Shown: positions 1 through 64,000 of the stretch, in pieces
Numbering within the stretch: the first letter of the stretch is position 1
Layout: the number at the start of each line of letters is the position of its first letter
Assembly (NCBI GenBank): GCA_034440575.1
Contig: JAOTOL010001599.1
Coordinates: 124,001 to 188,000 of the forward strand
DNA from: Imbricaverruca yamaguchii
Taxonomy: Eukaryota > Arthropoda > Thecostraca > Neoverrucidae
Direction of reading: 5' to 3'
Length of the DNA stretch: 64,000 bases
The notes under the pieces: generated by a model
What the model was told of the DNA's origin: nothing
Database searches by the model: none
What the model saw: the letters and a program-made list of their open reading frames with translations, nothing else
Translations under genes and position numbers: made by a program

Positions 1-444
1 TAGAAGGGGGGGGATGGGGAGCTTTGTTTTTGTGTGCTTGTCTTGATCTTTTTGTGAACGGAAAACCCCAAAGTTTTTTGCACCTTGGCGTCCGCCGCAG
101 TGAGACACTTATGACCGTCGCAAAGAGCCCAAATGTTGGCGCATTGACGCCCGGTGACTCGACAGTTAGACACCTGTGTTCTGTCGCAAGGAGCCTATCG
201 ATAAGCAGAGCTACAACCCAGAAGGGTGCTATTTCGACGTCGATGCGGCCATACCCCGTCAAATGGCCACCCTCGGGATACGATCGGCCTGCTCCCTACT
301 AGTCGGTGGCATTCAGCAATGAGTGGACAGTTTTTCCAGGGGCGCCTTTTCGGGTACAGGACATCCCTTTCCTGCCGCAGAGGGTGACCCTAGTCCTGTG
401 GCACCTTCTGCAGTAAGGTGTTCATTTCCTGACACTGTGGAAAT

Positions 445-491
445 GGCGCCCCCACCAAAAGAGGTGGCCCACCTCTTTTGGTGTGGGCGCC
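445..491. repeat. 22-bp inverted repeat with 3-nt loop
   Basis: The left arm 445-466 and right arm 470-491 pair along 22 bp with one mismatch (T at position 484), around loop GCC. The arm contains CACCAAAAGAGGTG. It is stable enough to extrude a cruciform or fold in RNA. No gene lies around it. Confidence 0.85.
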
Positions 492-601
492 CATTATCCA
501 TGGAAGTGGCATCATTTCAGTGACAAAGTGGCATGATCCTGTCACAGCGATTACTAACAGCAGCGGAACACTTGCTTTATCTCGAATGCTGGGCAGCAAA
601 T

Positions 602-654
602 AGGACACGTATTTTCTGTTGCAGCGACGTGCTGGAACAGAAAATACGTGTCCT
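602..654. repeat. Perfect 19-bp inverted repeat (hairpin)
   Basis: The arms 602-620 (AGGACACGTATTTTCTGTT) and 636-654 are exact reverse complements. The 15-nt spacer can add a further CAGC/GCTG stem. It is AT-mixed and not in a recognised gene. It resembles a foldback or small-RNA precursor in shape only. Confidence 0.85.
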
Positions 655-1380
655 TTTCGTGTCTGGCGTCGGGGTCTGTTCAGATGTACAATTTAAACAA
701 AATTGCCTTTTTAGCGATCGGGAGGGACACCATCCCCAGTTGGGGTGAACCAGTTTCGATAATAAGCAATATGATAAAGTAACATTCATCGGGCTTGTTG
801 GAAGGAATAGAGGATACAGTAAAGACTAGCCTAGAAGTGGAGAGCTCTGTGTGCAATTTAAAGGCCCCTGCGGCAGACGTCAGTCATCTCCCCGCACCAG
901 AAACCCCAGTCAAACCCACGTGGAACTTTGATGTCCTGAGCAGTATACCATGGAGAAAAAAACTAATGAAAGACATTCACTGATGGCGGACACCACGTTC
1001 TTTCTTGAGGAGGCCAAGGCAAGCCATACAATGCGAGCAATTGCAGGCGATTTTAAGCACTTTTGCTGTTCCTGCACTTGATGATTCAGATTATTTTCAC
1101 CCAGGCGTGATGAATCATCCACGAGAAAAGCCTCATTTTTAGCATGGCCGCAAGACATATTTTTCATTTTGACCTTCATTCCATGGCGCTACTATTGGAC
1201 ATAGGCGATATCAAACATTGCCTGTTGAATGAATACAAAGTCGCCAGACGCAACAGTGTGCAGTCATCTACCCAGGTCCTGGAGCGTGTCGCCACCGGGG
1301 GGGGGGGGGGGCGGAGGAGGAAGCTGCCCCTCATGCTGTGGGACTGAGTTTGAGAATGCCCCTACCTGGAAATGCACAAG
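655..1380. other. Gene-free stretch
   Basis: No open frame with recognisable protein sequence. A 14-base G run sits near 1298-1311. Short frames here carry no family motif. Confidence 0.6.
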
Positions 1381-1479
1381 AAAAAAGGTGAGCAAGGAGG
1401 ACGACGAGACAGAAGATCATGCTGTCAGGGAGGCTTCGTACCAGGAGATAAAAGGCAACCCTTAAAATGGGCAAAGGTC

Positions 1480-2060
1480 GAATAAAAAACGTAGCAGGAG
1501 GCCCCGAGATGTGGGAGGAGGCCCCTAACTTGACAAAGAATGTCTCTAGAAGAGAATAGGAGGTAGCTGTCGGACTCGAGAGGAGTTCCTGTAGCCGGAA
1601 TAGGTCTCCAGGGCCGAATGAGGCTCCGAAGACCGGAAGGGGTTCCCAGGAATTGAGAGGAGGCCCTTAAGATAGGAGTGGTAGCAGGTATGGAAGGAAG
1701 TGAGGTTTAAAAAAATTGAAGATGCCCTCAAGACAGGTAGGCTTTGCCAGGACAACGGAGGAGGCCCACGAGGCATGGTATGAGGGCCATGATTTGGCAG
1801 AGAAAGCCCCTGGAACGCGAGAGGAAGCCCATGCTATGTCAAAGGCGCCCCAAGTTGCAGGAGGAAGCCCTCCAAGACGACAGAGAAGGGCTATTGAATA
1901 TGGAGGAGAGTAGGACACACGAGAAGACATCCAAAACCGGTAAAGAGGCTCCATGAAATGAGACGAGCCCCCTAAGACGCGAGAGGAGACCAATAATTTG
2001 CAGGAAGTCCATAAAACAATTGTAGCAGCCTTGCCGAGGTACTTGAAAATCACGACATAG
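1480..2060. repeat. Degenerate purine-rich tandem array
   Basis: The core GAGGAGGCCC (often followed by AAGA or ACG) recurs about every 25-36 bp with heavy divergence. No frame is preserved. This is an old minisatellite, continuous with the next array. Confidence 0.55.
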
Positions 2061-3110
2061 GCCAAAATAGAGCCGGCCGGGGCCCCTGAAAATCACACTG
2101 AGCCTGGGGGTGCCAACAAATTCACACCCGGACCACGAAAATCGCGCCAGGGGCACGACGGGTCGTTCCGTGCCACAACAGTCTCATTGAGACACAAATG
2201 AAGCGTGGAAAACGAAAAACAATCCAGACATGGATAATCACTTTGGGGCCCAACAATGACGTCAAAATCCTCCAAAACGTAGTGGACGCCCAAAAAGTGT
2301 CGAGGCCGCCTAAACTCACGCTATGGATCCAAGCAACTGACGTCGGGACACAACATTACAGTGGACTCAAAAAGTCGCATCACAGCCCTTGAAATCACAC
2401 TGGGGGTCCAAAAGGTCCTGCCGGGGCCCCAAAAGTTGCAGCTGCCCTAACAAATAAATTTTCAGCCAGAATGTCACTGCAGCGTCAAAAATCAGGTCAA
2501 TCCCCCGAAAACCCGTTGGGCGCTGTAAAAAACGTGTCAGGGCATCGAGAAAAATCGCACCGGGACCAAATAATATCGCATGAAGTCACCTAAAAAGATA
2601 TAACTCGATGTCAACAAGTTCACACCGAGACTCGACCGAATTGACCCCGGCACCGGCAAATTAAGAACAGGTCCGGAAAAATACCCGGAGGGCTTTTACA
2701 CCCTGAAAGGTGCCATCGGCTGAAAAAATAACTCCTTCAGTGACAGCAGTGGCATATCAAAAGGACAAATTTCCCCTCCTAAGATAAATTAGCTCTCAAG
2801 AATTGTGCAAAGTCGCGCTGGGGCCACCAAAATTAGCGTCGGTGCACCGGAATTCACGCAGGGGGCTCCACGTAGATACAGCAGGACCAGAAAACTCGCT
2901 CCGAAGTCAGAAAATCTGCAACAGGAACCGCCAAGATTGCGTTGGGATCACAGCTAAGTACAACGCGCCCCACAAACTCGACCCGGTTCCCCAAATACAC
3001 GTCGGGGCTTCCAGAAATTGGCGTCTAGGGCCCCACATAAGCATAGTGTGACCCCCAGAAATCGCATCGGTATCGCTCCCTCCAAAAATAAAGCTGGAAT
3101 CTTGCAAAGT
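2060..3110. repeat. Old satellite-like array, copy 1 (AAAATCGCGCC type)
   Basis: Units of roughly 25-32 bp repeat a theme of CCCC, then AAAATC/AAATTC, then GCGCCGGGG, strongly diverged. Short frames across it have no conserved protein. The same theme fills 7780-8930, and a matched non-tandem block follows each array (3300-3545 and 9455-9690), so both belong to one composite repeat. Confidence 0.6.
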
Positions 3111-3299
3111 AAGGATGGATTCCCAAAAAATAATTGCTGCTTTATGCTATAAAGTAATTGCCGCTAATTGCTAAAGGCATCTGATGGGCATCTGATGGCC
3201 AGGGCCATAAAGCAAGAGTTGCATCCATAACTAAACGTACTGGGAGCTCTATAAATAAACACACCGGAAGCTCTCAAGGCACACAGGCATGGGTGTGAC

Positions 3300-3545
3300 C
3301 ATTGGGGGGGGGGGAGGGGCTGGGGACATATCCCATCACTTTCTGAAGTGACGATGTGTCCCCCCCCCCCCCCACAAAAAAAATTATGTGTCCCCAAAGC
3401 CTCAGCTACCTAAGCATCATCGCCGCAAAATTATACATAATAATTTACAGAGTAAAAATACATACGCAAGAGAATCACCAAAAATAATAAAAGCCGATGT
3501 AGCCAATAAACCAGCTGCACAGACTATCTGTCCTCATAAAATCTC
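3300..3545. repeat. Dispersed repeat block, copy 1
   Basis: It shares a colinear series with 9455-9690: GGGGCTGGGG, GTGTCCC, ACTTTCTGAA, TCAGCTACCT, ATCGCCGCAAAAT, GCAAGA-AATCACC, and a final AAAATCTC. It contains a 14-base C run at 3361-3374 that the other copy lacks. Confidence 0.8.
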
Positions 3546-3579
3546 AATTTAATCCCCCCAATCCCAATTCCATTTCAAA

Positions 3580-4450
3580 CCCAGACATGTCAAGGTCAAA
3601 GGTTTCATTGAGTTCTTCGATGTCATCGCGTTTCGTCGCTATGGCTTCAATTAGCAGAAAATGGATGTCATTCGTGACAACGAATGAACAATCGTTACAA
3701 TGGATGTCAAATGACAGCCCATGGTGAACCTTCGAGTAACATTTTTAAACCGGGATATGTCAAGGTCAAACTTCATGGTTAAAGACTAATTTGATTTCTT
3801 TTCGAAGTCATCGCGATTCGTCGCTATGGGTTCAATTTGCACCAAGTGTGTGCCATTCGACATAACTCATGCTGTACTATAATGCTACCAAATATAACCA
3901 ATTTCTAAGGTCAAAGGTCAAACTGATCATTTTTGGTCGCCTCGCATTTTTTATTCGCCTTAACATGCCCACATCCGGAATCAAACAATAGCCCGATGTG
4001 CACCTCGAGTAGTATTTCGAACCGGGACATGTCAATGTCAAACCACAAGACCGAAGGCTAGCTTAAATTGTTCAAAGTCCTCCCGCCGCGTCGCTATGTC
4101 TTCAATTTTCATAAAGTGGAGTGACTCGATGTGCCATTTGGTACTCTAGGAAATTTTTCAGAAATCACATTAAATTTGGACGTCAAAGGTCGAACTCATT
4201 TCTTTTTTTCGCCTCGCGTTTCATCGTTTTGTCTCAAACTTCCAATGCTTGGCATCAAGAGAAAGCCCGTGGGCAACCCTTGAGTAGCATTTTAACCCGG
4301 GACATGTCAGATCAAACCTCAAAGTCAATGGTTCGTTTAATTTCAGAGTCCTCGTGTTTCGTAGTTATTGCTTCAATTTACATTGTGTGGGTGTCATTCG
4401 ACGTGGCTTGCCGTACAGTATCAAAATGTTGAGATGTCGAAATAATTTCA
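3580..4450. repeat. About 270-bp tandem repeat, 3-4 diverged copies
   Basis: The anchor CCGGGACATGTCAA-GTCAAA recurs near 3582, 3750, 4020 and 4293. Each is followed by TCGCTATG-CTTCAATTT and, further on, TCAAAGGTC-AACT and TCGCCTCGC. The first copy is about 100 bp shorter. No coding frame is conserved among copies. Confidence 0.75.
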
Positions 4451-6800
4451 AAGGTGCCGAAAGTCCGTTGTTTGTTCAGTGATTCAGCGTCATAAGAATA
4501 GGAGGGCCAAGGCTATCTTTGTTTGCAACCGTTGTGATAGCAAGCACTCGTATTCTATATGGCTAGGGGCTCTCCCAAGAAATCCGTCATAACATTGGGA
4601 GGGGGAGGGGCGAAGTGTATTAGACTACCAAAAAAACTAATCGGATTTCGTCCACTATATTTTCAGACCTCAATCATTCTGATTTGCATTTGACGATGTG
4701 CATGTTTACGTTTCTTCAGCATCCTCGCCAACGGGAAAATCGTCCAGTAACAGGTGAAGCCACATGAACAACAAATCAATGCACAGTACATATAAACATA
4801 AAAGCTGTGAATCATAGCATGCGACTACAGTGACATACAGTGGATTCTGTTCCATCGTCATCGTCAACGTCATCTGTATCCTCAACGTCACCGTCACCCT
4901 CCCCTCATCCCACACACCGGCAAACACACAACAGATTAAATAAAATATGTATGCGCCCATATGCAGGCTAAAACATACCGGCCTTGATGGAGCATTGGAG
5001 CACAGCAGGCCTGGACTGTGATGACGACGGGTGAAGGTATTTCCTCGGTGCCTAACATTAGGAAGGGCGAATCCAAAGATTTAGTGGGGCGAGTTCAGGG
5101 TCGGGAAGGGGCATAGCTTCCACAAAATCGTAGCAATTGAAAACAATGTCCTCTGATCAAGCATGTGCATTGATGTAGTCATCGTGATCGCCGAGTCTAG
5201 TCAGTCACCACACACGACACCAAACAAACTAAAATGCGCAACGGATCGCATACATCAATCAAGGCAAACGTTCTACTATTTATTTTTACAACAGTTTAAA
5301 AACTCCACCCGTACCCAATGGCAAAACCAATAGCAAGAGTAGGCCACACTGGGTACACGCCTCTCCGATCTCGGCCAAGGAGTCCGAAAAGGTCAGTCCA
5401 GGAGATTCCGAGAAATGTCATCCGACGTGTCGGCCTTGAACTGGAAATGTCGGTTAGAATGGTTTCTTTGCTCTAGAGTCGGAAATATAAAGTGCAAAAC
5501 TCCGGAAAATTGGAATAATATCAGAAATCAACGGTTTTGAAATCGTTGGAATTGAAATGGTCCTCGCTCGAGATGTGTCGCAACAGGAACATTTTTACTG
5601 AAGCCCTGTTGGTACTTGTAATCTTTTCGCTCCAAAAGGTTAAGTGCTGGGTTTTCTATACCTTTGGCAGTGCTTGAACCAACCATATTTACCTTCTTGA
5701 CCTCATTCACCAAGTTTATTTCTAATTCCCCTTGAAATTGACTTGGGACGGATCGAGGAGGATAATATTCCCACATCTCCAAAATGCCACAATTCGCGGT
5801 AGTTCAAGCATGGCAGCACCAAATCAAGATCATAATGTTCTTTCGTGAAATCGAATAACTCTGCTTTCCCAAAATTATAATGAAGGTCAAGGTTACCAAA
5901 CAGAGGTCAGGTCAAATTATCTCTTCTTACCGCAGTAAGGGGAAGACTTTTTCGTGCAGAACATGAGAAAAGAACGATATAGACATTCGCTTTCAAATAT
6001 GTGTCCAAGTCAATGGTGTTAGTTCAGGTAAAGTGTTATGCATATTCTACACTGCCGTCCTTTGTGTGGAGTTGGGATTTGTGTGCGCGTCAGCAGCGGC
6101 GACGGGCGACATTGTGCCCGGAATGTCGTCTTATGCCGAATGCTACTGTTCCTTGTGAATTTACATTTCAGTTCGGTTTTAGGGTCACCGAAGTAGTACA
6201 ACATGACATTGTGTGAACAAACAATGATTCGAGATGACCTGACTCCGTGTGACTGGACTTTATTATGTGAAGCAAATATAAAGCATATAAAGAACAAATA
6301 TGTATAGAGATGCAAGATGTTGGATAGTAGGAAAACATGGCATACAAAAGCAATCTTCACATAGGTGCGGGGGACACGAATAAGACCACAAGGGTACCGC
6401 ACCCAAAATAGTTTCTGGTCGCGCTGCTGTCAGTACCTGTAATCATTACTTTAGTGGAAATATGGTCAGTCTCGCTGCTGACAATTTGTTTTTCTGATAT
6501 CCGTTGATCGAAATGCACAACAAGAGCAGCTGTGTCTCAGGCAGACTCAATGGCTGTGGCGAATTGGGAAATATTTATGCATGGGTGACATTTGTATTCA
6601 TTAATGGTAAGCTGAACGGTAGAATGCGAAGAAAGTGATAACTAATGCACACAAAACTGTTAGGGAAGTTGATGCAAAGCCACAACTAATCCCACACCGT
6701 TCATCTTCACTGGTCAGAGCCGTCGAGTACATCCCGTCTACCAGGGTTGGATTTATACTTTGCAATCCTAGACGAGGAGAGGACAATTTCTGAGTTATGG
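4451..6800. other. Gene-free stretch
   Basis: No recognisable coding sequence, tRNA or transposon ends. Frames of 60-127 codons occur but show no family motif. Local composition is unremarkable. Confidence 0.55.
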
Positions 6801-6805
6801 AATGC

Positions 6806-7205
6806 GGATAGGATATACACCATCCACTGTGATGAACCGGGGCCGTGTGGCACACCTACTATGACGGACTAGGGCCGCGAAGCATAACGTCCACTGCGGC
6901 AGATAACGGCCGTAAGATACATCATTTACTGTGGTGGATCAGGGTCACGAAGCAAACCGTGCACTGTGGCGGATCAGGGCCGTGGAATACACCGTCCATT
7001 ATAACCGACCGGGGCCGCGGAGCACACCGTCCACTGTGGCGGATCAGGGCCGTGGACTACACCGTCCATTGCCATGATGGTCCATAATGGGCCGGGACTG
7101 CCAAGCACACCATCCACTGTGGAAGATCGTAGCCACGGAGCACATCGTCCACTGTGGCGGACCGGGGCCGCGGAGTACACCGTCCATTGCGGCGGATCAT
7201 AGCCA
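6806..7205. repeat. About 35-bp minisatellite
   Basis: About eleven diverged units of GGGCCGNGGAGCACACCGTC followed by CACTGTGGCGGATCA. Open frames on both strands simply follow the repeat. Confidence 0.85.
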
Positions 7206-7779
7206 TCAACAGGTCAAATTATGTTATGCCATGGCAGCGTCGCACATAGGATCTGCGAGAGAGGGCAAACTAAACTTGGAAGGTGTCCGTCTACCCCCAT
7301 TAAAAAGTCCGTGAATTTCCACCAATATTTTTTTTTTCAAAGGGGTTCTTTATACTTTTGCCACATAATAATTAGTGGCCAAATTCATTGTCCTGTGGAG
7401 GGGACCAAATCTACCACCATTCTGAATTACTCGAGTTCAACCATAACTCCCCACATCCTGTTTGAAGGTTGTTTTTAGTCGGCCATCTAGTTATATATAT
7501 TGATAAGTAGTGTAACTTGTTAATTTGGATGGAACTTCTAGTTCCAAAAATATCATTTTCTACAATTGTAAATTTAATTTTTTTAAAGCATATATTGAAC
7601 ATTGAATTGAAGCGGTTGAAAATGGCATTGCAAAAGTGGCTGAATTCCAAGGACTTTTTTTCGGGGGTGGGGTGGGGCAGGCCCCTCTATGCTGTTCAAA
7701 CCTTCCGCATCCCTGATTTCTCCCCCAATTTCGAATCCGTGGTTACACCCATGCACACAGGGGTCATGTGACCGCACAA

Positions 7780-8930
7780 GGGCCCGAAAAAGAGGCTGGG
7801 GCCGCATAAAGCAGCATGGTCCCAAAACGAACAAAAAGACGCGAGCATAAGAATCGCGCTGCGGTCCCCAAAAATCGTCCTCTGGGACCCATAAATTCGC
7901 GCCAGAATCCCAGAATTCTCATAGGGGACTCTAAATAAATACATGGCGCACCAACGAACTCGCGCCAATGCCAGAAAATTTGCGCGGGGACTTGCCAGAA
8001 ACTCGCTGAACCCAGGTAAGTGCAACGCTTCCCGCGAACTCGCGCCCATTCCCAAATATGACCCTCGGGAACAAAAATTAAAAACTGTAGTCCCCAAAAT
8101 TTGGGTCGCGTCATCAAATCTTGTAGGAGTCCTCGAGGCTCCTACAAATTGGCATTGATGGCCTTAAATAAGGACAGTGTGGACTCAAAAATCGCATTAG
8201 GACCGGAGAAAAATGCATCTGAAGTCCTCCAAAATAAAGGTAAATTCGGAAAATTAAATGTCCGAGTAGGAAAAATCGTCCCGGAGCCCTCAGCATAACA
8301 CCAGATGCCTTAAAAAATATCGTACGTTCCCGAAAAAACGTACCATGGCTCCAAGGGTCGTTAAGGGACACAAAAATATGGCGCCAGTGGCTAGAAAAAT
8401 CATGCCGTGATTCCCAAAAAAATAATCAGGAAGCCACCAAAAATTGCGTCGAGCCCAGCAAACTTCCAACGTATCCCTCCGGAACCACGCGCGTGGGACC
8501 GAAATGTCGTGCCGGGATCCATAAAATTATACTGGAGCTGCAAAAAATCGTGCTTGTATCCCACAAATGTGCACCACGAGCCCTAAATAAATACAGCGGG
8601 ACCCTAAGAGCACAACGGAGAAATATACGTTGCAGCTCTAAATAACCAGGAGCTATAGAAAATCCACAATGGAGGCCCTCAAAGCACACCGGGGCCAAGA
8701 AACCACATGGGGGCCTGAAAAGCAGGGTGGGGTCCTCACAAAGCGACATGGTCCTAAAAGGGAAAAAAGACTGGGCACTAAGTAAACAATCCGAATCTCC
8801 GAAAAACCTCACACATTTCGCCGGTGCACAAAAAAGCAACAGATCTCTAAGAAAACGAGCGGACGTCTAAAAAAATGAACTGGATCCGTAACAAAAATTG
8901 GTTGGAGCCCTAAAAAATATCTGAAGACGG
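7780..8930. repeat. Old satellite-like array, copy 2 (AAAATCGCGCC type)
   Basis: Same irregular 25-32 bp theme as 2060-3110 (for example AAATTCGCGCCAGAAT and CAGAAAATTTGCGCGGGG). Homopurine/GC alternation generates several spurious frames on both strands. Confidence 0.6.
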
Positions 8931-9454
8931 AAGAATGCAATAGGTCGAAGTACGAATACCTAGCAAGGCCTCGGTTCAGTAGCAAACCTATAAGCTTAAT
9001 TAACCACATAGTTAGGTGTGCTTCACCAAATAGAGGTGCAGCAAAGATCATAGGGTATGCGGATTTTGCAAACATGAGAAAGTGTGGTGAGAAGAGAACG
9101 AAGCAACGAATTGAATTAATCCAATTTTCCCGGCGAACCCTGACACGAACCATTCTTCATGTCAAATATGGCACAAGACCATCATGTGACAGCAACTAAC
9201 TAACAAAGCGTAGGAGGCCTAGCAAAAACTGGAGGACTTCACGAATTTTGGCGAATGCGACGATTGCGCGAGGCAGGTGAATACGTGCGCGAACGAAGGC
9301 GTTTTGGTGATAAGGCGTTATCAGCTTTTATGTCTGAACTTGGAACATTTTGGATTCTAACTGATCAGTACAGATATAATTTGCACGGTATGAGGTAACT
9401 TATCAAGGTATGCCAAAATAAAAAACATTCGTACAGGATTGGAGGCATAAGTGC

Positions 9455-9690
9455 AACCGCTGGTGGGGGCTGGGGGACGTGTCCCACAACTTCTGAAAAG
9501 TGGCGATTTGCCTCTCAAATTTATTTTTGGTCCCCAAGCATCAGCTACCTGAGTATGATCGCCGCAAAATGAAACGTCATTTATAAAGTGAAAATATAAA
9601 TATGCAAGAAAATCACCGAAAATACTAGAAACCGATCTAACCAACCAACGAGCTTCACGGGATAGCTGCCGTCACAAAATCTCCGAATGG
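9455..9690. repeat. Dispersed repeat block, copy 2
   Basis: Colinear with 3300-3545 in the same orientation (GCTGGGGGACGTGTCCC, TCAGCTACCTGAG, ATCGCCGCAAAATG, ATGCAAGAAAATCACC). Divergence suggests an old duplication or two insertions of one element. Confidence 0.8.
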
Positions 9691-9859
9691 TAAATCAGCA
9701 AACGTTTGAAATGTACGCTAACGGGCCATTCTTCAATAAAATGAATCTTCACCATCTTGTGCTCTCGCTTAGGTGGAAAATTGTGCTTTGCAATGGAAAA
9801 TTTGCATTATCGCAAGGCTTTATGTGTCTTCAGTTGCATTCCTCTGTGCATATATTGAT

Positions 9860-10130
9860 ATATGTCCAGGAAACGGGACTGGATGTCCTTGGAGACATCC
9901 AGATCATGGAGGGGAGTCATGGACAGCCCGAAGCACGTACGTCAAGATAATATCGTATTCGTATTCAGCGACGAGTCCTGCCAATTTGGATACTGCGTCC
10001 TCCCGCTCAAGTATTGCTGGGACCAGCCCACATTGTTTGAAATATTGTCACGCTCATGGAGCCGAAATATATTTTGGGGAGATGTGTGTGTGGGGAGACA
10101 GAATGGTTCGCATAATTAATTTACCAATCT
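9860..10130 (+). pseudogene. Possible Tc1/mariner-type transposase remnant (weak)
   Basis: One frame reads D-N-I-V-F-V-F-S-D-E-S-C-Q-F-G-Y, which resembles the W-x-x-V-x-F-S-D-E-S core around the second catalytic Asp of Tc1 transposases. No other catalytic residue or inverted repeat can be assigned, and the frame is only 85 codons. It may be chance. Confidence 0.15.
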
Positions 10131-10229
10131 ACCCGTCATACAACTCGGGTTGCGCTCTTGGCTGCCAAGTATATCCTACTCTGGATAAAACATTCCGCGT
10201 TAATTCAATACCAAAATGTTGAGAATGTC

Positions 10230-11900
10230 GCCCCGCACTCCATATTTTTTTTTGGGCCCCTAAAAAGCTCTACGTCCCGGCCCAAAGGCTCCGTCCTATA
10301 TGTGCACTAAGTTGACTTGATCCCTGTGAATAACCACCACTGAATCCGCCCCTCTTAAAATTCGTCCCTTGGTTAACAAAAAGCTACACTCATGTCGTTC
10401 CCCTAATGTAGGCGATCCTGAGTTCCTCCCGCTCCGGAGTGCTGGGGTGTCCCGTAACTCATGCAATGTATCCCCGAACGGTTCCATGAAAGACCGCTCG
10501 TGTCGTAAATGGTGTGGGACAATCGGGACAGAGCTTTCGCTCAGTTTCTTCGAAATCAAAAACAGCGCCGGAGATCCTCGTCGATGGGTCGTGCTGCGAA
10601 GCCACGCCTTCTCACAAACCTCGTACATCGCCAAAAGGTATATTTGTTTTTAACCGAAATACATACGAACTTTCTGGACGGTTCCTGTGGCCGGCGTCGA
10701 CAGGCCCGCCCGACACACCACCTTACCTCTCGAGACACGTCAAGCCGACGCTGACCGCCGGTCAAAAACGGCTGCACAGCATGGCCAGGTACAAAGTTTC
10801 CGCGCGTCGGGGCGGCGTGCGCGAACACGACGCAACGGAGCGTCACGAGGACACAGCACACGGACAACAGAACACACTGTTGATCTGCAGCAATATCGCA
10901 TCAGCAACAAGCTTGGTAAGCAAATGAGAACCTTCTTCGCCAGATGTTCGTTTTCCAGGCGAACTGTTCGTATACAGCCAACTATATCGTCTGAGGACAA
11001 TATAGTTTTCTTCATGGAATAAATAGCATTAAGCTGGTTCATGCCAACACACATACGCAAACGATCAAAATAAAGCAACGCACACGGTTTTTTGTAGTCG
11101 CTTTTTCTATTTTGCACACGCACGAGTCACACGACTCGGATACTAATAGCTAATGTTGGCGGAAGTGTCCCGCGCACTGCGGGCCGCCTGACCGGCGGCG
11201 CAGGCAGCCGTCCTCGACGTTCGAGGGGCGTCTGACCGGCGGCCACGCGGCCCGCAGTCACGTGCAAAGGTGGCGTCGTGCCGGCGGTATGCCGCCGCGG
11301 CGGGCGCGCCCATGCCGCTCGACCGGGGCTCTCGCACAGTCGCTCTCTCTCTCATTCTCACGGGGCGGGGCGGGGAGCCGGGCCGAGCTCTGACCAGGGT
11401 CCCCGCCCGGCCGCAGTCGCTCGTCCGTCTCACGCGCGCTCCCGAGCCCCCCGGCCGCCGCGGCCCAGCAGGCCCGCCGCGCGGCCGACCGCGAAGGCGC
11501 CGACGCTGGTCGGCCGTATATGTTCATAGAACGTACATCAGCTATTTATCATAGATAAATGGGGTTAAAAACGTCACCGGGTACATGGGGACGGCGGAGC
11601 GGCCGTCGCGCCGCAGGCAGCAACTGCACACGCATCTCGCCGCCCCTCCCGGCAACTTAAGACACCTTAACACTAACACACGGCACAGTGTAGACAAGAA
11701 ATTACCTTCCAGCCAACTGCTGACAGTGGAACACGGAGTGTGCCGACCGCGACTCCTCCGCACCTTACAAATAGCCTTAAATCTAACACACATGCAGTAA
11801 ATGCCGTAGCAAAAGCGGCATACACGGTATTTTGCGGGTAACTCCCACAAAACAATGGAGAGGTGTGCTGGACAGACTGAGGCCTTACCGCCCCGCCAGC
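10230..11900. other. 3' flank of the ETS gene
   Basis: It probably includes the ETS 3' UTR at its upper end. 11150-11520 is very GC- and CpG-rich, which opens frames on both strands without family motifs. No other gene is supported. Confidence 0.5.
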
Positions 11901-11916
11901 ATTTGGCACCTGGGAC

Positions 11917-12230
11917 CTAGAGACTGTACGGGTGACAGAACTGGTAGACGAGCCGCTGGCTCCGTTCCGTCTTCTTCATGATGCCCTTCTTGTAGTACTG
12001 ACGGATGGAGCGCGACAGCTTGTCGTAGTTCATGGCGGGCCGGTTCTTGCGCTTACCCCACAGCTTGGCCACCCGCACCGAGTCCTCGATCTTGAAGATA
12101 CCCTTCTGGCGGTCAATCCAGCGTATGGAAGAGCCGTACAGCTGCGGATGCGTCAGCAGCTCCTTGAGGAACTGCCACAGGTGTATGTGGGAGCCGCTTC
12201 GCACAGGTGTCGCCTTCTCCTCCTCGTCGT
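11917..12230 (-). CDS. Ets98B: Ets98B-like gene, last coding exon (ETS DNA-binding domain)
   Basis: The acceptor GTTGACAG|AC at 12231/12230 opens the exon and the stop is TAG at 11919-11917. It encodes residues 316-419: an acidic lead D-D-E-E-E, then the whole winged-helix ETS domain. Visible landmarks are the first helix (I-H-L-W-Q-F-L-K-E-L-L), W-I-D-R-Q-K-G-I-F-K-I, W-G-K-R-K-N-R-P-A-M, and recognition helix Y-D-K-L-S-R-S-I-R-Q-Y-Y with the two Arg that contact GGA. The protein ends four residues after F-C-H-P-Y, as in other D-ETS-4/SPDEF proteins. No in-frame damage is seen. The 3' UTR extends toward lower coordinates; I found no clear poly(A) signal. Confidence 0.95.
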
Positions 12231-15200
12231 CTGTCAACAGATACACGCCGTCACAAGGGGAACACATGACTTAGCACATGTTGGATGATCCACCAGGAAC
12301 CGGACGGACAAGGCGAACAATCTATGTGTTGGTTCTTTGAGTTTCGTAGTGTCCGGGAGTCTCTTGTCATTGGCCGGGCAGCGAGCAATGCGAGTAAGTA
12401 ATGCATACCTTAACAGCGTGTTCGGAAATAGCTGTTGGAAAACGTTTCTCCCATCGGAATGCATTCAGGCAATTCAATACAACAGGTGCTGTGGCCATGA
12501 ACTGCAGCCAAGTCGTGAGTCGCGTCTGGACAGTGGAGCATTATGTCGTGAGCGTGCCACCTGAGCTCTGCTCGGCTGGTGCCGTCAGCAACGCAGCCAG
12601 TAACAATGCCCGGCGGGCCAGTGAAACGAATCCAGCCGGCCACACCCAGCTATTGTTCTGGCCCTCCCCTCCAATGTCATGCCAGGCGGCGGACGGCGGG
12701 CCCAACCCAGCTCCCGGCGGCCGCAGTGCCAACTTCTGGCCCGGCTCGGTCCGCCCAGTCCTGGCCCGCTCCGGCGGCCGCAGTGCCAACTTCTGCCGCC
12801 CGGCTCGGTCCGCCCAGTCCTGGCCCACTCCGGCCCACTCCGGCGGCCGCAGTGCCAACTTCTGCCGCCCGGCTCAGCCCGGCTCGGCCCGCCCAGTCCC
12901 GGCCCACTCCGGCCCACTCCGGCGGCCGCAGTGCCAACTTCTGCCGCCCGGCTCGGCCCACTCCGGCCCACTCCGGCGGCCACAGTGCCAACTTCTGGCC
13001 CCGCTCGGCCCGGCTCGTCCCGCCCAGTCCCGGCCCACTCCGGCCCACTCCGGCAGCTGCAGTGCCAACTTCTGCTGCCCGGCTGGGCCTGCCCAGTCCC
13101 GGCCCACTCCGGCGGCCGCAGTGCCAACTTCTGGCCCGGCTCGGCCCGCCCGGTCCCGGCCCGCTCCGCTCCGGCCCACGCCGGCCGCCAGCGGTGCCAG
13201 CTGCCGCGAGCGGAATAGAAAGTGCCGCCGCAAAGTGTGTCAGCGTCAGAGCGTCGAGGGGAGTGAACGCTGACGCTGGCGCTGACGCGCAACTGGCCAA
13301 TTGATAAGCTGGAAGCAATCTAGAGGGAGCTTTTGGAAGGTAACAAGAGGGAAATTTTTGCAGTTAAACTAGATTACAATTACAGCCCCAACTACATTAA
13401 AAATGTTTGGGATTTTATCATTTGCTTCGGATCGAATACGAAATGTATGACACCAAGACATGGTGCAGAGGGAAGCCGACGCATTTTGTGTTTCGAACAG
13501 GATGCCCCGCCCCCCCCATAAACGCGAAGACGTAAATGCGCTCAACGCGCTCGTCGATATTTCCCAACTGTTGTACACAAACCAGTCACTCTGCCAGCAC
13601 TCGCTGTCCGCCTACCGCTGCCGCCAATATGTATTGGCACCTCAGAGGTAGCTGGCCGTCGGCAGGTCTTCGAGCAACTACTCGAATACCGGGGAATCTG
13701 CTGGGCGCAGAGGAGCCCGGTCGATATTGGCGCCGGCGCTCTGACGTCATCGTTCATTAGCCCATGGCGGTCGGCTGGCGAGCGGCGGCGCGCCCGCTGC
13801 CGCCGGATCATGGCGGCCGAGGCCGTGTGACGTCACCAGCCATGGCGGCTCGGCCGCCGTGTGACGACGTGGCGGCTCGGCGGCCGTGTGACGTCACCAG
13901 CCATGACGACGCGGCGACTCGGCGGCCCTGTCAGGCGACCGGTGGTGGCAGGAAATACCGGCCCGGTCGGCGGCAGTGACTCAGCGTTAGCCGCCAGCGC
14001 CGCTGAGGAGAGGCCGCGCGCACGCCGCCGAGACACGGACCGCAGGCGCAACGCCATTGTGCCCTGGCCCGTGGCCGATCACCGCCGCTGCCCGCACTTG
14101 TTGACGAATTCCGTGCCCTCGTGCTCTCACTCTCTCTTCCTCTCCCTCTCTCCTTCCGTCTCTCTATCCCTTTCCCTCCCTCTTTAGGCTTTTCTGAACG
14201 GGGAGTGCGGAGTGGGCGTGGAAGACATTTACCTCGCAACGCCTTGGAGATATATTTACCCCACCAAAATTTGAGCGCAGAATATGTCCCTCGTAGTCCG
14301 CTTGATCGCCCTCAATACACAAACAGCAAACGTCACGAATATGCGAGCTCAGTGTTCGGCCTGGCACATTGATAATTATCAGCAACAGCATGCAAAGCAG
14401 TCTGCCGATGAGCCAACAGTGGGCGGGCCAGGAGTGCGGGGCGGGTCCGGGACGCCGGCGAGACTGACCTTCCGAGTCCATGTTTTCGGCGTTGTCGACA
14501 GCCGAGCTCGCTGGGCTGAGGTCGGCCGGCTCCTGCTTGACGCTCCAGGTGGCGAGCGGCGTGCCTGGCCTCTCGCAGGCCGTCCGCCAACACTCCAGCT
14601 GGGCGTACACAGTCTCGCCGCCCTGCCGACAACACACAGCCCACGTCACACTTGTGTCCTGGCTTGTTTTTAGTGTTGCGACGGAAAATAAGTCAAGATT
14701 ACTGTTCAGATTGCCGTATCTTTAGTTCTTTATGTGAGTAAACACAATGCGACGTGGGGCGTACGAGTTTCAATCTTTAATTGTTGCATAATATATCGGA
14801 GCACATTCGATGCCACATGAGGAGGCTCCGTTGGCCTGGTGGCCGGAGGGGGGCCGAGGACAGTGTCGGGTTGCCCGCAGACGGCTGCACGGCCAGCTCC
14901 ACGCGGCCACGCTACACGGCGCACCTCAAGGCTAGCCTAGCCGGCCGGGAATTTCCAGCCGCCGCACCTGCCTGCAGCCGAGGCCGAGGCGGCGGCGACT
15001 GCCAGCCGACGCGCTTACTCACACTCACCTGCGGCGCGCACATCTTGAACTGCTGCTCGTGCAGAGAGCACAGGGCGCGACCGTCCAAGTTCAGCCAGTC
15101 CATCTGCGACAGCGGCAGATTGAACTGCTGGCACGTGTAGGTCACCCAGGCGCGCACCTGATCCACGCTCCATTGAGTCGGGTCTGAAACAGGACGAATA

Positions 15201-18200
15201 AGTCCAGTTACCGAGGAATCGAAATAAAATGTCCACAGATGTACGCAGCTGACCCCACATGTGATGTTGGTGACTCGCACCTGACACTAATTGCGACCCA
15301 TGCCCGCCGCAGACTAGACGTAGCATGCTCGAGATTCGACTTACGATGACTCGGTGCACTGAATATTCGTGACTAGCCCCCGACTTGATAAAAAATTATA
15401 ACATAGTATTCGTGACTCGTTGCTAACTCGATATGCGGCGAATTTCCGCGCCATCGTCATGCAGCAGCCGAGCCGCGGTCGGCCCGCTTTTTCCGCCCGA
15501 GCCCCACCGGCGACCACGGGCGGCTGCAAGTCGTGCAGGCGCGGCGCCGAGTCGCCGAGCCGCTCTCAACTGCGCTGCAGGCCGGTTTTCTAGTTGCGCG
15601 GCAGCCATCACAGCGGCGAGATTAGGCCGTGAGTGGCCGTTATGTGATGGCGTCAAGGCGGCCGCGCAGTTGGCGAGAGACAAGGTGCGCCGCAGACGCC
15701 AAAATGGCGACGCGGCGCCAAGGTCAGGCTCGCCCTTTCCCCGCCGCATACACATACACGCACGCCCACACAGATACATTGCCGGGCGGTTGACGAGTCT
15801 CACGCGTGCCACCTGCGATAAAATTGGCGCGCCACCGCCTGTGATTGGGGTGGAACTAATGTGCCAGCTGCGGTAAAATTGGCGCACCACCGTCTGGGAT
15901 GGGGGTGGCACTAATGTGCAGTTTGAGAGCTGTTATTGCACCTGTCGGTCGAGCCGGGGACGCCCCACGGCGTCGACCAACGGCCGCACGTCGCACGACG
16001 TCCAGGAAAGCCACCGCAGTGCCGCGTTTCACCGGTGCGACATAGCGTTGCGACACAACCAACGATTGAAGCTGCGATTTACCTGTGCACCGGTTCATCA
16101 CGGGCCAGCAAACGTCGCTGAGTGACGATACTGATCGGCTAACTCCGCCAACGGGCACAATGCGAACTTCGAACGTATTAAAACGACGTTTTCGGAACGG
16201 CTTTTACCCTCTCACCACGAAAAAAAACCATTTCGACTAAGTTCGGCGCCCAGATAGAGAAGAGAAGGCCACACAATGCCTACTCAAACATCACCGCCAT
16301 CGAAGCCCGGTGCTCAAGAACCTCGGACACAGCCGAAGACTCAGAACAAAGGCCGAACACGCACTGAGCAGGCAACGTGGATGTCGACGAAGGAGACCAG
16401 AGGACAAACAAAAACCTACCAGGCGATATGCCGAGCACCATGCAGACGTTCTTCTTCTCCTGTCTGATCTGCTCTACGGCCAGATCGTAGACCGAGTCGA
16501 GTTGGTCCATCATCCAGCTTGTGCTGGCCGGCGGCGGTGGCGGCGGCGCGTCGCCGTACAGCATGTCCAGGCTGAAGGCGGGCATGTTGAGACGGCGCTG
16601 CAGCGACGTGTCGCGCAGGCACTGGCGCAGCAGTCGGTGGTCCTGCTGCGCCGGGTAGGCCGGCGGCGGACTGGCCGGCTGGTAGCCAGGCGAGTAGCTG
16701 CCCTGAGACGAGTAGCCGGCGTCGCTGACGGGCGAGCAGGGCGTCTGCGAGCAGTCGTCGGCCGGCTCGCCGAGCCCGCCGCACGGCTCCGACACCACCT
16801 CCTGCTTGATGGCCGGCGACATGGCCGCGAAGCCGTACTCGGAGTGGCCGGGCGAGTCGGTAGCCGGGTAGCGGTACTCGCAGTCGGCGTCGGTGGCCAG
16901 CTCGCGCGGCGGAGAGCCGAACAGGTGCGGCGGCGACCGCTCCAGCGTCGGCAGGCTGGCCGGCGACGGCACCTGGAAGTCGCTCAGGATGCTGAAGTCC
17001 AGCTCTGCCAGGCTGCTGGTCAGCTCAGGCGCGTAGCTGGGGACCGTCTGCGACATCTGCAACACACACACCGACTGAGGAAGCCGCCACACCACCGGCT
17101 GCCCGCGGCATACTTGTCCGTGCACTACTCCTTCCAGTTGGATTAGTGCATGCCGAAATTTTCACGCCATACACTAAGTTTTTCTAAAGAGGGAAATTCA
17201 TCCTGGACACATCATAGTCGCAGAGAAGCGCCTGAAGTTCACAGAGTCGCTAGCTTTACTATATAGTATGCATAAGCTGTATGCTATTGAAATGTTTCTG
17301 ACGTAATTTTCTTTACCTATGCTTAAGCAACACCGTTTGGGTGCAGAACAGCCACCACGTGGAAGTACCCCAATACATGACTCAGTTGTACGTGCTCCCA
17401 TCTACTTCCTTAATCAACACAGCATAATTGACGTCTTTCTACATGTATTACGCGTGATTCCGTTTTTTCCTCGAATTGCAGCCATGAGTATTTCATTTCA
17501 GCCCCTCTTTAGGAATCGGATTGATTGATTATTTGGGCTTAAGGGCGCGAAAGCGTGGCGTCCTGCTTTACTTCCCACCTAGCATGTTTCAATAAACACT
17601 TTTCAGAGGAAAATGCGTCAAATAGTGCATTTCTTTAGCAAGACGTAGGTTCAGTATGACTGCGTTATTCAGTTTCTTGCCAGTGATATATACAAGTTTC
17701 TGGAGGCGACTGCAGCAGGTTTCTACGCTCTGGTTTGCTGCGCTATGGGGTTGACATTAGGGCAATCTACCTACCTTGCACATAGTCTCGCTCTCGAAAC
17801 CGTCATCGTCTCAAATTATTACACTCAGTTATTGCTGTTATTGTCACTTATATATTCCATATACATAACATGCATATTGCCTCTGATATAATGCATACAC
17901 CTATTGCAGTTATTGCGGGTAGGCTTGCAGGCAACATGGGACACTACTGCTCCACATTAACTGGAGTATCGGGTGAGTACATTTTGGGGCCTTGTCCCAC
18001 TGTTGACTTGGCTCCACCATTTCAATTTTGAACGTAGGGTCTACGGGCGGGCCCCATCGATTTTGGTCCGGAAATTGATTCCCCTTCCCTGAGTGATTTT
18101 CAGAAACTGACACCCCTGTCGGTCGCGCATACACGGGTCGCATGCATGGACGGCGCCACTGGGGGGCATCGGCATTACCCCGTGGGAAACTTCGCGATCA

Positions 18201-20410
18201 TTACCATCAACCTTATGACCTTTTATGGTAGCAATCCGCTCCAAAGCCCTCTTGCCCCACCTGTTCGAAATTCGTGGCGACACTAGTGGACACATACATT
18301 ACCGACCTGCAATACATGCACATGAAACGTGATGTTAATACTTGCGGAACGGTCGCGCGCCTGATTTGACTACGCCGGGTAACTGCTAATCCGCATCTTC
18401 GTTCCAATGTATTTGCCGATTTTGTTAGGATAGGTGCCTCCAAAAGTAACCGAATTAGAATAAAACTTTGAGTGATTAACAACCTTTCTAACTCGATGTG
18501 AATGCTCGATCACTGAAAAAAATGCGTTCATGGCCAACATGCCGAGCGGATAGCATGGCGCACCGCCACAATACGGCTGACACATGGCCCATACAAAGCC
18601 GACATATATAGCCGATATGTAGCCGATATGCAGTTGACACAATGCTCCCAAACGGCTAACGCCAGGCTGCACGTCAGCTTGGACGGCTGTATGTCGCTTG
18701 TGACAGTTCGATAACGGCTTTCAGTCCGCCTTTTATCGGCCTTGCGTCAGCGGTAAGCGTATACGGCACGCGAAGCCGACGTACCGCTGACGCGAGGGCG
18801 ATATACGGCTGTCACGGCCGGGGTACAGCTGACGTGCGGTCGACTTATAGCCGACGTACGGCCGACGTACGGCCGACGTACAGCTAACGCACGGCTGGCA
18901 TTGCCGACACACGGCTGATATACGGCCGACGTACAGCTAACGCACGGCTGACAATGCCGACACACGGCTGATATACGGCCGATGCAGCCGACAAACGGCA
19001 AGCCATTGTGGGTACGTGCCGTACATGGGTGTCGAGAGCGTCGATTTGCATACTCTTGAGGCCAATGTTGGCCTGGCCCACCAATAATTTCAACTTTTAA
19101 CATGGGATTCTATGAGGTGTGTTCCGATCAATTTGGGCCCCCTATTTCCTCCATGTATTGCCCCCATAATTTCCGCCGCTGTGCCCAGAAGACACCCAAA
19201 GAATCATGAACGGGCGACGTTAGGCTAACGCACGGCTGACGATGCTGACACACGGCTGATATATGGCCGATGCAGCCGACAAACGGTAACCCATTCTAGG
19301 TGCCGTTCGTCAAATTAAATGCAGTGAAATTCTAGTTAGAAACCACCTACATATAAATGTGTGTACCTTTGCAAATCGTCACGGGCGTTGAGCATCCCCG
19401 GGTTAATTATAGTTTACCAAGATGGTATGACAAGCCATCGGATCAAATGGTGGTGGTGGGAGAACTCTAACAGTGGGTATACAGGAGAGTTCTACAAAAC
19501 AGCAAGACACGTCAATGCCTTTTCGTTTAGAATAGGGCAGCAAAGCAGGATATTAATTAAGGAATCGAATAAGATGCCCAGGAAAATTGATGGTCTGAAA
19601 TAGACGGGAAAAAAATATTGAGTTTAATAGCTATCGATAATGTTTATTGATCTTCGCCCCCGCCCCCTCCCGGTTGAATTATTTTCCTGGTGGATCCTAA
19701 CCTATTGGGCAGCGACACCACCCGTCCCGTGGATCGCAAAGCTAAGGATAACAAAATGACCACTGGTCACGGGCTGGTCGGTTCACCACGCAGGGTGGTA
19801 GCATTTATCGCATGCCTTCAGCCATCAACTAGAAAGCGGCCGATTTTCCATTCAGAACGAAGCCGTACGCACGTACACGCACACACACACACATGAAATC
19901 CCTCTCACAGGGACTTACCATTTCCGGAGCGACTTGAAACCTTCTGCGGCGACAGGGCACAGCGAGTGAGCCGGACCTCGACTATAGCCCTGCCGACACC
20001 TGGAGCTCTGGGGCCGCACTGGCGGGCGGGGGCGCCGCTCGCGTCGCGTTCGCCCTTCACCGACGCGTCGTCGCCTCTCGAGGTCATCGGTCTGCGCATG
20101 CGCAGTGTGAGCCGGCCCGGAGACTGCAGCGCCCGCAGTGGACGTGAACCGGTTGTCAGGCTGCAGGCGTGCAGGGCTCGGCTGTCGACAGGGCGTGCCG
20201 GGCCGCGCGCCCAGTGCCGGCCCGGGACGAATCGGAAGTCAGTTATCACTGCAGCGATTTGCTGTTCCGGCGCCGCCGGCAGCTCCGGCCCGCCGATCGA
20301 CACCCCGCTGAGACACCCCGCTGAGACACCCCGCACCGACACCTTGTCGCAGTCTTCAGACGCCGCTGGTACATGGCCAGACACGTCACAGCCTCCAGGC
20401 GTGCGCTTTC
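11917..20410 (-). CDS. Ets98B: ETS transcription factor gene (Ets98B / D-ETS-4, SPDEF family), whole locus
   Basis: Sequence-specific nuclear transcription factor that binds GGA-core DNA. Four coding exons on the minus strand are bounded by consensus GT-AG sites: 17056-16420, 15183-15029, 14622-14469 and 12230-11917. Their phases agree at every junction (1, 0, 1) and their lengths sum to 1,260 nt, giving 419 residues plus TAG. Domain order is a Pro/Ser-rich N-terminal region (about 1-212), a Pointed (PNT/SAM) domain (about 213-285), a short linker with SUMO-like V-K-Q-E, and a C-terminal ETS domain (about 330-416). The ETS domain ends almost at the C-terminus, as in D-ETS-4 and SPDEF. The ETS sequence, with I-H-L-W-Q-F-L-K-E-L-L and R-K-N-R-P-A-M-N-Y-D, reads closest to arthropod D-ETS-4 as I recall it. 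A probable non-coding first exon lies near 20 kb. The orthologue assignment is by eye. Confidence 0.9.
12715..13195. repeat. GC-rich minisatellite in the ETS gene intron
   Basis: Tandem units of roughly 50-70 bp are built from CGGCGGCCGCAGTGCCAACT, a pyrimidine-rich stretch and one or more copies of CCGGCCCACT. About eight units show length changes in the CCCACTCCGG part. The array is G-rich on the transcribed gene's sense strand. Long open frames on both strands here (up to 290 codons) are by-products of the repeat and GC content, not genes. Confidence 0.85.
13690..14110. promoter_or_regulatory. CpG-rich intronic block with three CRE palindromes
   Basis: It lies in the intron just before the ETS exon. 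The full CRE palindrome TGACGTCA occurs at 13742-13749, 13828-13835 and 13889-13896. Copies of the YY1-like CATGGCGG occur at about 13809 and 13841. The 13818-13925 part is a degenerate tandem repeat built on GCCGTGTGACGTCACCAG, so the repeated CREs may partly reflect duplication. It could be an enhancer or an internal promoter giving a shorter ETS-domain isoform; nothing in the sequence proves either. Confidence 0.4.
14469..14622 (-). CDS. Ets98B: Ets98B-like gene, third coding exon (end of PNT and linker)
   Basis: The acceptor TCGGCAG|GG at 14623/14622 and donor GGAAG|GTCAGT at 14469/14468 bound 154 nt encoding residues 265-315. It finishes the Pointed domain (Y-A-Q-L-E-C-W-R) and runs into a linker with a SUMO-consensus-like V-K-Q-E-P and an acidic end (D-N-A-E-N-M-D-S-E). 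The exon leaves one base (G) that completes the Asp codon opening the ETS exon, so the reading frame is continuous. The linker is poorly conserved in this family, so I place this exon by splice phase as much as by sequence. Confidence 0.8.
15029..15183 (-). CDS. Ets98B: Ets98B-like gene, second coding exon (Pointed domain)
   Basis: The acceptor GTTTCAG|AC at 15184/15183 and donor CCGCAG|GTGAGT at 15029/15028 bound 155 nt. The exon encodes residues 213-264, starting D-P-T-Q-W-S-V-D-Q-V-R-A-W-V and containing L-N-L-D-G-R-A-L-C-S-L and F-K-M. This is the typical first half of a PNT/SAM domain: the W...W spacing and the D-G-x-x-L-C-x-L core are visible. In ETS proteins PNT mediates protein-protein contacts. 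The exon is phase 1 in and phase 0 out, matching both neighbours. Confidence 0.9.
15819..15925. repeat. Two-copy 55-bp tandem duplication in an ETS intron
   Basis: The unit begins TAAAATTGGCGC and contains the sequence ACTAATGTGC. Copy one is at about 15819-15873 and copy two at 15874-15925, with a few substitutions. It lies in a CpG-rich stretch (15430-16050) of the intron between the first two coding exons. No coding potential is supported. Confidence 0.7.
16420..17056 (-). CDS. Ets98B: Ets98B-like gene, first coding exon (residues 1-213)
   Basis: The ATG at 17056-17054 directly follows an acceptor (TGTTGCAG), so the exon opens with the start codon or lies just after one. The exon encodes M-S-Q-T-V-P-S-Y and an acidic/hydrophobic stretch (E-L-D-F-S-I-L-S-D-F). 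Pro/Ser-rich sequence follows, with several S-P sites, a SUMO-like I-K-Q-E, and a patch reading L-L-R-Q-C-L-R-D-T-S before the Pointed domain. A proline run (six P) precedes an acidic helix-like stretch. The donor is CCTG|GTAGGT at 16420/16419, phase 1, leaving G to pair with AC of the next exon. This region is presumably for activation and partner binding; no DNA-binding domain is here. Confidence 0.85.
17057..18599. other. Probable ETS intron 1 sequence, no gene
   Basis: No exon-like frame is recognised. A 21-base string at about 17529-17550 (TTATTTGGGCTTAAGGGCGC plus G) is shared with 58733-58754 and marks a dispersed-repeat fragment. Confidence 0.5.
18600..18998. repeat. 12-bp-based CpG minisatellite
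   Basis: Units around ACGGCCGACGTA / ACGGCTGATATA repeat with about 12-bp spacing. A higher-order unit (AGCTAACGCACGGCTG... then GATATACGGCC) is duplicated at 18870-18935 and 18934-18995. Confidence 0.8.
19206..19304. repeat. Separated copy of the end of the 12-bp minisatellite
   Basis: It matches 18934-19022 in the same orientation (GCTAACGCACGGCTGAC, ACACACGGCTGATAT, GATGCAGCCGACAAACGG, CCATT). About 180 bp of unrelated sequence lies between the two, so the array end was duplicated or the array was interrupted by an insertion. Confidence 0.75.
19919..20410 (-). promoter_or_regulatory. Probable first (5' UTR) exon and CpG-island promoter of the ETS gene
   Basis: A GC- and CpG-rich block contrasts with the AT-rich flanks. 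At its minus-strand downstream edge is a strong donor, GGAAATG|GTAAGT (exon end 19919). Joining it to the acceptor at 17057 removes about 2.86 kb and creates GGAAATG followed by ATGTCG. Two in-frame Met codons would then straddle the junction (M-M-S-Q), and translation could begin in the last three bases of this exon. The upstream limit is the edge of base composition, not a mapped TSS. This is inference; RNA evidence is needed. Confidence 0.5.
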
Positions 20411-20604
20411 CATGCAGCGGCAATATGCGTGATGTTAAATTTAAAATGTAGGCGCATCACCGAACACCAACATCGTTATGTCGTACTGACAGCAGTGCAG
20501 CCGAAGGGATTGTCAGGTTGATATGACTAACTCTAGATTTTGAGACCACGAAATGCGCGGAGTAAATCGGGTCTTTTAGAAAAAGGGGGATGCGAAAATG
20601 ACCA

Positions 20605-20768
<164 letters not shown>

Positions 20769-20831
20769 CACGGATATACTCGTAGGACACAAACCTCGCC
20801 AATAGCGTCAGAGAGTCGTCCCACGGAGAAA

Positions 20832-20972
20832 ACTGCTGCCGCGCATATCTCACTTCCGCGCATATCTCACTTCCGCGCATATCTCACTGCCGCGCATATC
20901 TCACTTCCGCGCATATCTCACTGCCGCGCATATCTCACTGCCGCGCATATCTCACTGCCGCGCATATCTCAC
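20832..20972. repeat. 17-bp tandem repeat
   Basis: About eight nearly identical copies of GCCGCGCATATCTCACT. It abuts the 45/48-bp array. Confidence 0.95.
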
Positions 20973-20974
20973 GG

Positions 20975-22080
20975 TGACGTTCTTGTCCCACTGAAGGTCT
21001 GCTACCTCATATATCCCACAGCGTTGTTGTCCTACTGATGGTACTGCTACCTCGCATCTCCCACGGTGACGTTGTTCCGCTGAGGGTATTGGTATCTCGC
21101 ATCTCCCACGGTAACGTTATTGTCCCACTAAGTGTACCGCTACATTGCATCTTCCACGGTGACGTTGCTGTCCCACTGAGAGTACCGCTACCTCGCATCT
21201 CCCATGGTCATGTTGCTGTCCCACTGATGGTACTGCTACCTCACATACGCCACGGTGACGTTGTCCCACTAAGGATGCTGCTACCTTGCATCTCACACGG
21301 CTATGTTGTCCCATTGAAGGTACCGCTACCTCACATACCTCACGGTGACTTTGTTGTCCCACTGAGGATACTGCTACCTCGCATCTCCCACAGCTATGTT
21401 GTCCCACTGAGGGTACTGATACCTCGGATCTCTCACAGCTATGTTGTTGTCCCACGGAGGGTACTGCTACCTCGCATTTCCCACAGCTATGTTGTCCCAC
21501 TGAGGGTACTGATACCTCATATACCACACAGCTATGCTGTTGTCCGTACTGCTACCTCGCATCTTCCACGGCTATGTTGTTGTCCCACTGAGGGTACTGC
21601 TACCTCACATCTCTCACAGCTATGTTGTTGTCCCACCGAGGGTACTGCTACCTCGCATTTCCCACGGCTATGTTGTTGTCCCACTGAGGGTACTGATACC
21701 TCTCATCTTCCACGGCTGTGCTGTTGTCCCACTGAGGGTACTGCTACCTCGCATCTCCCACAGCTATGTTGTCCCACTGAGGGTACTGCTACCTCATATA
21801 CCCCACGGCTATGTTGTTGTGCGTACTGCTACCTCGCATCTTCCACGGCTGTGTTGTTGTCCCACGGAGGGTACTGCTACCTCGCATTTCCCACGGCTAT
21901 GTTGTCCCACTGAGGTACTGATACCTCATATGCCCCACGGCTATGTTGTTGTCCGTACTGCTACCTCGCATCTTCCACGGCTGTGTTGTTGTCCCACTGA
22001 GGGTACTGATACCTCTCATCTTCCACCGCTATGTTGTTGTCCCACTGAGGGTACTGCCACCTCGCATCTTCCACGGTGAC
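20975..22080. repeat. 45/48-bp minisatellite with long open frames
   Basis: About 23 units of GTTGTTGTCCCACTGAGGGT followed by ACTGCTACCTCGCATCTCCC and ACGGCTAT. Units with one GTT fewer are 45 bp, so length changes are multiples of three. This keeps a 291-codon plus frame and long minus frames open. No start context, splice site or conserved protein supports expression. Confidence 0.95.
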
Positions 22081-22189
22081 GGCTCCCGATAAGACAAGAC
22101 CTTGCCGGCGGCGCAGCACAACGCTCTCCAGATGCTATGTTTTGGGCCAATCTGGCACTGATCGGAGTCGAACCAGTGGGTGGCGCTGG

Positions 22190-22878
22190 CCGTAGTGGGC
22201 GCGTACCGGTCTACACAGCCGCACGACCCAATATAGTAGCGTGCGCGCACCGGTCTACACAGCCGCACGACCCAATCTAGTAGTGAGCGCGCACCGGTCT
22301 ACACAGCCGCACGACCCAATCTAGTAGTGAGCGCGCACCGGTCTACACAGCCGCACGACCCAATCTAGTAGTGAGCGCGCACCGGTCTACACAGCCGCAC
22401 GACCCAATCTAGTAGTGGGCGCGCACCGGTCTACACAGCCGCACGACACAATCTAGTAGTGAGCGCGCACCGGTCTACACAGCCGCACGACACAATATAG
22501 TAGTGAGCGCGCACCGGTCTACAGCCGCACGACCCAATCTAGTAGTGGGCGCGCACCGGTCTACACAGCCGCACGACACAATCTAGTAGTGAGCGCGCAC
22601 CGGTCTACACAGCCGCACGACACAATATAGTAGTGAGCGCGGACCGGTCTACAGCCGCACGACCCAATCTAGTAGTGAGCGCGCACCGGTCTACACAGCC
22701 GCACGACACAATATAGTAGTGAGCGCGCACCGGTCTACAGCCGCACGACCCAATCTAGTAGTGAGCGCGCACCGGTCTACACAGCCGCACGACACAATAT
22801 AGTAGTGAGCGCGCACCGGTCTACAGCCGCACGACCCAATCTAGTAGTGAGCGCGCACCGGTCTACACCGGTCCGACC
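22190..22878. repeat. 44-bp satellite array
   Basis: About 15 copies of GTGAGCGCGCACCGGTCTAC then ACAGCCGCACGACCCAATCT then AGTA. Variants lack an AC (42 bp) or carry C-to-A in CGACACAAT. The same variants recur in a pattern (44-44-42), suggesting recent amplification of a multi-unit block. Confidence 0.95.
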
Positions 22879-22879
22879 A

Positions 22880-23680
22880 CAGCATGGTCCACACGACCCA
22901 ATCTTAACCCACAAGGGGATTTTTGCAGTAAATCCGACACACAACTACATAGGCACGAGCTGTAGCAAATGTAAGAACCGAGAGGCCTATTAGAAAGCCC
23001 CCAGGGCCGTCTGGCTTTATATCGGCGTTTGGGATGTTAATCTGGAATTAACTGGGGACGGGACATATTGGGGCCTTTAGGATTTACACTGGTCATCTCA
23101 CCGGTCTGTCAATTAATTACAATACGTTTTCTTAGGGTAGAGTAGGATAAGACGCGCATCCTAAGGGATAATGGATATATCTCGCTCGGCATTCAACGTG
23201 GCGACTAACCTTTGATATCATTGGATACATGCATTTGTTTTCTTTCGACCATAAAGGGCTTGAGACCGCAGCTTCCTGCTTAGTTTTATTTTTATTCGAT
23301 TTCCCAAAGGTTTGCAAACGGTCGTTTTACCCCAGGCACGGGGTAAAAGGCCCATGTGGATGGGATAAAACTTATCTTCAGACACAACTTTCACTACTTA
23401 TCATATACTTATAAACCCCTACTTATCTTCAGACATACAACTTTCGCTGTTCGTTTGATATTTACCATTTATAGAAATACTCACGTATTCGGTATGTTAT
23501 GACCTGAAATTCCATATAACCTTGCATAAAATATCATACGTATCAAATGTACACCAGAAAAGAATACCAAACATAGCAACTTTGTATCTATTTCAAGCTA
23601 AAGACAGCCAATACAAAACCAGACCGAAACTCACACAATTCGGAATACATCAACTCAACGTCTTTGCCTTAGGACCTGTA
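22880..23680. other. Gene-free stretch
   Basis: Contains a 9-bp hairpin (TTTTACCCC / GGGGTAAAA, 23325-23348) and two nearby copies of ACTTATCTTCAGACA (about 23379 and 23421). No gene is supported. Confidence 0.5.
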
Positions 23681-23685
23681 GAAGT

Positions 23686-23936
<251 letters not shown>

Positions 23937-23937
<1 letters not shown>

Positions 23938-25982
23938 TCATTTGTTTGTCCTCGGCGTCAGTGCACGGGACACAGGCCCAACGTCTGCATTCCGAGCATT
24001 GCATCCACTGCTCGCACGACAGGCGAAACAACATGCCACAAATGATACACGTCGTTCCATCTCGGTTGGTGCTGGTCTATGTGCCAGCTTCCTTTCCGTT
24101 TGCTTGCCTCTTCGGCCTAGAGGTAGGTTTCTGCATTTTCGCCACCTTCTTCGAAAGATGCCTGTCCTCCAGCTTCCTCTTGTAGGGCGAGGAGTTCAGC
24201 ACCTGGGCATGCTCCGCCCTCTGCATACGCTTCCAGGTTGTAGCAGTCCTGAATGGCGACAACAACTCCGCACTGAATCCGGGATCCGCCACAGGCAGTC
24301 GTCCAGCTAATTCATCAGACGACGTGGCACCTGACATTGGGCAGCTAGGCTTATTTTTCAATTGGACTGTGGAGTGACCCGAAATAAAAAGTAGTGACCG
24401 GAAAAATACTGGTCGGAAAATCTTTCAAATGAAAGGATTAAAAACTTATGAATGAAGCTGAATAAAGGCGCAATAAATTATATTTTAGCGATGGCCTGAT
24501 AGCAACTTTATAAGGTTCTCATGTCAAAGTTCAAACTCATCGAGATCTGAAAGAAGGGGAAAACCATTTAGTCTCGTTGCCGATGTAGGTAAACTTAAGT
24601 TTAACGATAATATGTCAAAAGTTACCTACCTAGCGTAACACTAGCGAATGCCGGAGCAGTCGCGTCGTTCACCACGGAGCTGCTGACAGCGTCGCCACTC
24701 GTGACGTCAGCGACATCCAGGTGGTCCTCCTCTTGTGTGACAGCGACTGGTGGTGCGTCAGCGTCCTCGGGTGCGTGCTCCTCCGTCAGGATCTCCGCAG
24801 CAGCGAAGTCTTCGTCGGAGAACACCTGGCTGTCGTACGGTCACAAGCCGGTGTGCCTGAAGCCGTTGATCGCTTTCTCGATGTTGGCGATCCTGTTGTA
24901 CGCCCAGCTGAAGAGACCAGCCACCTCAAAGTGGGCGATGCGGCGGCCTGGGTGCTCCGACACCCAGCTGTCTGCTGAGGCGTTATAAGCTGACTTCAGC
25001 GCTTTGAAGCCGCCGACGTCCATCGGCTGAAGGCGGTGGGTGCAGAGGGGCGGCAGGGTTACCATGACAATGCCATGATCTCTGGCGTAATTAATTGCAA
25101 CCAGTTATTTGCGACTGTTGTGACCATCCAGGATCAGGATACTTTTTCCTCTGGACTGGGCTTCATCACTTGAGTGAAATGATCAAGCCACACCACGAAG
25201 GCGTCGGCGTCCATCCACCAAGAGGGCGTCGCGACACCCGCTGACCCTGGTGGTGCATTGCTCATGAGCGACTCGTTCATCCGCTTTCTGGGAAAGATGA
25301 ACACTGGTGGCGCATACTGGCCGCTGACGCTGACGGCACACATGACGGTGGCGTTGCTGCCTCTCTCAGCCTTTGTGACTGCCCACTCTGCGTTGCCCCC
25401 TCTCGGCCAGCACCGATTGGCCTGCGGACTCTGGTGATGCCCGTTTCGTCGGCATTCCAGATCCTCACTGCCGTCACCCCACACTTCTGCAGCTCTTCCT
25501 TATATATCCCGAAGAAGCGTTTGACGTTCTCCCCGTTGAAGCCGATGCAGCGGTTGATTGGGCTGAGGTTTGCGGAACGACATGTCAGGAGGCCGCTTCA
25601 TGAAGCCCTGCAGCCAGTCAAATTCGGCCATTTCTTTCTCACAGCTGAATCTGTGGGCAATGCCCTCCCGCTTCGCTAGTGCATACACCAGTCGGCGAAC
25701 GTCTTTGGTAGAGAAACCGAAGAACGTTTTCTCCATCTGCTTCAGGTACGAAACCAGACGTTGTTTCAGTTTTTCGATATCTGGCTTGAAGCGACCCAGC
25801 GACACTTGCCCCGGCGAACGCACACGACTATCTCGATGCCGACGGAGGGCCCTTCTGGGCACGCCGTACTTCCTCGCCGTGGGCGCAAGCAGTTTGCCCC
25901 TTTTGAGATCGGCGAGAGCTTTTCGGAGTGCCTTTTCGCCGTAGCTGGCACATGCAGACTTCCGTTGACAAGTTCTTCCCAT
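23937..25982 (-). pseudogene. Decayed pogo/Tigger-type transposase gene
   Basis: Starts at ATG 25982 with a Lys/Arg-rich helix-turn-helix region (A-L-R-K-A-L-A-D-L...Y-G-V-P-R-R-A-L). A CENP-B-like region (F-D-W-L-Q-G-F-M-K-R) and a DDE_1 catalytic core follow. The three catalytic Asp are readable: N-A-D-E-T-G near 25440, I-L-D-G-H near 25120 and Q-P-M-D-V-G near 25020. The C-terminal part has a phase-consistent intron (donor 24629, acceptor 24367) and ends in a C-x2-C ... C-x2-C-x2-W-A-C-x2-C tail near 24040-23970. It is broken by frameshifts near 25565, 25400 and 25143, and by stops at 25105-25107, 24841-24843 and about 24077. It moved DNA by cut-and-paste when intact; now inactive. Inverted repeats were not found. 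Confidence 0.85.
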
Positions 25983-25984
25983 AT

Positions 25985-27790
25985 TCTGTGAAAGGTGAAT
26001 ATGGGAAGAATTATAATGAATGTACAGCAAAATTGGACGCTAGCGGATCAAGGAGGAAAATGAGACATTTCGCGCCATCCTAAAATAGATGAATTTTGAA
26101 TGAAATGATCAAATGCTGCAGTTTTTGCGAAAAGAATATTTTGAATGTGAGTTGCTGTCGCGCAACCTTCTCCCAAACCCTTGCGATAGTAGGCACTCCA
26201 ATGCGATGATGTTAAAGGTACGAGAAGTTAAAAGTGTCATTTTATCGCTTCCTAGACTCGCACGTGAAAATGGAAAGAAAAGATGTCGGATGAAGGCTGT
26301 AATGTCGGAAATGAACGAGTCACACACAGTTATTAAATTATATTCTTAACATACACTCATCAATAGCTACATATTCGGCTAGGTACATTTATGGACGAGA
26401 AATGAAGAAAATGACCTCGCCCCTTGTGCTGTTTCTGATCCCATTCAAATGCACTTCTTCAACAACGTTATGTGCATTGCTGATTAACGATTCCTAATGC
26501 CCCAATAACACTGCACCGTTAACAATCTGGAATCATCAACGGTCGCTGTCAGCAGCACCAATGCCAACCTTCATCGCAATCTATCCTTCCGTTTCTATCC
26601 AATCCCACTCATCTTGCTCGAGGGGTCAGAGGCCAACCTGACATAGGTATCTACCCCCAAGCCGTGCGAGGGTTAATCACCTATTGTTCTCAAAAGTTTG
26701 AAATCTGATAACATTAGACAAGCTTTGCCTATTACTTAGTACATACCCATGTCGGTACATAGGTACCTTCCTAGAATCTTGTGATTATTGCCTTATGCTT
26801 TGGGTATTATTGCACTTTATCACGCGCCCTGGAGGGGTGGGGTGGGAGTTAGGGGCGAAATCCGCCCACCCCACCGGTTTTTCGAACATAACTCCAGATT
26901 TTACCAGCCGATATACGCCATTGTTTGCGTACCTGCTTAAAAATGACAGGTGCGTTGTTTAAAGCACGAAAAACGAAAATCGACCGATTTTTTTTTGGTG
27001 TCCAGTTAGGGGCCGTTGAAGTAAAAAAAATTATCAGCGCCAGAAAACAAAAATCGGCTCTGAAGTGCTTCCCGTATATTGGTAAAAGAGAAGTGTTCTT
27101 GGCAACACTAGCGACTTATTTGATGTATATAGTTATGCTATGTAGTTTGAAAGTCATGTTAGGTAACCGAGGTCAAGTCAGGTCAAGTTCATGACAGGTT
27201 AAAGGAACCAAACTGGAATGTTGTCATGAATGTAAATGACAGTCATGCGATTGATGTCACTTTGCATGCTACTCCTACACATCCTGAAAACTACTGTTTG
27301 CCATTGTGTACCGATTGCATACATCATTCATGTACTTTTTTGCGAAGCCGATTGCGCGGAGCCGCCAAACGGAGCAGTGGGGCTGGCGGCCTCGTTCCGG
27401 TAACTGGAGCAGGTAATGGCCTAATAAAGTGCTGCTATGTAGGTCAACTGAGGTCAAATGCCGGGTTTATCATCTGTATTGCACCATCAATAATGTCCAA
27501 AACATCAATGAAGCCGATTTCTGACCATTTAAACACAATCACAGCGATTCAGAACGATGACAAGCCAAGCCACGCAAAACCAGAACACTTGAAATGTTGA
27601 TCTCATTTGACCTTGAATATATTGATCTAAGGTCATGAAAGTTGTACAGAATAGAGATCACTGTTGTACCCATCCACCCTGGGAATTTCGTTGCTCCAGC
27701 TTCAATAGTAGCTGATATCTTAGAGGGACGGAGGCGATATCCGCCACCGTCCAGCGTGCGTAATCTTCAGAGACCCTCCAGAGCGCGTGT
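25985..27790. other. Gene-free stretch
   Basis: No recognisable coding sequence. A G-rich segment (26828-26885) resembles pieces at 28917-28990, suggesting dispersed-repeat debris. Confidence 0.5.
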
Positions 27791-27794
27791 TAAA

Positions 27795-28015
27795 GTATCC
27801 ACAAAACAAGTTTTACACATTTTACCTCCATGAAGCAAGCACATAGGGTTAGGCTTGGTTCAGCTTGGTTAGATTATGTTAGGCTAGGTTTTTCTTTTTA
27901 TTTGAAAAACAATTGGCAAAAACGTCTAAAAATAAATTTTCCCAATCAATTTATTTTCTGCAAGAACAGATTAGGTTTGGCTAGGCTTTGGTCCACTTTT
28001 ATTTGTTTTTAAGAT
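27795..28015. repeat. Dispersed repeat, copy 1 (GGTTAGGCTTGG type)
   Basis: Colinear with 54540-54715: ACAAGTTTT, CACA, CCTCCATGAAG, AGGGTTA, TGGAAAAC/TGAAAAAC, TTTGGCTAGGC/TTTGGCCAGGC and GTTTTTAAG. It is rich in GGTTAG-like strings. Confidence 0.75.
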
Positions 28016-30250
28016 TAAAACAAAAAGAAATCCTTTCAACAAATTCTGACATTTGTTGAAGTAAATTAAATTTAAATGAAGGTTAGGAAGTAAATTCATG
28101 GTTGAAGGCGTTTTATGAATCCTTGGAATATACCATTCCAATGAAATGTTTATGAATATGACTGACACCAATTGGGGCCACTCATTTTCTGTGCAATTGT
28201 TTATTTTTCAGTTTGTGAGCAAAGTAACACCAAAAGGAGGCTTTGAGTTTTGAGTTTTTGAGGAATGTTGATAGATAGAACACTTTGTTGTTCTTGTTGT
28301 GGCAAGATAATTGTCTAAACTGAGAGGTCTAGGAATAAAATGTTGTGAACCCAAAGGCGCATATTGAAGTTTATGTCTGTCCTTATTTTCAGTCTGGATA
28401 CTCCATCTGAACCTTCCCGTGAGGGGGTAGTTCCTGCCTCCAACCTCTCCTGTCTCGATCTTCCGCCTGCACCAGAAGTCGGCCCCAGCCCAGCCTCTGC
28501 CTGCTGAGATCCAGAGTTGCACCACCCTAATGGGACTGAGATCACATTGCTTGCTGTCACTCCAGGGAAGAAGTTCACATGAACAATTTTTCTCAATAAT
28601 GAGTATCTTGAAGACAGCTGTTAATGTGGTCATATAAACAGCAGGTCAGGGTTTTTGCACCGTGGAAAGAGCGGGGATACAACAAATATGCAACCGGTTT
28701 ATTGGTTCTAGCATACCATGCAAAAGATTGACAACTTTTAGATACTTTTTCATTTTTTCCTTGAACCAAGGTAAGCTTGTTGATGCAAAAGTAATTTGGC
28801 ATAAGTCAAATATTGCTGGCAATACAATGCATTTTGCAGCATTGCCATTGAACCAAAAATAATGACAGGATGGCCCCTCGAAATCCATACCAACCTTCAT
28901 GCAAATCCTAGGCACGCCATTGGGGGAGGGGCGGGGTCTGACGACAAAGTCCAAAAGTTGCCCCCCGCCCAAACCGGTGGGCTACATCCGCCAGTGCTGA
29001 AGTTCATCACAAATTAGGGAGACTTGCCTGAGATGTTCTGTTCTGTGCACTGTTGTTTCGAAAAAGCTTCTGCTTAACAAGAATAATAGCTATCAAAATA
29101 GTTGAATAGTTTAGCCGTAAGAGGGTGGTGAGCGTCATATACAACCGGGCATATCACCCCACTATACCCGAAGTCAATTGTAACTTTATGAAAAGCATAT
29201 CTTCTGTGATGTGGCAAGGTAAGCGTTAATACGACAAAATAAGACAATATTGTTAACATATCGACACAGCATCAAAGATCAGGGTCACTAATAGTGCCAG
29301 TGCTTACATGTTACAAAGGAACTAGTGACGAAATATCCAATTTTGCTCTTCCATGATGTCGTACAATAAGACTACTTACTAATAATGCATATGCTTTATC
29401 TAATCAGTCATTAGCAGCATATAGAGCTGAAGTGCTATGATATTCACTGATGGAGACCAGAAGTTAGTTTTTGTATTACCTAAGGTAATACTCATATGCT
29501 CGCATTTCTGATTTTACTTCGATTGGAAATAGAATGAAAACTGTGAATTATATTTCAGTGCATAAGGCTATAGAATAACACGCTGGTAGTGCAAGTTCAC
29601 ATACAAAGATAATTAATTAGGATTCACATTACCAGGAAAGCCATTATGATTGGTTTTCTTGGTACATTCGGTGACATCATTTCGTAATATTTGCCTCATT
29701 AGCATCAAACAAAATGTAACCATGAAATGTCAATAAGATGAAAACGATTTGGATTAATTCTTAGAACCAGATATAACGGTCTCTCTTGCTTTTATTTGAG
29801 CTTAAGGACACTGCGACCAAAAACGTGATAATAACTGACTAACTGTATGAACAACATATAAGACACAGTCGAACATTCGTCGAACTGCACCTGTTCTGAA
29901 AGTTGGCAACGTTTTAATTTTTTAATCTAATTGGTGTTATGTAAATAAATATATATTTATTTATTTAAAGCATACAAGGAAACGAAAACATCTTAATATG
30001 CATGAATTCAGACAAGGTAATATAACTGTCACGAAAATGGCTATGCGAGTGATAATCTAGGAACCCTGAGGAACCCCTGAAGAAGTTTCAATGTTTCTGG
30101 TTTTTTTTTCATTTAAAGAAGATCGGAATGAAAAGTATGCAGCCATGTATGTGAAATAGCGCAGTATGGTTCAATTCGACGCAGTCGGAGGCAAAGCAAA
30201 CATTGTCTTTGCTCACACGGTGAGGAAGACCATGGAACTTCATTGGAAAT
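28016..30250. other. Gene-free stretch
   Basis: Short frames only; none shows family motifs or splice-supported coding. Mostly AT-rich, with a G/C-rich repeat-like piece at 28917-28990. Confidence 0.5.
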
Positions 30251-30261
30251 ATTAAACAGAT

Positions 30262-30285
30262 GCTAACCTAACCTAACCTAACCTA
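30262..30285. repeat. Interstitial telomere-like (AACCT)n
   Basis: Four and a half copies of AACCT, that is TTAGG on the minus strand, the telomere unit of most arthropods. It is perfect but short. Confidence 0.7.
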
Positions 30286-30494
30286 AAGCAGAAACTAAAT
30301 ACAAGTTTCATAGGCAGAATAAGTTCACGATAATAACTGTCATGAACAATTATCTGGGCATGTGCTGCGGAAGAAAAATAAGCTCATTCCTGTTATTTGG
30401 TGGTAAGTTGTACAGGTATGAGGAACCTAATCAGGCATGTTGCTTTTTGTCAAATTATTGAAGGCAGACGTGCTGTTATGTGTGCTTTTGAAGG

Positions 30495-31010
30495 GACATG
30501 TGCCCCAAGTGTTAAATTCTGGCCCTCCAACAATGAATTTGCCCCCACCCCATACGAAATGAAAATGGGCATGCAGCAAAAGGGATAAAACTGCGAGTTG
30601 CGATGGGAGCGATAGCGCTGATTGCCTCGCCGATTGTCCCGCCGATTGTCCCGCCGATTGTCCCGCCGATTGTCCCGCCGATTGTCCCGCCGATGGTCCC
30701 GCCGATGGCCCCGCCGATTATCCTGCCAATAGTCTCGCTGATTGTCCCGCCGATGGTCCCACTGATGGTCCCGCTGATGGTCCCGCCGATTGTCCCGCCG
30801 ACTGTCCCGCCGACTGTCCCGCCGATGGTCCCGCCGATGGCCCAGCCGATGGCCCAGCCGATGGCCCAGCCGATAGTCCCGCTGATGGTCTCACCAATGG
30901 CCCCGCCCATGGTTCCGATGACGGCCCTGGAACTAGTGACGTCCGCCCATCCACTCAGGTGACCTGCACCCAGGACGGTTCCCATGCGACTGACCTCTAG
31001 CGTTAACATC
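30495..31010. repeat. Minisatellite-bearing dispersed repeat, copy 1
   Basis: Core of 12-bp units GATTGTCCCGCC / GATGGTCCCGCC (30620-30910), about 25 copies. Left flank (GGGACATGTGCCCC, TTTGCCCCCA, GAAATG-AATGGG-ATGCAGCAAAA) and right flank (GAACTAGTGACGTCCGCCC, CACTCAGGTGA) match the second copy at 41050-41480. The repeated frame (M-V-P-P / A-G-P-S) is a consequence of the 12-bp unit. Confidence 0.85.
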
Positions 31011-31194
31011 ACTGACATCAATAACACCAATGTTAAATTTTTCCTCTCAAATAGTGAATGAAATGGAACTGGAAATGTATGCATGTTTTAGTCTCTAAAT
31101 GAAATTGTTGTAAGTCTAACATGACGAATTTGTGTTCTGGTCCGTAGAGACTGGTAGTCAGGGGCGTTAATTTTCAAAATTATTTGGGGAGGGT

Positions 31195-31372
31195 GCACAT
31201 TGCATGCAGGAAATTGGCGGGTCAGCATGGATTGGAAGGACACCTCATTGGATCCCATGTTAATAGTTTAAATGATTGTGGGGTTGGCAGTTGGGGTGGG
31301 GTGGGGTGCGAAGCCAACATTGAGGAAACACTTGCCCTTTCAAATGTATATAAAGCAACACCATGTTGTTAG
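31195..31372. repeat. Dispersed repeat ending in TATAAAGCAACACC, copy 1
   Basis: Shares ATGGATTGGA, GCCAACAT, CACTTGCCC and GTATATAAAGCAACACC, in order, with 51335-51460. A more distant copy may lie at 56900-57060. Confidence 0.7.
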
Positions 31373-32347
31373 CTACCTAGTTGTGTTTTAGTTATATTGT
31401 TCAAGATATTCATGCTCATTTCCATGTGAAAAGGTTGGGCTTTCTTAATATTGTTTTTTTGAAGCCAGTGTTGTATTCGTCTTATGTGATTTCCCGGCAG
31501 TTGTCCTTGTATGATGGACAGCTCCTTGTGTGAAATCTTAATGTTCATCCACCAAGGTTTAAGGACTGCCCAGTCTGCATATATGATCTGAAATGAAATT
31601 GTTATGCTTTGGTTCTGCGAATCCAAAAATATAACCCACATTTCACAACAAATGTGAAGTTAGTTTAACTATACTTGATAGTGATGAACGACAGAGAATA
31701 CAGAGAATACACAAAAATAGCAGTAAGTTTGTTTTGACTGAACTTGACTTGGATGGCAGAGAACATCTGTGCTTCAGTGTCCAGCTTTGTCTGCAACCAT
31801 TTGCACAAAGCTATTCCAAAGAATACGTACGGGAGCTTAATTGCAATTGGATGAACGTTTTTCATCCACCGTACTTTCTGCGAAGGATCATACTTATCAT
31901 CAATTCATTTTGTGGTATGTATTCTTTGAAGTAACTTAGAGCAAATGGTTGCGGTCGATGTCGGATACACTCGAGTAATGTCACTCCCTTTAGCACTGCG
32001 AGCCCTCTTTATCTGTTCTTCAGTCCCGAGGAAGCCTTGGGTTGGGCGTCCTCACAATAGTCAGCCAGCCAAGATAAGCCTAATATCGCCAGACCCTGCG
32101 GCTGTACGTATAGTCAAACATGGTTTGTCACTGCTCACGATACCGGGCCGACGGCAATACAGATGGTGCTGATATTGTTCAATGTATATATAGCTTTAAG
32201 AAAGCCGGTCGTATCTAATACGTCGTGGGTGCATTCTAGCTGTTCAATTCTGGAAATAGCCTGCCATCGAACGACAACCGCCAGTGGTTTACCATATACA
32301 TTGCTACATGTTGCCTAGACTTATACCATCTGCACTGCGCCGACACT

Positions 32348-32355
32348 CGACGGCG
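32348..32355. repeat. SINE target-site duplication, left
   Basis: CGACGGCG, identical to 32553-32560 on the other side of the SINE; the following T extends the match to nine. Confidence 0.8.
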
Positions 32356-32552
32356 TTTGTTTGTTTGTTTGTTTGTTTATTGGTTGGTTCACGACACACT
32401 TTATGCACATTCACGGCTAATGGCGCCGCCCACACTGTTTCGCCGGTGGGCCGCGGGATTGGGAAATGTCCTGAGTGGCGTTAGAGTCGAACCCGGGACC
32501 TTTGGTACCCATTGCCCGACACCTTAACCACTCGGCTATCCCCGCCCCCATC
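32356..32552 (-). mobile_element. tRNA-derived SINE with target-site duplications
   Basis: On the minus strand the 5' head reads GGGGATAGCCGAGTGGTTAA (A box) and, further on, GTCCCGGGTTCGACTC (B box), like a Ser/Leu-type tRNA. A non-tRNA body follows, then a 3' tail of (AAAC)n repeats at 32356-32380. A perfect CGACGGCG flanks it at 32348-32355 and 32553-32560. Pol III transcribed and LINE-mobilised by inference from the family. Confidence 0.85.
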
Positions 32553-33180
32553 CGACGGCGTGGTGTGGTCTATTTGAGTCGATATGGCAGCTCGGGACAG
32601 CTGTCATGTCCGTGTACAGCTTTCGTGCTGCCAATGCTGTGCTTTCACTGCCGCACTTAATGCAAGCGTTCTTGTGACGTTTCGGCAGGAACTATTTATT
32701 CTTTTATTATATAATTGAATCCAGTGCAACAGTTTTCAGCATTTTCAGCCGGTTGTTCCTCTGACTTCACAGAAGTGGACAAGTTTTAAATGACTTCTTG
32801 TTTCTTGTCAGCTGGATGACGAGAGAGAAAGATTACCGAGGTACCCAGCGACAGATAAACAATCGAGATCTGCTGCAAATTGCCGACGTCTACAACTTTC
32901 TCGTGATTTATCTCACCTGCGAAACATCAGCATTTAGATGTTAACATAAAACGAGCACATCAAAGGAGTACACTTTTATGCATTTTTGTTTTGCAGATCC
33001 GTGTATTGACGCCCATTTTGTCCTAGGCAGAGAGGAAGCAACAGCGCACGGAAGCGCTGCCACCCATGGTGATGGTGTGTGTAAGTCATGCAGTCACCGT
33101 TCTAAAGATACATGCTATGTCGATGTGCACTTTCGGCACTTCTCGCCAGCGGCTCGTCGTTCGGATACATCGTGTTGCAC

Positions 33181-33214
33181 AAAATCAACGAGTGTCACAA
33201 AACTCGTTGATTTT
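33181..33214. repeat. Perfect 13-bp hairpin
   Basis: The arms AAAATCAACGAGT (33181-33193) and ACTCGTTGATTTT (33202-33214) surround an 8-nt loop and are followed by more T residues. No gene adjoins it. Confidence 0.8.
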
Positions 33215-33501
33215 TTCCTTGTTTTTCATAGGTGCCGGAATACATAAGTACCAAATTTTCCTCTTCAAATAATGGACATGTTTCCGTAGCATGATGATGG
33301 AAATTGTCCCTTACACTAACCTGGGCGCAGCCCGAATTTTTTAAGGAGAGCCCGACCTACAAAATACAATTTTATAATCAGATCGCTTTCGGCGCGCTTC
33401 GCAAGCCAACATTTCGAGCTTGATGTGGTGAAAATCGCAAAAGTTCTTGTTTGATTCAGTGTGCATTATTTTGTTAAGGGAAAAGTTCGCCTCCTTAATT
33501 G

Positions 33502-33548
33502 TGCCTCTATACTACGGTAGTATAGAGGCATCCTTACTGATGTAAGGA
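33502..33548. repeat. Two adjacent perfect hairpins
   Basis: The first has 14-bp arms TGCCTCTATACTAC (33502-33515) and 33517-33530 around a single base. The second has 7-bp arms TCCTTAC (33531-33537) and GTAAGGA (33542-33548) and starts at the very next base. Confidence 0.85.
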
Positions 33549-33559
33549 TGAGCAGCATT

Positions 33560-35450
33560 GCACTAGCTCCCGTGCTTAACGTAGCCGAATGATCGAATGG
33601 TGAACGGGTGCAGAAGAAGTAGTGAGCGAGTAGTAAAAGAGTACCTTACGAATAGTCACCGAGTAGTGAGCGAGTGTCCAATGAGTAGAGAACGAGCTTT
33701 GTACGAGGGTCGAACGGGGGAAAAATAGCTGTTGCGTCATGCGGTATTTTCGTCAAGGTAACCTTGAAATGGTGTTTGGCCAAAGTTCTCAGTAGACTGG
33801 TCGCATGACTTGCTAGAAACTCGATTCGTGCTGCCCAGTGCGCACGACATGCCTATTTTTTCGAGTCTGCACAAAGCATTTCACCCTGCAACGGGGCTGC
33901 AGGGCCTGTGCACAATGAGAGGTAGCATAAAACGTGACTTTTATCGCAGCTACATTCCATGTTTCAACCACGAAAATGATACATGACGAGCTATGCATTC
34001 CGTATAAGACATGTGAAAAGCGTACCTTTTCACTGGGCATTTTCCTCATGCATTCCTAATGTCATGAAGTCTTATTCAACATGTCTTGGTCATGAAATGA
34101 AAGCACACACAATTTACCCCTCTAGATCATTGAATGTTTTGACGGAGAATTTAGAATACATGAGGCAAACAAAACATAGGTATGATTGGGCTTTGGCTGC
34201 GTTAGGAAGTCTTCCCCTCTACTCCGGCTATCTGGTCAACGGCTAAGTTCAGGCATAATTTGGGTCTCACTGGAGGACGACACTGGTCCAACACTTCATA
34301 AATATTTTCATAAATAGACTTTCACTACTACTGGAAAGTATTGGCTCATTTGTTGCCTACCCTCCGAGACTCTTTCAAGCGGCGAAGGGTGCGGTGACCA
34401 ATACAAATGAGTTCTTTGACGAAGGGTAAGTTCAGGTGACCAGGTTCAGGTTCAGGTGCCGAAAACGTGAGCAGTTGGATGGCAATGTAGGTATTGTAGA
34501 TATTACACCATATTTGTAGCACTCTATCTCATGCCAGTTGATTTGTACACTAGGAGATACCCACATGGTATCCTGGTGTACAAACCCATGTTCGTATATT
34601 CTATATATAACTATAGCATGCGGTTTACATCCCAACAATTATTGCAGAAATAATTGCAATGATGGTTGATCAGATACTGGGCCGGCGTCTGAACAGCCGC
34701 CCCAATTTCTGCAATGGAATGCGATAAATGCGAAGTGTCTCACACAGGAAACGCGTGGACACCTCGACAAAGCGGTATCAAAGAGGATCATAGGGAGGAA
34801 CTTGGCATAGCTGATGCGTTCCACGACAGATCGACCGATTTTTTTCTCCCAAATTTTGCATCCACGAAATTTGTATTTGGACCAAAATTTGTGTACAGCG
34901 TCGTGATGTGCTCAGAACACGTCTGAACAAGTTTTAGCTCGATCCGACCGACGGTGTCGGAGTTATAGCCAACGGCAGTATTTTGAGGTTACACAAGGGT
35001 ATTTTTGGCGACAAATATATCATCGATGATGGGAAGGAAGCGTTGCATATTATGCAAAAATGACGAAAGACACAGTTTCTATCTCATCCGTGATAAGATA
35101 TCAACACTTCTCACGTTTGACTTCGTCACCCCATGAACCCGTGACCTCGTGACCTGTGACTCCTAGCCCACTGAAATTGATCAATTTGATGGCAGAAATA
35201 CAAAAGGACATGATTTATGTGCCTTAAAAGAACATGTGTTTCGGCTATAAATATTCCATATACGCGATCTTTCTCCATGATTTCTATGATTAGGTGGCAA
35301 GAGATCTCGAGTAAGTTGTCTCTCACTGAAAAACTACGAGGAACAATAAGATGAAGAAGGGTGATATAAAAACGTTTCTTTACAAAAAAAAAATATTCAG
35401 AACTTTTTGATGTAACTTTTATAGTTCGCCTTAATAAACTTCACAAGTTC
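33560..35450. other. Gene-free stretch
   Basis: No supported coding region. 33600-33710 repeats GAGTAGTGAGCGAGT-like strings. An 8-bp AT hairpin lies near 34636-34656. Confidence 0.5.
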
Positions 35451-35454
35451 AAGG

Positions 35455-35545
35455 TCACAAATTACGCAACAAGCTCTTCTTAGCAATAGGACCCTGCTTC
35501 ATAAAGCCACCCCAGCAAGAACTCGGATTACATTTGAAAAAAGGT
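35455..35545 (+). mobile_element. 3' fragment of the SINE family seen at 63.3 kb
   Basis: Matches the 3' part of the SINE at 63336-63672: CAACAAGCTCTTCTTAGCAA, AGCCACCCCAGCAA and AACTCGGATTA, in order. The tRNA-like head is absent, as for a 5'-truncated copy. Confidence 0.75.
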
Positions 35546-35689
35546 ACGGCAAAAAGACAAACAGGTAGGTGAAAGGCACGGCCTTCGCTCATGGGTAAGT
35601 CGACTGCAGGCAATCAGTACGCTCCGCACTGACAGTGCAGCATGGCACCTTGGACACAGCGGACTGCTACCGCCGGTCAGAAGGCATTA

Positions 35690-35870
35690 TCGATAGGTCA
35701 TCCGTAGGTTTATCTACGCGTGACGATGTAATTTTACTTAGGAATTCTGGCGGTCTGGTAATGGAAACATCTGATCATGCTGACCCCACAACACGAAGTA
35801 CAATTATGCCTTCATTCCACTTGTAGGCATCAGTTGCATGGATAGACAGTCGAATTCCTATCGTAATGCA
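35690..35870 (+). repeat. Direct repeat, copy A (empty target site of the 36.3-39.4 kb transposon)
   Basis: Colinear with 36160-36333 plus 39400-39425: GTAATTTTACTT, CTGGT-AT, CATGCT, CACAACA-GAAGT-CAATTATG, GCATCA, ATGGA-NNACAG, then TCGAA--CCTAT-G. Here the two halves are uninterrupted. Confidence 0.75.
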
Positions 35871-36159
35871 AACACACGCGTTTTTTTTGTCATGGTACGC
35901 ATAGCGTGACCGGAAAACAAGAACATTTTAACAAGCTTCCTTGGTTTCATTGTTCACGCTTTGGGCACTTCCCACGTATTGCACATAACTACACATTACT
36001 GCACTGCACTGAACAGTGCACAATCGAACAACGATGGGATAGAACAACGAAATAAATATCAGATGATGAGAACTTGTTTTTTTTACCCAACGAAACTCTT
36101 GTAGCTTCCTTAACGAGAGCTGAACATTTTATGATCACCATAGTGTCGAAGCTTATTTC

Positions 36160-36333
36160 TATATAACGGTGTAATTTTACTTCAGAACATTTGATAGTTA
36201 CTAACAACACGTGCTGAATGACAACAGATGACAACGACGCAGCCTGGTGATCTGCGACCATGCTAACATCACAACAAGAAGTCCAATTATGCTTCATTTC
36301 CACCTGCCGAGCATCATCTATATGGACGTACAG
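36160..36333 (+). repeat. Direct repeat, copy B (interrupted by the transposon)
   Basis: Second copy of the repeat at 35690-35870, about 480 bp downstream. Its last eight bases are the left target duplication, and its remainder resumes at 39400. Confidence 0.75.
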
Positions 36334-36570
36334 TAGACAGGTTCATATTTCAACTTTTTTCGAAGATAGCTTCATCTCGCAAATTTTCCCATTGTTTGGT
36401 TCATTTTAAGTCCATCGGTGTTGGTTTCAGCAGGATCGATCAATATCTTAGGGTGCCGCATCGACCCCAAAATTTGCGCGTTCGGACTTCCAACTTGACA
36501 TTTTTGCCCGCAAGTCTAGCGGTTTTCTACTCTGGTATCTCATCGTCAGGAAACATTCTGCAGACTTACC
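36334..36570. repeat. Left terminal inverted repeat
   Basis: Starts TAGACAGGTTCA. Landmarks shared with the right arm: CTTCATCTCGCAAATTTT, GCAGGATCGATCAATATCTT, GGGTGCCGCATCGACCC and ACATTCTGCAGACTTACC. It contains seven extra bases near 36355 absent from the right arm. Confidence 0.85.
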
Positions 36571-37198
36571 TACCAGCGCACCCAGTAGCTTTCTACCTCG
36601 ACATGTCTCCAGTGCATCGTTATTTGCAGCCAAAGAGCGTGTTTTCCAGCGAAGAACTGGATGTGGATCAGTGACGGTATAGTTGCCTGTCACACTGATT
36701 TTGCTTCCACCATATTTTTGCAAAGTCGCATACGCCCTGCGAAACGATGCTCCCAAGTCAGTAAGTACATAACTCACACTCAAATCAGGTGTTCACTGTA
36801 CCCTGGCAGTGAATTCAGTAATTTCCGGCATAATAACACTCGATAAGAGCCTTAACAAATTTCACCCAAGATAATAAAATAGTCGCAGCCACTCGAACCA
36901 TCTCGATACAATTGCAATATCAGCCGTCGCGTTTCCGCGCTTTTATTTATTTATGGTGACTGGTAGGATCGCCAATGAATGAACACTGGATATGACTGTG
37001 ACTGAACACTGAACACCTTGGGTATCAATGAGCGCTCGATAATAGGCGAAGCAATTGCAGGCGAATCTAAACGAACATGAAAGTAGATAACAAATATCTT
37101 ATCACATTGTGTTAACAAATCACATCGAGATAACAAATCACATCGAGCGGTGGGTCAAGCACCAGTGTTGCTGTCATGCAGAGACGAGACCTATTGCT

Positions 37199-38607
37199 TT
37201 ACACGTTCATGGCAGCTTTGCTAAGCTTCGGTAATCTCGCTCTGTGGCTCCCAACAGCTTGCAAGAGCCACTGGAACTGGGACTCGTCGCCGACCATTCC
37301 AGCGAACTCCTTCGGCATGCTGATATCCCGCTCGGCTAGATCATTTGTGACTGACCTCACGGACAAAGTTCTCGAATTTCACGTAGTCGTCGTCCTCGCA
37401 CCCCTGCTGTGGCGGCCGCTTCAGCCAGGCGTGCGTGGACGGACCGATCAACTCAAAAAGGAGCCATGAGGTCTCGTCAACGAGATCCGACAGTCGCGTG
37501 CTCTCATCCAGGCATACTACGGGCACGTCCTCCTCAAACCACCGACCACGGAGACGCGGCGTCGCCAGCAGTCTCGTGCATATCTCCGCCTTCTCAACAC
37601 TGGTCACAAGACCACTACGGAGACTGAACATCACGAGTGGTGGCCTGAGGTACCACATGTGCTTCCGCATGACGCCGAGGGCTGCGTCCGCCACCTCACC
37701 GTCCACAGACCTGTAGCGCACCAGATCCTGGTACAGGCGGAGGTCATTGGCGGGAGCGACAGCCGCCACAGGCGCGCGGAACCAGGCATTCACATACAAC
37801 AGGAGGAACTGGGCCATCCTCTCCAGTTTCGCCACCATCACTTCGTCGTAGCCCAGCTGGTCTGAGAATATGTACATCTTGAAGAAAAGCATCTGAAACA
37901 GCCAAAAACTCCACAGTGATATAGCATTTCAGAGGAAAATCAAACATCGTACCTCGCCATGATACGCGTCGCACTTAACGCCATGTGAACGACCGTACAC
38001 AATTTAATACAATTTGCAGTCGTAGTTGATCGCTAGAGTTGCGGCCGATAACTGCATTTTGTTTGCTGGTAGTATCGATACGATTCCATCCAACTCCCCA
38101 GCTCTCACCTTCGCCATCCAGCGTGCCTGGTGGTAGACTCGAGGGCGACTGAACCTCTCCCCTCTTGGAGGCTGGGCGCCCAAAGCGATCAGAGATAGTT
38201 CCGCCAACTTCCTGTAGTCTCCTCTGTCGAAGCCCGTGTTGGCGTTCAACAGCGACGTCAGGTATTCCACCACGGCGGTTCTGAGCTCAAGCAGCCACGG
38301 GTCTTCCACCGACAGCGCGGCGTGGTTGGTGACGTCCAGTTGCGACCACCTGTAAAACAATTAACGGGGTCTGGAATGCACATATAGAAGGCCCATTGGT
38401 CTCTGCCTGAGGTAATAAGGATGGCAAGATCCGGTTGTTAAGTTGATCATGGCAGCGTGCAAACTATTGGAACCAGCTGCTTTTTAAGGAGCCAACGAAA
38501 TGAACTAGATAAACGATATGTTCATACCTGGCCTTGACGTCCTCGAATTTCTTGTCCGTTGGCTCTGTGGATGGTCCGAAGAGCACCGTGGCGACAGCCT
38601 TCACCAG
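37199..38607 (-). pseudogene. Spliced gene of an unnamed, transposon-borne family (C-terminal half)
   Basis: Three exons read in phase: 38607-38528 (preceded by a stop, so the N-terminal half is missing), 38349-38109 and 37892-37199. Donors and acceptors are AG|GTATGA / TACAG|G and AAG|GTGAGA / TTTCAG|ATG. The product has A-R-W-M-A-K at the exon 2/3 junction, then a mostly alpha-helical stretch with a hydrophobic segment (F-L-L-L-Y-V-N-A-W-F). L-R-G-R-W-F-E-E-D, V-C-L-D-E, L-V-D-E-T-S-W-L-L-F and finally D-L-A-E-R follow. One extra A at 37344-37346 shifts the frame just before that last motif; the frame then runs to TAA at 37199-37201. I recall similar uncharacterised, repetitive proteins in other invertebrates, possibly with an RNase H-like fold upstream, but cannot name them. 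Probable transposase or accessory protein of the surrounding element. Confidence 0.6.
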
Positions 38608-39164
38608 TCAAAAATCGAGTAGGTTAGTTATTAATGGGAAACGAGCAACAGTCCCTGTTGTGTGAAGTTCCAGCCAGCAACAGCCGTTCCTTTCCTTGGC
38701 ATTGGCATTGACAGAGCACTTTTGAGGCTTTTATGTTTCAAAAGTGTTTCATAACTGGATTTTCAGTGCACGTGCATCACCATGAAAACGTCGCAGGCTG
38801 ACAAAAGCAAGGCAGGAAGAGTTGACGAACCTGGGATAATATTTTGAAATACTGGCCCAGGTTCTTTAACATATGGTATATCTTACAAAGCATCTTGTGA
38901 TAATTTCCTTCGTGGGTCAGGAAAATATTTTTGAGGGATTATTTTTGGAGTCAATTTTGGAGTCATCATTTTCAGGATGACGCGGCATCATGGCGATCTC
39001 ATCTGTTCATTCCTACCCATTCAGCACTCTTCATCACCTCACACCTTACAAAAATGGTCAAAAAGTACCTAAGTATGGCCCACTCTGAAGACTTCTTTGG
39101 CCATACTTAGGACTTCTTCATACCTCATAATTTGCACCACATGGTGACAGTGACGTCGCAAGTT

Positions 39165-39391
39165 GGTAAGTCTGCAGAATGTTGCCTGATGATGAGATAC
39201 CAGAGTGGAAAACCGCTGGATTTGCGACCAAAAGAGATCGATTTGGAAGTCCGAACATGCAAACTTTAGGGTCGATGCGGCACCCCAAGATATTGATCGA
39301 TCCTGCTAAAACCAACACCAATGGACCTCAAATGAACCAAATAATGGAAAAATTTGCGAGATGAAGTTATCTTGAAATGTGAACCTGTCTA
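39165..39391. repeat. Right terminal inverted repeat
   Basis: Reverse complement of the left arm, ending TGAACCTGTCTA at 39391 and followed at once by the target duplication ACGTACAG (39392-39399). Confidence 0.85.
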
Positions 39392-39399
39392 ACGTACAG

Positions 39400-40740
39400 T
39401 CGAACACCTATTGCAAGCAGCTCTTTGCTGTCTGTGTCAGGAAACGTCATTTTCACAAACTTCATGTGACTTCAATATTCACGTTTTTGAGATGCTGCGC
39501 ATGTGGAGATTCCGCATGGGACACTGCTACACAATTGTCCATATGTTAGGAAAATGAAAGCAGAGCAAACGGTGTCGATTTGGCTTTGATGACCATATAG
39601 TTACAAACGGCGTCGATTTCGAAGTTCGCCGAAACCGAATGTTGCGGGTGAACATGAAATCTGTGGTCATTCATGAAATCTGAGGAATTGTTAAAACATT
39701 ATCGGAAATAAAAAAAAGTGTTTTTAGCCTTATACTTCTGCGCGATGGGTGAAATAGAACGTCTTCGCGCCGTTTTCTGTGACTTCTGACCACTGCAACG
39801 CATAATAGGGCATCAAATCTGACAATGAAAACGCGGCAAACGGCTTGGATTTCGGGAAATGTTTTTTTTGTTGAGATTGTGAATATCAATTCACAGATTA
39901 TTTTGAGATGGCATTTGAGATAATACGCCCTGGTTCGTCGCTTTGGTCGAGGATAATTTGTATCTGTAAAGGTCGTTTTTAACCAGGAAATTTGGAAATT
40001 CCATGTGAATTCAGAAATCTGTAGAACTTTCAGTCTGGCATATTTCAGGGACTTCTCAACAACTGGAAATAACGGTGCTTCTTGGAAATAACGGTGTAAC
40101 GAAATCATCAGCTCCCTGACAATTTCATTAAATTTGAGGCATGCCAGCTTGTCAGTACCATCACTGGCTTCAAGTCCGGCAGCACCGAAAGCTGACGGCG
40201 AATTTTCTGATGATGGCGAATGATTCGTGTGGGGGACGGTTACATGCGGGCTGCCTTCGGGAGCCCAAGCTCTATCAGCAGCGGCTCTGTGCCAGGTTAT
40301 CTCCCGATCGCCGACAGTGGAACAGAGGGGCGTTGACCGCTCAGGTCACTCTCACGATTCTTCCCATGTCGAGCCAGGGCCAGGTTTGATCCGAGAAGCA
40401 GCCTCCCAGCTCAACATTGCCGATGGTGTCGTCCAGTCACGCTTCTGTGAGCGCTAAAATGCCGCATTGTCTGGGTTCTTACAACTCCTGTGACAAGATT
40501 CCTTGTTCGCACTTGCTGCTGCTGGTGCTGTGTGGAGGCGCCATCAGACGTTCGGCGGCTGTCCATCCAGACGTGTCTGTCGGCCCTGGACTGATCTCAA
40601 CGTCGCCTGAGTAGTAGACAGGGTGTCCGTTGACGGTGCGGCAGCATTTACGCGTCAAACACCTGAATGCAGACGCGCCGTGTCTATTTCTGGATCTTGT
40701 GCTGATACAATCAACGGCATCACTACAGCGCACGCCAGCT
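39400..40740. other. No supported gene
   Basis: 39400-39425 continues the direct repeat interrupted by the transposon. 40140-40740 is GC-richer with open frames on both strands lacking motifs. Confidence 0.5.
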
Positions 40741-40742
40741 TC

Positions 40743-40783
40743 GGCGGCGGGTGACGGAAGCTCAGTTTCCGTCACCCGCCGCC
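40743..40783. repeat. Perfect 17-bp GC-rich hairpin
   Basis: The arms GGCGGCGGGTGACGGAA (40743-40759) and 40767-40783 are exact reverse complements around GCTCAGT. Very stable; no gene end is recognised here. Confidence 0.85.
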
Positions 40784-41049
40784 AAATGACAGCACAGACA
40801 GCTGTGGCATCGCAAGGTAATCGGCCCGGTTAAAGAGAGCGGATATTGAGACCAGAACTCATCACGCTCGCGACGAAGAGTAGGACCCTAACCATCAGAT
40901 CCACGCACCCGTCGGTGATGACGGCTTCTTGCACCCATAACCCATCGATGATGCGTGTAAGAAGCTGAGGTGATGCAGGTGTGCGTGATTCGAGCGCTGC
41001 AGCGGAGTTTTCAGCTTGGCGTCACGGGGCACCGTAACACGGGAATGTT

Positions 41050-41490
41050 GTTTTGTATACCTTTGGAGGGGTATGTGCCCCCCATGTTCAATTTTGTCCC
41101 TCTAATAGCGAGCTTGCCCCCATATGACATGAAATGGAAATGGGGATGCAGCAAAAAAAACCCATAAAACTGCTGGCTGCGATCAGAGCGGGAGCGCTGA
41201 TGGTCCCACCGATGGTTCCGCCGATGGTTCCGCCGATGGTTCCGCCGATGGCTCCGCCGATGGCTCCGCCGATGGCTCCGCCGATGGCTCCGCCGATGGC
41301 TCCGCCGATGGCTCCGCCGATGGCTCCGCCGATGGCTCCGCCGATGGCTCCGCCGATGGCTCCGCCGATGGCTCCGCCGATGGCTCCGCCGATGGCTCCG
41401 CCGATGGCTCCGCCGAACTAGTGGCGTCCGCCCGTTCACTCAGGTGATCTGTCATTCATGACGATTTCAAGGTGACTGATCGCCACCGCT
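41050..41490. repeat. Minisatellite-bearing dispersed repeat, copy 2
   Basis: Core of 12-bp units GATGGCTCCGCC (41200-41415), about 18 copies and more uniform than copy 1. Flanks match 30495-31010 on both sides, so the array lies inside a mobile or duplicated unit. The 142-codon S-H-R-R frame on the minus strand is a repeat artefact. Confidence 0.85.
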
Positions 41491-43370
41491 AACGTCGCGA
41501 CCCTTTAGTGTGGTCAGCGTACTGGTGTCCGGAGACACCGCGCCGGCTGGGAAACTTGGGGCAAGTGTCTCCCTCCCACGGAAGGTCACCGCTCCTCCAG
41601 CCGGGAAAAGGCGCCCATCCGGGAAACCTCGAGTTACCCCTATATTATTTTTAGTCAGAAGAGCCAACCGAGAGAAACAGGTTCCTGTTCACCCTTCAGT
41701 ATGCTCGAATGGATTCGCCTAAAAATTTTATGCTAGAAGCTCCTCTCGAAGGGAAGACACTTCTCAGGGCAGGAGCAAGTTAAGAGATTGGCATGAGGGG
41801 AACTTGATCTCTAGAGGGGCACCTCTACTTGAACAGAAACTGAGGAGTGGGGTGCACTCGGGCCTTTCCCTATAATTTTTCTTCAACCAGATCCGTACCT
41901 TCCACGGTGCGCCTCTGGTTAAAAATGTTGAGGGAATTCACCCAAACATACTGAATGGAAGGCCTTTTCTTGCCAAGGAACGTCTCTGGCTGAATAATTC
42001 AGCATACTGGAAGGGCGCCTTTGTTCTGAGAGGGGCGCCACTGGCTGACACATTTTATGGGGATGCACTTGAAGTTCCCTGGAGTGGAGCCTTTTTCCGG
42101 CGGATGGGGCACCAATTTTCATGGGGGCATATGTCTTCAGTGCCACCTTGTACCCGCCCATGTCTCCAAGTACTTTCGCAGTGGCACCCCTCCGAAGAAA
42201 TGGCGCCCCTTCAAACAAGTGCCCCAGGACAATCCCTGACTGCGCCCCCAGTGCTGACAGGACCGCTGCAGACGTTAAAATGTGGAGTTTAAAAAAAACC
42301 TCTTTTTGCACATCCTCGTCCTTTTCCCGGCACTGCAGCGTGGTGTAGGACCCATCACCGGATGCTCAATCTTCATAATGGAGATTAATCATTTTCCGGT
42401 ATATTTTTGGCTGTATGTGCGATAAAACGCCTTCTTTAATATTGTCGCAGGCACGCACCGACATGGCGAGTGCTGACTCATACGGATTTTACCATATCAG
42501 CCATATAGGACATATAAAATGGATAGACATGAGAAATGGATACATCTTAGAACAGCTACCGAGAACCGCAAAATAGCACAGAAGCAGCAAAATATTGCTT
42601 GGGCAGTGCATTTTTGTTGACAAATTATAACAATCATAATTCAGTGATATTAGCGAATCAGACAGCCAAACAGACAGTGGTGCATATTTGATGCCATGCA
42701 CTGTACCTACCTGTTGTTATTCCGGCCTTCTCGTTCGCACAAACTATGCTTGCTCGCATGTGGCCAGGTTTTATGCCCAGCATTACTTTTCCGCTTCAGC
42801 TTTGCTTTTTCTTTGAACTAGCTTCTTTTCCTAGACAGTTGTGCAGTCTTATACCCTCAGAACGACTTCAAGATTGGTAGTCCATAGCAAGTGTGCGTCT
42901 GTGATACTATAGGCAACAATTGTACGCCTGTGAAGTTTTCGCTTGACATTGGTGACGAGGGGCGCAATTCCACATCCACAACATTTGTTTTGCTACTTGA
43001 AATTAGAAACGCTACGAGACATGGACCGAGATCCCTTTTATATCGCTCACGATGGCTGCTTCATTCCACCCCCATGCATGCTTATACTAGTAGGGCACTG
43101 GCACCTACTGGTAACGGATTGTATGCTACCGGGGTATTGTGATCGGTTACAGGGCATCGGCATGGTCACACACATGCATTCGTACATCTTGATGTTGTAG
43201 TCTGGCTGTTGATGGGAGACCGTGGTAGATGAAAAATGACGGTGTCGGTCCTAAATACTTCTGAGTTGTGTGTTATGTGTCTTGGGATTATTAAAAACAG
43301 ATGAGTTGTAGTATTCTCTTGATCGGGGAATTTTACAACTGCAATCACACAATAGGTGTTGTCTCATGAA
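41491..43370. other. Repeat debris, no supported gene
   Basis: 41720-42260 contains repeated strings such as GAGGGGCGCC and CTGGCTGA with loose spacing, similar in flavour to 320-520. This suggests an old dispersed or tandem element. 42360-43370 has nothing recognisable. Confidence 0.4.
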
Positions 43371-43375
43371 AATTA

Positions 43376-43690
43376 TTGGGTGGGGGAGCAAAGTGCTACA
43401 TGATTGATGTAGGCATAAGATGTGGCTGTTCCACACTCGCACCGAAAGAGGAGGGGGCGGGGGCGGAATCCACCCACTTCTGTTTTTATCATTATCTCAT
43501 AAACGGGGGCCGGGGTGGTAATGCAATCTCGTGACTGTTGGAAATCGATAAGCGCATCCTATGAAACACAAGATAAAAATCCGTAAATAAATATAGGAGT
43601 TGCGGAGGTGCCAATTATACCGACCGCGAGGCGGATGGTGAGCGTTCAAGGTCACAAAGGCTTCTTCGGTGCGATGGAGCGGTAGTGAGG
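43376..43690. repeat. Dispersed repeat, copy 1 (CAAAGTGCTAC type)
   Basis: Colinear with 50283-50600 in the same orientation: CAAAGTGCTACA, TAAGATGTGGCTGTT, GGGGGCGGAATCC, CCACTTCT, ATAAACGGG, GTAATGCAAT, GCGACTGTT-type, AATAAGCG-ATCCTATG and AGGAATTGCGG-like strings. Confidence 0.85.
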
Positions 43691-43821
43691 TGAGACAGCC
43701 GATCACCTCATTTGACCATGAATGCCTATGGTAATGCAATGCGTAGTTCTCTACATCTGAAATCTACCCTCAATATTGTGTGCTCGGTAGGTGTCATGAG
43801 CGAACATAATACCGGTGGCGC

Positions 43822-43857
43822 CTCTGGTGGTGGGTTTGTGAAAGAACACCACCAGAG
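43822..43857. repeat. 11-bp hairpin
   Basis: The arms CTCTGGTGGTG (43822-43832) and CACCACCAGAG (43847-43857) surround a 14-nt loop. Confidence 0.7.
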
Positions 43858-43984
43858 TGGGCCGGGTCTGATTAATGCTATATTCTAGTTTCTAGAGAAG
43901 GTGCAGGTGATTTCCAATGGTCAAATGTGAACAAAATTGATACAAGCTCTCTTATGATGTGTAGTTCATTTCATTCTCACATCA

Positions 43985-44710
43985 TTTCACCCTGTCACTT
44001 TGCCGTTCAAGTGAAATGAAAGCAATTGGTCACCCAATATCTTGTGATAAAAACGCGTCATACATCTTCTGTGTGATGTGCTGACAATTTCCAATGTTCT
44101 TAACGAAACGAACATCGAGCGTGCTACATTTTCATATCATCTTGAATAACTTCCATAAAGGTTTGACCCTGTCACTTTTGCACTCAACTCCAGAATTTGT
44201 GTTCCAAATCATCACATATTACTATATTATGTTGCATATCAGATGTTCTACATTACGGAATTGATAGCTAATAGTATCAAATAAACCGGCATAAAATTAG
44301 TCGTCCTTTGATGCCATGCTCAACTACTTGTATGGATCGTCAACCCTGCCATGTTTGCACTCAACTAAATGATTTGTGTGTGAAATTATCACACTATATT
44401 CCTTCAAATTGAATATCGGATGTTCTACATAAGCGAATTAATTGCAAATGGTCTCAAATGAACTGGCATAAAATCAGCTACCTTTTGATACCATACTCGA
44501 CTACTTTTATACGTATTTAACCCTGTCATTCTTGCACTTAACTTCACGATTTCTGTCTCGAATTATCACATTGCATTACTTTTATTTGTATATCACATGC
44601 TCTACATTAGCGAATTAATTTCCAATGGTCTCAAATAAGCCGCCATAGAACCAGCTGCCTTCTGATGTCATACTCGATTACTTCTATAGATATCTAACCT
44701 TGTCACTTTT
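43985..44710. repeat. 177-bp satellite, about four copies
   Basis: The anchor AACCCTGTCA(C/T) recurs near 43989, 44164, 44342, 44519 and 44696, a spacing of 175-178 bp. Shared blocks within units are TTGCACTCAACT, ATCACA, ATCAGATGTTCTACAT, GCGAATTAAT and CATA-TCGACTACTT. The copies are moderately diverged. The length is close to one nucleosome repeat. Confidence 0.85.
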
Positions 44711-45780
44711 TACCTTTTGACATGAAGCTGTCCGGAATTATTGAGGTTCTGGCGTGGCTCGATGCACGTCAAGCGCTGACGGTTGCTGCCAGGAGGATCC
44801 GAAGGGCCGCCGAGGGGTGGCATCACAACAATTAACGTAAAGTACCACCCTTCAACAATGCTAAGCAGCATCGGCTCTGCCACGCCAAAATGGTATAGGA
44901 GAGATTCACGGTTGTAGATGCATTCTTTCCATTCAACGCCCATAAGCGCAATGTTCTTAGACAATATCGAGAAAACCTGTCGGCCTGGAATGTACTAGTG
45001 GAAGAACTCATGCCATGTACATCGCCGTGTGTTTCAAATCTGAAATGTTACTTTGGCGTTGGGGCCCATTAACATTCAGGGAATGGTTTGCGCCCCACCA
45101 TATTATGAATGGCGGCGGGCGGTCGGGTACGGGCCGGGGCCGCCAGCGTCGCCGCCAGCGTCCGGCTGTCTATGGTGGAAAGTTCTAGAATGCAATGCAC
45201 AAGGTAACAATATGGGCAATATATCACTGTAAATGACAATGGAATAGACGCCTGAAGGAAAACTAACTTTCATACATGCAATTCGCATCATATTTTATGG
45301 AGACAGAGTCCCATAAATTGTAACTATATTCTTCGCGCACACACTAACGAACATCCGGACGCGCTTGTCGTGGGCGCATGTTTCATAGTTCTTGAATGGC
45401 ATCAGGAACCTACCTGTTTTCTTTCTTTACTGGGGGTCCCACTGATTTCCGCAGTAACATTGCATCTGACCCCTAACGTTATAGCTTCACCAGTTTCAGA
45501 AATCATACGGGCCGGGGCCGCATTCCCTCTGCCTCCTGTGAGTTACAGACCCCCGGCGCTCGTGTTAATCGACCCTGTCCTCATTTTTATATATGTAATC
45601 TTTCTGTATACCTCCAGTACCGTACAATTGGTTGCATCCTTTTTTGTCTTTCTTTTTACAGATAGCCACCACCAGTTATTAGTAGAAGTAGCCACAGGAG
45701 CACCTCAGCTAGGTAGCGAGCTAGTGACACGGAGGAACGCCTGGTGCCACACAGTGAAATGTGTTGAGTAGGAAAATATA
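44711..45780. other. No supported gene
   Basis: Frames up to 133 codons lack known motifs. No RNA gene is seen. Confidence 0.5.
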
Positions 45781-45785
45781 TAAAT

Positions 45786-46060
45786 TTGGTCCATGTATAT
45801 ATACATGCACAAGCACACATACCTACATATGCACACATATGAAACATGTACACCTACACATTCACATACTTCACATGCATACACGCATGTGTACTCACAC
45901 ATATCATTTATACAGATGTAGATACATACACAAATACTAACATGTACATGCATAAATATACACACATGCATCCATGCACATTTACACATATACATATGAA
46001 CACACTTGCATTCATACCTGTATATACATGCAATTACGCATATAAATACCCATGCATCAT
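45786..46060. repeat. Imperfect ACAT/ATAC-rich simple repeat
   Basis: Degenerate (CA/TA) tetranucleotide-type sequence (ACACATAC, ATACATGC) beyond the 3' end of the LINE. Spurious C/Y-rich frames arise from it. Confidence 0.8.
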
Positions 46061-46067
46061 CACATAA

Positions 46068-46092
46068 AGACATAAAGACATAAAGACATACA
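46068..46092 (-). repeat. 8-bp 3' terminal repeats of the LINE
   Basis: The plus strand reads CATAAAGA three times in tandem, that is TCTTTATG on the LINE sense strand. Short 3' repeats of this length are characteristic of CR1-type elements and help define the 3' end. Confidence 0.8.
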
Positions 46093-46173
46093 ATATTAGT
46101 GCAACTATGAGCCACAAGGGCCCTTCTTGGTTGCACTCTGTACACTGAACCAGTTGCACACCAAAACTATTAA

Positions 46174-47985
46174 TCAGCCCTCCCTGTAATACTGAAAAGC
46201 AAGCCCTATATTCTTATAATGATTGTCTATGCTGTTTTTAAAGATGTTCAATATGCTGCTGCTGACGATGTTTTCTGGCAGCTGGTTCCAGTGTTCCACT
46301 ACCCTGTTGGTGAAGAAAGTTTGCCTTAACCTTGTTCTGCTGTGGTTAACTTTAATTTTGAATTTATGACCTCTAATTGCATCATTTCTGTTAAATTCAA
46401 ACATTTCCCCAAGGTATCCCCTCTCCAGACCATTGACAAATTTAAAGACCTCAATGAGTGTTCCTCTCAGCCTTCTATATCTAAGTGAAAACATATTCAA
46501 TTTCTTCAATCTTTCCTCATATGCCCGGTTGCTTATGCCATTAACCATTTTTGTAGCCCTCTTTTGTACTCTCTCCAAAAGCCAACAATCTTTTTCATAG
46601 CTAGGAGACCAAGCTTGGATGCAGTATTCCAAATGTGGCCTGACGTATGCACAGTAAAGCTTCCTGATCACTTCCTCACTTCTGTATGATACATTCCTAT
46701 TTATTGCCCCGAGCATTCTCAGTGCCTTCTTCCTGGCTTCCCTGGTCTGTTCTGATGCTCCCAGTTTTGTGTTTAGAATAACACCTAAATCCTTATCCTG
46801 TTGAGTCACTGATAGCACTTGGCCACCCATCAAGTATGGAGCCTTCATATGCTGCTTACCTACGTGCATGATTTTGCACTTATCAAAGTTAAATTTCATT
46901 TGCCATTCTTCGGACCACTTCACAAGTTCGTCTAAGTCTTTTTGCAGCGAGATATGCTCATCCTGACCTGTTATTGCTCTAAAGACCTTCAAATCATCCG
47001 CAAATTTCAAAACTTTACTGCTTAGGCCACTTTCAATGTTATTTACAAATATAATGAACAGTAATGGCCCTAGTACTGACCCCTGGGGGACTCCACTAAG
47101 AACATTTTGCCATGATGACTTTGTACCATTTAGCATCACTCTTTGCTGTCTATCTGAAAGCCACAACTCTATCCATTTTAAGATGCTACCTGCAATACCA
47201 TGGGACTGAAGCTGTATCATTAACCGTTTATGGGGTACCTTGTCAAAGGCCTTACTAAAGTCAAGATATGCTACATCAACCTGATTACCCTGATCAAATT
47301 GTTCTGTGGCGAAGTTCAAAAAGTCCAAGAGGTTTGTGAGACACGATCGTCCTTTTCTAAACCCATGTTGAGTATTTTGAATCAATCTGCTACCTTCCAG
47401 ATAACTAACTATTCTATCCTTGATAGTTGATTCGAGTACCTTGCATACTAGGGATGTGAGACTTATTGGCCTATAGTTTTCAACTTTCCCTCTTTCTCCT
47501 TTCTTGAAAATAGGAACTACATTTGCCCTTTTCCAATCGGTTGGAATTTCATTATGTGAAACTGATCTACAAAATATTATACTAAGTGGAAATGCCAGTT
47601 CCTTTTCAGTTTCCCGCAACACCCTAGCATAAATTTCATCAGGTCCTGCTGCCTTATTTTGCTTTATTTTCCTGATATGATTGTAAACAACATCACTATC
47701 AATGAAATCAACATCATTTGTCAGATCCCATGTCACTGAACTATGGTGTATGGTCGGCAGATTGGTCATATCTTCCAATGTAAACACTGATTTGAACTGC
47801 TTGCTCAGCTCCTCAACCATCTCACTATCCTCACCCAATGTAGTCCCGTTTACTTCCAGTGGATCAATTGTGCTAGAAACTTTACTCAGCTTGTAGAAAC
47901 TAAAGAACTTTTTACTGTCCCCATTACAGTTTCTAGCTAAATCCAGTTCTTTTGCTCGCTTTGCTGCTCTGGTTTTTTGCTTCAC
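46174..47985 (-). CDS. CR1-like LINE ORF2, reverse transcriptase part
   Basis: About 600 residues in the frame that continues ORF2 after the frameshift at 48000-48003. The RT fingers/palm are readable: V-V-P-I-F-K-K-G, N-Y-R-P-I-S-L-T-S, Q-H-G-F-R-K-G-R-S-C, A-Y-L-D-F-S-K-A-F-D, G-V-P-Q-G-S-V-L-G-P, and the catalytic F-A-D-D. The C-terminus has the CR1-type H-F/Y-N-Q-L-P region (V-E-H-W-N-Q-L-P). It copies the element's RNA at the nicked target. Apart from the upstream shift this part is uninterrupted to its stop at 46174. Confidence 0.9.
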   Translation of the reverse strand: MKQKTRAAKRAKELDLARNCNGDSKKFFSFYKLSKVSSTIDPLEVNGTTLGEDSEMVEELSKQFKSVFTLEDMTNLPTIHHSSVTWDLTNDVDFIDSDVVYNHIRKIKQNKAAGPDEIYARVLRETEKELAFPLSIIFCRSVSHNEIPTDWKRANVVPIFKKGERGKVENYRPISLTSLVCKVLESTIKDRIVSYLEGSRLIQNTQHGFRKGRSCLTNLLDFLNFATEQFDQGNQVDVAYLDFSKAFDKVPHKRLMIQLQSHGIAGSILKWIELWLSDRQQRVMLNGTKSSWQNVLSGVPQGSVLGPLLFIIFVNNIESGLSSKVLKFADDLKVFRAITGQDEHISLQKDLDELVKWSEEWQMKFNFDKCKIMHVGKQHMKAPYLMGGQVLSVTQQDKDLGVILNTKLGASEQTREARKKALRMLGAINRNVSYRSEEVIRKLYCAYVRPHLEYCIQAWSPSYEKDCWLLERVQKRATKMVNGISNRAYEERLKKLNMFSLRYRRLRGTLIEVFKFVNGLERGYLGEMFEFNRNDAIRGHKFKIKVNHSRTRLRQTFFTNRVVEHWNQLPENIVSSSILNIFKNSIDNHYKNIGLAFQYYREG

Positions 47986-47990
47986 AGTGT

Positions 47991-49178
47991 TTATGTAGCT
48001 TTTCGATACGCCTTTAGATTAACGACATTTGAGGCTTCTTTAAAAACTCTAAATGCAGTTTTCTTAGCCTTAATTGCTTTTATCACGTCTGGTGTAAGGC
48101 ATGCTGGCTTTCCTACCCCTCTTTTGCGTCTTTGCTTTTGGGGGACATGTCTAATCTGAGTTTCCTTCAAGTAAGATTTGAACTTTTCCCACATTTCACA
48201 GGCATTTAAATTGGATAATTCTTCTTCCCATCTGATGGCACTTAAAGCCTCTCTCATGCCGTTAAAGTCTGCTCTGTTGAAATTTGGAACCTTTACCAAA
48301 TTATCCTTGATAATTTCCCCTACATGTGCCTTGAATCTAACTATGTTATGGTCACTTTTTCCCAGAGTTTCGCCTACAGTCAAGTCTTGAACCAAGTCAC
48401 TTAAATCCGAGAATACAAGGTCCAAGAATGAACCATGCCTGGTAGGTTCCGATACAAACTGGTGTAAGAACAGGTCCTCTTCAAGGCATTTCCTAAACAT
48501 TTTGCATGATGGGGTGCCAACACCAGCATATTCATAACCTTTTAGATTAAAGTCACCGAGAATAAGGCACTTCCTCTTAAAGTTTCTACTGATTTCCTCA
48601 CAAATCACCTTGTCAAGCTCCAGTTGCTGAGAATGTGGCAGGGTTCCTGATCGGTAGAAAGCTCCTATCCTAAGAGTATTGCTGTTGCCTTTTCCCACAG
48701 TGACATCAAGCCAAATGGACTCCACAGACACATTTTTATCCCCACCTGCTACTTTTTGAGAACTGAATAAGCTATTCATATAGAGCAACACACCACCCCC
48801 TTTCATTGCTGGACCCCTATTGCACGAAAACATATTGTATCCCTGGATCTCATAGTCCTGTAAGTTATCTCCAAAATACCCTTCACTGACCCATGCCTCC
48901 GTAATGCAAACAAAATCCGGTTCCTCCTCAGCAACATAACACTTGAACTCATCAAATTTGGAACGGATACTCTGAGCATTAAACATCATACACTTAACGA
49001 ATGCTCCATAACCACCTTTGGCTTTTTCATATTGAGGAGTTCTTTTATCACTAGATGAACTATAACTCTGTCCCCTTGAGTTGCTGCTGTCCCTATTTGC
49101 AGACTTTGAGGTTCTATTGCCTTGGCTGACACTATTGGAATATTCCTGAGTTGGCAATGCAATTTCATCCCTCCCCAC
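47991..49178 (-). CDS. CR1-like LINE ORF2, endonuclease part (frameshifted)
   Basis: APE-type endonuclease that nicks target DNA. Visible catalytic motifs in order: F-N-A-Q-S-I-R (Asn), C-I-T-E-A-W (Glu), G-G-G-V-L-L-Y, G-D-F-N-L-K (Asp/Asn) and G-K-S-D-H-N (Asp/His). The frame is open upstream of 49178 to just inside ORF1 but has no ATG; its first in-frame codon in the call is GTG, so initiation may be by re-initiation after ORF1. It stops early at TAA 47993-47991 because of a missing base in the A run at 48000-48003. Confidence 0.85.
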   Translation of the reverse strand: MGRDEIALPTQEYSNSVSQGNRTSKSANRDSSNSRGQSYSSSSDKRTPQYEKAKGGYGAFVKCMMFNAQSIRSKFDEFKCYVAEEEPDFVCITEAWVSEGYFGDNLQDYEIQGYNMFSCNRGPAMKGGGVLLYMNSLFSSQKVAGGDKNVSVESIWLDVTVGKGNSNTLRIGAFYRSGTLPHSQQLELDKVICEEISRNFKRKCLILGDFNLKGYEYAGVGTPSCKMFRKCLEEDLFLHQFVSEPTRHGSFLDLVFSDLSDLVQDLTVGETLGKSDHNIVRFKAHVGEIIKDNLVKVPNFNRADFNGMREALSAIRWEEELSNLNACEMWEKFKSYLKETQIRHVPQKQRRKRGVGKPACLTPDVIKAIKAKKTAFRVFKEASNVVNLKAYRKAT

Positions 49179-49186
49179 CCCATTTC

Positions 49187-50134
49187 CTAGTTTCCCTGAA
49201 GGACATGCTCGTATACTTTGCCTAACACATGGACCCCCTTCTCAGAAAAGTGCAGGCCATCCCTCTGATAGAGGTCCCACGATGCATAAAACCTGCTCCA
49301 CTCGTCTACAAATGTAAAACCTAGCTCATGGCAGAGCTTTCCTACCCTGGCGTTAGCTGCCAGTGCCCTTGAGCTCCACTCAGGGGAGGCTCTAGCCCTA
49401 GGCAAAATTCCTGTTATAATGACTCTATTGGTACCCTTCAGGGTGGCCAGAAGGCCCCTGTACTCCCGCAGAAGCTCCTCACTCCTAGTCTGACCTATGT
49501 TATTTACCCCTACATGCACTATGACTGTGTTAAACTGATGATCACTGGTGACCTGTGCCACCGCAGGTACCAGGTCCTTCACCTTGGCACCAGGCCTGGT
49601 GATGCACCTCCTGTCCCTCCTACCTTTACAAAATACCCGCTCTAAATATCGCACACGAGAGTCTCCTATGACCAGCACTGACTCCTTACTACTGCTATCC
49701 TGGGGGCAGTCATCCAATGCCTGGAACATATTTGTTGTTACTATGCCTGCCCGCTGGGCCGGTTGGCTAGACTTCCTCCCGCTCCTACCACCTGCCACCT
49801 GCCACTCACTAACCTTTTCCTTAGGTTCGCGTCTCCAAATCCTCCACCCCCTGACCTCATGCCACTTCCCCTCCTGTGACCTACCAGAACTACCCCTCCT
49901 CTGTTCACTATTAAAACTCCCCTCCTGAGAGATCCCAGCCACCTCCACAGTAGGGGAAGCCTCAGCTACCTGGTGGCCTGCGACCACCTGGGCATATGAT
50001 GTCCCTGCTACGGAGTGACCCCTTGTTGCTTTATCTTGCCTACCCTGTGCAACAAGGGCAGCCTTGAGATTGGAAACCTCTGCCTTAAGGGTCCTAATTT
50101 CTTCCTCTAGTGCCTGCATCCTTGTCGAAACCAT
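49187..50134 (-). CDS. CR1-like LINE ORF1: coiled coil plus SGNH esterase
   Basis: 315 residues, starting at ATG 50134-50132 and ending TAG 49189-49187. Residues about 5-33 form a heptad-rich coiled coil (M-Q-A-L-E-E-E-I-R-T-L-K). The middle (about 60-145) is low-complexity, Gly/Ser/Arg-rich. Residues about 147-315 form an SGNH/GDSL esterase-like fold: G-D-S-R-V (block I), I-V-H-V-G-V-N-N (blocks II/III) and D-G-L-H-F (block V with catalytic Asp and His). Such ORF1 proteins in CR1 elements bind RNA/lipid and act in the ribonucleoprotein. Intact here. Confidence 0.88.
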   Translation of the reverse strand: MVSTRMQALEEEIRTLKAEVSNLKAALVAQGRQDKATRGHSVAGTSYAQVVAGHQVAEASPTVEVAGISQEGSFNSEQRRGSSGRSQEGKWHEVRGWRIWRREPKEKVSEWQVAGGRSGRKSSQPAQRAGIVTTNMFQALDDCPQDSSSKESVLVIGDSRVRYLERVFCKGRRDRRCITRPGAKVKDLVPAVAQVTSDHQFNTVIVHVGVNNIGQTRSEELLREYRGLLATLKGTNRVIITGILPRARASPEWSSRALAANARVGKLCHELGFTFVDEWSRFYASWDLYQRDGLHFSEKGVHVLGKVYEHVLQGN

Positions 50135-50282
50135 CCTAAACGCTGCAGCTTATGCCTAGATTTAGATTCAAATTAACTCGCTAAACAACCGACAAAAAAG
50201 CATCACACATATGCATATGCATGCCAATCTAGCTTTACTCTCACATACAACCACCCATAGGTGTTGTTTAATGATTTTCTTT

Positions 50283-50600
50283 TGGGGGGAACGGAGGGCG
50301 GGGGACAAAGTGCTACAGGACTTATGCAGTTATGAGATGTGGCTGTTTCACACGCGCACAGAAGGGGATGGGGGCGGAATCCGACCACTTCTCTTTTTTG
50401 TTTACATTATCCTATAAACGGGCGGCGATATTGTAATGCAATGTTGCGACTGTTAAAAATCAATAAGCGTATCCTATGCAACACAAATTCGAAGTCCGCT
50501 AGGAAACTTAGGAATTGCGGTGGTGCCAAATCGACCGGCCGGGCGGCGGCCAGCGAGCATTCAAGTTCACAAAGGGTCTGTTCCGGCGACCTCATCCGGA
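50283..50600. repeat. Dispersed repeat, copy 2 (CAAAGTGCTAC type)
   Basis: Second copy of 43376-43690, next to the 5' end of the CR1-like LINE. Its last part (50567-50611) reappears in inverted orientation at 52070-52115. Confidence 0.85.
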
Positions 50601-50870
50601 ATAGGCTGAGAGTCCATTTCCTCTGCCGCCCGTTCCAGCGCCTCATCCGGAATAGGTTTACCCTCATCCAACTTCCACCGGATGAGGAAAATCTAAGCCG
50701 GGCGGTCGGCGGTTGAGGAAACGCAAACTCGGAATACGACAAACGTACCGCAACAGTGGCGTACAGAATACAAGTTTGTTGACTTAGAAACTTGACTTAG
50801 GCCATGAGCACAGTCATTAGGTTGTATAAGTCGTACTTTCTTTATTTTGGAACTATTTTTTGGGAAAAGA

Positions 50871-51098
50871 AATCCAAGAGACATGGGATATGTGATGGAT
50901 ATGAGCAGTCACCCATGTTTTATGCCACTAACTCCACAACTTTGTCTCCAGTGCACTTCGGGAGCATCCAATGTCCAAGTGGAAAATCCAGGAGACATGG
51001 GATATGTGATGGATATGAGCAATCACCCATGTTTTATGTCACTTACTACACAACTTTGTCTCCAGTGCACTTCGGGAGCATCAAATGGCGAAGTGGAA
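50871..51098. repeat. 114-bp tandem duplication
   Basis: Units 50871-50984 and 50985-51098 are about 92 percent identical (for example GAGACATGGGATATGTGATG and CTTTGTCTCCAGTGCACTTC in both). The length is divisible by three, so two frames stay open across both copies; no protein family is recognised. Confidence 0.9.
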
Positions 51099-51334
51099 AT
51101 TGGAGATGGGCGTTTGTAATTCGATGGGTAAATTGTAGGTTCAGACATACATGCCAATTTCCATACCTTTGAGGGGGCATGTTTACTGATATGCATCCAT
51201 GCTTTTTCCTTGCATGTACGGATCAGTAGCTGATGGAGTAGCTCCGTGTGCCCTACATATGGGAAGGTGGCTTCCCTCCGACACACGGGCTTTGAATATT
51301 TATGAAAATTATTTGGATGGGCATGTGAAGACAA

Positions 51335-51462
51335 TGGCCAGGTAGAAATGGATTGGAGGTCACACTCCATAGAGCCGAATGCTAGAAGTTAAAAGTATTG
51401 GGGAAGGGAAAACCAACATCAGTTGGCACTTGCCCACCCAAAGATGTATAAAGCAACACCCC
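51335..51462. repeat. Dispersed repeat ending in TATAAAGCAACACC, copy 2
   Basis: Colinear with 31195-31372 (AAATGGATTGGAGG, AACCAACAT, GGCACTTGCCC, GATGTATAAAGCAACACC), with a deletion of the G-rich middle. Confidence 0.7.
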
Positions 51463-52069
51463 TGCTCAAACGGCTAACCCGACAAGTACACGGTACTACT
51501 CGAATGCCCCTCGCTAAGCGGTCTTTCGTCCCAAGGTGCCCCCTCAGAGTAAAAGACGCTCATTCAGTGTGCTCCAGTGCAGTCCCATTTCCTCCTTTTA
51601 ATGAATATTATACTGAACAAAAGCGTCGAAGGACTATCGCAACAACGTCCTTCTGAAGAAATGACTCCCCTCCAGATGAGTACCTGCCTATCCAACATTT
51701 GAAAATGTCTGGATCTCCGCCCCTGAAATAGATGCTTTTGGAGCTCCAGTAGTAGCACAAGCCATCGTCATCCACTGTGCGTCAGCTTCCCGGTCGGAGT
51801 CGGAATAAAAACAGCTTGCAGCGTGTTTTATTCATCCTCCAATAGCTGCTGCACAATGGGATTCGTCGAGCAGGTAAGTACGTCAATCAATAAAAATGTC
51901 AGCACTGCTATGCGCAAGATCGGGGCAAGCGACCGGGCATGACACTAATCTGCACATATGCGCCAAATAGCACTACAACCGTATCACCGCCAACAGCTGA
52001 TTAACGGACAAAACTCTACCGGTCGTTCCCGCGCCTCGACCTGGAAGAGCTACTCTGGCCGAAGCTCAA

Positions 52070-52115
52070 CCTATTCCGGATGAGGTCGCCGGAACAGACC
52101 CAAAGGCTTCGTCGG
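52070..52115. repeat. Inverted copy of 50567-50611
   Basis: CTATTCCGGATGAGGTCGCC then GGAACAGACCCAAAG is the reverse complement of 50567-50611 and lies directly before an AT microsatellite. Confidence 0.85.
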
Positions 52116-52124
52116 TATATGTAT

Positions 52125-52129
<5 letters not shown>

Positions 52130-52191
<62 letters not shown>

Positions 52192-52277
52192 TGTATGTGT
52201 GTGTGTATGTGTGTATGTGTATGTATATGTATATGCATATGTGTATGTATATGTGAATGCATATGCATATGTGGGTG

Positions 52278-52348
<71 letters not shown>

Positions 52349-52365
52349 TTGTGTGTGTGTGTGTA
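52130..52365. repeat. Compound (AT)n / (GT)n microsatellite
   Basis: AT tract at about 52137-52188, GT/ATGT-rich tract to 52270, a second AT tract at 52281-52340, then (GT)n to 52364. Confidence 0.95.
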
Positions 52366-52595
52366 CGTTCCACGTGGCTGAACGTAAGCGTGAGCTACTC
52401 AAGTAAAGCTTACACGCCGAGTCGCCAGCCGTAATTGCATTGACGATCCCACAGGCACATGACCATAAATGAAGCTACCTTTCTGCTCAGGTATCTTCCA
52501 TATTCATATATTCATATAGGGATCTGCAATGTTCCAGCCTCTATCTGTATTAATCCCAGAGTTGTCCACCAGCATACTTCTTAGGTAGGTCAATA

Positions 52596-52598
52596 GGT

Positions 52599-52697
<99 letters not shown>

Positions 52698-52698
52698 C
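52596..52698. repeat. (AT)n microsatellite with AC interruption
   Basis: AT tracts at about 52606-52664 and 52675-52697, separated by ACACACAC. Confidence 0.95.
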
Positions 52699-52699
52699 C

Positions 52700-53550
52700 T
52701 ATTTACCTACCAAGGAAGTATGTTGGTGCGTTCTTTGACATCTGGTTTCACATTGGTACACGTCATACCTATATAGGTACCAAAAGCGCAAACTGATAAC
52801 ATTGGCCACAACTGAACCAAGGTACCCACCTGCCCTCACCTACCCCGACTGGTACAATCACAAGACTGCGGGCTAAGAAAAAGCAGGACAGCGAGTGCCC
52901 GCAGCCCGCCACCCTTGCTTATGCAATAAAAGCCACGGCTATCGAAGTACTAGCAGCAAAAGAAATCCACATTTATCACGTCTTCATTTCAGGTCGTACT
53001 GTATATATCTCCGTAGGAAACGTTTGCCCGTTCAAGGCGAAAGAGTTGCCACCTGTCAGCAGATACGTTGAACTACTGAATTTGAGATAAAAGTGTGAAC
53101 AATCTGGCGCGCTACCAAAAACAATTTGGAAACAAGGATGCAGACAAGCCAGAGTGGCATGCATGGAAATAGCTAGTACTAAGGTTAGGATTGGCTAGGA
53201 TTGGAAGGTAAGTTTCGATTAGCCTTCCAAAACCCGGAGCTGCTCTGCAAGAAAACGCTTGTGATGAACTTGAAAAAGTACATCTATAACCTAACCCATG
53301 CCTATGTGGCTAAGGGCTCGTGTACTTTTGGTATTGTTACTGCACCACAAACCGAAGGAGTAAAAGCCATGCAACAGCAATATTTTTATTGCCCTCCTAA
53401 TGGTCACACAACACTAGTATCCACCATCGGAATTTGTACACGCTATCGAACTCCTTTTAATGGAAGAGAACATATGATCATATATTTCAGATACACTTGT
53501 ATTTTAATTCAGAAATTGGATCTCAAGAACAAATTGCAAGGACACGTTTC
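52700..53550. other. No supported gene
   Basis: Short frames only; nothing recognised. Confidence 0.5.
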
Positions 53551-54386
53551 TTAACCCGTCCTGTCTCGGGAGGGGGGTCTTCAACCGCCCCCTCAGGTTT
53601 TTCGCGGACAGCGGACGAAGGACGCGCGGCAGCGCGCCAGAATTTGGCATACCTTTTCCCACATCAATTTGATATGCTGTTTCAAGATGTTTAAGTCAGG
53701 TCATCTAGGGTCAAAGAGTTAGTCAAGGTCAAGTGAGGTCACCTCCAAAAACGTTAAACCAGTCGTCACGCTTTAGCGGATACAGATACTTTGATGAAAC
53801 TTTCAGCATTTGCTTATCTTTAGGGATGCAACAAAACGTAGGGCTGGATTTTTTTCGTTTTTGAATACATATAAATTTTGCATATTTGCCAATTGCAGTT
53901 CAAATAGAAGATTCTGGCTAAAGTAAACATTTTTGATCGGGGCAAGTTGACTTCCAACAACGTTTCTCGGTCTACTCTACACATTAGAAAAGAAAATTAA
54001 AGAAAACCTGAAAACTCAAAATTTTGAAATGTCAAAAAATATTTGTATTTTAGGGGGGCCAAAAATGTGATGGGCCTGATCGATTTCTCTATCCTTTTCT
54101 CATTCCAAATAAACTTCTATTTTTCACATATCCCCAAAATGAACTCCCCAGAGCTAAAAACATAATGGAAGTCGTGAAAAGTCGTGAAAATCTAGTCCCC
54201 TGGTGACGGCACTATTGGGGGAAAATTGTTTTGGGGATGGATCCGGACCCCACTCGTTGAGCGCTTTCCGATGACACCTCTTTCGTTTTTGTGCGACGCT
54301 TAGTTTGGATTTTACAGGGGAGTTACTATCCGCCCCCCCCCCCGAGACGGGTGTGAGGATCTGACCGGAGAGACGGCGCGGGTTAA
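53551..54386. mobile_element. Possible piggyBac-type MITE
   Basis: TTAA at 53551-53554 and 54383-54386 bound 828 bp. Ends read TTAACCCGTCCTGTCTC (left) and, reverse-complemented, TTAACCCGCGCCGTCTC (right), 14 of 17 matching. TTAA target sites and CCC-starting termini fit piggyBac-like elements. No transposase is inside. The subterminal parts are G-rich but not clearly symmetric, so this could be coincidence. Confidence 0.45.
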
Positions 54387-54539
54387 AATGACTAATATGA
54401 TGTAACCACTCCTGGCGCAAATGCATGATTTTCAGTTGGCGAGGAAACTGATACAAAAAATTGGAAGTGGAGGATTACATAATAAACAAACGGTGTGACT
54501 GCTTTTAAAAGGCATTATTATGCTTCATGGTATTAGCAA

Positions 54540-54715
54540 GACAAGTTTTCCACACATTTGCCTCCATGAAGTAAACAAAAGGGTTACCACGGGTTAGCTT
54601 TGGCTAGGTCAGTTTTCTTTAGTTTGGAAAACATTTTAACTGACTATTGAAATTTAAAAAAAAATTCATTCTAGAAAAAAGTTTGGCCAGGCTATGTTGC
54701 GTTTTTAAGTTGAAC
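54540..54715. repeat. Dispersed repeat, copy 2 (GGTTAGGCTTGG type)
   Basis: Same orientation and order of blocks as 27795-28015, with small indels. Confidence 0.75.
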
Positions 54716-55830
54716 AATTGTGAAGATACATGGTGGAGTATTTTTCCTTACATACCTCAAAGCTTAAATTTATATATTTCCTAGCCTAAAAGGTGTCAGG
54801 CATTAAAAAAAAAGTGTTTTCAAACAATGCCCAAACATTTCTGGAATGCGAAAATTAAATTAGGAGCAACTAAGCGTACCCTAATCTCCATTGCTTTCTG
54901 AAGGAAAACATGTGATTGATTTATCTTGCATCTAAACTAATCTTCGTTAATAACATGTTTCATGCAGCACCTGTATTGTTTTATTTAGTTGGTTTATATG
55001 AATTGACAGGCACCTGTGTCATCAATTTAACACCAATAATCAGATGGCTCAGCATTTGGTGCAAACATAATGCAATGTGGTTAAATCAAATCTTCGCAAC
55101 ATCAATAGTTCCGCAAGGCTTCTACATTTGCGTCTTATTTCCAGGCATGGTTAGCAATTCTGAAGCCATCAGGGGTCAGAACCTCATGGTTTTACGCAAT
55201 GCTAGTGCTAATTTGTAATTTCCAGATGAAGTATGTACAGAGTTTGCCAATAATAACAATCACACAACCTTTCACTTTAATCACCTGCTTAGGTACCGTA
55301 GCAGAGCAATGCAATGCTTGCAGCTTTCTGAGAGGCCAGCCTTGCATGAACACTGAACCCAGAATCTCTCACACTCCACCACAGCATACAGCTTATGGGA
55401 CTTCCTCCGTAGGTTGCTCGATTTTATGAAGCGTGCATATATTATAATCTTGCTTGGTTCCTTACCACCAATGTCAAAATAAAATGTCCTTCATCTAATA
55501 CAACTTCACCCTCGATGACAAAGCTTTTATTGCCGATATATTCTGAGATTGCACAATTGCTACTTTCGTGGTATAATTCATCTTCGCTACTCGGAAACAA
55601 ACTCAGACTGCATCACGCATACGCAAAGCGTATTGCTTATCTCAAATAAAGCCGCCATCTTTAAATTTTGCACTACCACCTATCGCCGAGTTGAATGGAG
55701 ATTAATTATAATGCCTACTAAAATTCCAGAAGTTTTGTAAAATTTCCCACTAACCTTACTCCCCCTCTTCATAATAATACTTATGAAACCCTTTCGAGAA
55801 CGTGTTGCAGAAGTATTTAAAAAAGGACGC
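54716..55830. other. No supported gene
   Basis: AT-rich; a 100-codon plus-strand frame (54916-55218) shows no family motif. Confidence 0.5.
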
Positions 55831-55835
55831 GTGTA

Positions 55836-56200
55836 TCTCGACTCATGAGTCGATTTACACATGCCTGCTTCTCTGTGTAAAGCCACTCATGAGTCGATTT
55901 CCACAGGGACTGCCTGCTGTGTATATCCACTCAGATCTGTCGTGATTTACAAAGAAGCGCCGTCTGGTGTAAAACCACTCATGAGTCGATTTAAGCAGAT
56001 ACCGCTGCCTGGGTATATCGACTCAGATCTGTCGTAATCAACTAAGATCTATCGTGATTTACACATATATGCTATACTGGATGCGATGGCGATGCATCAT
56101 GATTTACATTGAAGTGCCATTTGGTGTGAAACCCACTCGCAGTCGATTTAAGCTGGAAGCGCTGCCTGTGTTAATCAACTCAGATTATCGCGATTAGCAC
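55836..56200. repeat. Tandem repeat built on CACTCATGAGTCGATTT
   Basis: CACTCATGAGTCGATTT or close variants recur near 55842, 55885, 55976 and 56140, alternating with CTCAGATCTGTCGTGATTT-like units (about 55929, 56019). The core ACTCATGAGT is palindromic. Spacing is irregular at about 45-90 bp. Confidence 0.8.
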
Positions 56201-58250
56201 GGGCGGGCGTGCGAATTTGTCGACTTTTGGGGGAGATGTTGAGTATCCTGAAAGCCCCCCCCCCAAAAAAAAATGTTCGTTTAGCATGGGATCATATGCA
56301 ATGGATCCAGTGTTGGGTCCAACAGCTGGGCGTGGGCGCATACAAAACGTTTCTCCCATTTCGAAATAAAAGTCATGAGACCATAACACCTAAAGACGTT
56401 CAGTCTCTGACATAATTTTTATGTCAACATTTGCTCTTAGATTTCGACAAAATTACATTTTAGTGTGTAATTTGGACAAAAATTCACTTCTTAAGGGGAT
56501 GGGGCAAGACCTAGTTTACCCTTCTTTGGATCCCCCAGTGAATGGGTCACCAGTCTTCCAAATTACCTTCATATATGCCACTCCAAACGAACATTTTGCT
56601 AAGAGTGCGCGGTTTTTTAAATGCGTACCCATGAGCATCGCCATGCCAGGTTCGCCCGCGCAGCATATGTGAGTAATGAATGGTCATACTGGTCGAGGAT
56701 GTTGACTCAGAACGGGACCGGCGAAGTAATCAAAACCTAGGACTGAACTCATGTGGTATTGGTGTTAAGCAGACGCACGGTGAATCCGGTGATGTCAGAT
56801 ACCGACCATACCATTAGAGCAATAGGACGGGTATGGTGGCGTTATTAGCATAAAGCTGGGCAATACCAGCTACGGGCTTCGATTTCTGGACGCTATTGGA
56901 AGGAGTGTACAATGCATGAAAGTAATGGACTGGCCAAATTGATTGGGGAAGAGGAGGCAAACTACATATGGCCCCATGTTAAAGGTTTGCATTACTGGGG
57001 GGAGCAACATGGGTGACCTTCCCCTCAGAAGTACACAAAACAGCATGGTGTCAGGGAGATTGGATTGACAGCACGGGGGAGCATAGCAGAACTGAGTGGC
57101 GCCGGGAAATTTCACCGACGATAGCTGTGTCAGGATGGATACGTCTCGCTAGGGATGGTGTGGAGATGAAGTGAGGGACCTACCTTACCTTGTCTATAGG
57201 TAGAACCTGCGACGTTGCAATCAGGGGATTGCCTCTTGGTGGACTGGTGGAGGTTCCTATCGCGCTATCGGGCCCTCTTTATTGAAACCTCCCATTGCTC
57301 TGAACCGTCACCATCACCAAACAACTGAAACCACCCAGTTCTGCAAGTTACAACCTGCCGTGTAACATCTAGGCCTACCCAGTCTAGATGCAAGAGTATT
57401 TTCCTGACCGCAATCAGACCTGTGAGACGCTGGAGACCTTCATGGCCAGTCATGAACCCCTCGGATTTAGGGCATCCCAACGGGTGGCACGAGATCTGCT
57501 GTTGTTGCAATGGCAGACAGTCAACCCACTAGTGGAATGCCTGCCACCCTCCCAGTAGCATGCCTGTGGGGCCTCTTTCCACGTTGCTGAAGGCTTAGTT
57601 TTGACACTTCCCAATAAACCGCAGACTCCGCAGCCCATATAAAGGCCTTCTGCCATCTTCTCGCCCCCTCCCGACCTACTTGCTGGAACTTTTCAATTAT
57701 GGTATTTATTTGGTATGCTATGGCCCCCACCAATGCAAGAGCTTCCAGATATATTCCCTACCAGAGAAGCTGTGGGGAGCTTCTTGGGCCGCCAGTGTTG
57801 CCACCCGTTGCACCTCGATCGGGGGCCTACAAGGCGTGCAGCTAAGGCACAGGGACTACAATCAGCCCGTCCATCGATGGCGTCTCATCATTGTCCATCG
57901 ATAACCCAGGTGGGCTGATGGAACGGCAACTCCTATTCCATGCGATTTACGATTTCCATCTGTGGCTACACGTGAACCCCAAGGGCACACTTTAGTGGGG
58001 AAACTCCACTAGAAGTGTAAACTTCGACGTCCGCATTTTGAAGCTCCTGGGCTCGCCACTGAATCAAGTCTTCAATGATCCACTACATGAAATATTCGCC
58101 ATATTAATCACGTGATACTGCACAGAGACATGTGTATTTGTTTTTATGTAGTATGGCTAAGCATACCACTATAAAACACTGGAAAACATACTATGTAAGC
58201 ACATCGTAAACTACATCATAGTTTACGTATGATATACCATACATCGTAAG
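56201..58250. other. No supported gene
   Basis: Frames of 60-83 codons only. 56900-57060 may be a distant relative of the repeat at 31195. An unassigned 70-codon minus frame (57521-57733) has no known motif. Confidence 0.45.
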
Positions 58251-58257
58251 TACATCG

Positions 58258-58620
58258 CCACTCATGTGAACTATATGATAAATATTCATGTCATTGGAAA
58301 CATACTACAATGCAAGTACATGGCAAACACCATAGTAATGCCCCCCAAAAAAAAAAAGAAGAAAAAAAAGAAGAAGAATGGATGGCAGCTATCTGGGCGC
58401 CCACGCCAGCAGACTGCAGGGTCACAAAGGACCCAAGGCCACTCATGTAATATATATCATACATATCCATGCAATTGGAAACATACTACAATCTAAATAC
58501 ATGGCAAACACCATAGTAATCCCCCCCAAAAGACAAGAATGGATGACAGCTATCTGGGCACCCAAGGCCACTCATGTAATCTATATCGTACATATCCATG
58601 TCATTGAAAGCAGGGCTGCA
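58258..58620. repeat. Tandem repeat of about 130-180 bp, 2.3 copies
   Basis: CCACTCATGT starts units at 58258, 58438 and 58567. Shared blocks are ATTGGAAACATACTACAAT, TACATGGCAAACACCATAGT, CCCCCCAAAA and GAATGGATG-CAGCTATCTGGG. The first copy has an extra A/G-rich tract (58348-58377). Confidence 0.9.
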
Positions 58621-58732
58621 GTTTCTTCTTCAATTTGTCTGGACAGACATGAGTCTTTAGTAATTGCAAATATCGCACCGGGCAATAACAGGATGAGTGG
58701 AGGGAAACTTACTATGCTGATAGAGGTATATA

Positions 58733-58754
58733 TTATTTGGGCTTAAGGGCGCGC
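58733..58754. repeat. Fragment shared with 17529-17550
   Basis: A 21-base identical string (TTATTTGGGCTTAAGGGCGC plus G) is shared with the probable ETS intron 1. It probably belongs to a dispersed repeat. Confidence 0.6.
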
Positions 58755-59259
58755 CGACTACAAGGTCCTTTAGCACCCAATGGTATTTAGATAACAACTG
58801 TTATAAACTGCAGTCCTGCTTCATGGATTAATAAGGCCTTTATGGACTAGACAGCGTGTTTCGTGACTAGCTTGTCCGGTAGTTCTTTCCATGAATGAAT
58901 ACCATGTATAAACTATGGCACAACGTATGTCTGGACTAGTAGGTTTGGCGTGCACACATCACAACAAGGCAGCCGTCATAAGCTCGAAATAGACACTGCA
59001 CGGCCGAGAGCACCGGCAGAAGCGGAGTCTGCGACCGCTGATGCACCCGGTCTGTGTCATTGCACTCTCCAATGGGCACAGGTGTAATATGGCAAAACGC
59101 GGTGTTGGGCAGCAACGGTGAAACTACCGGTCTTCCGGATTCTTCGTATGGTGACACGAAAAATCTAGCGAAGTTCCCCGAAGACGTTTGGATCATCTTC
59201 CGTGGCTGGTAGACCTGCAAAACATGCAAAAATAGGCATTACCAAACCAGACCGAAATG

Positions 59260-59484
59260 CAACAATTTATGTAGTTGCATATTCATGAATCCCTCTGATC
59301 TGCCATGTACAAGCTGCTGTAGAGTCCGTAGAATTCGATCCCTCTCGGTCTTGGTCATTCCAGCGAGACTGAGCTCTCGCCGAAATGCCTGCAGCACATG
59401 GAATGTGCGCAGGAACAGGTTGCAGTCTGGGAACACGTCCGCAATCGCTGATCTTTCTGCGCGGTCTTTGTCAGTGAGCCACAC
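59260..59484 (-). pseudogene. MULE/FAR1-like gene, exon B
   Basis: Acceptor TTTTCAG ends at 59485. The exon begins V-W-L-T-D-K-D-R-A-E-R and carries C-N-L-F-L-R-T-F-H-V, the region after the second catalytic Asp in MULE transposases. The phase matches exon A (both phase 0). Its 3' boundary is not clear. Confidence 0.65.
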
Positions 59485-60150
59485 CTGAAAATGGGATGAC
59501 AGTTTTAACTGCATTCCAGTACTGAAAATTGTACCTAGTACATAAATCAGAACCAATAAGTGGAATTTATTCCAAATGCTGGGATGCAGTGGGAGCTTGT
59601 TGAACGATTCCTTCTGTACACTCTGAGTGCAATACTACATTCTTTCTCTCTATCCCTCTCTCAACATTTTGTGATGTAGCTGCACTCCCAACATAGAGAG
59701 TGAGAGGGAGATACCAACATTTACCAATTACCAGGAGATAATGGGGACAGATCAAAAGATAGTCGCAACAGAGGTATGACAGTCTGGCTTGGACCATGAG
59801 CAGAGGAATAAGGCGGATGGGTGCACTTTCTTGACTGCTTCACTTGGGGAGGGGAAAACATGGACAGTGAAAGAGGACACACAGGTCAAGATGAGATACA
59901 CAAGGATAGAACCTTCATGATCACACCATGTTTATTTTTGGTTTGCCCTTATGATGCTTGTGATATTGGCATGCACCAATAGCTTGGTTCCAGGTAAAGA
60001 GCACTGAGAGGTTGGACTTGAACCAGCCCCTACCTTTTAACCTGTGCCCACAGCCTTTTAGTTGGAAGATGGGCATGATACCACCAACTTCTCACCTCCA
60101 TACCAACATGTTTGTTTTAACATTACTGGGCATGCACTGGTAATACAGAC

Positions 60151-61083
60151 CTTGATGTAGCTAGCTTTTGTTTCGTTTTGTGCCCTGAAGACCTGAAGCA
60201 TGGCTCCAACCATTCTGGCAGTTTCACAAGTGACCAGGAAGACTGCCAATGGCACACCTCGTCCAAACGAGTCCACTGCCAGGATGGTGAAGACTGGGGT
60301 TCTGATGTCCACCAGCTTGTAGGTGGAGTCCATCAGGAGCAGTTCAGGAAACTTCTTGTATGCTGATTGCATCTCTGCATCATGAAAGAAAAGACCACAG
60401 ACAGTACCCTTGTCCTCGACAACTGCTGCATGAAATCCCTGCTCAGTGAGCACATCAACTGCACTCTGCAAGTCTGACCTCTCATCTCTAGGGGCCCTCA
60501 GAACATTGTTTAGGTCATGCCGTGTTACTGCTTTGCCATGTGACCTGCAAATGCTGCTGAATGTGCTTTTTGTCAGCACCAACAGCATGGTATTGCCATG
60601 CTTTGGCCTTAGCTTCCTCCGTGAGACGACGGTTTTCTGGCTGCAACAGAAAGCTTGCCTTTGATACTGGATGGGAATGGCTCAAGTTAACATGCTTAAC
60701 TACAAGGCACAGGGTCTTATACAGACATACCTGGATGCTTGCAGCACATCCAACTTTCTTAGTTGTGGTTTTCTTAACCCTATTGTCCCCTCCCTTATTT
60801 TGGTAGCTCCGTCCACCCTGGGTACGAGAGAATGTGATAGACCGGTACTTAATATTTCTCAATAGTGTCTCTGTTTCATCACTGCTTGCTACCAATTTTG
60901 ACAGGAAATGGCCAGGACTAGTTTTCATAAACTTGCTCAAAGTTACTGAGCTAGACTTGAAGAATGTCACATTGGTACAGTTTTCTAACCCATGAATCCA
61001 AGCACTAACTTCATCAAATGACCCAAAACAGTCACCTTCACTCAGTGAGTCTATCCTCCTTGGTGCCTTGAATCCTCCGTTTT
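60151..61083 (-). pseudogene. MULE/FAR1-like gene, exon A
   Basis: Acceptor AG at 61085-61084, donor GT at 60150-60149. Residues from E-N-G-G-F-K-A-P to Q-Q-H-L-Q are in one frame, and S-H-G-K-A-V-T-R-H-D-L to A-S-Y-I-K in the next. The change of frame falls in 60560-60572. Both sides read like one continuous ZSWIM3-type protein. Confidence 0.7.
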
Positions 61084-61318
61084 CTGAAACACATTGCAGA
61101 AGTGTCAGCAATTTGGTTCCTTCTTGTTCTATATTTCTATTTTAAGAATTTAGTAAATGGTTTAAATGCAGATAACATTCTGAAATCACCACATGGGCAC
61201 ATTAGCATCAGGGTAAGGCACATAATGCAATGATATGATGCCATGTCATTTGTGTTTGGGAAGGAATGGTACATTAGACATTACAAACCTAGAATAGCTC
61301 ACACAATTACATAAATGA

Positions 61319-61378
61319 TACCACAGGGACAAGTGGTTTTGCAGGGACAAGTGGTTTTGCAGGGACAAGTGGTTGTAT
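61319..61378. repeat. 18-bp tandem repeat, three copies
   Basis: CAGGGACAAGTGGTTTTG repeated three times, the last copy diverging after GGTT. Confidence 0.9.
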
Positions 61379-61477
61379 CTTCTTACACACATTAAAAGCA
61401 TCATATGAAAACATTTGATAAAAATCAGCATTTATCATTATTGCAATATTTACCCTAAAAATGAGGTTATGTTAGGA

Positions 61478-61512
61478 TGATGACAAGCTACCAGAGAGGT
61501 AGCTTGTCATCA
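61478..61512. repeat. Perfect 15-bp hairpin
   Basis: The arms TGATGACAAGCTACC (61478-61492) and 61498-61512 surround AGAGA. Related strings (ACAAGCCACC, GGTAGCTTGTCT) follow within 50 bp, suggesting a small inverted/direct repeat cluster. Confidence 0.85.
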
Positions 61513-61519
61513 ACCACTC

Positions 61520-63060
61520 TTGACTTGACAAGCCACCTCCATGGTAGCTTGTCTGCAGCCTTATCAGACCAATCTCCAACTGACCATCCCAGCTGGGGGC
61601 TAAATGCAAGTGAGCAAAGCAACTCAAACTGTGTTGCCAGGACAGGGGAGACCAGAGCAGGCAGCATTTCTTAACAGGTTCATGTGGTCTGTGGCTTCTC
61701 AGTGTGCATCCCAATGGTGTCATTGGGATACACAATCAAATCAAACACGCAGCCAATTCCATCCGAATAGCAGCGAAGAGCTTTAAAGAAAATCATTCGT
61801 TGAATACAAAAATAACTACGCTCCGCTAACCAAATATAGGAATTCACCTTTACCAGCCCGACCGCGTAGGAAGGTCCGTTCTTGGGTTCAATGAATTCAC
61901 TGCTCTTCATTTCCCACTCCGGCCGGAGCTAGTTAAACCATGGTCACGAAAAGCCATGGATAGTGCATTTCTTCTTGCTTCCTTGGAGAATGATATGTTC
62001 TGCATCAAGTGGGATGGATAAAGCCGTTCATATTTATATTATTAAGCAGTCAGGAGCGATACACATACAAGATATCGGAAAGATTTCCCCCATGAAAATT
62101 GTCTGAATGGTACCAAAACGTTCCTAAAACCTGCTAACACTTTGCTCCAAAATGAAGATCCATAGAACCAGAAATTTCACCTTCTTTCGATTTCATGACT
62201 TATATTGTTTCCGAATTTCATCAACAAGCGGGAATAGTTGTATTCATGCCACTCCGACCGCGAGGTTTCCCCACTCCGGACAAATTCAGCTTTACGTGTG
62301 TTGACCTAATCCTCTACACTCTTATAAGCCTCATTCTGATCCAATGATTACAATCTTCCCATAATCCTGATTGTTATTAATTGAGAGAAAAGTTCCCTGT
62401 AATACTCTTGGCAGTTTTCTCTAACTTATTTTCATTTTTTGGTATTTCATAGCAATCATGGTGCGAAATGAGACGCTAATTTCCGCTCGTCCGTGACGAT
62501 AGTCTGTTTTACAGCAGCATTTTGCCCGCCCGTCTAGTCGCTTTTCATCCTTCCAAGTCATTCCTTGCTTCAACTAAACATTCCAGACATGAACTAAAAA
62601 GTGCATCGAAGTACATTTAATATTAATAAGAATTGACTTCAATAATTTTTTTTTCAGCTTTCTCAGTTGAAAAAAAAATTAATGGTCGAGAGAATAAAAT
62701 ATTTGAGACGGATTGTTTTAGTATAACTTTTCTTAAACCATTATATATTCCGAAACCCATATCCCGAAGTAACATTTTAGACACTCCCATTTTAGACCCA
62801 CTCGGTGCACGAACGTCCTGCCCTCGAGGTATGTTGTGAATTTGTATTAGTTGTGCGGTGTTGGTATGTCAGGAGTGGCAGGTATTGATATGTAAACTTG
62901 GTTGACATCGATTAAGTATACTTTTGCGATCATTTTCTCTACCATTGTTCGGGAAGTTGCCTCGAGTCATTCACGTAACGTGGATGACTTCAGACGAGGA
63001 TGTGTGGTGGACCCCATTTGGTTGTCTCTAAGACACTAGGATAGGAACCTAACAAATGAC
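61520..63060. other. No supported gene
   Basis: A minus-strand ATG at 61911 opens 21 codons ended by a good donor (AAG|GTGAAT at 61848/61847) and could be a first exon, but its phase does not fit exon A of the MULE-like gene. Nothing else is recognised. Confidence 0.4.
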
Positions 63061-63069
63061 TTGAAGGCG

Positions 63070-63232
63070 TTTTATTCTTGAAGAAGAATTATCGGGTTAT
63101 TTTACGACGCATTCAACCGCAAGGTTGTATAGCGTCGCCAGCCTATCACACCGATTGGTCGTGGGTGGACTCCGCAAATGCCGCGGGCCGCGAGATTCGA
63201 GTCCGACGCTCCACCATCTAAGCTACCGAGGC
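63070..63232 (-). mobile_element. tRNA-derived SINE-like element, minus strand
   Basis: The minus strand reads GGCCTCGGTAGCTTAGATGG then TGGAGCGTCGGACTCGAATC, like a tRNA D arm (A box) and anticodon region. The expected B box is not clear. The body runs to about 63070, where it ends in AAGAATAAAAC. A partial tRNA-like head argues for a SINE, not a functional tRNA. Confidence 0.55.
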
Positions 63233-63335
63233 CCCTGGGTTTTTATTCTTCATTCCAGGAAACATCACTGCATTTTTCAAAATGTATACACTTCGTTATT
63301 TATAAAATGTATATACTCCGTTACTTGGTGCCTCA

Positions 63336-63672
63336 ATGGAGCCGCCACGGTAGCTCAGTTTGTTAGAGCGCTGGCCTGCACTGGTCTCCCCTGTACTGTC
63401 AACACAGGGTTCGAGTCGCTTCGCGCGCTCGCATTTAGCCCCCGGCCGGGAGTGTCAGTTGACAGCTGGCCCGATAAGGTCGGGGACGAGATACCGGGTG
63501 GCCGTGTCGGTGCATTGGCGGCACGTTAAACTTTCGGTCTAAATTCTGCCGTTGAACTGGAGTTCATGGATCGGGTGGTGGGGCCAGGGTTCACGCGACA
63601 AGCTCTGCTCAGCAATAGAACCCTGGCTCCTCAAGCCACCCCAGCAACAACTCGGATTAAATTTATTAAAAG
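63336..63672 (+). mobile_element. tRNA-derived SINE, plus strand
   Basis: The head has A box TAGCTCAGTTTGTTAGAGCG and B box GGGTTCGAGTC, but with a widened spacing and no fold into a mature tRNA. The long body ends with AAGCCACCCCAGCAACAACT and CGGATTAAATTT. The same 3' segment occurs alone at 35455-35545, showing this is a family with 5'-truncated copies. Confidence 0.8.
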
Positions 63673-63679
63673 AAATATA

Positions 63680-63785
63680 CACCCCATAATTTGGCAAACT
63701 GGGAAATTATACACCCCATAACATAGTGCTTCTCAAGATTATACACTCCATACTTTGGCAAGCGAAAAAATTATACACTCCGAAT
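63680..63785. repeat. Short tandem repeat of ATTATACACCCCATA
   Basis: Four copies of (A)TATACAC(C/T)CC spaced about 25-40 bp, with TTTGGCAA between them. It starts at the 3' end of the SINE and may be its tail region. Confidence 0.7.
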
Positions 63786-64000
63786 CCAAGACCCAGAAGT
63801 GAAAATCCAACAATGCCTGTGCAGGTTGAGTCCATGATGAAGCAGACATCATAATTAAACTGGTTTGGCATCGCCCTCTACCACGTATGTGGCATGCAGC
63901 GCCCGCCGCGACCGATGGTGATTAACCAAGAGCTGGACATAACGGCCAGGAGCGCCTCCGGTGCTTCAGACGTCGGACAGCCAAGCGATGTATTCACGCC

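Follow-up and report, generated by a model that had tools for sequence, protein, structure and literature searches.

A deleted DNA transposon copy in Imbricaverruca yamaguchii and the probable hAT-like transposase of its full-length relatives

The window, a 64,000-nucleotide stretch of I. yamaguchii DNA, contains a DNA transposon with terminal inverted repeats (TIRs) at both ends (Table 1). It is very probably a non-autonomous derivative, shortened by internal deletion, of a cut-and-paste element whose full-length form encodes a transposase with the layout of the hAT enzymes. Inverted repeats of about 230 bp and a perfect 8-bp target-site duplication (TSD) had been reported in the initial annotation; both were recovered, the two ends aligning over ≈240 bp at ≈85% identity, with the same TSD on either side.

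Table 1. Features of the transposon copy, in window coordinates.
Feature	Position	Strand	Comment
Left 8-bp TSD, ACGTACAG	36326..36333	.	Unoccupied paralogues align through the junction
Whole transposon copy	36334..39391	− (gene strand)	3.06-kb form, 3058 bp, very probably non-autonomous
TIR A, begins TAGACAGGTTCA	36334..36580	+	3' side of gene
Last exon, MLFFKMYIF...TNDLAER...SKAAMNV	37199..37892	−	Presumed third catalytic residue, E, within NDLAER
Middle exon, WSQLDV...ARWMAK	38109..38349	−	Part of the helical insertion by alignment
Exon 3' remnant, VKAVATVLFGPS...DVKAR	38528..38604	−	Full-length counterpart exon bears the second D and CxxH
Internal deletion junction	38605..38606	−	2.1 kb gone (L051 2272–4374); 7/7 copies of the form align across it
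TIR B	39162..39391	−	5' side of gene
Right 8-bp TSD, ACGTACAG	39392..39399	.	

The window copy and its surroundings

The three minus-strand segments of the gene had been read as exons that join in phase, and this reading held: all seven copies aligned for the 3.06-kb form keep the GT–AG joints between them, and in one of these seven, L037, a single frame runs through the three segments (...FEDVKAR, WSQLDV...ARWMAK and MLFFKM...SHRA) to a stop. The annotated motifs RWMAK, GRWFE, LVDETSWLLF and DLAER were all found in the window segments, and the proposed loss of the N-terminal half was confirmed, since the deletion removed the N-terminal domain together with the first and second aspartates. The last exon also carries a frameshift near its end, around 37341–37378. 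With both aspartates missing and the frame broken, no enzyme can come from the window copy, which presumably could be moved solely by a fuller copy.

Unoccupied sites were sought with a 414-base query in which the window flanks were joined with one copy of the duplication. Scoring 40 of 297 candidates gave 45 matches, of which 38 were single alignments across the junction at 75–82% identity, two were the window's own flanks and five were short pieces. The element thus moved as a unit and was inserted into another repeat, unoccupied copies of which exist. Small insertions and deletions occur in these alignments, so that they do not by themselves prove a single copy of the duplication. At one unoccupied site, L055 (30 bases read), one site-like CAATACAG is directly joined to the right flank, and the other unoccupied sites presumably have a single copy as well. 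The host repeat around the element (window 36120–36333 and 39400–39599) is dispersed, with at least 38 paralogues in the same identity range.

Several other features were noted by eye in the window. On the minus strand, two long open frames at 46174–49241 resemble a LINE endonuclease and reverse transcriptase, two open frames at 60058–61141 a MULE or ZSWIM-type RNase H-like protein, and an open frame at 25500–26039 a pogo-type helix-turn-helix protein. Positions 23686–23933 and 52116–52363 are long stretches, resembling simple repeats, which match one another in inverted orientation.

Copies, targets and the protein family

The genome searched comprises 767 Mb in 1430 contigs. With the TIR as query, 40 matches were scored among 262 candidates, at ≈96% identity and far above chance; they represent 36 places, because both ends were matched in four elements. 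We read 23 loci: 20 regions chosen by TIR, two chosen by gene (L051 and L052), and the window. Complete copies were found at 21 of these, L048 and L049 not having both ends. In every complete copy the 3' part of the last exon, at the least, is present, and the last exon is represented by 150 bases or more; both loci chosen by gene proved to be TIR-bounded. The proposed link between gene and transposon is therefore supported in both directions; the genome searches likewise bear out a multi-copy family as opposed to a conserved single-copy locus. Checked copy by copy, 8-bp duplications flank 17 of the 21 complete copies (16 perfect, one with 7/8 matching), while L034 (6/8 kept), L039, L040 and L052 have no clear duplication. 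This TIR and TSD evidence covers the family of the window element, as distinct from the diverged intronless lineages.

The initial annotation had proposed a TIR search for longer copies with intact genes. Full-length copies were found in L051 and L052, the two loci chosen by gene; the gene is broken or partial in every TIR-bounded copy read. The full-length element is ≈5.1 kb long; L051, on contig C1201, measures 5120 bp and has the TSD TTGTACAC on each side. The 3.06-kb form keeps the C-terminal part of the gene, and its seven aligned copies differ by a mean distance of 3.3% (21 pairs). In a 3.95-kb form, coding sequence for the N terminus is kept along with the final part of the last exon; relative to the L051 reference, about 3110–5387 is missing, with ≈370 other bases in its place. 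Both short forms probably arose from the full-length element by internal deletion and spread as non-autonomous elements. The 3.95-kb form has 685-bp inverted arms because a copy of the A end was added outside the B end. This long-armed variant, in which the A-end copy is inverted and which was later amplified, occurs in L031–L034, L041 and L046 (3.95-kb form) and in L052, which is full length and lacks a TSD. The arms of L031 are 98% identical.

Insertions favour a target with the consensus NTGYRCAN. Among 29 insertions for which one end or both were read, a count that takes in L020 with its imperfect TIR end, T2, C6 and A7 were each present in 24 and G3 in 27. T2 and A7 occurred jointly in 20/29 targets (P = 6.5e-17), their background frequency in the window being 7%.

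The probable transposase gene of the full-length element lies in several exons. An exon-by-exon reading of L051 and L052, which passes over frameshifts and, in the third segment, over a stop, gave ≈760 residues, with an N-terminal helical region followed by VAHWDG, VLAMSQ..GTGKAQAE..VVGLCFDTTATNTG..LACxHHVMEL, ARWM and, near the end, NDLAERGI. All 18 loci with an exon C match (at least 84% identity over at least 94 of 128 residues) also have a last-exon match within ≈6 kb on the same contig, by a comparison made by eye. The D-D-E triad and CxxH are near-invariant among 169 relatives, ranging from 151/153 for the E to 169/169 for the first D, and the triad with CxxH after the second D is also present in L051. 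In P0110, a relative, the three conserved residues are D312, D377 and E711. In L054, a diverged intronless member from the same genome, H replaces the second D.

Further searches of the genome scored 150 of 828 candidates with the last exon (49 of them at 26–49% identity), 150 of 1537 with exon C (all at E 1.3e-19 or better) and 95 of 2441 with L054, the last giving 97 matches; the scored matches are lower bounds, and unscored candidates are not necessarily members. Open frames of at least 700 aa with no stop in the match were present in 11 of the 97 L054 rows (for example 814, 790 and 784 aa), and recently active elements may therefore exist. Loci with open frames of 700–814 aa include C1392:1714021-1715208, C1215:10005-11198 and C1313:713646-714833. 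One last-exon fragment (G000:C1371:309596-310003) lies in a stretch with an open frame of 2726 aa.

Protein searches returned 250 matches with L054 and 446 with the relative P0110 at E 1e-3 or better. The matches listed (120 per search) include proteins from the wasps Cotesia glomerata, C. congregata, C. typhae and Venturia canescens, and from Artemia franciscana, Patella caerulea, Schizaphis graminum, Uroleucon formosanum, Aphis glycines and Daktulosphaira vitifoliae; all are named uncharacterized or hypothetical, or carry a gene label only. The end of the spliced subfamily, taken as an L051 open frame running through an intron, gave four protein matches at 31–38%. We found no relatives in IMG/VR, GTDB prokaryote genomes, phages or plasmids, so that within the data searched the family looks eukaryotic.

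A Pfam scan of 67 members gave a sole match at E 0.01, unrelated and in one member, and Pfam searches with exons, read-through proteins and relatives gave weak, inconsistent matches only (best 0.0045, for P0117). P0207 is the only listed protein with a Pfam label in the protein database (PF27041.1), and it was unmatched in the Pfam library used. Searches of PDB sequences with the family proteins found no transposase. Titles and abstract openings in the open-access literature gave no description of the family; a Repbase or Dfam entry may exist.

Comparison with hAT and other superfamilies

A fold was predicted for P0110 rather than for the decayed window copy, whose exon alone gave a pLDDT of 41 with AlphaFold. 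The predicted P0110 fold is closest to Hermes (Foldseek E 1.7e-5), with modest TM-scores (0.30–0.35 by query, 0.42–0.51 by target) and an rmsd of 12–17 over ≈550 columns at 11–12% identity. In the model, an RNase H-like core with a large helical insertion between β5 and the E-bearing helix can be superposed on Hermes. Shared with Hermes (PDB 2BW3, 4D1Q, 6DWW, 8EDG and 8SJD) are the predicted fold over ≈360 residues, the D-D-E residues at near-equal spacing, the long helical insertion, a CxxH motif that follows the second D, and an ER pair at the catalytic E (NDxAER here, SAASER in Hermes). The 8-bp TSD with the pattern nTnnnnAn (T2, A7) is common to hAT elements.

In contrast, there is no detectable sequence or Pfam similarity to hAT. 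None of the 67 members matched a hAT model in Pfam at E 0.01, while the Hermes control matched PF05699 at 4e-25. Since PF05699 is a sequence model, the fold of the dimerisation region may still be shared. A profile of the 67 sequences did not find Hermes among PDB sequences, hhalign of this profile against Hermes alone, a single hAT protein, gave a probability of 0.2%, and a 4-sequence profile made no link either. Pfam detected no BED finger; the N-terminal domain here is helical. TIRs of hAT elements are usually short, with ends T/CA(A/G)NG, and the fifth base of the TAGAC ends found here differs from this consensus. Hermes TIRs are 17 bp long according to PMC10368747, compared with ≈240 bp here. 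In the comparison by HMM and structure proposed in the initial annotation, the predicted fold is nearest to Hermes, but sequence models provide no link to hAT.

The initial annotation had left open whether the protein is a transposase or a cargo, and the near-invariant D-D-E/CxxH residues and the relative's predicted fold make transposase the better reading. The broken or partial genes of the TIR-bounded copies would also suit a cargo gene, with the elements moved by an unseen transposase elsewhere. This is highly improbable, given the transposase-like predicted fold and near-invariant residues of the protein family; moreover, no other long open frame was seen on the gene's strand of L051. By the predicted fold, the gene most likely encodes a hAT-fold DDE enzyme, from a deep lineage invisible to hAT sequence models. 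As to the superfamily, the predicted structure and both the length and the pattern of the TSD point to hAT. As PF05699 and profile links are lacking despite this agreement, we describe the element as working like hAT but stop short of assigning it outright to that superfamily.

A separate superfamily with a hAT-type fold, sister to hAT instead of a branch within it, is a serious though somewhat less favoured alternative. The failed Pfam, PDB and hhalign comparisons speak for it, as do the long TIRs, the introns and the N-terminal domain without a BED match. Such an animal superfamily, so far unrecognised, might be marked by very long TIRs, an NTGYRCAN target and a DNA-binding domain of its own at the N terminus, and the long unbroken genes in the genome (11/97 rows) and the unnamed proteins across arthropods and molluscs could tentatively be assigned to it. 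Against this stands the agreement with hAT in fold, TSD length and TSD pattern. The hAT superfamily is internally very diverse, and the profile was aligned with a single hAT protein, so that a deep hAT branch would look alike. In favour of a sister superfamily, Repbase splits superfamilies when their transposases do not converge in PSI-BLAST, according to PMC4455052.

Membership in MuDR/MULE or P is very unlikely, even with long TIRs and an 8-bp TSD. MULEs often have long TIRs, the duplications of MuDR/MULE and P are ≈8 bp, and both transposases carry CxxH or DxxH. MuDR/MULE and the bacterial IS256 elements, such as ISCth4, are like the present family in having an RNase H core, a helical insertion, C/DxxH and a TSD of ≈8 bp. 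The Drosophila P element (6P5A) is like it in its 8-bp TSD and in an RNase H core that carries a large insertion. ISCth4 and the P element transposase do appear in the fold lists, but lower down; this ranking holds for the VIA-align-listed families only, and the rows listed held no solved MULE structure. The match to 6P5A had a Foldseek E of 0.03, compared with 1.7e-5 for Hermes. Neither a MULE transposase domain nor a THAP domain was matched by Pfam in the 67 members; many of these are without their N terminus, while P0110, P0104 and P0119 are full length. The KDZ elements (Kyakuja, Dileera and Zisupton) have cysteine-rich CxC domains and a transposase of their own. CxxH or DxxH is common to hAT, Kolobok, P and MuDR, and Dada, with D/CxxH, is a distant relative of these four, according to PMC3706591. 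The same paper gives Dada a 6–7 bp TSD, no TIRs and small RNA gene targets, in contrast to the 8-bp TSD and long TIRs here.

Proposed mechanism and implications

The hAT-like reading suggests the following mechanism. The enzyme would consist of a helical N-terminal domain and an RNase H-like core with the D-D-E residues, CxxH after the second D, and a large all-helical insertion before the E. Catalysis would be carried out by this family enzyme, which would bind the ≈240-bp ends and excise the element. Excision by Hermes makes a hairpin on the flanking DNA, and by analogy the same probably happens here. The element would then be joined to NTGYRCAN targets with an 8-bp stagger, the repair of which would produce the 8-bp duplication. 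Deleted copies like the window element would be moved in trans.

Many "uncharacterized" invertebrate proteins are probably transposases of this kind. If this is true, multi-copy "uncharacterized" invertebrate genes would be reassigned as transposases, which would change gene counts and repeat annotation. The family also offers a test of how far the biochemistry of hAT reaches once sequence similarity is gone.
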